Assembly: GCA_025356035.1 (NCBI GenBank)
Contig: JANXYN010000089.1
Location: forward strand, 1-45,075
From: Geobacteraceae bacterium
Lineage (GTDB): Bacteria; Desulfobacterota; Desulfuromonadia; Geobacterales; Geobacteraceae
Reading direction: 5' to 3'
DNA length: 45,075 nucleotides
Shown: positions 1 through 45,075 of the stretch, in pieces
Numbering within the stretch: position 1 is the first letter of the stretch
Layout of the letters: the number at the start of each line of letters is the position of its first letter
Translations under genes and position numbers: made by a program
The notes under the pieces: model-generated
What the model saw: the letters and a program-made list of their open reading frames with translations, nothing else
What the model was told of the DNA's origin: nothing
Database searches by the model: none

Positions 1-567
1 GCACTGCTGAAACGGAAGCTGGTTGAAATGGCCGAGACGGGGGTCAATCACCTCAATCTGCACCAGATGCGGTTGACTCCCTACAACTTTGGCCCGCTGA
101 CGGAGCGGGGCTACACCTTTCTCCATGGCGAGAAGGTCACGGTACTAGAGTCGGAACTCTCTGCCTTGCGGATGGTTCGTTTCGGGTTGGAACAGGGCAT
201 TCCCCTGCCGGTGAACTACTGTTCATTCCCCTATAAGCGGCGCTTCCAGCACGCAGCCGCCCGGCGTCGTGCGGCCCTGACCATCTGCGTTTCCGGTGAG
301 GTGGTGACGGAATCTGGCTATCTGCGGACCCTGACAGCTTCAGGTGTGCGTTACTGCGAGGCAGCCCTCCTGCAGAATCCAAGCTACCGCTACCCCTTCG
401 AAAAGATCGTGCTGGAAACCGGTCGTGCCCTCTATCTGGAGCGACGGCCACTGACGCCGGAACTGGAATTGTCGGCTGCGGAACGGACTGCCTTGGCGGC
501 GGGCCAGCCACCGGAGCGGGTAGCCCGCTTTGAACGAATTGAGAGCGGTCTGGCTGACTATTTCTAA
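1..567 (+). CDS. C-terminal part of a probable radical-SAM family protein (5' end outside window)
   Basis: The reading frame is open from base 1, so the gene begins upstream. The first internal ATG at 28 is unlikely to be the real start. About 188 residues are visible. A stretch around HLNLHQMRLTPYNFGPL, then an arginine-rich SFPYKRRFQ segment and a small C-terminal domain, resemble the tail of radical-SAM proteins found in Geobacter genomes. The CxxxCxxC cluster motif would lie outside the window, so the family call is recognition only. It is followed by a bidirectional-looking terminator at 741-766. Confidence 0.45.
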   Translation, partial: ALLKRKLVEMAETGVNHLNLHQMRLTPYNFGPLTERGYTFLHGEKVTVLESELSALRMVRFGLEQGIPLPVNYCSFPYKRRFQHAAARRRAALTICVSGEVVTESGYLRTLTASGVRYCEAALLQNPSYRYPFEKIVLETGRALYLERRPLTPELELSAAERTALAAGQPPERVARFERIESGLADYF

Positions 568-740
568 CTCTTCCTCTCAGTAGCCTAAGGACGATAGTGG
601 TGTCACCAAACGCCCCCTTGGAGCGAATCCATCATGCCTGCACCCGCCATTAAAACGGATTCCCCATTCTGGCAACTCCCCGTCTCGGCGTTCTTGGTAT
701 AGTTGGCACCAAGCCCTGGCGGAGATGCGCGGCAGGACAA

Positions 741-766
741 AAAAGGGCCCCTTTCGGGGCCCTTTT
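741..766. terminator. Bidirectional intrinsic terminator between convergent genes
   Basis: A perfect 11-bp stem (AAAAGGGCCCC / GGGGCCCTTTT) closes a 4-base loop. It has A-runs before and T-runs after, so it can terminate in both directions. It sits between the plus-strand radical-SAM gene and the minus-strand heme lipoprotein. Confidence 0.85.
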
Positions 767-792
767 CCTTTGCTTGTTACAACAGTCTGAAA

Positions 793-2828
793 CTAATATG
801 ATACTGCTGCTATGGCGGCAATCTGGGCAGCCGTCAACGGGTTTGATCCCGTCGAGCGGTATTGACTCATTTGACTGAAGGATGCAATTGCCGAGGTGAT
901 CTGGGTAGCCGTCCTCGGTCCAAGCGAACCATGGCAACCGAGGCAGCTACTGTTATAGAACGCCAAGGCGTCAAAAGCCGCAGCTGCGGTGGTAGCCGTG
1001 GCCTGGGTCGAAGCGGCACTCGCGCCGGCGCTGTTCGTCGCAGTGACGATGTAGTAGTAGGCGGTAGCGTCAGCGAGCCCGGTCTGGACGTAGGGGGTGG
1101 TTGCTCCGGCGATCTTGGTCCCGGTGGTGGTTGTCACGCCGGTCTTGGTGGACCAGTAGATGTTGTAGGCAGTTGCGCCGGATACCGCCGACCAGGCGAT
1201 GGTCACCTGTTTGGTGCTGCCAGTGGCGGTCACGCCGGTCGGGGCTGCGGGAACGGCAGGAGGCGGTGCGTTGGTGGTTGCGCTGGCCTGGGCCGAGGCG
1301 GCACTTTCGCCGACGTTGTTCACCGCGGTGACGATGTAGTAGTAGGTAGTGCCGGCGGAAAGCCCGGTCTGGACGTAGGGGCTGGTGGTCCCGGCGATTC
1401 TCGTTCCGGTGGCGGTCGTTACGCCAGACTTAGTGGACCAGTAAACGTTATAGGAGGCCGCGCCGGAGGCGGCGTTCCACAGGATGGTCGACTGGTTGGC
1501 GCCGCCGGTGGCCATTACCCCGGTCGGGGCTGCGGGAACGGTCGGGGCTGGTGCCGGGGTGAGGGTGGTAGCCGCCACCTGGGGCGACGGAACGCTTTCG
1601 CCGGCGCCGTTCACGGCGGTAACCACGTAGTAGTAACTGGTAGAGTCCGCGAGTCCGGTCTGGACCGCGGGACTGGTGGCCCCGGCGATCTTGGTCCCGG
1701 TGGCCGGGGTTACCCCCGGGGTGGCCGCATAGTAAATGTTATAGGTGGTCGCGCCGGATACTACCGGCCAGGAAATGGTCACCTGCTTGGTGCCGCCGGT
1801 GGCCGTTACTCCGGTCGGGGCTGTGGGGACGGTTGGGACGGGTGGCGCTGCAGTGGTGGTCGCAGAAACCTGGATGGCAGCGCTTTCGCCGCCACTGTTT
1901 ACAGCGGTAACCACGTAGTAGTAAGTGGTGCTTGCGCTAAGCCCGCTCTGGAGATAAGGGGCGGTTGCTCCGGCAATCTTGGTTCCGGTGGCGGTCGTCA
2001 CCCCGGAGGTAGTGGAATAATAAACGTTGTACGAGGTCGCATTGCCGACGGCGTTCCAGGAGAGAGTCACCTCGCCCACGCCGCCGGTGGCGGTCACGCC
2101 GGTCGGAGCTGCGGGGAGGGTGGGAGACGGCGGCATGCTGCCGGAGTTAAAGGTCCCGTGGGCGATGTCGGAAATCTTGCTGGTGAAGATGACGGCACCG
2201 GTTTGTGCGTTGGTGATCGTCAGGGAACCGCTTACCATGGCTATTTTCACGTTATCCAGCATCTCGTCGAGGCCGAGATGGTTGGCAATATACTGGGACG
2301 TGATCGGATTGGCGTCTTGTGCGTTGTACAGCAGGAGAAGGGGTTTCAGTTCCGCCATTAGGTTGTTGACGGCACCCTGGAGATTGTCTCCGATTTTATG
2401 GAGAGTGGCCGGATCGGGATTTGCGTAGACCTGCGCCGGGTCGTCAACGCCTGCGGCACTGGCTACCAACACATTGGAGAGGGGATTAATGTTGGCGGTG
2501 CCGGTTCCGTCGGCATAGGAATGCAGCGTGTAGTGCGTTCCGCCGGCGGTTCCGGTGCCTGGAGAATATAGGGGGCCTTCATGCCGGTGACATCGATGGC
2601 GTAGGTGCCATCGTTGCCGATGACCGCGGTTTTCACCTGCGGAGCGGCTGAGGCATCTTTCAGGCTTACCTGGCCTGCCAGGGTGGCCCCTACCGAGGCG
2701 ACCCCGCCCACTACCTGGGACGAAAGCGCCCCGTTGCCGCTGCCGCCGCAACCTGAAAGGGATAATGAAAGTGCTGTTAAGATGAGCAACGCTACTACTC
2801 CGAAACGGTCGATGCTTTTGAGCTTCAT
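793..2828 (-). pseudogene. Lipoprotein with four fibronectin III repeats and a C-terminal c-type heme site, apparently frameshifted
   Basis: Translation should start at the ATG at 2828, which follows a GGAGG ribosome site. The alternative start at 2915 has none. The N-terminus is a lipoprotein signal with lipobox LSGC. About 95 residues in, near 2554-2560, the frame breaks: the text ...APYILQA is continued as TGTAGGTHYTLHS only in another frame. One missing base in GGC-ACC would restore it. Downstream come a helical domain, four near-identical FnIII repeats of about 90 residues (each starting PAAPTGVTATGG or similar) and CLGCH, a single heme c attachment motif. The protein is probably surface or periplasmic and may help extracellular electron transfer. 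Whether the frameshift is real or a sequencing error cannot be told here. The gene lies downstream of two riboswitches. Confidence 0.8.
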
Positions 2829-2949
2829 GAATCCTCCGTGGTTCTTTTGTTGACTGCTACCTGCGTTTAGCGAGACTGAAGAAGTTGCGGTAGATGTGTT
2901 TCCTTGTCTCTTCACGCTGCTACCTCCTGTAGACCCCAGCAGGCAAAAT

Positions 2950-3065
2950 ATAAAAAGCCGGGTCGCGAATATCTAGGTGATATTTCGGCGACCCGGCTAT
3001 CTTCAAGAGACCCTTGGGCTTTCCGTCCCATCCTCGCGGATGGTTTAGTATTTTCGTCTATCTAC
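2950..3065 (-). promoter_or_regulatory. GEMM-I riboswitch, proximal copy (cGAMP-type, GEMM-Ib) with terminator
   Basis: Read on the minus strand, the RNA has the GEMM core: AAACCATCCGCGAGGATGGG (P2 stem with GNRA loop GCGA), then GACGGAAAGCC, a short P3 hairpin, and AGCCGGGTCGCC. The last segment also forms the 5' arm of a long terminator stem (2957-2997) followed by a T-run. The 5' flank ACGAAAATACTAAACC has A-rich bases where c-di-GMP aptamers carry AGGGC. From memory this matches Geobacter 3',3'-cGAMP riboswitches. It lies 120 bases upstream of the heme lipoprotein start. Confidence 0.8.
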
Positions 3066-3256
3066 TGCTGGGGTTTGTTGAATATGTTTACGTTAGCAAT
3101 AGCGGCCATTTGGTGTCAAGAAAAATTGTTACCTAGTTGTTTCCGCGCTGTAAATCCTCGATGTCCGGGTCAACTGCAGCAAACCATTCACCCTATAATT
3201 TTCGTTACGTGTCGCCACCTCCTTCTGTTTGCCCCCGCTTTATCTGTGCCCGGACA

Positions 3257-3367
3257 CAAAAAAGCCGGGTCGCGAATATCTGGTGATATTTCGGCGACCC
3301 GGCTGTCTCGGTGAGACCCTTGGGCTTTCCGTCCCATCCTCGCGAATGGTTAAGTATTATCGTCTAC
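3257..3367 (-). promoter_or_regulatory. GEMM-I riboswitch, distal copy (cGAMP-type, GEMM-Ib) with terminator
   Basis: This is a second copy of the aptamer-terminator unit, nearly identical in the core (AACCATTCGCGAGGATGGGA, GACGGAAAGCC, AGCCGGGTCGCC). P3 differs (GGGTCTC/GAGAC). Its terminator stem is at 3264-3303, followed on the minus strand by six Ts (plus-strand As 3258-3263). About 190 bases separate it from the proximal copy, so a transcript must pass two ligand-controlled terminators before reaching the lipoprotein gene. Confidence 0.8.
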
Positions 3368-3602
3368 CACAACCATAACGGTAAGGTATAGTTTCCCTTT
3401 TACCCTATTAGCACAGTCAAAGTCAAAATAAATTGTTCTAACGAAATCCGGTGTTGCGAACCGAGTTTTCCCTTTCGGCATCTGCTCCGTAACTCCGGTC
3501 ATCCGACTGCAGCGAGGAGCTGGCAGAACGTCTGCCCCCTGGGAGGTAGTGGGGTAAAGGCTTGACAACGCAGGCTGAACGTCGCACCTCGCACGGATTT
3601 AT
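3368..3602. other. Non-coding stretch upstream of the riboswitches
   Basis: This should hold the promoter for the riboswitch-lipoprotein transcript. On the minus strand two overlapping TTGACT boxes occur near 3410-3425, but no convincing -10 lies at the right spacing. Short open frames here look spurious. Nothing else is recognised. Confidence 0.3.
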
Positions 3603-3725
3603 TTGACCAACTTCCATGTTTCGGTTACATTGAGACAGTTTTGCTGGCGTGTGGGAGGGGCGAAATGGCGGGATACATCTGCTGCTGCCGGAAGCCGCTG
3701 CATGCCAATTCAAAGGTCGGCCGGC
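3603..3725 (+). repeat. Dispersed ~125-bp repeat, copy A (diverged)
   Basis: It shares TTGACC, TCGGTTACATTGAG.CAGTTTTGCTG, CGAAATGGCGGGAT and GCCAATTCAAAGG in the same order and orientation as the copies at 19436-19570 and 19891-20018. It is the most diverged of the three. It is likely a remnant or non-autonomous mobile element; the family is not identified. Confidence 0.6.
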
Positions 3726-3807
3726 ATATGGGAGAAGTAAGCTGCGCCTGGTTCGTATCCGGCACCATGACCGTTGACTAGGAACAACAAACAGAGGAGG
3801 ACTATTT

Positions 3808-4374
3808 ATGAAGCAATCGCTCGGCGCAAAGACCCTTCTGTTCCCAGCCCCGGTCCTGCTGGTCGGGACCTATGATCGGGATGGAAAGCCGAATCTTATG
3901 AACGCCGCATGGGGCGGCATCTGCTGTTCCCAACCGCCATGTGTTACTATCTCGCTGCGCAAGGCGACATATTCTTACTCCGCCATTGTGGAGCGCAAAG
4001 CCTTCACGATCGGCATAGCGTCGGAAGCCCAGATGAAGGCAGCCGATTATGTGGGTATCGTCTCGGGGCGCGATGTCGACAAGTTTGCCGCCACTGGCCT
4101 CACCCCGGTCAGAAGCGAGTTGGTGGACGCCCCTTACGCGGCGGAGATTCTGTTCGTCCTTGAATGTCGCCTGCTGCACACTTTGGAGATAGGCCTGCAC
4201 ACCCAGTTCATCGGCGAGATTATCGATGTGAAGGCGGATTCCACTCTGCTCGGCGACGACGGTATGCCAGACATCCTGAAGATCAAACCACTCGTCTTTG
4301 ATACCGCCCACCGTGGCTATCACGGCATCGGCCCCATTCTCGGCAAAGCCTTTGCCGTGGGGAAAGAACTGTAA
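3808..4374 (+). CDS. Flavin reductase / flavoredoxin family protein
   Basis: This 188-residue protein starts at an ATG preceded by AGAGGAGG. The N-terminal [26 protein letters not shown] and the central [15 protein letters not shown] segments are typical of FMN-binding split-barrel flavoredoxins, which reduce or carry flavin in anaerobes. Length fits the family (about 190). It stands alone, with a hairpin downstream and a P-type ATPase remnant after that. The physiological partner is not evident. Confidence 0.85.
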
Positions 4375-4404
4375 ATCGAAGGAACAATGGGCGCACCGAA
4401 TCAG

Positions 4405-4432
4405 GGAGGACGGCCTTCGGACCGATCCTCCT
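4405..4432 (+). terminator. Possible terminator hairpin after the flavoredoxin gene
   Basis: GGAGGA...TCCTCC stem with an inner CGGnC-TTCG-GnCCG hairpin. The T-tract is weak (TTAACG), so function as a terminator is uncertain. Confidence 0.4.
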
Positions 4433-4462
4433 TAACGCCTGCATCCTCTCCGCTTATCCCGT

Positions 4463-4632
4463 GACGCCCCCAGCTTCTTCATCCTCCGTGCCATCGTCCT
4501 CATCAATGTGACCCTCGTTTTCGTCCAGGAATACCGGCCGGACAGGCAGTAGAACGTCTGCGCCAGTCGGTGGCAGTGCGTGGACAGGTACTGCGGGACG
4601 ATAAGTTCCTGGAGATCCCGCTCGCCGTATGC
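4463..4632 (+). pseudogene. Remnant of a P-type cation/proton ATPase (N-terminal part)
   Basis: Within the 457-base gap between flavoredoxin and aquaporin, one frame reads FFILRAIVLINVTLVFVQEY and stops at 4550. The -1 frame continues VERLRQSVAVRGQVLRDDKF then LEIPLA. This order (hydrophobic helix, QEY, then V.RDGK..EIP) matches the second membrane helix and start of the actuator domain of P-type ATPases of the plasma-membrane H+-ATPase kind. No start, phosphorylation motif or rest of the gene is present. The remainder of the gap shows only an A/T-rich stretch. Confidence 0.5.
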
Positions 4633-4831
4633 TTATGGGGGGCCAAAAATAACAAAAAAATTCCATGATATAATGACAGCACAACATGATATGACGGCCA
4701 TGCCTTCTCCGGCGGGCCTTATTCATATGGGCCCTTTACTCGAAAGAAAGTTAGGTGGGGGGCGTTTTGGGTAGGGCTGTAAATGATAATTTAGCAATGG
4801 CATGCTGAAGTGCGGGCAGAAAAGGAATAGG

Positions 4832-5611
4832 ATGGATATGCATGATCGATCTGTTCCATGGTTGCTATTCGGCGCCGAGTTGATGGGCACAGCGTTGCTT
4901 GTTGCAGTTGGGTTGTCGTTCGTGATCCTAGGCTTCGGCCAGGGCAGCCCCATGGTTCAGCTCATCCCGAGCACCGGCTGGCGCCGGCTGATTACAGGCT
5001 TTCTGTTCGGCACCACCGGTGCCTTGATTGCGCTATCGCCGCTCGGCAAAGAAAGCGGTGCGCACATCAATCCGATCGTTACCCTGGGATTCTGGCTGAT
5101 GGGCAAGCTGAGAACCCGTCATGCGCTGGGCTACGTACTTTCGCAATTTACGGGCGCAGTCCTGGGGGCGCTGCCGTTAATGGCGTGGGGGGAGATGGGC
5201 CGTAGCGTGGCGTTCGGGGCTACTCTGCCCGGCGCGGCGTACGGGGCCAGCTGGGCGTTGCTGGGAGAAGCGATAACTACTTTCGCCCTCATCGTTGGGC
5301 TGTTCTTCTTCCTGCGACATCGACGGCTGCGGCCTTTCACCCCGGCTATCTTTCCCATCTTGTACGCCGCCATGGTTTTCGCGGAAGCGCCCATCTCCGG
5401 CACCAGCACTAATCCCGCCCGCAGCCTTGGGCCGGCGGTGATCTCCGGAGCTTGGCATGGCTGGTGGGTTTACTGGTTGGGCCCATTGGTGGGCACTTTT
5501 TTGGGCGTCGCTGTGTACCGGTTTACAGGTCTGAGTTGGCTGACGATTGAGGTTGCAAAGCTCTACCACTTTGGGCATGACCGATACGGTGTGTTTCGCT
5601 GGAAGGGGTAA
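4832..5611 (+). CDS. MIP family channel (aquaporin/glycerol facilitator-like)
   Basis: The start at 4832 follows AAGGAA. The ATG ten codons earlier (4802) lacks a ribosome site. About 259 residues with six membrane helices. The two half-helix signatures are present: GAHINPIVTL, where the usual NPA is NPI, and GTSTNPARSLGP with a standard NPA. The protein would pass water or small neutral solutes across the inner membrane. It is the first gene of a same-strand run that continues into an SDR (29-base gap). Confidence 0.88.
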   Translation: MDMHDRSVPWLLFGAELMGTALLVAVGLSFVILGFGQGSPMVQLIPSTGWRRLITGFLFGTTGALIALSPLGKESGAHINPIVTLGFWLMGKLRTRHALGYVLSQFTGAVLGALPLMAWGEMGRSVAFGATLPGAAYGASWALLGEAITTFALIVGLFFFLRHRRLRPFTPAIFPILYAAMVFAEAPISGTSTNPARSLGPAVISGAWHGWWVYWLGPLVGTFLGVAVYRFTGLSWLTIEVAKLYHFGHDRYGVFRWKG

Positions 5612-5640
5612 GTTGTTGCCCATAGACAGGGAGGGGTACC

Positions 5641-6423
5641 ATGAACATCCGGCTTGACGGCAAACGGGCCGTCGTCACCGGCGGCAATTCCGGCATCGGT
5701 GAGGCGATTGCCGTATGTCTCGCCGAAGCGGGCGCACGAGTGGCAATCAACTACGTCGCCCAGCCTGAGGCAGCACATTCTCTTGTGCAGAGGATTCAGG
5801 AGCAACGCGGCATTGCCATGGCGGTCAAAGCCGACGTATCCGACCCCGATGCCATCGCGAAAATGTTCGAAAGCATCGAAGCGGCCTGGGGTGGGATTGA
5901 TATTCTGGTCAACAATGCGGGCATAGACGGTGACCGCGCCTTCGGTTGGGAAACCGATATTGCTGCGTGGCGAAAAGTTATCGAGGTGAACCTGTTGGGA
6001 GCCTTCTATTGCGCTCGCGAAGCCCTGCAGCGGCTGGTGCCGCAGAAAAGCGGCGTTATCCTCAACATCAGCTCGGTGCATGAGGAGATCGCCTGGTCCG
6101 GCTACAGCGCCTACACCGCCAGCAAGGCTGCCGTAGCCATGCTGACCAAGACCCTGGCCCAGGAGGCTGCTCCGCACGGGGTGCGCGTGCTATCGGTTGC
6201 ACCCGGGGCGATCAAGACACCGATCAACCGCTCAGTATGGGGCGATCCCGGGAACCTGCAGGACTTGCTGGAAAAGATCCCGCTGAAACGAATCGGCGAT
6301 CCGGAAGAAGTCGCCCGCTTGGTGGTGGTGCTGGCTTCGGACCTTGCCTCCTATGTGACCGGTCGCACAATCTTCGTGGATGGGGGCATGACCGACTATC
6401 CCGACTTCGCCCATGGCGGTTAG
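5641..6423 (+). CDS. Short-chain dehydrogenase/reductase, glucose 1-dehydrogenase-like
   Basis: This 260-residue classical SDR has the cofactor motif TGGNSGIG near residue 14, NNAG, and the catalytic Ser...YTASK. The C-terminus ends in VTGRTIFVDGGMTDYP, as in glucose 1-dehydrogenases and 3-oxoacyl reductases. The basic residue pattern after strand 2 is not distinctive, so NAD/NADP preference is open. The next gene encodes a glucoamylase, which releases glucose, so sugar oxidation is a reasonable inference. Ribosome site GGGAGG at 5630-5635. Confidence 0.82.
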   Translation: MNIRLDGKRAVVTGGNSGIGEAIAVCLAEAGARVAINYVAQPEAAHSLVQRIQEQRGIAMAVKADVSDPDAIAKMFESIEAAWGGIDILVNNAGIDGDRAFGWETDIAAWRKVIEVNLLGAFYCAREALQRLVPQKSGVILNISSVHEEIAWSGYSAYTASKAAVAMLTKTLAQEAAPHGVRVLSVAPGAIKTPINRSVWGDPGNLQDLLEKIPLKRIGDPEEVARLVVVLASDLASYVTGRTIFVDGGMTDYPDFAHGG

Positions 6424-6485
6424 TGCCCCCAGGCAATCAACTGACTGAATAGAAACGGGTACGGAAACCAGCAACAGGAGACGCT

Positions 6486-8912
6486 ATGGATGCCCCGGAT
6501 CGTTACGCTCCTGGCTGGCCGGGCATTCCGGCGCGCTGGACCTCCAGCGCCAAGTCGGCGGTGGGCACTTCCCTTAGTAACAAGAGCCGTGTCTGGTTCA
6601 CTCTGAGCCACGGGATATTTAACGAGATCTACTATCCGCGGATTGACCAGGCCTGTGTGCGCGACATGGGATTGATCGTCAGTGACGGAGCGGATTTCCT
6701 CTCCGAGGAAAAACGTGATGCCAGTACCGAAGTCCACTGGCTGGCCGAAGGTGTGCCGGCCTTCCGTTTGGTCAACACGTGCCGGCAGGGTCGCTACCGT
6801 ATCGAAAAGAAGATTTTGACCGACCCCCAAAGGGACGCCGTGTTGCAGCAGACCCGGTTCATCGCCCTGAAAGGGGAGGTCTCGAATTATCGCCTCTATC
6901 TGCTGCTCGCGCCGCATCTGGGCAATCACGGCGCCGGCAATGCCGGCTGGGTTGGCGAGTATAAAGGCCTCCCCCTGTTGATTGCAGAACGGGAAGGGAA
7001 CGCACTGGCTCTGGCCTGCTCCGTTCCTTGGCTCAAGCGCTCCGTGGGGTTCGTCGGATTCTCGGACGGCTGGCAGGATCTGGCGTCTCACAAACAGATG
7101 ACGTGGGACTACACGCGGGCCGAAAACGGGAATGTCGCCCTGACGGCTGAGGTGGACCTGGAAGCGGGCAATGGAGAATTTCTATTGGCTCTGGGGTTTG
7201 GACGTAACGCCGCCGAAGCGGGGAACCGTGCCCGCGCCGCGCTCCAGGACGGCTTCGACGCTGCGCAAGCGGAGTATGTTGGAGAGTGGAAGGGATGGCA
7301 GGAGACGCTGCTGCACCTCGACACAGACCGGACAGATGACCGGCAAAACTTTTACCGGGTCAGCACGGCCGTCCTGCGCGCACACGAGGCCTTCAATTTC
7401 CCCGGCGGGATAATCGCCAGCCTTTCAATCCCGTGGGGATTCAGCAAGGGGGACAACGACTTGGGGGGCTATCACCTCGCCTGGCCGCGCGACCTGGTGG
7501 AGTCGGCGGGGGGGCTTCTGGCTGCCGGCGCCCATGAGGAGGTTCGTCGCGTCCTCTGCTATTTGCAGGCAACGCAGGAAAGTGACGGACACTGGGCCCA
7601 GAACATGTGGCTGGACGGTTCTCCCTACTGGAATGGCATCCAGATGGACGAAACAGCCCTGCCGGTTCTTCTTGTTGACTTGGCCCGGCGCGAAAAGTCA
7701 CTGGCCGCGGACGATGTGGCTCGCTTCTGGCCGATGGTTCGAAAAGCCGCGACCTACCTGCTCCGCAACGGTCCGGTGAGCCCGCAGGACCGCTGGGAGG
7801 AAGATCCCGGCTATTCGCCATTCACGGTGGCCGCCGAAATCGCCGCGCTCTTGGCGGCGGCGGATCTGGCCGAAATGCACCACGAACCGTCAATCGCATC
7901 GTATCTGCGCGAGACCGCCGACGTCTGGAACGGATCCATCGACCGCTGGATGTACGTAACCGGTACCGATTGGTGTCGTGAGTTCAAGGTCGCGGGGTAT
8001 TATGTCCGGATTGCACCGGTCGAAACCGAAGAGGGGGTGTCCCGCTTTCAAAGGAGTATTCCGGTAAAGAATGTCGCACCCGGGGAGGCCAGCAGCCTCG
8101 CCAGCCATCTGGTAAGTCCCGACGCGCTGGCCCTGGTTCGTTTTGGCCTGCGCGCAGCCGACGATCCGCGCATCCTCGACACGGTGAAAGTCGTTGATGC
8201 GTTGCTTAAGGTGGAGATACCTCATGGCCCCATCTGGCACCGCTACAACGGCGACGGTTATGGCGAACATGAGGATGGCGAACCATTTGACGGTACCGGG
8301 ATTGGCCGGGCCTGGCCACTTTTGACCGGCGAACGGGCGCATTTCGAACTATCGGCTGGTAGGGTAAAAGAGGCAGAAAGGCTTCAGGCATCCATGGAAT
8401 ACTTTGCCGGTGCTGAAGGTCTGCTTCCCGAGCAGACATGGGACGTCTCGGACATACCGGAACGGGAGCTCTTTTTCGGCCGGCCATCCGGTTCAGCAAT
8501 GCCGCTCGCCTGGGCACACGCCGAGTATCTCAAGCTGCTCCGCTCCTTACGCGATGGGCGGGTCTTCGACATGCCGCCACAAACCGTCCAGCGCTATCTG
8601 GTGGACAAAACCGAATCCTCCTGTCTGATCTGGTGCTTCAACCATAAGATCCGCTCCTTGCCGGTTGGCAAGATACTGCGCATCGTGACGATGGTGCCTG
8701 CGGTCTGTCACTGGAGTGTCGATGGTTGGCATACTACTTTTGAAAGCTCTACCCATGATACCGGTCTGGGTTTCCAGGCCGTGGATCTGGCCGCCGAACT
8801 ACTTTCCGAAGGGGAACAGGTACGATTCACTTTTTACTGGCCCCAGTCATCTCGTTGGGAGGAAGCTGATTTCGTCGTCAGCATTATTGCTCCGTTAGTC
8901 CTCAAGCCTTGA
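6486..8912 (+). CDS. Glycoside hydrolase family 15 glucoamylase-like protein
   Basis: The 808-residue protein begins after AGGAG and has no signal peptide, so it is probably cytoplasmic. An N-terminal beta-sandwich domain (about residues 1-270) precedes an (alpha/alpha)6 barrel. Barrel motifs include YHLAWPRDLVESAGGLLAAG, WEEDPGYSPFTVA (candidate general acid) and LLPEQTWD (candidate general base). A small C-terminal beta domain follows. GH15 enzymes release glucose from alpha-glucans; this one may act on glycogen or maltooligosaccharides. Neighbours are a putative glucose dehydrogenase and pyruvate oxidase. Confidence 0.88.
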   Translation: MDAPDRYAPGWPGIPARWTSSAKSAVGTSLSNKSRVWFTLSHGIFNEIYYPRIDQACVRDMGLIVSDGADFLSEEKRDASTEVHWLAEGVPAFRLVNTCRQGRYRIEKKILTDPQRDAVLQQTRFIALKGEVSNYRLYLLLAPHLGNHGAGNAGWVGEYKGLPLLIAEREGNALALACSVPWLKRSVGFVGFSDGWQDLASHKQMTWDYTRAENGNVALTAEVDLEAGNGEFLLALGFGRNAAEAGNRARAALQDGFDAAQAEYVGEWKGWQETLLHLDTDRTDDRQNFYRVSTAVLRAHEAFNFPGGIIASLSIPWGFSKGDNDLGGYHLAWPRDLVESAGGLLAAGAHEEVRRVLCYLQATQESDGHWAQNMWLDGSPYWNGIQMDETALPVLLVDLARREKSLAADDVARFWPMVRKAATYLLRNGPVSPQDRWEEDPGYSPFTVAAEIAALLAAADLAEMHHEPSIASYLRETADVWNGSIDRWMYVTGTDWCREFKVAGYYVRIAPVETEEGVSRFQRSIPVKNVAPGEASSLASHLVSPDALALVRFGLRAADDPRILDTVKVVDALLKVEIPHGPIWHRYNGDGYGEHEDGEPFDGTGIGRAWPLLTGERAHFELSAGRVKEAERLQASMEYFAGAEGLLPEQTWDVSDIPERELFFGRPSGSAMPLAWAHAEYLKLLRSLRDGRVFDMPPQTVQRYLVDKTESSCLIWCFNHKIRSLPVGKILRIVTMVPAVCHWSVDGWHTTFESSTHDTGLGFQAVDLAAELLSEGEQVRFTFYWPQSSRWEEADFVVSIIAPLVLKP

Positions 8913-9054
8913 TCTATAATCTTTTATGGGGGAACAAGTAAAAAAGGCAACACAGTCAAACCCCAATTCCCCATCATTGACACCGTTGGATAGGATGATA
9001 GGGTTACATCAGCACAAAGACGATGGTGAGACCAAACAGGCGGAGGCGACGATT

Positions 9055-10782
9055 ATGGCGAAAAAAACGGTTGCACGTCTGCTCGTTGACACCCTGGTGG
9101 CAGCCGGGGTGAAGAGGGTCTACGGGTTGGCCGGAGACTCCCTCAATGGAATTACCGATTCGATCCGCACACGGGATGACATCCAATGGATTTCCGTGAG
9201 ACACGAAGAAACCGCAGCGTTTGCGGCGGGAGCGGAAGCTCATCTGACCGGGCATCTGGCAGTGTGTGCCGGAAGTTGCGGGCCGGGTAACCTGCATCTG
9301 ATCAACGGACTCTACGACTGCCATCGCAGTCGTGTCCCGGTGCTGGCGATTGCGACGCAGATTCCAAGCCATGAAATCGGCAGTGGATATTTTCAGGAAA
9401 CCCACCCGGAACATCTCTTCGCCCAGTGCAGTCATTACTGTGAACTGGTTTCCCATCCCGAACAGATGCCCCGCATCCTGGAGATTGCCATGCAAACCGC
9501 AACCTCGCGCCGCGGTGTTGCGGTGATTGCCCTGCCGGGAGACATCGGCTTACGCGCAGCCGTCGAACAACAACCGCGTCTGCATTTCCCGGAACCGAAA
9601 CCGAGCATCTGCCCTGCCGATAATGACATAGCGGAGCTGGCGAAAATTCTCAATAGGTCGAAGAAGATTACGATACTTGGCGGAGCGGGCTGTGCCGGAG
9701 CTCACCCGGAGTTGATCGAGCTCGCGGGCAGGCTGAAAGCGCCGATCGTGCATGCGATGCGCGGGAAGGAATTCATCGAGTACGACAACCCGTTTGACGT
9801 GGGCATGACGGGCCTGCTCGGGATTTCCTCCGGCTATCATGCGATGATGAACTGCGATGTCTTGCTGATGATCGGAACGGACTTTCCGTACCAGCAGTTC
9901 TATCCCAAGGAAGCAACGATCGTGCAGATTGACATCCGTGGCGAACAGCTCGGCCGGCGCGCAAAGCTCGATTACGGCTTTGTGGGGGACTCACAGACGA
10001 CACTTCGCGCCCTCCTGCCGAAGTTGGTCGAACCCAAAGACGATGAGCATTTGAAGACGTCGGTCGAGCATTATCAGAAGGCACGCAAGCGCCTTGATGA
10101 GCTCGCGACCGAGAATCCGGGTGAGAAGCACATCCATCCGCAGTACGTTGCCAGAGTGCTCGACGAGCTTGCCGCCAAGGACGCCATCTTCTGTTGCGAC
10201 GTGGGCACCCCGACGATCTGGGCGGCCCGTTACCTGACGATGAACGGCAAACGGCGGCTACTCGGCTCCTTCACGCATGGGTCAATGGCAAGTGCCCTTC
10301 CGCAGGCCATTGGCGCGCAGGTCAGCCATCCCGGTCGTCAGGTCGTTGCCCTGTCAGGTGATGGCGGCCTTGCGATGCTCATGGGCGATATCCTCTCGCT
10401 TCGGCAATTGCAGTTGCCGGTCAAGCTGATCGTTTTCAAGAACAACGCCCTGGCCTTCGTCGAACTGGAAATGAAAGCGGCCGGCATCCTGGAGTTCGCC
10501 ACAGACTTGCATAACCCGGATTTTGCAAAGATGGCCGAGGCCGCCGGCCTCCTGGGGCTGACTGCAGAAACACCGGATCAGGTTCGACCGATGATCACAC
10601 AGGCTCTCAAGCATGACGGACCTGCTCTGGTCGAAATCTCCGTCCACAGGCAGGAACTCATGATGCCCCCGACGATCAGCCTTGAACAGGTGACCGGCTT
10701 CGGCCTTTTCATGCTCAAAGCGGTTCTTAGCGGCCACGGCGACGAAATCATCGATCTGGCTAAGATCAATCTATTCCGCTAG
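9055..10782 (+). CDS. poxB: Pyruvate oxidase / pyruvate:quinone oxidoreductase (thiamine-diphosphate enzyme)
   Basis: The start at 9055 (MAKKTVARLLVDTL) follows GGAGG at 9042-9046 and matches the usual PoxB N-terminus. The frame is open 43 codons further upstream, but that part has no family character. The 575-residue length is typical (E. coli 572). Three domains are visible: a pyrimidine-binding domain with YGLAGDSLNG and the catalytic RHEETAAFAAGAEA, a central FAD domain, and a PP domain with SGDGGLAMLMGD...NN (ThDP/Mg motif). A C-terminal amphipathic tail is consistent with membrane association. It oxidises pyruvate to acetate and CO2 and feeds quinone, apparently for the bd oxidase encoded next. 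Confidence 0.88.
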   Translation: MAKKTVARLLVDTLVAAGVKRVYGLAGDSLNGITDSIRTRDDIQWISVRHEETAAFAAGAEAHLTGHLAVCAGSCGPGNLHLINGLYDCHRSRVPVLAIATQIPSHEIGSGYFQETHPEHLFAQCSHYCELVSHPEQMPRILEIAMQTATSRRGVAVIALPGDIGLRAAVEQQPRLHFPEPKPSICPADNDIAELAKILNRSKKITILGGAGCAGAHPELIELAGRLKAPIVHAMRGKEFIEYDNPFDVGMTGLLGISSGYHAMMNCDVLLMIGTDFPYQQFYPKEATIVQIDIRGEQLGRRAKLDYGFVGDSQTTLRALLPKLVEPKDDEHLKTSVEHYQKARKRLDELATENPGEKHIHPQYVARVLDELAAKDAIFCCDVGTPTIWAARYLTMNGKRRLLGSFTHGSMASALPQAIGAQVSHPGRQVVALSGDGGLAMLMGDILSLRQLQLPVKLIVFKNNALAFVELEMKAAGILEFATDLHNPDFAKMAEAAGLLGLTAETPDQVRPMITQALKHDGPALVEISVHRQELMMPPTISLEQVTGFGLFMLKAVLSGHGDEIIDLAKINLFR

Positions 10783-10815
10783 GGGCAAGGATGTGCAGAC
10801 AATGGAGGAAAGTTG

Positions 10816-12147
10816 ATGGATAACGTTCTCTCAGCACGCGCCTTGATGGGCATTTCGCTCGGTTTCCACATCATCTATGCGACCATCGGGATCGGACTGC
10901 CGCTCATGCTGATGATTGCCGAATGGTTGTCGCTTAGCACCGGAGACGATCTCTACCACAAGCTTGCCCGCCGCTGGATACGTCCGGCGGGGGTGCTGTT
11001 CGCCATCGGCGCGGTCTCCGGCACCATCCTCTCTTTTGAGCTGGGGCTTCTGTGGCCCCGCTTCATGGCGTTCGGCGGTCCCCTCATTGGTCTTCCCTTC
11101 TCGATGGAGGGGTTTGCTTTCTTTACGGAGGCGATCTTCCTTGCCCTCTATATCTACGGCGAACAACGTCTCTCCCGCCGGATGCTCTTTTTCTGCACCA
11201 TTCCCATCACCGTCGCTGCCGCTGCCTCGGCTGTGTTTGTCATCAGCGCCAACGCCTGGATGAATACCCCCGCAGGTTTCCGCCTCGTAAACGGAGCCCT
11301 TAGCGATGTGCACCCTTTTCAGGCCCTTGCCAACCCTGCATGGGCTCATGAGGCAGTGCATGGCACCTTAGCGGCGTACGTCGCCACCGGCTTTGCCATG
11401 GCCGGCGTATATGCGGCAACCCTGTTGCGCGGACAGAGCAGTGACTACAACAAACGCGCCCTGACGATGGCCCTGGCAGTTGCATCCGTGTCCCTTCCCC
11501 TCATGCTGGCCACAGGAGACTGGGCGGCCATGATCCTCGCCGATCAGCAAAAGCCCAAGATGGCGGCGATGGAAGCCCTTTTCACCACTACCAGGGGTGC
11601 GCCGCTCTTCATCGGCGGCTGGCCGGACCCTGCTTCCGGCAAGGTCCTGTACGGGCTCAGGATTCCTAAGCTCCTAAGCATCCTCGCCCATCGCGATTCC
11701 GACGCCCTCGTCGAGGGACTCGACGCCTTCCCCCCCGGTACCATCCCTGACCCACGACTTGTTCACCCCTTCTTCGACCTGATGGTGGCCTCCTTCTTCA
11801 TCATGCTTGCGGCAGCCGTCTGGTTCTGGTGGTTACGCTGGAGACGGCGGGAAGTACCGCTGGACAAATGGCCGCTCCGCGCGCTCCTCTTTGCCTCCCC
11901 GTTCGGGATGATTGCCCTGGAAAGCGGTTGGCTCGTCACCGAATTCGGCCGCCAGCCCTGGATCGCCCGGGATCACATGCGCGTGGCGGAAGGGGTGACG
12001 CCGCAGACCGGCATAAGTCTCGTACTCATCACGTTTTTAGTCGTTTACCTGGCGCTGACAGCCGGGCTGCTGAAACTGTTGATGCGGCCGGCGTCGGCAG
12101 GAGAGGGGACCGAAACGACACAGGAGGAACGACATGTGGACCCTTGA
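10816..12147 (+). CDS. cydA: Cytochrome bd quinol oxidase subunit I
   Basis: ATG at 10816 follows GGAGG by seven bases; a TTG codon just before it is not needed. It is a 443-residue membrane protein. His18 (GFHIIYATIGIG) and the AHEAVHG histidine are conserved heme ligands. GRQPW is also present. It is shorter than E. coli CydA (522) and lacks the long Q-loop insertion, as in the cyanide-insensitive CioA-type oxidases. Its stop overlaps the cydB start by 14 bases, so the two are translationally coupled. It reduces O2 to water with quinol. Confidence 0.92.
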   Translation: MDNVLSARALMGISLGFHIIYATIGIGLPLMLMIAEWLSLSTGDDLYHKLARRWIRPAGVLFAIGAVSGTILSFELGLLWPRFMAFGGPLIGLPFSMEGFAFFTEAIFLALYIYGEQRLSRRMLFFCTIPITVAAAASAVFVISANAWMNTPAGFRLVNGALSDVHPFQALANPAWAHEAVHGTLAAYVATGFAMAGVYAATLLRGQSSDYNKRALTMALAVASVSLPLMLATGDWAAMILADQQKPKMAAMEALFTTTRGAPLFIGGWPDPASGKVLYGLRIPKLLSILAHRDSDALVEGLDAFPPGTIPDPRLVHPFFDLMVASFFIMLAAAVWFWWLRWRRREVPLDKWPLRALLFASPFGMIALESGWLVTEFGRQPWIARDHMRVAEGVTPQTGISLVLITFLVVYLALTAGLLKLLMRPASAGEGTETTQEERHVDP

Positions 12148-13141
12148 GAACCTGGCGGCCGGGGCCGTTCATCTCGGGCTTGTCATGTATGCAGTTTTCG
12201 GCGGTGCGGACTTCGGCGGCGGCATCTGGACCGCCCTTGCCTCCGGCCCCCGGGTGCGGGAACAGCGGGACGGGCTTTTCCATGCCATCGGACCAGTCTG
12301 GGAGACGAATCACATCTGGCTCATCTTCGTGGTGGTAACCCTCTTCACCGCCTTTTCGAAGGGGTTTGCCGCTCTCTTTACCACCCTCCTCGTCCCCCTG
12401 GTGATCGCCCTGATCGGCATCAACTTCCGCGGGGCAGCCTTCGCCTTCCGTCACTTCGGCAGACAGACGGGTGAGCACATCCCCTTTATGGCCAGTACAT
12501 TCGCGGTATCGAGTATTCTGACTCCCTTCGCCCTCGGGATGGCGGTGACCTCGATAGCCACCGGAAAAATCGTCTTTGTAAACGGTTGGGTACAGGCCGA
12601 GCCATGGTTCTGGGTCGGCCCGTTCACTCTGGTGGGGGGGGTGGTAGGAATGGCCATCTGCGCCTACCTGGCACCGATTTACATGACGGTGCGCACCGGG
12701 GGTGAGTTGCAGAGAGATTTCAGACGTCAGGGGATAATCGCCGGACTGGTGCTGGGCATCCTGACCACCGTGGAGATTCCCGTTGCCATGGTCGATGCTC
12801 CCCTGTTTGCCGGTCGTCTCCTTGCCTCGCAGGGGGCTCCTTTTGTTGCCATGTCCGTGATCTCGGGGATCACGACCCAGATACTGCTCTGGAGATGCCG
12901 GTTTCTGTGGGCGCAGATAGCAGCCGCAGGGACCGTCACCCTGACGATTACCGGTTTCGCGGCAGCCATGTACCCGGACCTCCTTATCGGCCAGCTTTCC
13001 CTGGCCGCAGCGGCGGCGCCTCCCGCCACACTCCGGGCATTTTTCTCGGTGCTTGTAATCGGCGTCATCATTCTCGTGCCATCGCTTCTGCTCCTCTACT
13101 GGACGTTTCGCGGCGAACCGAATCCTGAACTCCCCCGGTAG
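12134..13141 (+). CDS. cydB: Cytochrome bd quinol oxidase subunit II
   Basis: 335 residues with eight or nine hydrophobic helices. The N-terminal MYAVFGGADFGGGIW and the GPVWETNHIWLIFVVVTLF segment are hallmarks of CydB. CAGGAGGAACGAC precedes the ATG. It pairs with the preceding cydA to form the oxygen-reducing complex in the inner membrane. No cydX-like small subunit was found in the 154 bases that follow. Confidence 0.92.
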   Translation: MWTLENLAAGAVHLGLVMYAVFGGADFGGGIWTALASGPRVREQRDGLFHAIGPVWETNHIWLIFVVVTLFTAFSKGFAALFTTLLVPLVIALIGINFRGAAFAFRHFGRQTGEHIPFMASTFAVSSILTPFALGMAVTSIATGKIVFVNGWVQAEPWFWVGPFTLVGGVVGMAICAYLAPIYMTVRTGGELQRDFRRQGIIAGLVLGILTTVEIPVAMVDAPLFAGRLLASQGAPFVAMSVISGITTQILLWRCRFLWAQIAAAGTVTLTITGFAAAMYPDLLIGQLSLAAAAAPPATLRAFFSVLVIGVIILVPSLLLLYWTFRGEPNPELPR

Positions 13142-13295
13142 TGGCGAAATAGGAGCTGGTAACAAAAAAATTGCGATGTGTTGAACAACCCGGTTCATGT
13201 CGTTCCTGAATTTCACCAATTCAGAAAGACTTTATCAAGCAAGGCTGCCAGCAAAGGGGGAAGTCTCCTAAGGTCATTGGATTCGGCTGTCAATT

Positions 13296-13868
13296 ATGAA
13301 AGCGCAAGCATTGCACACTCAGTTAACAGTCTATACCGTGGGGCATTCGACTCGCAGCCTCGACGACTTTGTCGGGCTGCTGCGGGCGTACGGCATCGAA
13401 CGGCTGGTGGATGTGCGAAGCATCCCCCGTTCCCGGCATAATCCCCAATTCAACCACGACACGCTGGGCACATTTCTGCGTAACCGCCGCATCGGTTACC
13501 GGCACATGAAAGAGCTTGGAGGGCTACGCCGCACCCGCGCCGACTCCCTCAACACCGGCTGGCACAACGCTTCCTTCCGTGGCTTTGCCGACTACATGCA
13601 GACGCCGGAGTTTGTCGCAGCCGTGACGAAGCTCGTTGAGCTGGCCAGGGAGAAGACTACTGTCATCATGTGCGCCGAAGCGGTCCCTTGGCGCTGCCAC
13701 CGCTCCCTCATCGGCGATGCCCTGATTGTACGCGGCGTTGATGTCATGGATATCTACACCTCGAAAAGTGCCAAACCCCATACCATTACACCGATGGCCG
13801 AGATCCATGGAGAGCGGGTAACCTACCCGGCACCGGTGGAGGAGGGAAGCTCCAGTGTGGTGCACTGA
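13296..13868 (+). CDS. DUF488 family protein
   Basis: 190 residues beginning YTVGHSTRSLDDFVGLLRAYG, with LVDVRSIPRSRHNPQFN, a conserved LGGLR segment and a VIMCAEAVPWRCHRSLI block whose Cys and His residues are conserved in DUF488. Biochemical function is unknown for the family. It lies 154 bases after cydB on the same strand and may or may not belong to that transcript. Confidence 0.85.
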   Translation: MKAQALHTQLTVYTVGHSTRSLDDFVGLLRAYGIERLVDVRSIPRSRHNPQFNHDTLGTFLRNRRIGYRHMKELGGLRRTRADSLNTGWHNASFRGFADYMQTPEFVAAVTKLVELAREKTTVIMCAEAVPWRCHRSLIGDALIVRGVDVMDIYTSKSAKPHTITPMAEIHGERVTYPAPVEEGSSSVVH

Positions 13869-14180
13869 TCTAACGCTGTCCGGTTTCCCCCTTGGGCGAG
13901 CCGGTTGCCTGGAAGGGGCCGATCGTCATGAACACCTGCAAAGAGCTGCGCATCGCTTTTGAGGAATATCATAACGGCACATTCAGCAAATAGCGGTAAC
14001 CTGCACGTTGATTCGGGGCCAGTCCGTATGCTGGCCCATTTTCTGCTCTTTCACGTCAGAATGATTTGTTCCCTTCTATGCTACCGGAGACCTTCCAGTC
14101 CTAGTGCGTAGCGACGGTAGGGGAGCGGGATTGGCCCGGCATCTATACGGCATATCCTCCAATTTGATTCAGCCTGCTTT
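13869..14180. other. Intergenic gap between convergent DUF488 and lipid operon
   Basis: The gap has no convincing gene. A 21-codon frame at 13928 lacks family features. A hairpin at 14016-14037 is listed separately. Confidence 0.4.
14016..14046 (+). terminator. Possible terminator
   Basis: GGGCCAG / CTGGCCC stem with an 8-base loop, followed by ATTTTCTGCTCTTTT. It is about 150 bases past the DUF488 stop. Confidence 0.4.
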
Positions 14181-16655
14181 TCAAAGTTTTTCCACCGCCT
14201 GGCGTGTTTTTTCCACGATCTCTGCCGGCTCCTCGTAGCGAAACCGGAGCGGCTTTCCAAAGGTTACCGTCACATGGCCCCGTTTTGGAAAACTCGCCCC
14301 GGGCGGAAGGACCTGTTCGGTCCCGCTGATTTTTATCGGGACTACCGGAATCCCCAACTCCTTGACCATGATACCAAGACCCAGCTGGAAGGGCTGCATT
14401 TTTCCGTCCTTGGAATGCCCCCCTTCAGGGAAGATCAGAATGTTAACGCAAGCATCGGCGAGCCTTCCCATGTATTTGAGAGAGCCACTGAACCCTTGTG
14501 ACTGGGGCAGAGGAAAGAGGTTGATCAGCAAGGTGCCGTACTCGTAGCATAAGCGTCTCAAAAATCGATTGACCCCATGGTACTCTCCGAAGAAGAACTC
14601 TTCCCAGGCGGCGGTGGCGCTACGATAGCGAATCTTCGCTGGGAGCGCAAACATGACGGCAGGCTGGTCCAGGTAGCTTAAATGGTTGGCCACGAAAAAA
14701 ACCGGTCCATCCAGCTGTTCCAGCTCATCAATCCCTAGCACTTCAAGAGTGGCAAAACTTCGAAACAGGGGGTAGTGGAATACCGCGTCCCAGGCCATCC
14801 GAACCCCCCTGAAGAAGCGGGCATTTGTCCAGAACCGGAAATGGTCGCGCTGGGTTAGCTTTTCGCGTTTAGTGATGATCAGGCGCAGGTCCGAGACTCG
14901 AGTCTGCGGCCCAATCTGGGAGTCCTCGATATCGAGGCGGTATTCCTGTTCCAGGAAACTAACCAGTTCCAGCCTGTCGATGGAGGTAAGACCCAGGTCG
15001 GTCACAAGCAGGGAGTCCTCGCGGATCTGCGCGGAGCTGGTACCGGTCACCTTGGCAAGCATGTTGAGCAGGCTGTCCTGGCTGACGGTTGCCTCACCTC
15101 CCTCCGGACCTTTTTTTATCGCCTCCTTAACCGCGAACTTCTTGATCTTGAGTGTCGTGGTCTTGGGAAATTCCGGCTTGCTCCATACGGTGTAGCCGGT
15201 AATCTGGTGCAGCGCATCCAGACTCTTGTTCGCCTCACCGATTATCTCTTCTGGAGCTATGTCGCTTCCGTCCAGGAGCAGCACGGCGTGCACCTCTTCC
15301 CCCCTGCCCTTGTCGACGCCGATGACGCACGACTCCTTTACCCCAGCGATCTTGTTCAGCACCGCTTCCAGTTCGTCGGGATATACGTTGACCCCCGAAC
15401 CGGTTACAATCAGCTCCTTCCCCCTTCCTTTGATGTTGAGCCAGCCGTCCGGGCCGATCTCCCCGAGGTCGCCGGTCCGAAACCAGCCGTCTTTCGTGAA
15501 GGCGTCGCTGGTTGCCTGATCGTTCTCGTAGTAGCCGGTAAAGACGTTGTCTCCGCGTACCAAGACCTCCTTCTCCTCGATTTTCAGTTGAACCCCCGGC
15601 AGAGGCGGACCGACCGAACCTGCCACCTGACGATCCATGGTGTTGACACATAGTACTGGCGAGGTTTCGGTGAGTCCATACCCCTCTAGGACCGTGAATC
15701 CCATGCTGCGCCATAAATTGAACACCTCCGGGTCCAGGGGTGCGCCACCTGAGACGAAGACGGTGAAATTTCGGCCGAACTTTTTCTGTACCGGGAAAAA
15801 GAGTACCCGGCGTACCCCTTTCGGAAACTTTGTTGCGAGCTGCGTCATGTACTGGAACACTCCGAAGAGGTATTTTTCCTCAAGTTCCCTCTCGATGGTC
15901 GTTTTTAGCAGTTGCATGAGGCGGGGAACGGAGATGATGACGTAGATGTCCTCCTCGCTCAGCGCTTCCATGATCGCGGAGGGTTTGAGGGTGCGCAGAT
16001 ATACGATAGTCGCGCCACGGTAGAGCGGAGTGAAAAAGCCACCCATCTGCTCGAACATGTGGGATAACGGGAGCAGGGAGAGGAAGCTGAACTCGGAGGT
16101 GATGATCGGTACCTGCCGGTTTATCTGGGTCATGTTGGCGATCAGGTTTTTGTGGCTAAGGATGACCCCTTTCGGATTGCCGGTAGTACCGGACGTATAG
16201 ATGAGCTGCGCAGTATCTTCCGGTACCGCAGATGCTAGCTCGCCGATCGGCAGAGTGTCTTCGAGCAGGTACTGAAGGTCTTCCAGGAGTATCGAAGTGG
16301 CGGCCGTCATCCGCTCGGGTTTGAATCGGCTCTGCATAACGACATTGGCTTTAGTGAGGCTGCGGATGGAATCCGCACGCGCCAGATCGGACATGAAGTC
16401 CACCGGTACGGCGACCGCGCCGCGGATGATGATGCCCCAATAGGCTACCGCCCACCAGGAAGAGTTGGGCCCCCAGATGAGCACCCTGTCCCCCGGTGCC
16501 ACGCCGCTTTGCGCCAGGAGGTTTGCCATCTTCAGGGCAAGATTGTGTAATTCCTGATAGGAAACTTTGATCCGTCGCACGCCGGTGCGGTTCACAAAGG
16601 CGGATTTGTTACCCAGCGCTTCAAACGTCGCGAAAAGGTCGATCAATGTCTGCAT
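14181..16655 (-). CDS. Three-domain fusion: acyl-AMP ligase, acyl carrier protein, lysophospholipid-type acyltransferase
   Basis: 824 residues. The first ~500 form an AMP-binding ligase: YTSGTTGNPKG near residue 153, GYGLTETSPV, and GWFRTGDLGEIGPDG. Around residue 557 an ACP-like domain carries DLGLTSIDRLEL, with the serine a likely phosphopantetheine site. The last ~200 residues are a PlsC-type acyltransferase with NHLSYLD (the HX4D motif) near 655 and FPEGGHSKDG. This combines fatty-acid activation, carrier loading and transfer to a lipid in one chain, similar in logic to E. coli Aas but with an embedded ACP. It is the last gene of the operon with MlaA and a secreted hydrolase. Confidence 0.88.
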   Translation of the reverse strand: MQTLIDLFATFEALGNKSAFVNRTGVRRIKVSYQELHNLALKMANLLAQSGVAPGDRVLIWGPNSSWWAVAYWGIIIRGAVAVPVDFMSDLARADSIRSLTKANVVMQSRFKPERMTAATSILLEDLQYLLEDTLPIGELASAVPEDTAQLIYTSGTTGNPKGVILSHKNLIANMTQINRQVPIITSEFSFLSLLPLSHMFEQMGGFFTPLYRGATIVYLRTLKPSAIMEALSEEDIYVIISVPRLMQLLKTTIERELEEKYLFGVFQYMTQLATKFPKGVRRVLFFPVQKKFGRNFTVFVSGGAPLDPEVFNLWRSMGFTVLEGYGLTETSPVLCVNTMDRQVAGSVGPPLPGVQLKIEEKEVLVRGDNVFTGYYENDQATSDAFTKDGWFRTGDLGEIGPDGWLNIKGRGKELIVTGSGVNVYPDELEAVLNKIAGVKESCVIGVDKGRGEEVHAVLLLDGSDIAPEEIIGEANKSLDALHQITGYTVWSKPEFPKTTTLKIKKFAVKEAIKKGPEGGEATVSQDSLLNMLAKVTGTSSAQIREDSLLVTDLGLTSIDRLELVSFLEQEYRLDIEDSQIGPQTRVSDLRLIITKREKLTQRDHFRFWTNARFFRGVRMAWDAVFHYPLFRSFATLEVLGIDELEQLDGPVFFVANHLSYLDQPAVMFALPAKIRYRSATAAWEEFFFGEYHGVNRFLRRLCYEYGTLLINLFPLPQSQGFSGSLKYMGRLADACVNILIFPEGGHSKDGKMQPFQLGLGIMVKELGIPVVPIKISGTEQVLPPGASFPKRGHVTVTFGKPLRFRYEEPAEIVEKTRQAVEKL

Positions 16656-16816
16656 TAATTCTGCTTTCTTTCGCGATTGTAACTACTCAGGGTTTGAGGC
16701 TGAAGGCTGAAGACTGATGGTTATTCAAGAAAATAAACAGCGATACGTAGTCACCCAATTCAAATGCCCTGAATTTATGGATGGCTTATTATTTATTCCT
16801 TACAGTCTTCAGTCTG
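16656..16816 (-). repeat. Intergenic inverted repeat of the GAAGACTG type
   Basis: Between mlaA and the ligase gene, AAGGCTGAAGACTG (16703-16716) and CAGTCTTCAGTCTG (16803-16816) form an imperfect 14-bp inverted repeat around an A/T-rich centre. It could form a stem in the operon mRNA. No gene is seen. Confidence 0.4.
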
Positions 16817-17602
16817 TCATTCTGCGGGAAGAGGCTTGCCCGACTCGATTTCGCGCTTCTCGTGGTAGAAGAAGCGGACCATGTAGTACTCGAAGGGATA
16901 GCCGCTCTCATAGTAGCGGAAACTCTGCTGATGCCGCGCGTCGATGGCATCCAGGGTCGTTATCCCAGAGCTGATGGCGAAACCTTCGTCGGAGTTTCCA
17001 AATGGATCGATCGCAGTGTAGATCCCGTAACTGATGCCGCTGTCCACGGCGAGACCCCCCGTGTCGCGCAGGGACGAGGGGCCGAAGATCGGGAGCACCA
17101 GGTAGGGCCCGGAGCCTGACCCCCAGTAGCCAAGGGTCTTGCCGAAATCCTCGTCGTGCCGCGCCAGTCCGAACTTGGTGGCTGGATCGAACATGCCGCC
17201 AAGGCCCACGGTACTGTTCGTCACGAAACGGCCAAGCGTCGTCACGGACTCCGTCCCCTTTAGCTGGAAAAAGCTGTTGGTGAGATTTCGGACTTCCCCG
17301 AGGTTGTTGTAGAAACCGGAGACCCGTTCCTGGAGGAAGGTGGGAGTAACGAATTCGTAGCCGTTCACCACGGGGAGGAAGAGGTATTTGTCGAAGTAGA
17401 AGTTGAACCGGTACATGCTCCGGTTGAACCCTTCCCAAGGATCCGCTACGTCGGCGAAGCGCTGATCCCTGAACTCGCTTATCGAATGCATCGGCGGCAC
17501 CTCGGCCAGGGTGTTAACCCTGTTCGCGGCGCACCCGGCAAGAGACAGCGACAGCATCAGGGCGAGGATTATCCGGCAGGTTCGGCATCGGGTATCAGTC
17601 AT
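16817..17602 (-). CDS. mlaA: MlaA (VacJ) family outer-membrane lipoprotein
   Basis: Starting at 17602 (MTDTRCRTCR) places GGAGGG seven bases upstream and gives a lipoprotein signal with lipobox LAGC. The longer frame from 17650 lacks a site. Family blocks DPWEGFNRSMYRFNFYFDKY, FNNLGEV-like YNNLGEVRNLTNSFFQ, GLGGMFDPATKFGL and GPSSLRDTGG are all present. MlaA takes misplaced phospholipids from the outer leaflet of the outer membrane. Here it sits between a secreted hydrolase (44-base gap) and an acyl ligase/acyltransferase, not beside the mlaBCDEF transporter genes. Confidence 0.92.
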   Translation of the reverse strand: MTDTRCRTCRIILALMLSLSLAGCAANRVNTLAEVPPMHSISEFRDQRFADVADPWEGFNRSMYRFNFYFDKYLFLPVVNGYEFVTPTFLQERVSGFYNNLGEVRNLTNSFFQLKGTESVTTLGRFVTNSTVGLGGMFDPATKFGLARHDEDFGKTLGYWGSGSGPYLVLPIFGPSSLRDTGGLAVDSGISYGIYTAIDPFGNSDEGFAISSGITTLDAIDARHQQSFRYYESGYPFEYYMVRFFYHEKREIESGKPLPAE

Positions 17603-17646
17603 CGTGGCACCCTCCTTAAACTTCAGTCTATCAACCTGATTTACTT

Positions 17647-18918
17647 TCATTTGAAAAAAGCGACCATGTAGTCCAGGTTTTCTTTGTACTCGAGGTTCCC
17701 CAGATGGCCGCCGCGCGGGTAGATCTTGGCCCGCTCGCCGAAGAGCTGCCGCAGGTAGTCAAGCTCCGCCTTGGTCAGGATGAAGTCGTTCTCGTTAGTC
17801 ATTACGCCGAACTTGGCAGATGACTTCAGATACCCCTCGATGCTGGTGAGGCTCTGGGAGTTGATGAGCTCCTGCTTGGTGAGTCCCGGCCGCCGCTTCT
17901 GGAAGTAGGGATAGAAATACTCGTTAAAATAGTCGAAGAAGCTCAAATGGGTGGAGACCAGGAAATAGTCGGAAAGGGAATCGGTGGGACTCAAGACCCG
18001 GTTCTTCGGCACGACATAGCCGCTATTGGTCATCACGTCGGAGGAGAAGATCATGCCGGCCAGGTTGATGCGGAAGGTGAGCCCGATCAGTCCGGCGGTT
18101 TCTTCGTGGGAGAAAAGACGCTCCGCGTAGATCGAGTAAAGAAAATCATCGTTGATGGCGACGAAGTTGCCATAGCGATAGAACTGGCTGAACTTTGACA
18201 GCATCTTGTTGAAAAAGATGCCTTGCTTCTTGGGCCCTCCGGGGATCTGCTTAAGCATGTCCTCGATCCTTGTCACCGAATTGTAGAGGCTTACCGGGGG
18301 GTTGATCATGAGTACCTTGCGGAAGTTGAAGACTCGGCGTTCCTCGTCAAGCCTCGTCACGAAGGCTGCCTGGCTAGCTCCCAGGCTATAACCGCACAGG
18401 TCGAATGAGGACACCTCGATATCGCCCTCAACCTGCTTCCAGGCTGTCTCCATCACCCGGTACAGATCAGCCGCGTCCTCGGTAAGATCGCCGGGGATGC
18501 TGCTTTGCGAGGCGGAGATAATGAAGTTGGCATGGGAAGGCGACGGCAGGGTGATGACGTGGAAGCCGGCCTGGTAGAGGGCTTTCATCATGGTCAAAAG
18601 CTTGGGAGCCCGGTCGCTGGAGCCGGCGCCGGCGATCAGAAAGACCAGCGGCGCCTTCTGCTTCTGGTAGGCGAAGGTGCAGCGCAGCCCCGTGTCGTAG
18701 AAGAAAATCGGCGGTCTCTGCCGGTCCGGGATGACATCGAGCACAAGCTGCCGGGTGCGCATCTTTGCGGGAAACTCGGGCATGAGGCTTGCCGGCGTCC
18801 CGAGTATGGTGGCTTCATACGAACCCTGAATCGGGTAGCCGTAGCCGTCATCCGCCGCAAGACTTGGCACAGACGTTAGGACGAGGCAGGCAATGAACAG
18901 CAGTCTCAGGTGCAACAT
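17647..18918 (-). CDS. Secreted alpha/beta-hydrolase-like protein
   Basis: The start at 18918 (MLHLRLLFIACL) follows ATAGGAGG and yields a Sec signal peptide cleaved after SLA. The frame from 18996 is not supported. 423 residues. LVFLIAGAGSSD resembles the oxyanion region and DLCGYSLGASQAAF contains the GxSxG nucleophile elbow; a late RGGHLGNL may supply the histidine. The exact substrate is unknown. As first gene of an operon with MlaA and an acyl-activating acyltransferase, a lipase or esterase acting on envelope lipids is a reasonable inference. Confidence 0.72.
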   Translation of the reverse strand: MLHLRLLFIACLVLTSVPSLAADDGYGYPIQGSYEATILGTPASLMPEFPAKMRTRQLVLDVIPDRQRPPIFFYDTGLRCTFAYQKQKAPLVFLIAGAGSSDRAPKLLTMMKALYQAGFHVITLPSPSHANFIISASQSSIPGDLTEDAADLYRVMETAWKQVEGDIEVSSFDLCGYSLGASQAAFVTRLDEERRVFNFRKVLMINPPVSLYNSVTRIEDMLKQIPGGPKKQGIFFNKMLSKFSQFYRYGNFVAINDDFLYSIYAERLFSHEETAGLIGLTFRINLAGMIFSSDVMTNSGYVVPKNRVLSPTDSLSDYFLVSTHLSFFDYFNEYFYPYFQKRRPGLTKQELINSQSLTSIEGYLKSSAKFGVMTNENDFILTKAELDYLRQLFGERAKIYPRGGHLGNLEYKENLDYMVAFFK

Positions 18919-19166
18919 GCGGATACCTCCTATGCAGGGGCATGACCGTTCGCCTGTCCGAACCGTCATGCGGGCTGCCACTGCGGAAATGATCATATTA
19001 TCGTGGCAAATGGTCTTTAGCTTTAGCCAGAAAGTTTCAAGAAGGTAAGTGTTGCTGCCGGAGACCTTCGAGTTGTTTCAGTATACCATGTTTCAACCCT
19101 GCCACAATTTCGCTGTACAACCGCGAATTGACACACATTATATATACCCATCAGGTTTTAAGGTTG
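18919..19166. other. Intergenic region upstream of the lipid operon
   Basis: It should contain the operon promoter on the minus strand; no clear boxes are seen. A plus-strand TTGACA at 19128 has a TATATA only seven bases later, so it is not a standard promoter. Confidence 0.3.
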
Positions 19167-19283
19167 GAATTGGCTGACATTCTCGAATACGTCAACAACC
19201 CGCCGGTAGGGATAAGAAGTACCGATTCGATCTTGACTGTCGGGCTTCAGTACGCCTTCTGCGAGAAACAGCGGCACAGCTGA
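19167..19283 (+). pseudogene. C-terminal fragment of an outer-membrane beta-barrel protein
   Basis: A short frame reads LADILEYVNNPPVGIRSTDS followed by ILTVGLQYAF and stops soon after. The closing alternating hydrophobic strand ending in aromatic F is typical of the last strand of porin-like proteins. No start or upstream domain is present. The fragment lies next to repeat copy B, so it may be debris from an insertion or deletion. Confidence 0.35.
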
Positions 19284-19435
19284 CGACGCATCAGACGGGG
19301 CTCATGGTCTGGCTTCAATCAGAGAAATATTTTGGGTGAAAATGTCACTACAGTCCGGTAAATTTTGAATGTACTGGGAAGTATTTTCATCATTCATAAT
19401 TCATCCTTCATAATTGAATTTACAATTGCATTATA

Positions 19436-19570
19436 AAAATTGACCCCCGCCCCCATTTCAGTTACATTGAGGCAGTTTTGCTGTCATGGGGGAGAGTCGA
19501 AATGGCGGGATTTAGAAGATGATGTTGGAAGCCGCTGCAGGCCAATTCAAAGGCTGGGCGGTTTTTTGGT
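19436..19570 (+). repeat. Dispersed ~125-bp repeat, copy B
   Basis: Starts AAAAATTGACCC and shares long blocks with copy C (GTTACATTGAGGCAGTTTT, GAGAGTCGAAATGGCGGGAT, GCCAATTCAAAGGCTGGGCG). It lies 190 bases upstream of tRNA-Arg in direct orientation with copy C. Confidence 0.75.
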
Positions 19571-19762
19571 GGGTAAGGAGATGGCCTCCGGGATTTGGCG
19601 ATTGCTAAAGCGAGACCGGTATTCTTCGCTCTGTTTCTTGAAAAATGTTGAAATGTTGGACCTGGCCCTGGAGACTCGCTCCGCGATCTCAACCGAAGAG
19701 AACGGGAGCGGCAGGTAACCGCAAAGTGGACAGGTTCAACCCTGCACCACTACACCACGCAT

Positions 19763-19839
19763 GCGCCTGTAGCTCAGCTGGATAGAGTACCTGGCTTCGA
19801 ACCAGGGTGTCGGCAGTTCGAATCTGTCCGGGCGCGCCA
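19763..19839 (+). tRNA. tRNA-Arg, anticodon TCG
   Basis: It folds as a full cloverleaf: acceptor GCGCCTG/CGGGCGC, D arm GCTC...GAGT, anticodon stem CCTGG/CCAGG with loop CTTCGAA (anticodon TCG, reads CGA), T arm GGCAG-TTCGAAT-CTGTC, and encoded CCA. A strong terminator follows. It is flanked by direct repeats B and C and is followed by a likely acquired ATPase gene. Confidence 0.95.
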
Positions 19840-19841
19840 AT

Positions 19842-19882
19842 AAAAACAGAAGGTTACGGCAATAGCCGTGACCTTCTGTTAT
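19842..19882 (+). terminator. Terminator of the tRNA-Arg transcript
   Basis: 15-bp near-perfect stem ACAGAAGGTTACGGC / GCCGTGACCTTCTGT with AATA loop, preceded by A5 and followed by TATAA. The T-tract is short. Confidence 0.75.
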
Positions 19883-19890
19883 AACATTAG

Positions 19891-20018
19891 AAAAATTGAC
19901 CCTCGCCCCCATATCGGTTACATTGAGGCAGTTTTTCTGTCGTGGGGAGAGTCGAAATGGCGGGATTTATAAGATGATGCTGAAAGCCGCTGCGGGCCAA
20001 TTCAAAGGCTGGGCGGCT
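19891..20018 (+). repeat. Dispersed ~125-bp repeat, copy C
   Basis: Starts AAAAATTGACCC, as in copy B, and is collinear with it over about 125 bases. It ends about 90 bases before the large ATPase gene and brackets the tRNA gene together with copy B. Confidence 0.75.
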
Positions 20019-20110
20019 TTTGTTGTTTGGTGGGGCTCAAGTTGGCATTTTGGAACCTGATAATCACATAAAAGGCACCTCCCAACTAATAGAACGTTAG
20101 GACGCGCAGC

Positions 20111-22714
20111 ATGGCGATACTCCAAGAAATATTGAAATGGGCTGACGGGCTTCCACAATGGCAAAGCGATGCCATCGCACGTCTGTTGGCAAAACAGACA
20201 CTCGCGACTGACGACCTAAACGACTTGTTTGCGTTGCTCAAGGCTGCGCATGGCATCCCTGACCCTAAGGAGCGTACCCCTAAGCCGCTAACAGCCGATC
20301 AGATTCCAGTGCCGGAACTAGCCTCGATGCATGTTGTGTTGCTGGCCATGGAGAATATGCGACATGTCAACGCGATTGCGGAAAATCAGCGTTTGGCCTT
20401 CGGTAGCACCGGGCTTACGGTTATCTATGGGGACAATGGTTCGGGCAAATCCGGCTATTCGCGTGTGCTCAAACGGGCTTGCCGCGCCCGCGACCAGATG
20501 GAGCCGATTCATCCGAACGCCAATCTGCCTGCCGGCATGGTCGGTGTTGCTGAAGCCGACTTCGAAATTGCAGTCAATGGAGTAACGAAGGACGTACATT
20601 GGACCAACGGCAAAACGGCACCCTCCGAGTTGTCGTCTCTGTCGATATTCGACTCGCGCTGTGCACGCGCCTACCTCGATAATGAAGATGACTTCTCCTA
20701 CGTTCCGTATGGGCTTGATGTCTTTGAAGGACTGGCGAAGGTCTGCAGGCAGCTGAAAGCCATGATCGAAACAGAGCAAGTCCTGTATGCCGTCGATCTA
20801 ACGGCATTTGCGCATTTGAAAGGCGATACTGCTGTCGGCAAGCTGATTGCGACGTTGTCTGCCAAGACTACGACTGCCCAGATCGAAGCACTGGCTACAC
20901 TGACACCTGAAGAGCTGGTCCAGCATGCTGAGCTGGACAAGAGCCTGAAAGAGAACAACCCGAAAGAGAAAGCCTCTCAGTTGCGCTTGCGCGCACGTCG
21001 CATCGCCACTATTGCCGCGAATGCGACCAGCAAAGGCGCCTTGGTTGACCAGTCGGTGGTTACCAAGCTGAGTGGCTTGTCTGACAGTTTTAGCATTGCG
21101 CAGGTTGCGGCAGCGCTAGCCGCCCAACAATTTGAGGAAGGCGAGAACCTGCTGTTGGGCACTGGTGGCGAAGCGTGGCGAGAACTGTTCGAGGCTGCCC
21201 GTAAATTTGCGCTCGAATCTCATCCCGACAAGTCGTTTCCTGAGTTGGGTGCGGATGCTCCATGTCCTCTATGCCAGCAACCTCTCGCTGAAGGCGCCGC
21301 GCGCTTGCTACGGTTCGAAGCGTTTATTCAGCAAGAAGCAGAAAGGACCGCTCAAGAGCGTCGCGCCGCACTGGACGCAGAGTACAGACTTTTTGCTGCG
21401 CACGTCTTGACTCTGAATCTTGATGACGTGACTTATAGTGAGATCGAGGCCATGGCCCCGCAGCTCGCTGCGGATGCACGTGCTTTCGAGCAGGCACTGG
21501 TCGCTCGCCACGAGGCTATCAAAGCGGCCATGGTGTCACATCAGTGGGGCTGCGCCGATAGAGAATTGGTCAGTCCAGTTGCGCGACTCCAAGCGCTTGC
21601 TGACAAACTGAACGCCGACGCCGAAATCTTGGAGAAAGCTTCAGACGAAAAAACTCGCGCCGCGCTGCAAATGCAGTTCGGCGAGTTCGATGTGCGGGTC
21701 CGGCTCAACCAGATTAAAGAAGCCGTCGTCACAGCAGTGTCAAGGCTTAGTCACCATGCCAAGCTCACGCAGTGTCTGTCCGCCGTCAAGACCAATGCCA
21801 TTTCCCTTAAGTCATCGGAACTGACCGAAAAAGTAGTGTCTAAGGAGCTGGCCGAAGCACTCAACCGCGAGTTCAAGGCGCTAGGCGTCGGTCAGCTCAG
21901 AGTGTCCCTGCAAAGCCGTTCGGACAAAGGCAAGGCTTTGCACAAGCTGAAGCTGGAGCTGCCACAAAGCCGCAGCCCAGGCGACATTCTCAGCGAGGGG
22001 GAGCAGCGTGCCATCGCTATTGGCTCTTTCTTGGCCGAAGTCGGTCTGAGCCGTGGCAAAGGTGGCATCGTTTTCGACGATCCAGTGTCCTCGCTCGATC
22101 ATCGCAGGCGCGAGCGTGTCGCTAGGCTCTTGGCGATCGAAGCTACCCATCGCCAAGTCATCGTATTTACGCATGACATCTATTTCTTATGCATTCTGGC
22201 GGAGGAAGCAGAGTCAGCCGGAGTACCAATCACCACGCAGAGCCTGACGCGTCGGGCAGAGGGGTATGGTGTTGCCTATCCAGATCTGCCATTCGAGGGT
22301 AAGAGCGCTACCAAGCGGATTGGTGCACTGAATGCGCAATATCAGCTCATCGCAAAGCTGTACAAGGCTGGTGAAGAACAGGAATGCCGGCGACAGACTG
22401 TCGATGCATACTCTCGGTTGCGCATGGCTTGGGAGCGCGCCGTCGAGGAGGTACTGTTCCGAAAGGTAGTCCTACGCTTCCGCAAAGGAGTAGAAACACA
22501 GCGGCTGGCAGAAGTCGTCGTTGATGACAGCGACTACGTCCAAGTGGATGCCGGCATGACGAAGTGCTCGAATTACGCGCATGACATGGCACTCCTGGGC
22601 GGTGTTGCCGTGCCTGAACCTGATGAACTACTGAATGACATTGTGGCGTTGGAAGAGTGGCGTGATCAGATTGAGAAGAGAAGTAAAGATACAGCAAAGA
22701 GGCGAAAGGGATGA
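20111..22714 (+). CDS. Large Rad50/AAA_13-like ATPase, RloC/PrrC-like anticodon-nuclease candidate
   Basis: 867 residues. Walker A GDNGSGKS at 107-114, an ABC signature LSEGEQR near 627, Walker B GGIVFDDPVSSLD with D656/D657, and VIVFTHD (H-loop) form one split ABC ATPase head. The middle is coiled-coil-like and holds a CPLC zinc-hook motif (C385, C388), as in Rad50 and RloC. After the head, R771 and E775 (RMAWE) and H824 (NYAHD) give an R-x3-E...H order like the catalytic triad described for PrrC/RloC anticodon nucleases, though the E-H spacing is longer here. Function is inferred: a defence protein or tRNA-targeting enzyme. It may be horizontally acquired, given the tRNA and repeats next to it. 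Ribosome site is weak. Confidence 0.7.
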   Translation: MAILQEILKWADGLPQWQSDAIARLLAKQTLATDDLNDLFALLKAAHGIPDPKERTPKPLTADQIPVPELASMHVVLLAMENMRHVNAIAENQRLAFGSTGLTVIYGDNGSGKSGYSRVLKRACRARDQMEPIHPNANLPAGMVGVAEADFEIAVNGVTKDVHWTNGKTAPSELSSLSIFDSRCARAYLDNEDDFSYVPYGLDVFEGLAKVCRQLKAMIETEQVLYAVDLTAFAHLKGDTAVGKLIATLSAKTTTAQIEALATLTPEELVQHAELDKSLKENNPKEKASQLRLRARRIATIAANATSKGALVDQSVVTKLSGLSDSFSIAQVAAALAAQQFEEGENLLLGTGGEAWRELFEAARKFALESHPDKSFPELGADAPCPLCQQPLAEGAARLLRFEAFIQQEAERTAQERRAALDAEYRLFAAHVLTLNLDDVTYSEIEAMAPQLAADARAFEQALVARHEAIKAAMVSHQWGCADRELVSPVARLQALADKLNADAEILEKASDEKTRAALQMQFGEFDVRVRLNQIKEAVVTAVSRLSHHAKLTQCLSAVKTNAISLKSSELTEKVVSKELAEALNREFKALGVGQLRVSLQSRSDKGKALHKLKLELPQSRSPGDILSEGEQRAIAIGSFLAEVGLSRGKGGIVFDDPVSSLDHRRRERVARLLAIEATHRQVIVFTHDIYFLCILAEEAESAGVPITTQSLTRRAEGYGVAYPDLPFEGKSATKRIGALNAQYQLIAKLYKAGEEQECRRQTVDAYSRLRMAWERAVEEVLFRKVVLRFRKGVETQRLAEVVVDDSDYVQVDAGMTKCSNYAHDMALLGGVAVPEPDELLNDIVALEEWRDQIEKRSKDTAKRRKG

Positions 22715-22840
22715 CTGCCTTTTGAGGGGAAATGGGACTGCGCCAGCATCGGTGTCTCAGGTTTGACTTTTGGACATTCACTTGCCGTAATTGCCAACCA
22801 GAAACGCGCCCTGCCGAAGGGCGAATATCGAGGACAGAAC

Positions 22841-23167
22841 ATGCCGAAGAAAATTCCCAGCTTGGTAAGTGTGATGTTTATATTTTTGGGCACCCTGGCT
22901 GTACTCTTTTCAATGGGCGCTATTGCTTATACGCCAACGAGGAACAATGCCAGCATCCTCAATGATCCGCGCCACTGGACTGTCAGTTGTCTGGGGTTGG
23001 CTTTTATGGGGGCGGGCATCGCCATGCTATTTCAAGAAAGGAAAAGCTGGTTTTTGGTGCTCAATGGCCTGATGGTAATCTGCACATTTTTTTCGAGCAT
23101 GGTCTGGATCGTCTATTTTTCAGGGAAGGCCGAGCCGAAAAAGGGGACAGACTATTTTAGTCAGTAA
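22841..23167 (+). CDS. Small membrane protein, unknown function
   Basis: The start at 22841 (MPKKIPSLVSVMF) is preceded by GAGGACAG; the longer frame has no site. 108 residues with three hydrophobic helices (about 8-30, 47-65, 73-95) and a short charged tail. No family is recognised. It sits 127 bases after the ATPase gene and 41 bases before the zinc-ribbon membrane protein. Confidence 0.6.
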   Translation: MPKKIPSLVSVMFIFLGTLAVLFSMGAIAYTPTRNNASILNDPRHWTVSCLGLAFMGAGIAMLFQERKSWFLVLNGLMVICTFFSSMVWIVYFSGKAEPKKGTDYFSQ

Positions 23168-23208
23168 ATTTTCCCCTTATTCTATACACATCTAAAATGG
23201 AGGTTTTA

Positions 23209-24051
23209 ATGCACATCCAATGCCCCGGTTGTGGCGCCTCTGGTGCCATGGACGAAGCAAAAATCCCTGACAAAGGTACCTCTGTCAGCTGTCCCAAGTG
23301 TAAAAACCGTTTTTTGGTTCGTCGATCTGCTGGCGCTTCGAATCCAGCCGTCCATGTATGCCCTGCCTGTCAATATGGTACCGATCCCCACAGCTCATTC
23401 CAGATCTGCCCGAAGTGTGGCGTTGTCGTAGAAAAATTCCTGAAGGCACAGGAACGGAAGAAAATGCTGGAGGAAGAGAAGGGGGCCCGTGAACTGGGGA
23501 TTGGCGTCACTCCAGGGATACCCGCGGCGGAAAAGCCGACAGCGGTTAAAGTTATTGGCTGGCTTTTTATAGCGGTTGCAGCATTAATGGTATTTTCGGG
23601 CGGCATGGGGTTTATCACCTTTACGGCAATGCAACAGATGGGCGGCGGGCGTATGCAGTTCCCTCCGAATGCGCCGGCCCAGTTTCGCCTGATGGCGGTC
23701 GTGTTTGAATATTTCGGGATTATAGCTCTGCTGCAGATCGTATTTGGCGCCTTTGTCATCTTTGCGGGGGTTCAGTTCCTGAAGCTGCGAGCATGGGCAA
23801 GAACTGCACTTGAGACGGTCTCGTGGCTGGGGCTCCTGTATCTTGTCGGTTTCGGCATCTTCTGGCTCATCTCCTGGACAAACATGACGGGTATGGCCGG
23901 GCCTGGAAACGTTCAAGGATCGGCGCAGGCGACGTTTCAGGTTATCGGCACCGTCATGGGTATTGTCGTACTCTCAGTGTTTGCGGTGCCGACTATTATT
24001 ATGATAAAGGTATTGCGAGGAAAGCCGATTAGGGAAGCAGTAAGTGGGTAG
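23209..24051 (+). CDS. Zinc-ribbon membrane protein, unknown function
   Basis: The start at 23209 follows GGAGGTTTTA. 280 residues. The N-terminus begins MHIQCPGCGASGAM and has CPKCKNRF, an MJ0042-type zinc finger. A second CPACQ...CPKCG ribbon follows near residue 50. After a charged linker come four hydrophobic helices from about residue 105. Such proteins are common in Geobacter and are uncharacterised. The cytoplasmic zinc ribbons could bind a partner protein or nucleic acid. Confidence 0.75.
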   Translation: MHIQCPGCGASGAMDEAKIPDKGTSVSCPKCKNRFLVRRSAGASNPAVHVCPACQYGTDPHSSFQICPKCGVVVEKFLKAQERKKMLEEEKGARELGIGVTPGIPAAEKPTAVKVIGWLFIAVAALMVFSGGMGFITFTAMQQMGGGRMQFPPNAPAQFRLMAVVFEYFGIIALLQIVFGAFVIFAGVQFLKLRAWARTALETVSWLGLLYLVGFGIFWLISWTNMTGMAGPGNVQGSAQATFQVIGTVMGIVVLSVFAVPTIIMIKVLRGKPIREAVSG

Positions 24052-24110
24052 GAACGGTCGAGCAGCGAGCCCTGCTGCAGGGCGACTATCAAAAAGGAAA
24101 GGATAACACC

Positions 24111-24365
24111 ATGAACAGCTGGATAGTAATGCTTTGTACCATCGTCGCACTCCTCGCCGGGTGTAGCTCTTCAAGCCAACCCCAAAACGGGGAGAAGGAT
24201 CAGGGGCGTGCGGAGACCAAGAAGCTGGAGGGGGCGTCGGCTGTCGGTTATGACGGCAAGGCGATCCGGAAGGGCGTGGACAATAGCCTCAACAAGAACG
24301 ATGACCACAACCGGGAGCTGGATAAGGAGCTGAAACCGGGGAGCGATGGGGAGCAGAAGCCGTAA
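24111..24365 (+). CDS. Small lipoprotein
   Basis: 84 residues with a lipoprotein signal ending LLAGC. The mature part is short, charged and probably unstructured (QNGEKDQG, KNDDHNRELDKELK). AAAGGAAAGG precedes the ATG. No family is recognised. It precedes the SPFH gene by 38 bases, so the two are probably co-transcribed. Confidence 0.7.
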   Translation: MNSWIVMLCTIVALLAGCSSSSQPQNGEKDQGRAETKKLEGASAVGYDGKAIRKGVDNSLNKNDDHNRELDKELKPGSDGEQKP

Positions 24366-24403
24366 CGTACATGCCGTAATTCAATTCAATGTCAGGAGGA
24401 AGT

Positions 24404-25312
24404 ATGGGGTTAGAGAGTAATTGGTCGGACAAAACAGCAGCACTCAAGCGGATGATCGTTGGCGCCGTGGTCATCTTTGTCATCCTGTTCATCATCGGCC
24501 CGGTGTTGTTCCGCTTCAAGATGATCGAGCCAGGCTACACCGGGATCAAGATCAACAAGCTCGGCGCCGGCCGTGGCGTCAGCAAGGAAAACCTGATTAC
24601 CGGGCTGGTCTTTTATTCCCCGATCATCACCCGGGTGGTCGCGTACCCGACCTTCGTTCAGCGGGTCGCCTGGACCCACGATACCCATGAGGGGAACCCG
24701 GTCAACGAAGAATTGACCTTCAACACCAAGGATTCGGTGCCGGTCAACGTGGATGCGGCGGTGAGTTACATCCTGGCGGCCAGCAAGGTGCCGGAATTCT
24801 ACACCGAATTCCGCGCCGACGATATCCGCCAGTTCACCCACGGCTTCATGCGTGATACCACCCGCAACATCATCAGTCAGGTCGGCTCCGAATACACCTT
24901 CGACGAGATCAATGGGCCGAAGAAGGAGGAATTTCTAGGTCGGGTGGGGAAGCAGATCAACGAGAGCGTCTCGCGATACGGGATCAGCATCCAGCAATTC
25001 GGCGCCATCGGCGCACTGCGACCTCCCCAGGCGCTGCTGGAGGCGGTGAATGCCAAGACCCAGGCAATCCAGAACTCGATCCGGGTGGAAAACGAGCTGC
25101 GCCAGGCAACGGCGGAAGCCAAGAAACGGGTGGCGATCGCGCAGGGGGAGGCCGCGGCAAACCGGGCGCTCGCCTCGTCGATCGATCCGCGCCTGATCCA
25201 GTGGGAGCAGATGAAACTGCAGCGGGCTGCCATCGACAAATGGAACGGCAAGATGCCCGACGTTATGGGTGGCGGCAACAGCGGGATGCTGTTCAATATC
25301 CCGGCCAAATAG
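24404..25312 (+). CDS. SPFH-domain (prohibitin/HflK-like) membrane protein
   Basis: The start at 24404 follows CAGGAGG. 302 residues. One N-terminal helix (about 20-40), then an SPFH domain (EPGYTGIKINKLGAG ... VNEELTFNTKDSVPVNVDAA), then a coiled coil rich in AKKRVAIAQGEAAANRALA. This is the prohibitin/stomatin plan: oligomeric rings in the inner membrane that organise lipids or modulate proteases. A strong terminator follows. Confidence 0.85.
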   Translation: MGLESNWSDKTAALKRMIVGAVVIFVILFIIGPVLFRFKMIEPGYTGIKINKLGAGRGVSKENLITGLVFYSPIITRVVAYPTFVQRVAWTHDTHEGNPVNEELTFNTKDSVPVNVDAAVSYILAASKVPEFYTEFRADDIRQFTHGFMRDTTRNIISQVGSEYTFDEINGPKKEEFLGRVGKQINESVSRYGISIQQFGAIGALRPPQALLEAVNAKTQAIQNSIRVENELRQATAEAKKRVAIAQGEAAANRALASSIDPRLIQWEQMKLQRAAIDKWNGKMPDVMGGGNSGMLFNIPAK

Positions 25313-25350
25313 GAGCCCCTAACTACGCATCAATAGAGGCGTTACATATG

Positions 25351-25384
25351 ACAAAGCCGCCAGCTTATAAGCTGGCGGCTTTGT
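25351..25384. terminator. Bidirectional terminator between SPFH and sulfatase genes
   Basis: Perfect stem ACAAAGCCGCCAGCTT / AAGCTGGCGGCTTTGT; both sides carry A or T runs inside the stem. It separates convergent genes. Confidence 0.85.
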
Positions 25385-25409
25385 CCGTCTAGACACCGGT
25401 GGTTGTCGG

Positions 25410-27323
25410 TTACTTGAGGCGGTTCAAGCGGTTTTTGTAGATGTAGTTGGTCCCCTGGAAGTAGGCGAGCATGTCGTCCACATAGCGCTCTTGCGGCTTG
25501 ATCGCCTGGACCTTGCCGTCCTGCCGGGAGAAGGTATACTCCCGCAGGTATTTTTGCGGGCCGATGACCACCAGCTGGTCGTCCTTGATAAATCCGAGCT
25601 TCTGATAGGTGGAGATGAACGCCCGTTGCTGGCTGGCATCGATCTTCAGAATATCTTTGCCGATGAACCGGCTCTGATAGCTGAAATTGAGCAGACCGAG
25701 GATGGTGGGGGCGATGTCGATCTGGCTCAACATGGTGTCAATCCGCTGGGGTTTCAGATGGGCCGGGGCGTAGACGAACAGAGGGATCTCATAGTTTTTT
25801 ACCGGCAGCTCGGTGTTGCCGGCGCTTCCGGCGCAGTGGTCGGCGACGATGACGATGATCGTGTCGTTGAACCAGGGCTGCTTGCGGGCTTCTTCCAGGA
25901 ATTTGCCAATGGCGTAATCGGCGTATTTAACCCCGCCGTTCCGGCCGCCGGTCAGGGAGGGGATGTTGATTTTCCCCTCGGGATAGGTGAATGGCCGGTG
26001 GTTGGAGGTGGTCATGACCATGCTGAAGAACGGCCGCCCCGCCTGATGGGACACTCCCCCTTCCTTGATCACCTTGCGGAACAGGTCTTCGTCGCATACC
26101 CCCCAGGCGTTGGCAAAGGTGATCTCGTCTTTGCTGAAATTCTGCCGGTCGACGATGCTGAAGCCGTTGCCGGCAAAAAAGGCGTTCATGTTGTCGAAAT
26201 AGCCGTAGCCGGCGTAGACGTAGCGGTTGTCATACCCCTTGTCGTGCATCACCGAACCCCAGGAGAAAAAATCGCCGTTGTTGGGGCGCTTGACGATGGA
26301 GGTGCCGGGGAGGGGGGGGATGGCGAGAGTGATCGCCTCCAGTCCTCGCACGGTCCGGGTGCCGGTGGCGTAAAGGTGGGTAAACAGCATCGATTCGCCG
26401 GCCAGTTTATCCAGGTTGGGGGTCAGCCCTTCTTTGCTGCCGAAGGTCCCCAGATATTGGGCGCTGAGACTCTCTTCCACAATCACGATGAGATTGAGCC
26501 GGTGTTCCGGCCCCGGGTTGGTGATGCTGCGGCGGATATCCTGCCGGTCGTCGCTGACAAAGTGGTTGTTCTTCTCGTGCAGCAACTCTTTGAGCCGGGC
26601 CAGGACCAGCTGGTCATCCTTGGCGACATAAAACTTCCGGTAGTCGAGTTCGTTGTTGCGGAAGGCGGCCATCAGGTCGTAGATGCCGTTGGAGGCGAGC
26701 TCGTTGGCATAGCTGTTGGAGGAAATCGTGGCATAGGAGAGGTCCACCAAGCCCAGGGAGAGGAGGGGGAGGACTGCGAAGATGCCGGCGGTTTTGAGCC
26801 GCTGCCGCAAGGTGCTGCGGCCGGTCAGGGCAAGGTCCAGATAGCGGCGCAGCGCGAAGAAAATCCCGGTGGCGAGCAGCAGCAGGCCGCCGAGGATCCA
26901 GTAGAGCGGATAGGATTCCTTGATGTTGCCGATCACCTCCCGGGTGTAAATGAGGTAATCGATGGCGATGAAGTTGAAGCGGGTGCCGAATTCGTCGAAG
27001 AACAGAAACTCGGCGGCAACGTCGAAGAGGAGGGCGTAGATGACGACAAAGGCCACCAGATATACCATCGGCTTCTGCCAGCGGCTGGTGAAGAGCCGCT
27101 CCGGCGCCAGGGTCAGATAGAGGGCAAAGGGGATGGCAAAATAACTGAAGGTCACGCAGTCGTAAAAGAGGCCGACCCCATAGATCTTCACTAATAGCAC
27201 CAGCGTCAGATCCATGCCGGGGAGTGCCTTGACCAGCAGGATGGTGCGGATGACGAAGGAAAAGACGAGCAGCATGGCGAACAGGATATAGAGCGCGCCG
27301 AATCGGTGTTTAAGCAATTGCAT
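25410..27323 (-). CDS. LtaS-like membrane sulfatase/phosphoglycerol transferase family protein
   Basis: 637 residues. Five N-terminal helices (to about residue 200) anchor an extracytoplasmic sulfatase-fold domain. Metal and nucleophile motifs are visible: VIVEESLSAQYLG, then TGTRTVRGLEA with the candidate threonine nucleophile, TSNHRPF, and VADHCAG. LtaS proteins make lipoteichoic acid in Gram-positives. In Gram-negatives relatives add phosphoglycerol or phosphoethanolamine to envelope glycans, which is the likely role here. GGAGAA precedes the ATG. Its upstream region carries the MITE-like element. Confidence 0.85.
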   Translation of the reverse strand: MQLLKHRFGALYILFAMLLVFSFVIRTILLVKALPGMDLTLVLLVKIYGVGLFYDCVTFSYFAIPFALYLTLAPERLFTSRWQKPMVYLVAFVVIYALLFDVAAEFLFFDEFGTRFNFIAIDYLIYTREVIGNIKESYPLYWILGGLLLLATGIFFALRRYLDLALTGRSTLRQRLKTAGIFAVLPLLSLGLVDLSYATISSNSYANELASNGIYDLMAAFRNNELDYRKFYVAKDDQLVLARLKELLHEKNNHFVSDDRQDIRRSITNPGPEHRLNLIVIVEESLSAQYLGTFGSKEGLTPNLDKLAGESMLFTHLYATGTRTVRGLEAITLAIPPLPGTSIVKRPNNGDFFSWGSVMHDKGYDNRYVYAGYGYFDNMNAFFAGNGFSIVDRQNFSKDEITFANAWGVCDEDLFRKVIKEGGVSHQAGRPFFSMVMTTSNHRPFTYPEGKINIPSLTGGRNGGVKYADYAIGKFLEEARKQPWFNDTIIVIVADHCAGSAGNTELPVKNYEIPLFVYAPAHLKPQRIDTMLSQIDIAPTILGLLNFSYQSRFIGKDILKIDASQQRAFISTYQKLGFIKDDQLVVIGPQKYLREYTFSRQDGKVQAIKPQERYVDDMLAYFQGTNYIYKNRLNRLK

Positions 27324-27344
27324 AGATAGGTTCTCCTTTGGCTT

Positions 27345-27488
27345 ACAGGCTGTTGAAAAACTACTGCGGAGGCCATCTGCTGCGTTGCGCGGTGCTCACT
27401 CCCTCGCCTATCTAATTGATATGTCTCGGGCGCTGCGCTCCGTGCGCCTTGCATCTGGCCTTCCTCGCTAAGTTTTTCAACAGCCTGT
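27345..27488. repeat. 144-bp MITE-like palindromic element
   Basis: Perfect 18-bp terminal inverted repeats: ACAGGCTGTTGAAAAACT at 27345-27362 and its complement at 27471-27488. The interior has shorter complementary blocks around TGCGTTGCGCGGTGCTCACTCC and no open frame. It lies between the sulfatase and hydrogenase operons. Its form is that of a non-autonomous transposon or extended REP element. Confidence 0.8.
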
Positions 27489-27657
27489 TAAAGGAAACAA
27501 TTTTACCCGAGCCGTCTGCTTAAGTCCAATAAATATCCCTGCTCCTTGGGGGGCACTGTCTTGGGGCGGAGAAGGGTTGCAAATGCGCAGGGAATGGGCG
27601 ATGCTGGGGTGGCAGTAAAGCTTGGTCTGCGGCAGGTCGCTTCCTGGTGCGGTGCAG

Positions 27658-28938
27658 TCAGCCGCGCAGCAGGTGGACCGAGCAGGAAATGCACGGGTCG
27701 TAGCTGCGGATCAGCCGTTCGATGCCGCGCTTGAGTGCTGGAGTGGCGAGGTTGGCATGGGCCGTGACATAGGCCCGGAGATCGGCTTCCAGCATGGCGA
27801 GGTTCTGGGAGGTGGGGGGGACCAGCCGGCAAGCCGCGACCCGGCCCGTCTCGTCCAGCTCGTAGCAGTGGAGCAGCAGCCCGCGTGGCGCCTCGGTAGC
27901 CCAGCTGGCTATCCCGGCAGGTAGTGCCCCTGGCACAAACGGAGCAGAGGCTTGCTGGTACTCATCGACGATGCGGACTGCTTCGTGGAAGCAGACGGCC
28001 AGCTCCACACACCTGGCGACAATGGCGTGCAGCCGGCGGGTGAAGGGGAGTTCGAAGCCCCCTTCCCTGAGCTTGGCGAGGATCTCGGTCGGAATCAGTC
28101 GGTGGTTGAGGTTGAGTCGGGCGAGGGGGCCGACCAGGTAGGTTGCACCACCGTCGGTCAGTCGCGCATGGAGCGCGGTTGAATAGCCGGCCTGAAATTC
28201 CTCGATGGCGTCCAGGCTCGCCGGGATGGCGAAGGTCTGGCCCCGGCTGGTGCGGAGCACCCCCGCAAACAGCGGGTATTCAGTGGGATGGCTGAGGGCA
28301 AGATAGGTACACTCCTGATCATCCTCCTCCTGGAAAGGGAAGGGGAGGGCAGTGGCCCACTGCAGGGCCTCCAGCGAACTCGTATAGCCAAGCTTGAGAG
28401 CTGGCGCAAGTGTGGTCAGGGCCTCGCGGGTGGGGGTGGCAGAGAATCCGCCGATCCGGATCGCTACCGGGTGGATCGGCCGGCCGCCGAGGAGGGCGAT
28501 GAGCTGGTCGGCACACAGTTTCAGAGTGAGACCGCGCTGCAGATGCTCCAGATAGCGGGGATCGCCCCAGGCGGAGGGGATTCCGTAAAAATCGGGCCCC
28601 ATCAGCAGAAACACGCTGACGGCGTGACTGCTGATCCATTCCGCCAGATAGATGAGTCGGCGCAGCCTTCTGGTCTCCGGGGGGATGCTGATCCCTCCGA
28701 GGCTTTCCAGAGCGAGGGCGGCGGTCAACTGGTATGCCACCGGGCAGATGCCGCAGATCCTGGCGGTAAAGTCGATGACGTCCTGGGGCGAGCGCCCCAC
28801 CAGCAGTGCCTCAAAAAAGCGGGGCACTTCGCGGACCTTCAGCTCGACCCTGGTGACGATCCCGTCTTTGAGCTCCACCGTGAAACCGGCCTCCCCTTCG
28901 ATGCGGGACAAACCCTCGACCCTAATCCGTCTGCTCAA
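27658..28938 (-). CDS. hydA: [NiFe] hydrogenase large (alpha) subunit, group 3b type
   Basis: 426 residues. Nickel ligands are present as RICGICP (C62, C65) and DPCISCSVH (C416, C419). Maturation proteases usually cut after this histidine, and only LLRG follows, an unusually short extension. It begins 17 bases inside the small-subunit gene and is last in an operon ordered beta, gamma, delta, alpha, as in Pyrococcus sulfhydrogenase. The complex is cytosolic and couples H2 to NAD(P)H. It could re-oxidise H2 evolved by the nitrogenase encoded nearby. Confidence 0.9.
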   Translation of the reverse strand: MSRRIRVEGLSRIEGEAGFTVELKDGIVTRVELKVREVPRFFEALLVGRSPQDVIDFTARICGICPVAYQLTAALALESLGGISIPPETRRLRRLIYLAEWISSHAVSVFLLMGPDFYGIPSAWGDPRYLEHLQRGLTLKLCADQLIALLGGRPIHPVAIRIGGFSATPTREALTTLAPALKLGYTSSLEALQWATALPFPFQEEDDQECTYLALSHPTEYPLFAGVLRTSRGQTFAIPASLDAIEEFQAGYSTALHARLTDGGATYLVGPLARLNLNHRLIPTEILAKLREGGFELPFTRRLHAIVARCVELAVCFHEAVRIVDEYQQASAPFVPGALPAGIASWATEAPRGLLLHCYELDETGRVAACRLVPPTSQNLAMLEADLRAYVTAHANLATPALKRGIERLIRSYDPCISCSVHLLRG

Positions 28939-29689
28939 GTTCTTCCCTCCGGTAGGCGTAACTGTTCATCCGGTCCAATAGCTCGGTGAAGCCCCGCTGG
29001 TCCATGCCAAGTTCGGCAAATCTGGCCCGCAGCGCTGGGATGTTCGAGTCTTCCCGCGGTCCGAAACAGCCGTAACAGGGGCGATCAAGGGCGGGGCAGA
29101 GGGCGTTGCACCCAGCCCGGGTCACCGGCCCGAGGCATGGCTCCTGCCTGTCGATGAGGAGACAAATAGTGCCATTCATCTTGCATTCGAGGCAGAGGCT
29201 GTAATCGGCGAAGTGCAAACGCCTCCCCACCAGTAGCGAGCCGAGCACCTCGACGATGGCACCGCTGGTGATTGGGCACCCCCACAGCTCAAAATCGACA
29301 AAGACGTGCTGCGAAACTGGGGTGGAGACGGAGAGTGCCTCGATCATCTCCGGGGCAGGGTAGACCCGCTCCTTGTAAGAGGCAAAACTGGCCCAGTTAC
29401 GGAGCGCCTGAATGCCGCCAGCGGTGGCGCAGGCGCCGATGGTGACCAGCATCCGCGCCGATTCCCTGATCGCGATCAGCTCCCGCAGCTGCCGGTCGGT
29501 GGAAACCGACCCTTCGACAAAGGCGATGTCGATCCCGCCCTTGAATTGCCGGTCGAGAACCTCGCGAAAATAGCTAAGGTCGAAGAGGCGGACCAGCTCC
29601 AGCAACTCCGGGCAATTAATGATGCTGAGCTGGCAGCCGTCGCAGGATGTGAGTTTAAAGACGCCGATGGTTGGTTTCGGTTTTGCCAT
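28922..29689 (-). CDS. hydD: [NiFe] hydrogenase small (delta) subunit
   Basis: 255 residues. TSCDGCQLS (C16, C19) starts the proximal Fe-S cluster, with GACATAGGIQ, GCPI, and later cysteine groups (CLECKMNGT, CLGP, CYGCFGP) for further clusters. No twin-arginine signal, so it is cytoplasmic. It starts directly after the gamma-subunit stop, with no gap. Confidence 0.9.
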   Translation of the reverse strand: MAKPKPTIGVFKLTSCDGCQLSIINCPELLELVRLFDLSYFREVLDRQFKGGIDIAFVEGSVSTDRQLRELIAIRESARMLVTIGACATAGGIQALRNWASFASYKERVYPAPEMIEALSVSTPVSQHVFVDFELWGCPITSGAIVEVLGSLLVGRRLHFADYSLCLECKMNGTICLLIDRQEPCLGPVTRAGCNALCPALDRPCYGCFGPREDSNIPALRARFAELGMDQRGFTELLDRMNSYAYRREELEQTD

Positions 29690-30523
29690 TCAGAGCTCCC
29701 TGACGCCGAGAAACTGGCGGATATCCTGATAGCGGAAGACCGGTCCGTCCTTGCAGACCAGTATAGGACCGAATATGCAGTGGCCGCAGATGCCGGTGCC
29801 GCAGTTCATGTGTCGCTCCAGGGCGACAAAGATCTTTTCCGGCGGCACTCCACGGCGGAGCAACTGCTGCGCTACCCCGGTCATCATGACTTCCGGCCCG
29901 CAAATAAAGGCTACCGCCGTCAAAGGGTCGAACCTGGTCGTCTCCAGGAGTTGACCGACTGTGCCGGTTGGGTCCCGCCAGTGTTCTTGAGGGTCGGCCC
30001 GGTCTACGGTGAGGAGGATGTCGAACACCTGGCGAAAGCGCGGGATTTCATTCCTGAAAAGGATCTCCTTGGGGGTCTTGGCGCCATAGAGAAGCAGAGG
30101 CCGCTTCCGGCAGCAGTTCCGGTGCGCCATCACATGTCGGATCACCGATCGGAGCGGCGCGATGCCAAGACCACCGGCGATGAGGAGAAGATCACACTCC
30201 TCGATCTCAGGCAACGGCCAGCCGTTACCGAACGGGCCCCTGATCCCGAGCCGATCTCCGCTTTTCAGCCGGGACAGGGCCGCGGTGACGTCACCGGCAA
30301 CCCGGATGGTGTGGGTCAGTTCGCGGTCGTCAGGGGCAGAACTGATCGAGATTGGCGCTTCGCCCAAGTAGGGAACCGCCAGCATGTTGAACTGGCCAGG
30401 AATGAAGCGGAGGAATCCCGTTTGTGCCTGGTCGGCGAAAACGATGCTCAGGGTGAAGGTGTCCTTGGTCTCCTGTTTCAGCCAGCTGATGACCCCTTGC
30501 CGGGGCAGGGTGCTATCGTTCAC
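29690..30523 (-). CDS. hydG: Hydrogenase gamma subunit, FAD/NAD(P)-binding oxidoreductase
   Basis: 277 residues in the ferredoxin-NADP reductase fold: FAD motif [12 protein letters not shown](P) motif [21 protein letters not shown], and a C-terminal [2Fe-2S] cluster [12 protein letters not shown]...C. It passes electrons between the hydrogenase and NAD(P)H. It overlaps the end of the beta-subunit gene by 11 bases. Confidence 0.9.
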
Positions 30524-31508
30524 CGCGCAATCCCTCCAGTTCTACGGTGATGTCGATCCCGGTGGGGCACCAGGTCATGCAGCGGCCGCAGCCGACGCAG
30601 CCAAGCGCCCCGTACTGCTCAATCCAGTAAGCGAGTTTGTGCGCCATCCAGTGCCTAAACCGGGCCCGCCGTGAAGCGCGGAAGTTGCCCCCATGCACCC
30701 TGGCGAACTGCGGATTGAAACAGGAGTCCCAGACCATGAGCCGATCTCCCTCGCCGCTGCAAATGCCGGCCAGGCTGAGCGTGTCGCAACTGGTGGTGCA
30801 AAAGCAGGTGGGGCAGACCGTGGTACAGTTGCCGCAGGCCACACAGCGCTTTGCCACCTCTCCCCAGCGTGGGTGTTCCAGGTTGCGATAAATGATCTGC
30901 GGCAGATCTGCGAGGTAGACCTTTTTGCCGATGGCGCTTTGGCAGGCGTTGATGATGGCCGCTTTTTCGTCGAAGTGGGCCGCCGTCGGAGTTTGGAATG
31001 GCAGCCGGTCGAGAATTGTTGCGCCAAGCCGGCTGCCGGATTCGAGGAGGAGGCCGCTGGTCAACTCGGTCAGCAGGAGATCAAAGCCAGCGACCGGCTC
31101 TGGCCCGGTGCCGGTGGACGGACAAAAACAGTTCGGTTTCGGGCTGGCGCAGGTCAGGGCAACGATCAGGCACTCTTCCCGCAGTTCCCGGTAGGGGATG
31201 AAGGGGTGGTCAGCACCAAGAAAAACCCGGTCGTAGAGAGCAAGGGCGGCCAGGTCGCAGGCTTTGATGCCGAGCAGGGCGAGCGGCTTGGCAGGGCGGG
31301 GCGGCCGGCGCCAGGAAACTGAACTGCGCGCTTTAGCAAAACTGTAGAGAATCTGTTCCGGTGGGTTGAGGTAGCTTTTAAACGAGCCGTGGCCTTTGGT
31401 ATGGCGAAGGTCGGCAATGGCATAGCCGGCCAGTGCTTCCTGGAAGAGCTGGCTGACAGAGCTCGTGAGGAAAACGGCGGTAACATCGGTAATCTGCACT
31501 TCAGGCAT
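30513..31508 (-). CDS. hydB: Hydrogenase beta subunit, 4Fe-4S protein
   Basis: 331 residues. Two ferredoxin-type blocks are clear: [15 protein letters not shown] and [16 protein letters not shown] central region [12 protein letters not shown] is typical of sulfhydrogenase beta subunits. It is the first gene of the hydrogenase operon. The ribosome site is a weak GGGGGC. An A/T-rich stretch at 31580-31610 may hold the promoter. Confidence 0.88.
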
Positions 31509-31654
31509 GGGCGCCCCCGGATTTTTTTGCCAACGACATGAAACTGGCCGAAAGTCAGGTATAATGAAAAACGCGGGGTAAAATTAATTTTATTTTATCA
31601 CAACCGTGATGGTTTGCAGCTGCTGGCCGGAAATGCAGGGTCCGGGAGGGGCCG

Positions 31655-32590
31655 ATGAATCCTATTGAAGATTATCTGAGCAGGCAGTCACGGTGGTTTC
31701 TCCAGGTTTTCGGCATAGTGGCGGTGCTGATGCTCGGGCTGATCCATTATCTGACCGGGGTGTCGCCGTTTGTGATGTTTTATATGATGCCCATCGCTGT
31801 TGTCACCTGGTTTGCCGGGCCACGGGCCGGGGTAATGTTGCTGGCCCTGGCAGCTCTGGTATATCTGGCAGTCGAAGGCGGCGGTGGGGGCGCTCAACTT
31901 TCGTGGGCGTCTTTCTGGCATCCGGCATCGGAGTTGGCGGTAATGCTGCTGGTGACGCTGCTGCTGGCGCAGCTGAAAAGCGTCTGGGAGCAAGAAAAAC
32001 AGCTGGAACGGATTGACCAGGCAACCGGTGTGCTCCTTGAAGGGTACTTTGCGGAGTTGGCCAGCCTGGAGATTCAGCGGGCCGAGCGGTATGCCCATCC
32101 ATTCACCGTGGTCAGCATCGAGTTTTGTCCCCCCGGCAAACCTGGGTCGCGGGCCGGGATCGAGCTTTCCCAGGCGGGTTTGCTGGCCCAGACGATCCGC
32201 CAGCGCGTCAGAGCGACCGATATGCTGGCGCGCCTCAACGGCGGGAAGTTTGTTGTGCTGCTGCCAGAGACGGGCGAGGAAACCGCGGGGATTGTCCTGG
32301 GCAAGGTGCAAAAACAGCTGACCGAGCAAGTGCGACGGCAGGGCTGGCCGGTATTAATCAAAACCAGTGCTGTAACGTATCTGACGCCGCCGGTGTCGGT
32401 TGACGAACTGCTCAGCCGGGCCAAGATCAGTTCCCGGCAAACCGGGATCAAGCACGAAGTGGTGGGCTCAGCCGGCGGCACGGGATCAATTCCGGCTGCC
32501 GCAGGATCGCCTAAAAAAAAGGGAGTTGCCGGCTCTGATCGAGGAAGCGCTGCTGCCGCTGGTCCCTTGCCCTTTGTTCGGCGAAAATAG
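31655..32590 (+). CDS. Membrane protein with a degenerate GGDEF domain
   Basis: 311 residues. Four hydrophobic helices span about residues 15-105, then a GGDEF-fold domain starts near DQATGVLLEGYFAEL. The signature loop reads RLNGGKFVVLLPET, with GGKF in place of GGDEF, so catalytic acidic residues are missing and diguanylate cyclase activity is unlikely. An alanine-rich tail ends the protein. GGGAGG precedes the ATG, and a TATAAT at 31559 may be its -10. It could act as a receptor or scaffold. Confidence 0.78.
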   Translation: MNPIEDYLSRQSRWFLQVFGIVAVLMLGLIHYLTGVSPFVMFYMMPIAVVTWFAGPRAGVMLLALAALVYLAVEGGGGGAQLSWASFWHPASELAVMLLVTLLLAQLKSVWEQEKQLERIDQATGVLLEGYFAELASLEIQRAERYAHPFTVVSIEFCPPGKPGSRAGIELSQAGLLAQTIRQRVRATDMLARLNGGKFVVLLPETGEETAGIVLGKVQKQLTEQVRRQGWPVLIKTSAVTYLTPPVSVDELLSRAKISSRQTGIKHEVVGSAGGTGSIPAAAGSPKKKGVAGSDRGSAAAAGPLPFVRRK

Positions 32591-32619
32591 TTTTCATATC
32601 AATCAGCGTGGAGGTAGCC

Positions 32620-32955
32620 ATGCCAGAATTCGGGACCCCGTTTGCCGGCCTCGCCTTGGAGCGCAAACTTACCAATGAGGAACTGATCCGCGCCCTCCGC
32701 TTCATGGTGGCTGCCGAATATGAGGCGGTCCAGCTCTATACCCAGCTTGCCGAATCGACAGAAAACCAGCTGGTGCAGGAGGTATTGAAGGATATCGCCA
32801 ACGAGGAGCTGGTCCATGCCGGCGAATTCCTGCAACTACTCTATACCCTGGCGCCAGCCGAGGCGGAATTATATCTGGAGGGAGCGGCCGAGGTGCGGGA
32901 GATCAAGAAAAAAGTGGAAAAAAACGCCGGGGCCAGGCAGCGCAAGAAGCCGTAG
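32620..32955 (+). CDS. Ferritin-like protein of the encapsulated-ferritin (Flp) kind
   Basis: The start at 32620 follows GGAGG. 111 residues predicted to form two helices with AAEYEAVQLYTQLAEST and ANEELVHAGEFLQLL: the E...ExxH iron-binding pattern of half-ferritins. It resembles the small ferritin-like proteins found with encapsulin shells in Pyrococcus and Thermotoga. No encapsulin gene is visible here. A lysine-rich tail (KKKVEKN...RQRKKP) ends the protein. Strong terminator at 32988. Confidence 0.75.
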   Translation: MPEFGTPFAGLALERKLTNEELIRALRFMVAAEYEAVQLYTQLAESTENQLVQEVLKDIANEELVHAGEFLQLLYTLAPAEAELYLEGAAEVREIKKKVEKNAGARQRKKP

Positions 32956-32987
32956 CAGAACTTTTGCCCAGGAACTAGGCGTCTGGA

Positions 32988-33012
32988 GGGGCGGTCGGTG
33001 GACCGCCCTTTC
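32988..33012 (+). terminator. Intrinsic terminator after the ferritin-like gene
   Basis: GGGCGGTC-GGTG-GACCGCCC stem followed by TTTCC. It separates this gene from the ANTAR regulator. Confidence 0.8.
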
Positions 33013-33091
33013 CTATTGGAACAATTTATGCTGTAGTAAGGTTCCAGGTGGGGCAATTTAGGCCAAAATCGTAACTAAGGTGGTGATTTAA

Positions 33092-33655
33092 TTGAGAAGC
33101 GCACTGATCTGTGACGATGAGCCAGTAATCAGGATGAGCCTAAAAAACAGGCTGAAGGAGCTGGGGTTTGATGAAATTATCGAATGTGGCGATGGTGAGG
33201 CGGCCGTGCAGTTGGCGCTGAGCAAGGTGCCTGATCTGGCGGTCCTTGATGTATCAATGCCGAAGAAGGATGGGATTACCGCAGCCAGAGAGATCAGGGG
33301 AAAGCTGAAGATCCCGATCCTGCTCCTTACCGCCTGCTATGATCCGGAGACGGTGAAGCGGGCCAAAAGCGCCGGGATTGCGGCATTGTTAACCAAGCCG
33401 TTCCGCGACCAGGACCTCTGGCCCGCCATTGAGCTTGCCTTTGCCCATGCCGATGAGGTAGAGGGCCTCAAGGAGCAGGTGGAAGACCTCAAAGACACCA
33501 TTGAGAGCCGGAAGATCATCGACCGGGCCAAGCGAGTCCTGATGCAGAAGCATGGCCTGACCGAGCCGGAGGCGTTTCGTCGGCTGCAGAAGCTGGCCAT
33601 GGACAAGCGCAAGAGCATGCGGCAGATTGCCGAGGCAATCCTCCTGACAGAGTAG
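33092..33655 (+). CDS. gnfR: Response regulator with ANTAR RNA-binding domain, GnfR-like
   Basis: 187 residues from a TTG start with AAGGTGG upstream. The receiver domain has acidic DD at 8-9, phospho-acceptor D53 (LAVLDVSMPKKDG) and LLTKPF. After a coiled coil (EGLKEQVEDLKDTIES) comes an ANTAR domain: AKRVLMQKHGLTEPEAFRRL. ANTAR regulators bind paired hexaloop hairpins and prevent transcription termination. In Geobacter sulfurreducens GnfR controls nif genes this way. Its position next to nifH and the hairpins in the nifH and nifE leaders support the same role here. Confidence 0.85.
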   Translation: MRSALICDDEPVIRMSLKNRLKELGFDEIIECGDGEAAVQLALSKVPDLAVLDVSMPKKDGITAAREIRGKLKIPILLLTACYDPETVKRAKSAGIAALLTKPFRDQDLWPAIELAFAHADEVEGLKEQVEDLKDTIESRKIIDRAKRVLMQKHGLTEPEAFRRLQKLAMDKRKSMRQIAEAILLTE

Positions 33656-33773
33656 CGGATCATTCTAGGTAGCCGGCAAGGGTGTCTGATTAATTATTAG
33701 GCAATTGCTCCCCAAAGAGGCGGTTTGTTACGGTGGTGCGAATAAAAAGTCAACAAAATCAGAGTATTCCAGT

Positions 33774-33790
33774 TTGGCATGATCGGTGCT
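33774..33790 (+). promoter_or_regulatory. Sigma-54 promoter of nifH
   Basis: TTTGGCATGATCGGTGCTA has the GG-N10-GC spacing (GG 33776, GC 33788) and matches TGGCAY-N5-TTGCT except one position. Transcription should begin about 12 bases later. Confidence 0.8.
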
Positions 33791-33818
33791 AAAGACAAAG
33801 CAAGCATAAAAAATTAAA

Positions 33819-33863
33819 GAATACGTTGCGGTATTCACTTATAGCTAATTGGCAAAGGCGCCA
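33819..33863 (+). promoter_or_regulatory. Candidate ANTAR target: two hexaloop hairpins in the nifH leader
   Basis: Hairpin 1 (33819-33836) is GAATAC-GTTGCG-GTATTC, a 6-bp stem with a six-base loop that has G at position 4 but lacks A at position 1. Hairpin 2 (33850-33863) is TGGC-AAAGGC-GCCA with the A1/G4 hexaloop expected for ANTAR binding. Its 3' arm overlaps the 5' arm of the terminator at 33854, so forming it would block termination. Confidence 0.65.
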
Positions 33864-33891
33864 CCATTACACAAAATGGGGCGCCTTTTTT
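33854..33891 (+). terminator. Attenuator terminator upstream of nifH
   Basis: AAAGGCGCC...GGCGCCTTTTTT with an inner CCATT/AATGG stem. It lies 110 bases before the nifH start, so transcripts must read through it. Confidence 0.85.
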
Positions 33892-33908
33892 GTTGCCCCG
33901 TAAAAAAC

Positions 33909-34870
<962 letters not shown>

Positions 34871-34888
34871 ATTACTGAATGAGAATTC

Positions 34889-34952
34889 AGGAGCCAGAAT
34901 TCAGGAGCCAGGAGTTTTTATTCCGGCTTCTGACTCCTGACTTCTGACTCCT
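34889..34952 (+). repeat. 26-bp imperfect inverted repeat in the nifH-nifD gap
   Basis: Arms 34889-34914 and 34927-34952 pair at about 21 of 26 positions (built from AGGAGYCAG units), with a TTTTTATTCCGG loop. Each arm is itself a tandem of two AGGAGNCAG-type units. It could act as an mRNA-stability or partial-termination element. Confidence 0.7.
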
Positions 34953-34972
34953 CTAGAGATAAGGAGCATTTT

Positions 34973-36412
34973 ATGTCCCAAACAAACAAGAAAGTCGAAG
35001 GCATTACCAAAGAATCGACCCAGGCCATGATCGACCATGCCTTGGAGATATATCCCGAGAAAGCGAGGAAGAAACGGGCCCCGCATCTGGCCCCCAACGA
35101 TGGTTGCACCGCCTGCGTCAAATCGAACCGCAAGACGGTGCCGGGGGTCATGAGTGCCCGTGGCTGCGCCTATGCCGGCGCCAAAGGGGTGGTCTGGGGG
35201 CCGATCCGTGACATGGTCCACGTTTCCCATGGTCCGGTCGGCTGCGGCTGGTATTCATGGGGGACCCGGCGCAACCTGATGTCCGGCATCAACGGCGTCA
35301 ACCAGTTTGCCATGCAGTTCACCTCCGATTTCCAGGAGAAGGACATTGTCTACGGCGGCGACAAGAAGTTGAAGCTCTTGCTGGAGGAGGCTCACGAGCT
35401 CTTCCCCCTGGCCAAGGGGATCTCTGTCCTGTCCGAATGCCCGGTCGGCCTGATCGGCGACGACATTAACTCGGTTGCCAAACAGTCTTCGAAGGACCTG
35501 GACCTGCCGATCATCCCCTGCAACTGCGAGGGGTTCCGTGGCGTCTCCCAGTCCCTGGGCCATCATATCTCCAACGACACCATTCGCGACCATATTATCG
35601 GCACCCGGGAATTTGCCGAGCCGGAGACCCCCTATGACATCGCCCTGATCGGCGACTACAACATCGGCGGCGACGTCTGGTCGGTAAAGCCGCTGTTGGA
35701 GGAGATCGGACTCAACGTCAAGGCGGTCTGGACCGGCGACGGCGAGCTGGAAAAAATCGCCGCCACCCACAAAGTGAAGCTCAACCTGATCCACTGCTAC
35801 CGTTCCATGAACTACATGTGCCGGGTGATGGAAGAGAAGTACGGCATTCCCTGGCTGGAGTTCAATTTCTTCGGCCCGACCAAGATCCGGGAGAGTCTCC
35901 GGAAGATCGCTGCCCAGTTCGACGACACCATCAAGGAGAAGGTGGAGGCGGCCATCGCCAAGTACGACCCGATCATGCAGAAGGTAATCGACGAATATCG
36001 GCCGCGCCTGGAAGGGAAAAAGGTGATGCTCTACGTGGGGGGCTTGCGTCCCCGCCACACGGTCAACGCCTACGAGGACCTCGGGATGACAGTGGTCGGT
36101 TCCGGCTACGAATTCGCCCATAGCGACGACTACGAGCGGACCTCGGTGGAGATGCCCGAAGCTACGGTCATCTACGACGATGCATCGGAATACGAGCTGG
36201 AAGAGTTTGCCAACAAGCTCCGTCCCGACCTGGTGGGGAGCGGCATCAAGGAAAAATACCTGTTCCAGAAGATGGGTATCCCGTTCCGCCAGATGCACAG
36301 CTGGGATTATTCCGGCCCGTACCATGCCTACAACGGCTTCCCGATCTTCGCCAGGGATGTGGATATGGCGGTCAATAGCCCGACCTGGAAACTGGTGAAG
36401 GCACCTTTTTAA
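34973..36412 (+). CDS. nifD: Nitrogenase MoFe protein alpha chain
   Basis: 479 residues, ribosome site AAGGAG. P-cluster cysteines C65 (SARGCAYAG), C91 ([10 protein letters not shown]) and C156 ([11 protein letters not shown]). FeMo-cofactor ligands C275 (IHCYRSMNY) and H442 ([12 protein letters not shown]), at the same numbers as in Azotobacter. It forms the alpha2beta2 MoFe protein with NifK, where N2 is reduced. These ligands and [13 protein letters not shown] fit molybdenum nitrogenase, not the V or Fe-only types. Confidence 0.98.
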
Positions 36413-36418
36413 CAGTTT

Positions 36419-36513
36419 GCTCCCCCCTTTGAGAAAGGGGGGTGGGGGGGATTTGATTTTAGACGCTAAATCCCCCTAAATCCCCCTAAATCCCCCTTTT
36501 ATAAAGGGGGCCT
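36419..36513 (+). repeat. Paired CCCCCTTT hairpins in the nifD-nifK gap
   Basis: A 9-bp hairpin CCCCCCTTT-GAG-AAAGGGGGG (36422-36442) and an 8-bp hairpin CCCCCTTT-TAT-AAAGGGGG (36492-36510) flank three tandem AAATCCCCCT units. The unit is a common dispersed repeat type; in this place it may affect mRNA stability. Confidence 0.7.
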
Positions 36514-36563
36514 TTAATCACCGGCCGTGCGACGGATTGGTCGTCGGCTCAAAGGAGAATATT

Positions 36564-38027
36564 ATGAGCGCAGATACTGCTGTGAAATATGTGACCGAAA
36601 CCCCCGAAGCTGAAGTGGAGCGGGTGGCGGCCTGGATCAATACCGAGGAGTACAAGGAGAAGAACTTTGCCCGCCAGGCGCTGGTGATCAACCCGCCCCA
36701 TGCCTGCCAGCCGCTTGGGGCAGAGCTGGTGGCCCATGGCTTCGAGGGGACCCTTCCCTTTGTCCACGGCTCCCAGGGGTGCGCCTCCTACTACCGCTCC
36801 ACCCTCAACCGCCACTTCCGTGAACCGGCGCCGGCGGTGTCCGACTCAATGACCGAGGACGGCGCGGTGTTCGGTGGACAGAACAACCTCCACGAGGCCC
36901 TGGAGAACGCCTACGCCATGTACAAGCCGAAGATGATGGCGATTTTCACTTCCTGCATGCCGGAGATCATTGGCGACGACCTGACCGCGTTCATCAAGAA
37001 TGCCAAGAACAAGGAGATCGTCCCCCAGGATTTCCCGCTCCCCTTTGCCAACACCCCGAGCTTCAACGGCTCCCACGTCCATGGTTACGATGCCATGCTC
37101 CTTGCCATCCTGCAGACCTTGACCTCAGAAAAGCAGGTGGAAGGTCGCTGCACCGGCAAGCTCAACCTGATCGCCGGCTTTGACGCCAATACCGGCAACT
37201 ACCGGGAGTACAAGCGGATCCTGAAGGAATTCGGCATCCCTTACACCTTGCTGGCCGATATCTCCGAGACATTCGATTCGCCCCTGGACGGCACCTACCG
37301 GGTTTATCCCGGCGGCACCAAGCTTGACGACGCGGCCGACTCCATTAACGGCAAGGCAACCATTACCCTCGGTCCCTACGCCACGGCCAAGACCTTCGGC
37401 TGGATCAAGGACGCTTACTCCGGTAAGCACAAGGCGATGCCGCTTCCGATGGGGATCGCCAAGACCGACGCCTTCCTGATGGAACTCGCCGAAATGTTCG
37501 GCAAGCCGGTCCCCGAATCGCTGAAGGCCGAGCGGGGCCGGGCGGTAGACGCGGTGACCGATGCCCACCAGTACATTCACGGCAAGAAGTTTGCCCTCTA
37601 CGGCGACCCGGATTACCTGCTGGGCTATGTCTCCTTCCTCCTGGAGCTGGGCGCCAGGCCGTACCACATCCTCTGCAGCAAGGGGACCAAGAAGGTGGAG
37701 AAGGAACTGCAGGCGCTGCTCGATACCTCCATGTACGGCAAGGACTGCAAGATTTATATGAACAAGGACCTCTGGCACCTGCGCAGCCTGGTGATGACCG
37801 ATCCGGTCGATGCAGTGATCGGCGACACCCACGGCAAGTTCCTGGCCCGGGATGCCAAGATCCCCCTGTTCCGCTTCGGCTTCCCCAACTTCGACCGGGT
37901 CAACCTGCACCGCTACCCGCTGGTCGGCTACCAGGGTGTGGTTAACATGATGACCGCCATCTGCAACAAGTTCATCGACATAAAGGACGAGACCTGCGAA
38001 GACCAGTTCTTTGAGATGATGCGGTAA
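36564..38027 (+). CDS. nifK: Nitrogenase MoFe protein beta chain
   Basis: 487 residues from the ATG at 36564 after AAAGGAG; the frame open to 36537 is not the start. P-cluster cysteines C48 (PHACQPLGA), C73 (SQGCASYYRS) and C131 (TSCMPEIIGDD). It is shorter at the N-terminus than Azotobacter NifK (523), as in anaerobe-type sequences. C-terminal segment FGFPNFDRVNLHRYPLVGYQ is typical. A terminator follows. Confidence 0.98.
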   Translation: MSADTAVKYVTETPEAEVERVAAWINTEEYKEKNFARQALVINPPHACQPLGAELVAHGFEGTLPFVHGSQGCASYYRSTLNRHFREPAPAVSDSMTEDGAVFGGQNNLHEALENAYAMYKPKMMAIFTSCMPEIIGDDLTAFIKNAKNKEIVPQDFPLPFANTPSFNGSHVHGYDAMLLAILQTLTSEKQVEGRCTGKLNLIAGFDANTGNYREYKRILKEFGIPYTLLADISETFDSPLDGTYRVYPGGTKLDDAADSINGKATITLGPYATAKTFGWIKDAYSGKHKAMPLPMGIAKTDAFLMELAEMFGKPVPESLKAERGRAVDAVTDAHQYIHGKKFALYGDPDYLLGYVSFLLELGARPYHILCSKGTKKVEKELQALLDTSMYGKDCKIYMNKDLWHLRSLVMTDPVDAVIGDTHGKFLARDAKIPLFRFGFPNFDRVNLHRYPLVGYQGVVNMMTAICNKFIDIKDETCEDQFFEMMR

Positions 38028-38054
38028 AAAATCTCACTTCAATGATAGAGGAGG

Positions 38055-38079
38055 GGGCGTCCCATTTGGGCGCCCTTTT
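38055..38079 (+). terminator. Terminator after nifK
   Basis: GGGCGTCC / GGGCGCCC stem followed by TTTTC and a further T5 run. Marks the end of the nifHDK transcript. Confidence 0.8.
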
Positions 38080-38234
38080 CTTTTTGGGAGCTTCACTAAC
38101 ATTGGTTTAATTTCGCGCTGGCTTCCAAGCTTCGACAGGGTCAGGTAGCACCGCTACCGCTTGACTGTTCGATGAAAGTGCATTTTTTGCAGTTTATGTG
38201 GCAAAGGCTGACGGCAATGTTTATAGTATAAGGT

Positions 38235-39182
38235 ATGGAGACGGAACGAGAACAGAGCGAGGCGCATGCGGAGGAGTGGCTGGCGATCGAGCCGGAGCAG
38301 GTAGATTTCGCCTCCGGTCCGCTTTCCGAGCGGCGGGCCCATCTCTGGGCGCTGGTTCTGGAGGCACGCTATCACCCGTGCCGCATCGAGCAGAGTGGCA
38401 GGAGCTGGCAGCTGCTGGTGCCGGCCGGGGAGTTGGCGGCGGCCAAGGATGAGCTGCGCCTGTTCGTCGAGGAAAACCGCAACTGGTTGCCTGCTGCGCC
38501 GGCAGAACGACCCGTGGTGGAGAACACCCTGTTGACCCTGTCGGTCCTGTTTCTGCTTGGCTCCTTCCATAATCTCACCCAGCTCGACCTCCCCCTGTTC
38601 GGCCATGCACTCCCAGACTGGTTCGACCTGGGCACCGCCGACGCCGGCAAGATTCTGGCCGGCCAGTGGTGGCGGCTGCTCACCGCGCTCACTCTCCATG
38701 CCGACCTGTTCCACCTGTTCGGCAACCTGGCGATCGGCGGGGTCGTCATCGTCTGTCTCTGCCGCGAGCTCGGCTCGGGTCTTGCCTGGAGCCTGCTGCT
38801 TGGCTCAGGCTTCCTCGGCAACCTGGCCAACGCGTGGCTGCACTCTTCAGAGCACCGCTCGGTGGGCGCCTCCACCGCAGTGTTCGGCGCTCTCGGCATC
38901 CTCGCCGCGCTCAGTCTGGTGCGCAACCGGCACCAGCTGCTGAGGCGCTGGCTCCTCCCGTTTGCCGCGGCTGTGGCATTGCTCGCCCTGTTGGGGACCG
39001 AAGGAAAGCAGACCGATCTGGGTGCGCACCTGTTCGGCTTTCTCTTCGGCATCGGTCTCGGCCTACCGGCGGGGTATCTGCTGGTGCGGCATGGCCGCCC
39101 CGGCCGTCTACTCAACGCCCTGCTGGCGCTGGTCAGTGCAATGGCAGTTATTTTTGCCTGGTGGGCAGCGCTGACGCGTTGA
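38235..39182 (+). CDS. Rhomboid family intramembrane serine protease
   Basis: 315 residues. A cytoplasmic N-terminal region of about 90 residues is followed by seven hydrophobic helices. WWRLLTALTLHADLFHLFGN matches the HxxxN rhomboid segment, VGASTAVFGALG carries the catalytic serine in GASTAVFG, and GAHLFGFLFGIGLG supplies the catalytic histidine. It cleaves membrane proteins within the bilayer; substrates are unknown. It is not functionally linked to nif. Confidence 0.9.
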   Translation: METEREQSEAHAEEWLAIEPEQVDFASGPLSERRAHLWALVLEARYHPCRIEQSGRSWQLLVPAGELAAAKDELRLFVEENRNWLPAAPAERPVVENTLLTLSVLFLLGSFHNLTQLDLPLFGHALPDWFDLGTADAGKILAGQWWRLLTALTLHADLFHLFGNLAIGGVVIVCLCRELGSGLAWSLLLGSGFLGNLANAWLHSSEHRSVGASTAVFGALGILAALSLVRNRHQLLRRWLLPFAAAVALLALLGTEGKQTDLGAHLFGFLFGIGLGLPAGYLLVRHGRPGRLLNALLALVSAMAVIFAWWAALTR

Positions 39183-39422
39183 CAAGCTGGACATCTCCCC
39201 CCGAAAAAACCTTTCCCCTTTTCACCCCTTATAATCGCGCTGTTAATTGCAAGGTGGAGTTGTATCGTCTTGACCAAAGTCAGGGGTGATCCTACTTTCT
39301 GCGAGAGAAGCGGCATCCCCTCGATTTTCCTCTGGGGAGCTGGACGGAGGACAAAAATTTAGTAAACTTAATCTGGTGCGGATAAATCTTAACTGCTTGT
39401 TAGCATAGCAGGAGCAGAAATT

Positions 39423-40211
39423 ATGGATCTCCAATTAGAAGGTAAAACTGCCCTGGTGTCCGGATCGGCGAAAGGAATCGGCCAGGCAATCGCCAAGACC
39501 CTTGCCGGCGAAGGCGCTCATGTCATCGTTACTGGCCGCTCTGACAGTTCGGTTGCTGCAGCCCTGGCAGAGATACGCCAGATTATTCCAAAGGCCTTGC
39601 TCGACGGCTTTGCCGGTGACCTTGCCGTGGCGGGCGGAGCCGCGGAACTGGTCATGCGCTTCCCGCAGGTGGATATACTCGTCAACAACCTCGGCATATA
39701 TGAGCCCAAACCGTTCGAGGAGATTCCCGACGATGATTGGCAACGCCTTTTCGACATCAATGTCCTGAGCGGCGTGCGCCTTGCCCGCGCCTATCTGCCG
39801 GGCATGAAGCAGCGCAACTGGGGCCGGATTGTATTCATCAGCAGCGAAAGCGCTATTCAAATTCCCACGGAGATGATTCATTATGGCATGAGCAAAACGG
39901 CACAACTCGCGGTCTCCCGGGGGTTGGCAGAAACCTGTGCCGGCACCGGGGTCACTGTCAATGCCGTGCTCCCCGGTCCGACACGTTCTGCCGGTGTTGA
40001 AGAGTTCGTTGCCAAGTTGAGCGCCGGCAAGACTTTTGCGGAATTCGAACGGGAGTTTTTCCGAACCGTCCGCCCCACGTCCCTGCTGCAGCGATTTGCT
40101 TCGACGGACGAAGTGGCAACCCTAGTTACCTACCTGTGCAGCCCGCTCTCCTCGGCGACGAACGGGGCCGCACTGCGGGTTGATGGTGGCGTGGTCAAGG
40201 CCTGCTTCTAA
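39423..40211 (+). CDS. Short-chain dehydrogenase/reductase, 3-oxoacyl-reductase-like
   Basis: 262 residues with TGXXXGIG-type SGSAKGIG near residue 14, NNLG in place of NNAG, and the Ser...HYGMSK catalytic group. C-terminus TNGAALRVDGGVVKACF is typical. AGGAG precedes the ATG. Substrate unknown. It is distinct from the SDR at 5641 (NNAG) and stands alone. Confidence 0.85.
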   Translation: MDLQLEGKTALVSGSAKGIGQAIAKTLAGEGAHVIVTGRSDSSVAAALAEIRQIIPKALLDGFAGDLAVAGGAAELVMRFPQVDILVNNLGIYEPKPFEEIPDDDWQRLFDINVLSGVRLARAYLPGMKQRNWGRIVFISSESAIQIPTEMIHYGMSKTAQLAVSRGLAETCAGTGVTVNAVLPGPTRSAGVEEFVAKLSAGKTFAEFEREFFRTVRPTSLLQRFASTDEVATLVTYLCSPLSSATNGAALRVDGGVVKACF

Positions 40212-40327
40212 ATTAATTCGCGCGGTGTGATAAGGGGATGTCTCAGTAGAGGATGACCTGCCTGGGGCGAGTGGCAGGAGTGTTGATATCATGCAAGAAG
40301 GGGCCTACCACACGAAAGGAGAAGAGC

Positions 40328-40624
40328 ATGGGAAAAGAAATGGCAAGGATCGCCGAATGCGATGTTACCGACTGCGCGTACAACAAGCACAATTCATGTC
40401 ATACGCTGGCTATCACCGTTGGCGGGCCGGAGGATTGCCCCCATTGTGATACCTATGTGAACAGCGTTCATACGGGAGGAATTCTGGACATGAAGGGCGG
40501 GGTTGGTGCCTGTAAGGTAAAGAGTTGCTCGCACAATGAGTCACTGGAGTGTGGTGCCAGCACGATTAAGGTCGGCTGGCACCAGAACCATCCCGACTGC
40601 AAAACCTTTCACGCCAAAGCCTAA
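40328..40624 (+). CDS. Protein with two DUF1540 cysteine repeats
   Basis: 98 residues from the ATG at 40328, preceded by AAAGGAG. Two copies of a Cx4C...Cx..C module are visible (AECDVTDCAYNKHNSCHT...C..CDTY and GACKVKSCSHNESLECGAS...C). These may bind metal. The family is small, widespread in anaerobes and uncharacterised. Confidence 0.8.
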   Translation: MGKEMARIAECDVTDCAYNKHNSCHTLAITVGGPEDCPHCDTYVNSVHTGGILDMKGGVGACKVKSCSHNESLECGASTIKVGWHQNHPDCKTFHAKA

Positions 40625-40755
40625 TAACCTGTCACTCCCCTGTAACCTAGTGTCAACTCTTTCCCTCTTCTTGCTGATTATCCATTGAGATGACCGATGG
40701 CGGCTAACAGCCGCCATTCTTCTATCTGGTTGAATCGCCTCCATAAAATCCAGGA

Positions 40756-41058
40756 CTAGCAGGATTCCTCTTCGACCTGCTGCAGAAGCACCAGCGCCTC
40801 CTGGTCATTGTGATCCTCGAACAGCTCACGAATGTTGTTGATATAGGAATGAACCAGTAACAGCTCATCCCGCCGGTTGCCTGGTGTGCCAGGGCCGGAG
40901 CTTGCCAGAGTAAGTTTATCTTTGAACTTTTCCCAGAACGGATTGCTCGTCGCCGGATCATCGATGTAGCGGCGCAAAAAACCCATCAGCAGGCGGGAGT
41001 TGTCATTCCCATTGATACCCTTGAATGTTACGTAGCGGTCGGTTTTCTTCACTGCCAT
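40756..41058 (-). CDS. cowN: CowN, protects nitrogen fixation from carbon monoxide
   Basis: 100 residues. [21 protein letters not shown], and the tail [16 protein letters not shown]...VEEESC closely match the CowN family, which has no other known domain. In Rhodospirillum and Gluconacetobacter, CowN sustains N2-dependent growth under low CO by protecting nitrogenase. It is transcribed opposite to nif. GGAGGGACTAGGGCG precedes the ATG. Confidence 0.92.
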
Positions 41059-41108
41059 CGCCCTAGTCCCTCCTCTTTAGTATTGCAATAACGGGTGAAT
41101 CCTTCCCG

Positions 41109-41205
41109 GTGCTCAACAACCGGGCTTCGCTGGACAAAAAACCGGCACCGCACGATTGTTCCGGTGCGTGGTATCCTGCGCCAGAACAGGAAAAGCTCGG
41201 CGCTG
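41109..41205 (-). promoter_or_regulatory. Hairpins in the leader upstream of cowN
   Basis: On the minus strand GCACCG...CGGTGC (41145-41167) is followed by CGG and T6, an intrinsic-terminator shape about 80 bases before cowN. A second stem CCCGGT / ACCGGG lies just downstream in the transcript. This could be an attenuator like those of nifH and nifE, although no A1/G4 hexaloop was found. No sigma-54 site was seen. Confidence 0.4.
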
Positions 41206-41394
41206 TTCTGCGCCGGGCTTCGTTGCTCGGTTCGGACGGCGTGGAACAGGGGCCTCAGCTTATGATGCATAGCAGGAATTGGACCAAAACAGGCGAGGAA
41301 AGTTTCCGGATGGACCATGGTTGTTAATTGTCACGGGGAGGGGAGTTATAGTATACTTGCGAAAAAATCTGGCGAACTGCGAAAGGAACCGATC

Positions 41395-41685
41395 ATGGCA
41401 GACATAACCGAGCGGTTGCGGTTGGACATAGAGCATGGGACCGTTGACCAGACCCTACTGGTGGAAGCGCTGGCCGAGATCGGCGAGCTCCGCAAGCGCC
41501 GGGACAAGCTGGAAATACTCTTGATCATGCTGGTCCGGACTGGTTGGCCCTGGCAGGAAGACGGTACGCCCAACGAAATCCTGCGTAACGCCAAGGACGG
41601 CTATGCCGAGGCGATGCATGAGGCGCGGGAGCTGCTCGGCCTGGAGCTGCGGAGTACCATCACCCGCACCGAGCCGCGCACCTGA
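41395..41685 (+). CDS. Hypothetical protein, 96 residues
   Basis: The start at 41395 follows AAAGGAACC; the longer frame from 41317 has no site. The sequence is mostly helical, with RLRLDIEHGTVDQTLLVEALAEIGELRKRRDKL-like character and many charges, and no signal peptide. No family is recognised. It precedes the DTW gene by 26 bases, so may be co-transcribed. Confidence 0.6.
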   Translation: MADITERLRLDIEHGTVDQTLLVEALAEIGELRKRRDKLEILLIMLVRTGWPWQEDGTPNEILRNAKDGYAEAMHEARELLGLELRSTITRTEPRT

Positions 41686-41711
41686 ATAAACAATAGATAG
41701 GGACGTTGATT

Positions 41712-42314
41712 ATGGGGACCAGATCAAAACGAAGTAGACGTTGCCCCCAGTGCCGGATGCTGGTCGACCTATGTATTTGCCAGCTGATTCCCTGCTATCC
41801 ACTTGCGACCCGGCTGGTCCTGGTGATGCACTACCGCGAAAGGGTCAAAACCACGGCAACCGGGCCACTGGCCCTAGCCGCGCTCCCCAACAGCGAACTG
41901 CGGATCCACGGGGAGCAGGACTCCCCCCTCGATTTCAGCGACCTAGATATCCCGGAACGGCGCACCCTGCTCCTTTATCCCGGCGATGACGTGCCAATCC
42001 TTAGCCGTAGCTTACTGGATAAGGACAACCGGCCGATCACCCTGGTGGTGCCGGACGGCAACTGGCGGCAAGCCGCCAGAATGGGGCGCCGACTCCCCGG
42101 TCTTGGCCATGCCGAAATGGTCAGGCTTCCGGAGGGGCCCCGGACCGAGTGGGGGGTTCGCCGGGAGCCTCACCCCGAGGGGTTGGCGACCTTTGAGGCC
42201 ATTGCCCGGGCCATTGGCATTATTGAATCGCCTGCGGTGCAGGCCGGGATGGAAGAGCTGTTTCGGCTGATGGTGCAAAGAACCCTCGATTCCCGAGGCC
42301 GCCCGGAGGCATAG
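41712..42314 (+). CDS. DTW-domain protein, likely tRNA-uridine aminocarboxypropyltransferase
   Basis: 200 residues from ATG 41712 (a TTG two codons earlier is not needed). An N-terminal zinc group RCPQCRMLVDLCICQ is typical of the family. The DTW-motif region reads PDGNWRQA, with N where most members have T. Known members add acp3 to U47 or U20 of tRNA using S-adenosylmethionine. Confidence 0.85.
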   Translation: MGTRSKRSRRCPQCRMLVDLCICQLIPCYPLATRLVLVMHYRERVKTTATGPLALAALPNSELRIHGEQDSPLDFSDLDIPERRTLLLYPGDDVPILSRSLLDKDNRPITLVVPDGNWRQAARMGRRLPGLGHAEMVRLPEGPRTEWGVRREPHPEGLATFEAIARAIGIIESPAVQAGMEELFRLMVQRTLDSRGRPEA

Positions 42315-42382
42315 GGAGGCGTAGCTTGTTCACTGGGGCTTTCTCACATTCCCAGATTATGGTCTTTACGGAGGAGACTGCA

Positions 42383-43549
42383 ATGCGCATGCTCAATGTT
42401 TGTTTAACTCTGGTAATTTCCCTAGCCGGACTGTTGACCCTTTCGGTGCCGGCTATTGCCGCTGCCGATCCCGCTTATCTGAAGTTTGCCCAGCAGGTAC
42501 AGGACTCGATCAATGCCGGTGATTCGTCCCTGCTTGACCGGCAGGTCGACTATGATGCCATTGTTGACCGCGCTATCGGCACCTATGACGTTGAGCAGGC
42601 GTTTAAAGACGGGTTCCGCAAGGGGGTAAAAAGTAAGACCGCCGAAGTGGGCCTCGGCAAGCAGATTCTCACCGCCATTAAGGGGACTGGAAGCTACACC
42701 TATCTGCGCATGGTGCGGGTCGGCAACGAGGACCGGGCGCTGTTCCGGCTCCTCCCCGCCGGCAATGGGGTTAATTACCATGGCCTCGTTCTGCAGAAAG
42801 GGAAATCGGGGGAGGTCAAGGTTATTGACTTCTTTAACTTCATGAACGGCGAGCTGATGAGTGAAACCTTCCGCCGCGGTTTCGTCGCCATTGCCGCCGA
42901 GCGGCAGAAGGGGTTTCTGGCCAAGCTCATTGGTCGGGAAGGGGAGTACGTCTCCAATCTGCCGAAGATCAAAGAGATGCAGATGTTGGGCCAGCAAGGT
43001 AAGTTTGTCGAGGCGCTGCAGGCATATGCCGCGCTCCCCCCGTCCGTGCAGAAAGACAAGACCATCCAAGTTTTCCGGGTAACCTATGCGTCGAAACTGA
43101 ACGACAAGCAGTATACGGAGGCGATGGATTATTACCGCAGGAACTTTCCCGGGGATGCCTCCGTTGACCTGGTGACCCTCGATGGGCTCATAATCGCCAA
43201 AAAATACGCCGAGGCCGTGGCGGCAATCGACCGGGTCAACAAAAATGTCGGCGGTGACGCCTACCTCGGCGTCCTGCGGGCAAACATGTACCTGCTCGCC
43301 GGCAAATACAGCCTGGCTAAGGAGTCGGCGCGCAGGGCGGTAGCCGATGAACCAGGGTTAAAGCTGGCATACTGGTCCCTGGTGACCATAGCGCTTGAGG
43401 AAAAGGACTATAGGGAGACGGCCCGGCTCCTGGCCACCATCGAGAATAAGTTGCAGATCAAGCTGAATGACCTGCAAAACAATGAAACATACGCGGGCTT
43501 TGTGGCGTCGCCGGAATACGCAGCGTGGATGAAGGGGCGAGGGAAGTAG
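42383..43549 (+). CDS. Secreted protein with TPR-like helical repeats, unknown function
   Basis: The start at 42383 follows GGAGG; the frame from 42326 lacks a site. 388 residues, Sec signal peptide with cleavage after IAA. The first half has an alpha/beta domain (YLRMVRVGNEDRALFRLLPA); the second is a run of helix pairs such as GQQGKFVEALQAYAALP and AGKYSLAKESARRAVADEPG, like tetratricopeptide repeats. Probably periplasmic. No specific family is recognised. Confidence 0.7.
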   Translation: MRMLNVCLTLVISLAGLLTLSVPAIAAADPAYLKFAQQVQDSINAGDSSLLDRQVDYDAIVDRAIGTYDVEQAFKDGFRKGVKSKTAEVGLGKQILTAIKGTGSYTYLRMVRVGNEDRALFRLLPAGNGVNYHGLVLQKGKSGEVKVIDFFNFMNGELMSETFRRGFVAIAAERQKGFLAKLIGREGEYVSNLPKIKEMQMLGQQGKFVEALQAYAALPPSVQKDKTIQVFRVTYASKLNDKQYTEAMDYYRRNFPGDASVDLVTLDGLIIAKKYAEAVAAIDRVNKNVGGDAYLGVLRANMYLLAGKYSLAKESARRAVADEPGLKLAYWSLVTIALEEKDYRETARLLATIENKLQIKLNDLQNNETYAGFVASPEYAAWMKGRGK

Positions 43550-43693
43550 GCTGGTCCGGGCAATGGGTTTTGCGGGGTAGCTGGTGCTTACGGGGCATGG
43601 GGCTGCCTAATAAATGAGCAGACCCACCCACCCCGGCATCGGGCTAACAGACAAATCATCGAAAAATCCATGAGATACGAGCTCACTGCAACC

Positions 43694-43710
43694 TTGGCAC
43701 GACAACTGCT
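43694..43710 (+). promoter_or_regulatory. Sigma-54 promoter of nifE
   Basis: TTGGCACGACAACTGCT fits TGGCAC-N5-TTGC with one mismatch and the GG-N10-GC spacing (GG 43696, GC 43708). Confidence 0.85.
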
Positions 43711-43749
43711 ATTCATCCTAATAACCAAATAACTTTTAACTCTTGCATC

Positions 43750-43767
43750 ATTGGCAAAGGCGCCAAT
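43750..43767 (+). promoter_or_regulatory. Candidate ANTAR hexaloop hairpin in the nifE leader
   Basis: ATTGGC-AAAGGC-GCCAAT, a 6-bp stem whose AAAGGC loop is identical to that in the nifH leader (A1, G4). Its 3' arm overlaps the terminator at 43756. No first hairpin was found. Confidence 0.65.
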
Positions 43768-43795
43768 CATTCCCCGGAATGGTGGCGCCTTTTTT
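43756..43795 (+). terminator. Attenuator terminator upstream of nifE
   Basis: AAAGGCGCCA...TGGCGCCTTTTTT with inner CATTC/GAATG stem. It lies 200 bases before nifE. Confidence 0.85.
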
Positions 43796-43812
43796 GTTTG
43801 GGCAGGAAGCAT

Positions 43813-43972
43813 TGCCACAGAGGACACAGAGAGCGCAGAGAAAGGCAAAAGGCCATTTAACAGGGATGGACAGGATATTTAGGATAAAAGCAGCATAACA
43901 AGTCTTTTGTCCTTTTCTTGAAACTTCAAAATAAGATTATGGTTTTCTCTGTGTCTCAGTGGCTCTGTGGCA
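43813..43972. repeat. Dispersed-type inverted repeat between nifE attenuator and gene
   Basis: TGCCACAGAGGACACAGAGA at 43813 and the complementary TTCTCTGTGTCTCAGTGGCT plus CTGTGGCA ending 43972 form a long imperfect palindrome with an A/T-rich interior and no frame. This is a common mobile-repeat style. Confidence 0.65.
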
Positions 43973-43993
43973 GATTATAAAAAGGATTTCGCT

Positions 43994-45075
43994 ATGGCTC
44001 GACCCGACTATTACGACGCTCCCGAATGCGATACCCATCAGGAAAAGGGGGCTCCCAAGTTCTGCAAAAAGTCGGAACCGGGGGAGGGTACGGAACGCTC
44101 CTGCGCCTATGACGGTGCGCGGGTGGTACTGATGCCCATCACAGACGTGATTCACCTGGTGCACGGCCCGATCGCCTGCGCCGGCAATTCCTGGGACAAC
44201 CGTGGTGCCCGCTCATCCGGTCCGCAGCTCTACCGCCGCGGCTTCACCACGGAGATGCTGGAAAACGACGTGGTGTTCGGCGGCGAGAAGAAGCTTTATA
44301 AGGCGATCCTGGAACTGGCCGGCCGCTACCCGGAGGCGAAGGCGATCTTCGTCTACGCCACCTGCGTCACCGCCATGACCGGCGACGACATCGAGGCGGT
44401 CTGCCTGGCGGCCCAGGCGAAGGTCGCCATCCCGCTGATCCCGGTCAATACCCCCGGCTTCATCGGCGACAAGAACATCGGCAACCGGCTGGCCGGCGAG
44501 GTGCTGTTCAAGCACGTGATCGGCACCGCGGAGCCGGAATATACCACCGACTACGACATCAACCTGATCGGCGAATACAACATCGCCGGCGATCTATGGG
44601 GGATGCTGCCGCTCTTCGACCGGCTCGGCATCCGTGTCCTCTCCTGCATCAGCGGCGACGCCAGATTCGAGGAGCTCCGCTACGCCCACCGGGCCAAGCT
44701 GAACATCATCATCTGCTCCAAGAGCCTCACCAACCTGGCGAAGAAGATGCAGAAACAGTACGGCATCCCCTACATCGAGGAATCGTTCTACGGCATGACC
44801 GACACCGCCAAGGCGCTGCGCGACATCGCCCGGGAGCTCGATCTGGCAGTGAACGGCCTGGAAAAGACCATCATGCAGGAGCGGGTGGAGCGGCTGATCG
44901 AGGCGGAAGAGGAGCAGTGCCGGCAGCGGATCGCCCCTTATCGGGAACGGCTGGCCGGGAAGCGTGCGGTCCTCTTCACCGGCGGCGTCAAGACCTGGTC
45001 GATGGTCAATGCCCTGCGCGAGCTGGGGGTGGAGATCCTCGCCGCCGGCACCCAGAACTCGACCCTGGAAGACTT
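43994..45075 (+). CDS. nifE: Nitrogenase FeMo-cofactor scaffold protein NifE (3' end outside window)
   Basis: The ATG at 43994 follows AAAGGA. About 360 residues are visible and the frame runs to the last base. Motifs typical of NifE: CAYDGARVVLMPI, HGPIACAGNSWDNRG, YATCVTAMTGDD, and ESFYGMTDTAKALRDIA. It lacks the MoFe-protein alpha-chain cofactor cysteine context. With NifN it is the scaffold for the FeMo-cofactor precursor. Whether the gene is fused to nifN, as reported in some Geobacter, cannot be seen. Confidence 0.96.
   Translation, partial: MARPDYYDAPECDTHQEKGAPKFCKKSEPGEGTERSCAYDGARVVLMPITDVIHLVHGPIACAGNSWDNRGARSSGPQLYRRGFTTEMLENDVVFGGEKKLYKAILELAGRYPEAKAIFVYATCVTAMTGDDIEAVCLAAQAKVAIPLIPVNTPGFIGDKNIGNRLAGEVLFKHVIGTAEPEYTTDYDINLIGEYNIAGDLWGMLPLFDRLGIRVLSCISGDARFEELRYAHRAKLNIIICSKSLTNLAKKMQKQYGIPYIEESFYGMTDTAKALRDIARELDLAVNGLEKTIMQERVERLIEAEEEQCRQRIAPYRERLAGKRAVLFTGGVKTWSMVNALRELGVEILAAGTQNSTLED

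Follow-up and report, generated by a model that had tools for sequence, protein, structure and literature searches.

Two GEMM-I riboswitches ahead of a lipoprotein gene

At the gathering cut-off, the window (the whole stretch of 45,075 nucleotides that was analyzed) contains three Rfam matches, namely one tRNA and two copies of the GEMM-I riboswitch family (RF01051), the latter arranged in tandem on the minus strand (Table 1). Both copies match the complete model (positions 1–87) and exceed its gathering score of 35 in an Rfam cmscan search of the whole window, the downstream copy with 45.4 bits (E = 7.9e-6) and the upstream copy with 40.3 bits (E = 1.4e-4). Both have a P2 with a GCGA (GNRA) loop, and an alignment reveals a strong likeness between them across aptamer and terminator. 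The covariance search, which the first-pass annotation had suggested as a check, thus confirms the two tandem GEMM riboswitches and the coordinates it had given for them, including P2 and the GNRA loop. The pair is real and ordinary in kind: tandem cGAMP-class switches of this sort are already known from Geobacter.

Table 1. Features of the riboswitch locus in order of transcription.
Feature	Position	Strand	Evidence or remark
Weak outer promoter candidate, TTGACT-18-TAAAAG	3397..3426	-	31 nt before aptamer edge
Aptamer of copy 1 (GEMM-I, upstream); model position 11 is A (position 20 in Vc2)	3290..3365	-	RF01051, 40.3 bits
Terminator 1, 5' arm common with the 3' strand of the aptamer	3258..3304	-	Sequence and folds
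Inner promoter candidate, TTGACA-18-TAACGT, TG before -10	3090..3119	-	30 nt before edge of aptamer 2
Aptamer of copy 2 (GEMM-I, downstream); model position 11 is A (position 20 in Vc2)	2984..3059	-	RF01051, 45.4 bits
Terminator 2, 5' arm common with the 3' strand of the aptamer	2952..2998	-	Sequence and folds
FnIII/single CxxCH lipoprotein gene, frame broken at about 2580 to 2556	793..2828	-	Domains, motif, alignment

The gene behind the pair starts with an ATG at position 2828 that follows a GGAGG motif. Its predicted product combines a signal peptide with a lipobox-like LSLSGCGG, FnIII in four stretches (PF00041) and one CLGCH motif, in agreement with its initial description as a single-heme FnIII lipoprotein. 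That description had missed, however, that the reading frame is broken: the alignment of the window with a homologue (L181), 70% identical over the 142-residue query, is split between two frames, which overlap at positions 2580–2556. The break may be a mutation or an assembly error, the draft consisting of 227 contigs.

Ligand class of the two aptamers

RF01051 pools the cGAMP and c-di-GMP ligand classes, so the covariance search cannot decide the ligand; its score was rejected for this purpose and position 20 was used instead. Model position 11 was taken as the equivalent of G20 in Vc2, the mapping being made via the adjacent conserved G-C/C-G pairs. Both window copies carry an A at this position together with a C-G pair at 21:46 (A20/CG; other combinations are abbreviated likewise). 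In the GEMM-Ib riboswitch of Gmet_0970, changing A to G at nucleotide 20 is reported to switch the selectivity from cGAMP to c-di-GMP (PMC6456294), and the same position serves for class assignment in PMC9481103. It is described in PMC9262584 as a selectivity factor and not a hard filter, and c-di-GMP binding by cGAMP riboswitches is cited there. Similarly, a riboswitch in front of omcST is cited in PMC6456294 as responding to both messengers, and according to PMC12285248 several genes predicted to be activated by cGAMP went up at lower cGAMP. Model position 14, which is a U in the upstream window copy, was considered as a further class mark and rejected, as it is A in 139, C in 32 and U in 15 of 186 pooled A20/CG copies.

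The genome to which the window belongs (G000) holds 14 RF01051 copies. A structural pattern scan written in Python found all of them and gave a single match in 0.88 Mb of shuffled sequence; it replaced a covariance model of our own (R1), which was built and left unused. The scan assigns six copies to A20/CG (both window copies included), two to A20/GC (L004 and L008), five to G20/GC and one to G20/CG (L001). The two A20/GC copies, on contigs C132 and C163, bear the canonical G-C pair at 21:46, AGAG in place of AAAG and long inserts. The genome has a second tandem (L010/L011; contig C220, 10382–10660), made up of two identical A20 aptamers spaced 202 nt apart, whose gene is beyond the contig end. 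Another A20 riboswitch (L232; contig C170, approximately 17652–19094) immediately follows a GGDEF gene of the same strand and precedes a further reading frame.

The genome also contains 19 GGDEF matches, and the site is visible in 18, with the usual Asp in 16 and Ser in two. One Ser-bearing protein is a response regulator of 473 amino acids with a GGDEF domain and the motifs GHLIGS and GGDEY, which makes it a GacA-like candidate; the second Ser-bearing match (L178) is partial (profile positions 5–69 of 161) and was left uncounted. Because A20 is found in both copies and a GacA-like enzyme with the diagnostic serine occurs in the genome, the initial assignment to the cGAMP and not the c-di-GMP class is supported. 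The best reading is that both window copies act as cGAMP-class (GEMM-Ib) ON switches, with cGAMP very probably as the ligand. Their 3',3'-cGAMP would come from the GacA-like Hypr GGDEF enzyme.

Terminators and direction of switching

Each unit has a strong terminator hairpin (AGCCGGGUCGC...GCGACCCGGCU) that overlaps the 3' part of the aptamer and ends in a U run (positions 3263–3258 in unit 1 and 2956–2952 in unit 2). The upstream unit has a fold z-score of -4.24, with none of 200 shuffles folding equally well, and the downstream unit one of -4.17, with one of 200. A simple terminator scan, which demands one unbroken stem with a loop of 3–8, lists neither hairpin. In both units the 5' arm of the hairpin is the last strand of the aptamer (P3/P1), so aptamer and terminator are mutually exclusive; the earlier statement that the terminator is built from the 3' arm of P1 was nearly right. 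With the 3' arm of the terminator blocked, the best fold of the two units loses about 20 kcal/mol (-45.9 to -25.3) and about 18 kcal/mol (-42.8 to -24.5), respectively.

A terminator that shares a strand with its aptamer is the architecture of a known ON switch type, and by analogy we infer the ON direction for the window. Without ligand, the hairpin would capture the 3' strand of the aptamer and RNA polymerase would stop, while with 3',3'-cGAMP bound the aptamer would retain this strand and transcription would continue. In line with this, PMC6456294 reports that transcription of genes behind GEMM-Ib riboswitches dropped upon deletion of gacA, and cGAMP is said there to stabilize the anti-terminator.

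Two stacked units or one long leader

The spacer from the first U run to aptamer 2 measures 198 nt and contains the inner promoter candidate. Scored with approximate sigma-70 frequencies, this site reaches 12.7, which was equaled by none of 300 crude shuffles (made in two-base blocks, not true dinucleotide shuffles). The outer candidate scores 8.8, with 38 of 300 such shuffles equal or higher. A simple promoter scan lists a weaker site in the spacer (3154–3125); it misses the inner candidate, in which only three of the six -10 bases match, and the outer candidate is absent from its listing as well.

The score was calibrated on tandem spacers and on the sequence ahead of every A20 copy that is single or comes first, among the pooled loci listed, window included. 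Before first or single copies, scores of at least 9 occur in 88 of 143 regions in the forward and in 30 of 143 in the reverse direction (p = 7e-13), and the score is informative because of this excess. For tandem spacers (10 of the 63 tandem pairs have spacers too short for scoring), the corresponding counts among the pooled loci listed are 6 of 53 and 2 of 53 (p = 0.40), and the idea that inner promoters are a general habit of tandem spacers was thus rejected. The spacer of the window has the top score among these 53, and it is the only one of the six scoring at least 9 with its -10 located 20–39 nt before the next aptamer. Among the A20/CG leaders of the pooled loci listed, 76 of 140 score at least 10, and 68 of these 76 have the -10 at 20–39 nt from the aptamer edge; the score of the inner site is matched or exceeded by 34 of the 140.

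Contig C21 of the same genome ends in a relative of the window leader (L230; 13580–13907) with 84% identity over query bases 80–411. Between the two, 54 of 60 columns are kept from the inner -35 to the aptamer and 113 of 166 ahead of that, and the promoter counterpart on C21 scores 9.2 (36 of 300 crude shuffles equal or higher). The gene behind this leader encodes a monoheme protein (PF13442) with a proline/threonine-rich linker.

With moderate confidence, we read the window as two stacked and complete promoter-switch-terminator units. In the proposed order, the outer promoter precedes the first switch and its terminator, the inner promoter precedes the second switch and its terminator, and the FnIII/monoheme lipoprotein gene comes last. 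If both promoters are used, transcripts from the inner one would cross one gate, and those from the outer one would cross two gates of the same ligand class. The first-pass annotation had suggested that two successive terminators could give a sharper switch, which is only partly supported. Both terminators are present, but many transcripts may meet only the second because a promoter-like site, at a position typical of the class, lies between the copies. The cGAMP-class reading with stacked units as the most likely layout, taken as one claim, appears probable.

One long leader differs from the stacked units only in the promoter: the outer promoter alone would be active, and the terminators in series would form two cGAMP gates with a steeper and tighter response. 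A steeper response is known for tandem riboswitches with separate platforms, and a triplet c-di-GMP-I system is reported to show more digital expression (PMC9481103). The lack of promoter enrichment in tandem spacers generally and the absence of the inner site from the simple promoter scan also point to a single leader. The spacer of the window is exceptional, however, both in its score and in the typical distance of its -10, and we regard one long leader as rather unlikely.

Riboswitches at homologous genes

Homologues of the 142-residue query occur in 28 of the 48 family genomes, its own included. Besides the window's own locus, 20 of the 29 homologue loci fetched were scanned; RF01051 reaches the cut-off in 12 of these (19 copies), six have two to three copies and eight have none. 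One locus (L184, G055) has three A20 copies before the homologue of the window gene; the scan version described above missed the third, and a slightly looser version was used for later counts.

These loci also bear on whether the window holds a decaying duplicate, in which switch 1 would be a remnant whose own gene is lost, the lipoprotein gene would be a pseudogene and the two switches would have no joint function. The broken frame at 2556–2580, the weak outer promoter and the leader relative on C21, by which such leaders do get duplicated, speak for this scenario. Yet both aptamers and both terminators are intact, two to three copies recur at 6 of the 20 scanned loci, and one shifted base in a draft of 227 contigs may be an assembly error, which leaves decay improbable. 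The dual-signal switch that the first-pass annotation had mentioned as an option is not supported for the window, and one copy for cGAMP with the other for c-di-GMP seems most improbable: selectivity at position 20 is not absolute (PMC9262584), the upstream copy deviates at model position 14 (U) and three relatives have G20 in the downstream copy before the homologous gene, but both window copies have A20 and the identical C-G pair at 21:46, and position 14 varies within the class.

By position 20, the window aptamers belong to the same class (A20/A20), and A20/G20 is seen only in other genomes. Among the 12 homologue loci with RF01051, 15 of the 19 copies are A20 and four are G20. Three of the latter are located downstream of an A20 copy (L185 in G044, L186 in G043 and L187 in G050), and one is single (L181). 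Two more tandems of A20 followed by G20 were found (L238 in G017 and L240 in G016), in which each copy has its own terminator, as in L185–L187. At L185, L187, L238 and L240, a hairpin with a U run follows both copies (-18.5 to -23.8 kcal/mol). Since both copies are equipped with a terminator at these four loci, cGAMP AND c-di-GMP is the simple prediction.

With an exact pattern in one sequence frame, 431 A20 sites are found across 47 of the 48 family genomes and seven G20 sites across seven. Five of these G20 sites lie behind an A20 copy (G043, G044, G050, G016 and G017) and one stands alone (G002); the seventh (G061), at a contig start, was left unjudged, which gives six judgeable cases. A control set of 30 loci, each fetched for A20 in another genome, contains 36 A20/CG copies, and four of these take the downstream place in a tandem. 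The resulting enrichment of G20 behind A20 has a Fisher p of 0.0008, which becomes 0.003 when the nearly identical G043 and G044 are treated as one; it is confined to the family of the window and rests on the six judgeable cases. A general link between G20 and tandems is contradicted by the G20/CG copies found with a looser pattern in at least 117 loci from many other groups, which are all single (59 of 59); among the matches listed for at least 117 loci, 48 of 84 A20/CG copies are single. When 141 genomes of the order are searched with the strict G20 pattern, 10 of them contain a total of 11 sites. Four sites come from outside the family: two form a G20/G20 pair in G084, and G024 and G065 have one each, with an A20 copy 0.9–1.1 kb upstream, too distant for a tandem.

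Relation to known systems

The GEMM-Ib riboswitches of Geobacter (pgcA/GSU1761 and Gmet_0970; PMC6456294, PMC8835794) belong to the same Rfam family and have A20 and a terminator-type platform, likewise with a cytochrome or surface gene behind them and a Hypr GGDEF enzyme in the genome. The window differs in its gene, an FnIII/monoheme lipoprotein with a frame that is broken in the assembly, and in having a predicted ligand. Tandem GEMM-Ib pairs have been described in G. sulfurreducens, including GSU2885, where two cGAMP-class copies likewise precede one gene or operon (PMC6456294); in the window, the spacer ahead of copy 2 holds a promoter-like site. Taken alone, the window pair extends a known regulon by one further heme protein that is probably under cGAMP control.

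What matters more are the mixed pairs in relatives to which it led. For c-di-GMP-I riboswitches, PMC9481103 counts 347 doublets and 12 triplets and lists two-input gates. The AdoCbl/c-AMP-GMP gate of Desulfobacca acetoxidans in that paper likewise consists of serial switches with separate platforms, and its c-AMP-GMP member is recognized by the same position. Whereas the window is A20/A20, the A20/G20 pairs of its relatives would be a cGAMP/c-di-GMP combination. Such a pair is missing from the two-input gates in Table 2 of PMC9481103, and among the matches listed in a literature search no title or abstract start points to one, although an earlier description may exist. Mixed pairs are easily filed as ordinary doublets because RF01051 pools both classes. 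In engineered G. metallireducens strains, c-di-GMP and cGAMP levels are reported to shift oppositely (PMC12285248), so a leader that senses the two could track their relative amounts. The stacked-unit reading and the mixed pairs are the points that deserve bench work.

Mixed tandems across the pooled loci

The pooled loci contain at least 63 tandem pairs at 80–400 nt. They are a non-random collection, in which L015–L043 represent the best RF01051 match per genome and favor G20/GC, and all class and tandem tallies are to be read as such. The pairs comprise at least 40 of A20/CG followed by A20/CG, at least 11 of A20/CG followed by G20/GC, at least seven of G20/GC followed by G20/GC, at least four of A20/CG followed by G20/CG (G043 and G044 counted once) and at least one of G20/CG followed by G20/CG. 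Among the pooled loci listed, the A20 copy comes first in all 15 non-redundant mixed pairs. Several genera from two families (f1 and f4) are represented among the mixed pairs, but the 15 are not independent because of shared ancestry at the FnIII gene.

In all 11 pairs of the A20/CG–G20/GC kind (L015–L019, L026, L033, L089, L111, L282 and L297), both members reach the Rfam cut-off, the second member of L033 as the variant RF03167. An FnIII protein gene follows 10 of the 11 (nine match the FnIII query, and L089 was called by inspection), while L033 has another gene. Conversely, the 30 loci fetched for the FnIII protein comprise seven with a mixed pair, 12 with A20 only, two with G20 only and nine with neither.

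Judged by position 20, the mixed tandems are candidate cGAMP/c-di-GMP gates. Tentatively, the order of Geobacter may harbor a family of stacked GEMM-I switches in which the base at position 20 (A or G) sets the messenger of each copy. In this reading, some species have the mixed pair at the homologue of the window gene, and more of them have it at the gene of a secreted FnIII protein. Mixed leaders would act as natural two-messenger gates. Serial terminators would form an AND gate before the heme lipoprotein and similar genes, while before FnIII genes a terminator under cGAMP control would come first and c-di-GMP would then govern access to the ribosome-binding site. The window would represent the variant for one messenger, in which each copy has its own promoter.

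For 7 of the 10 FnIII leaders, the lowest-energy fold places the likely ribosome-binding site in a helix with a pyrimidine strand that directly follows the second aptamer; the site is paired elsewhere in L111 and mostly or wholly free in L026 and L089. These modeled folds suggest that the second copy likely controls translation, with either sign possible. Three of the loci (L019, L089 and L111) carry an A20-A20-G20 triplet.
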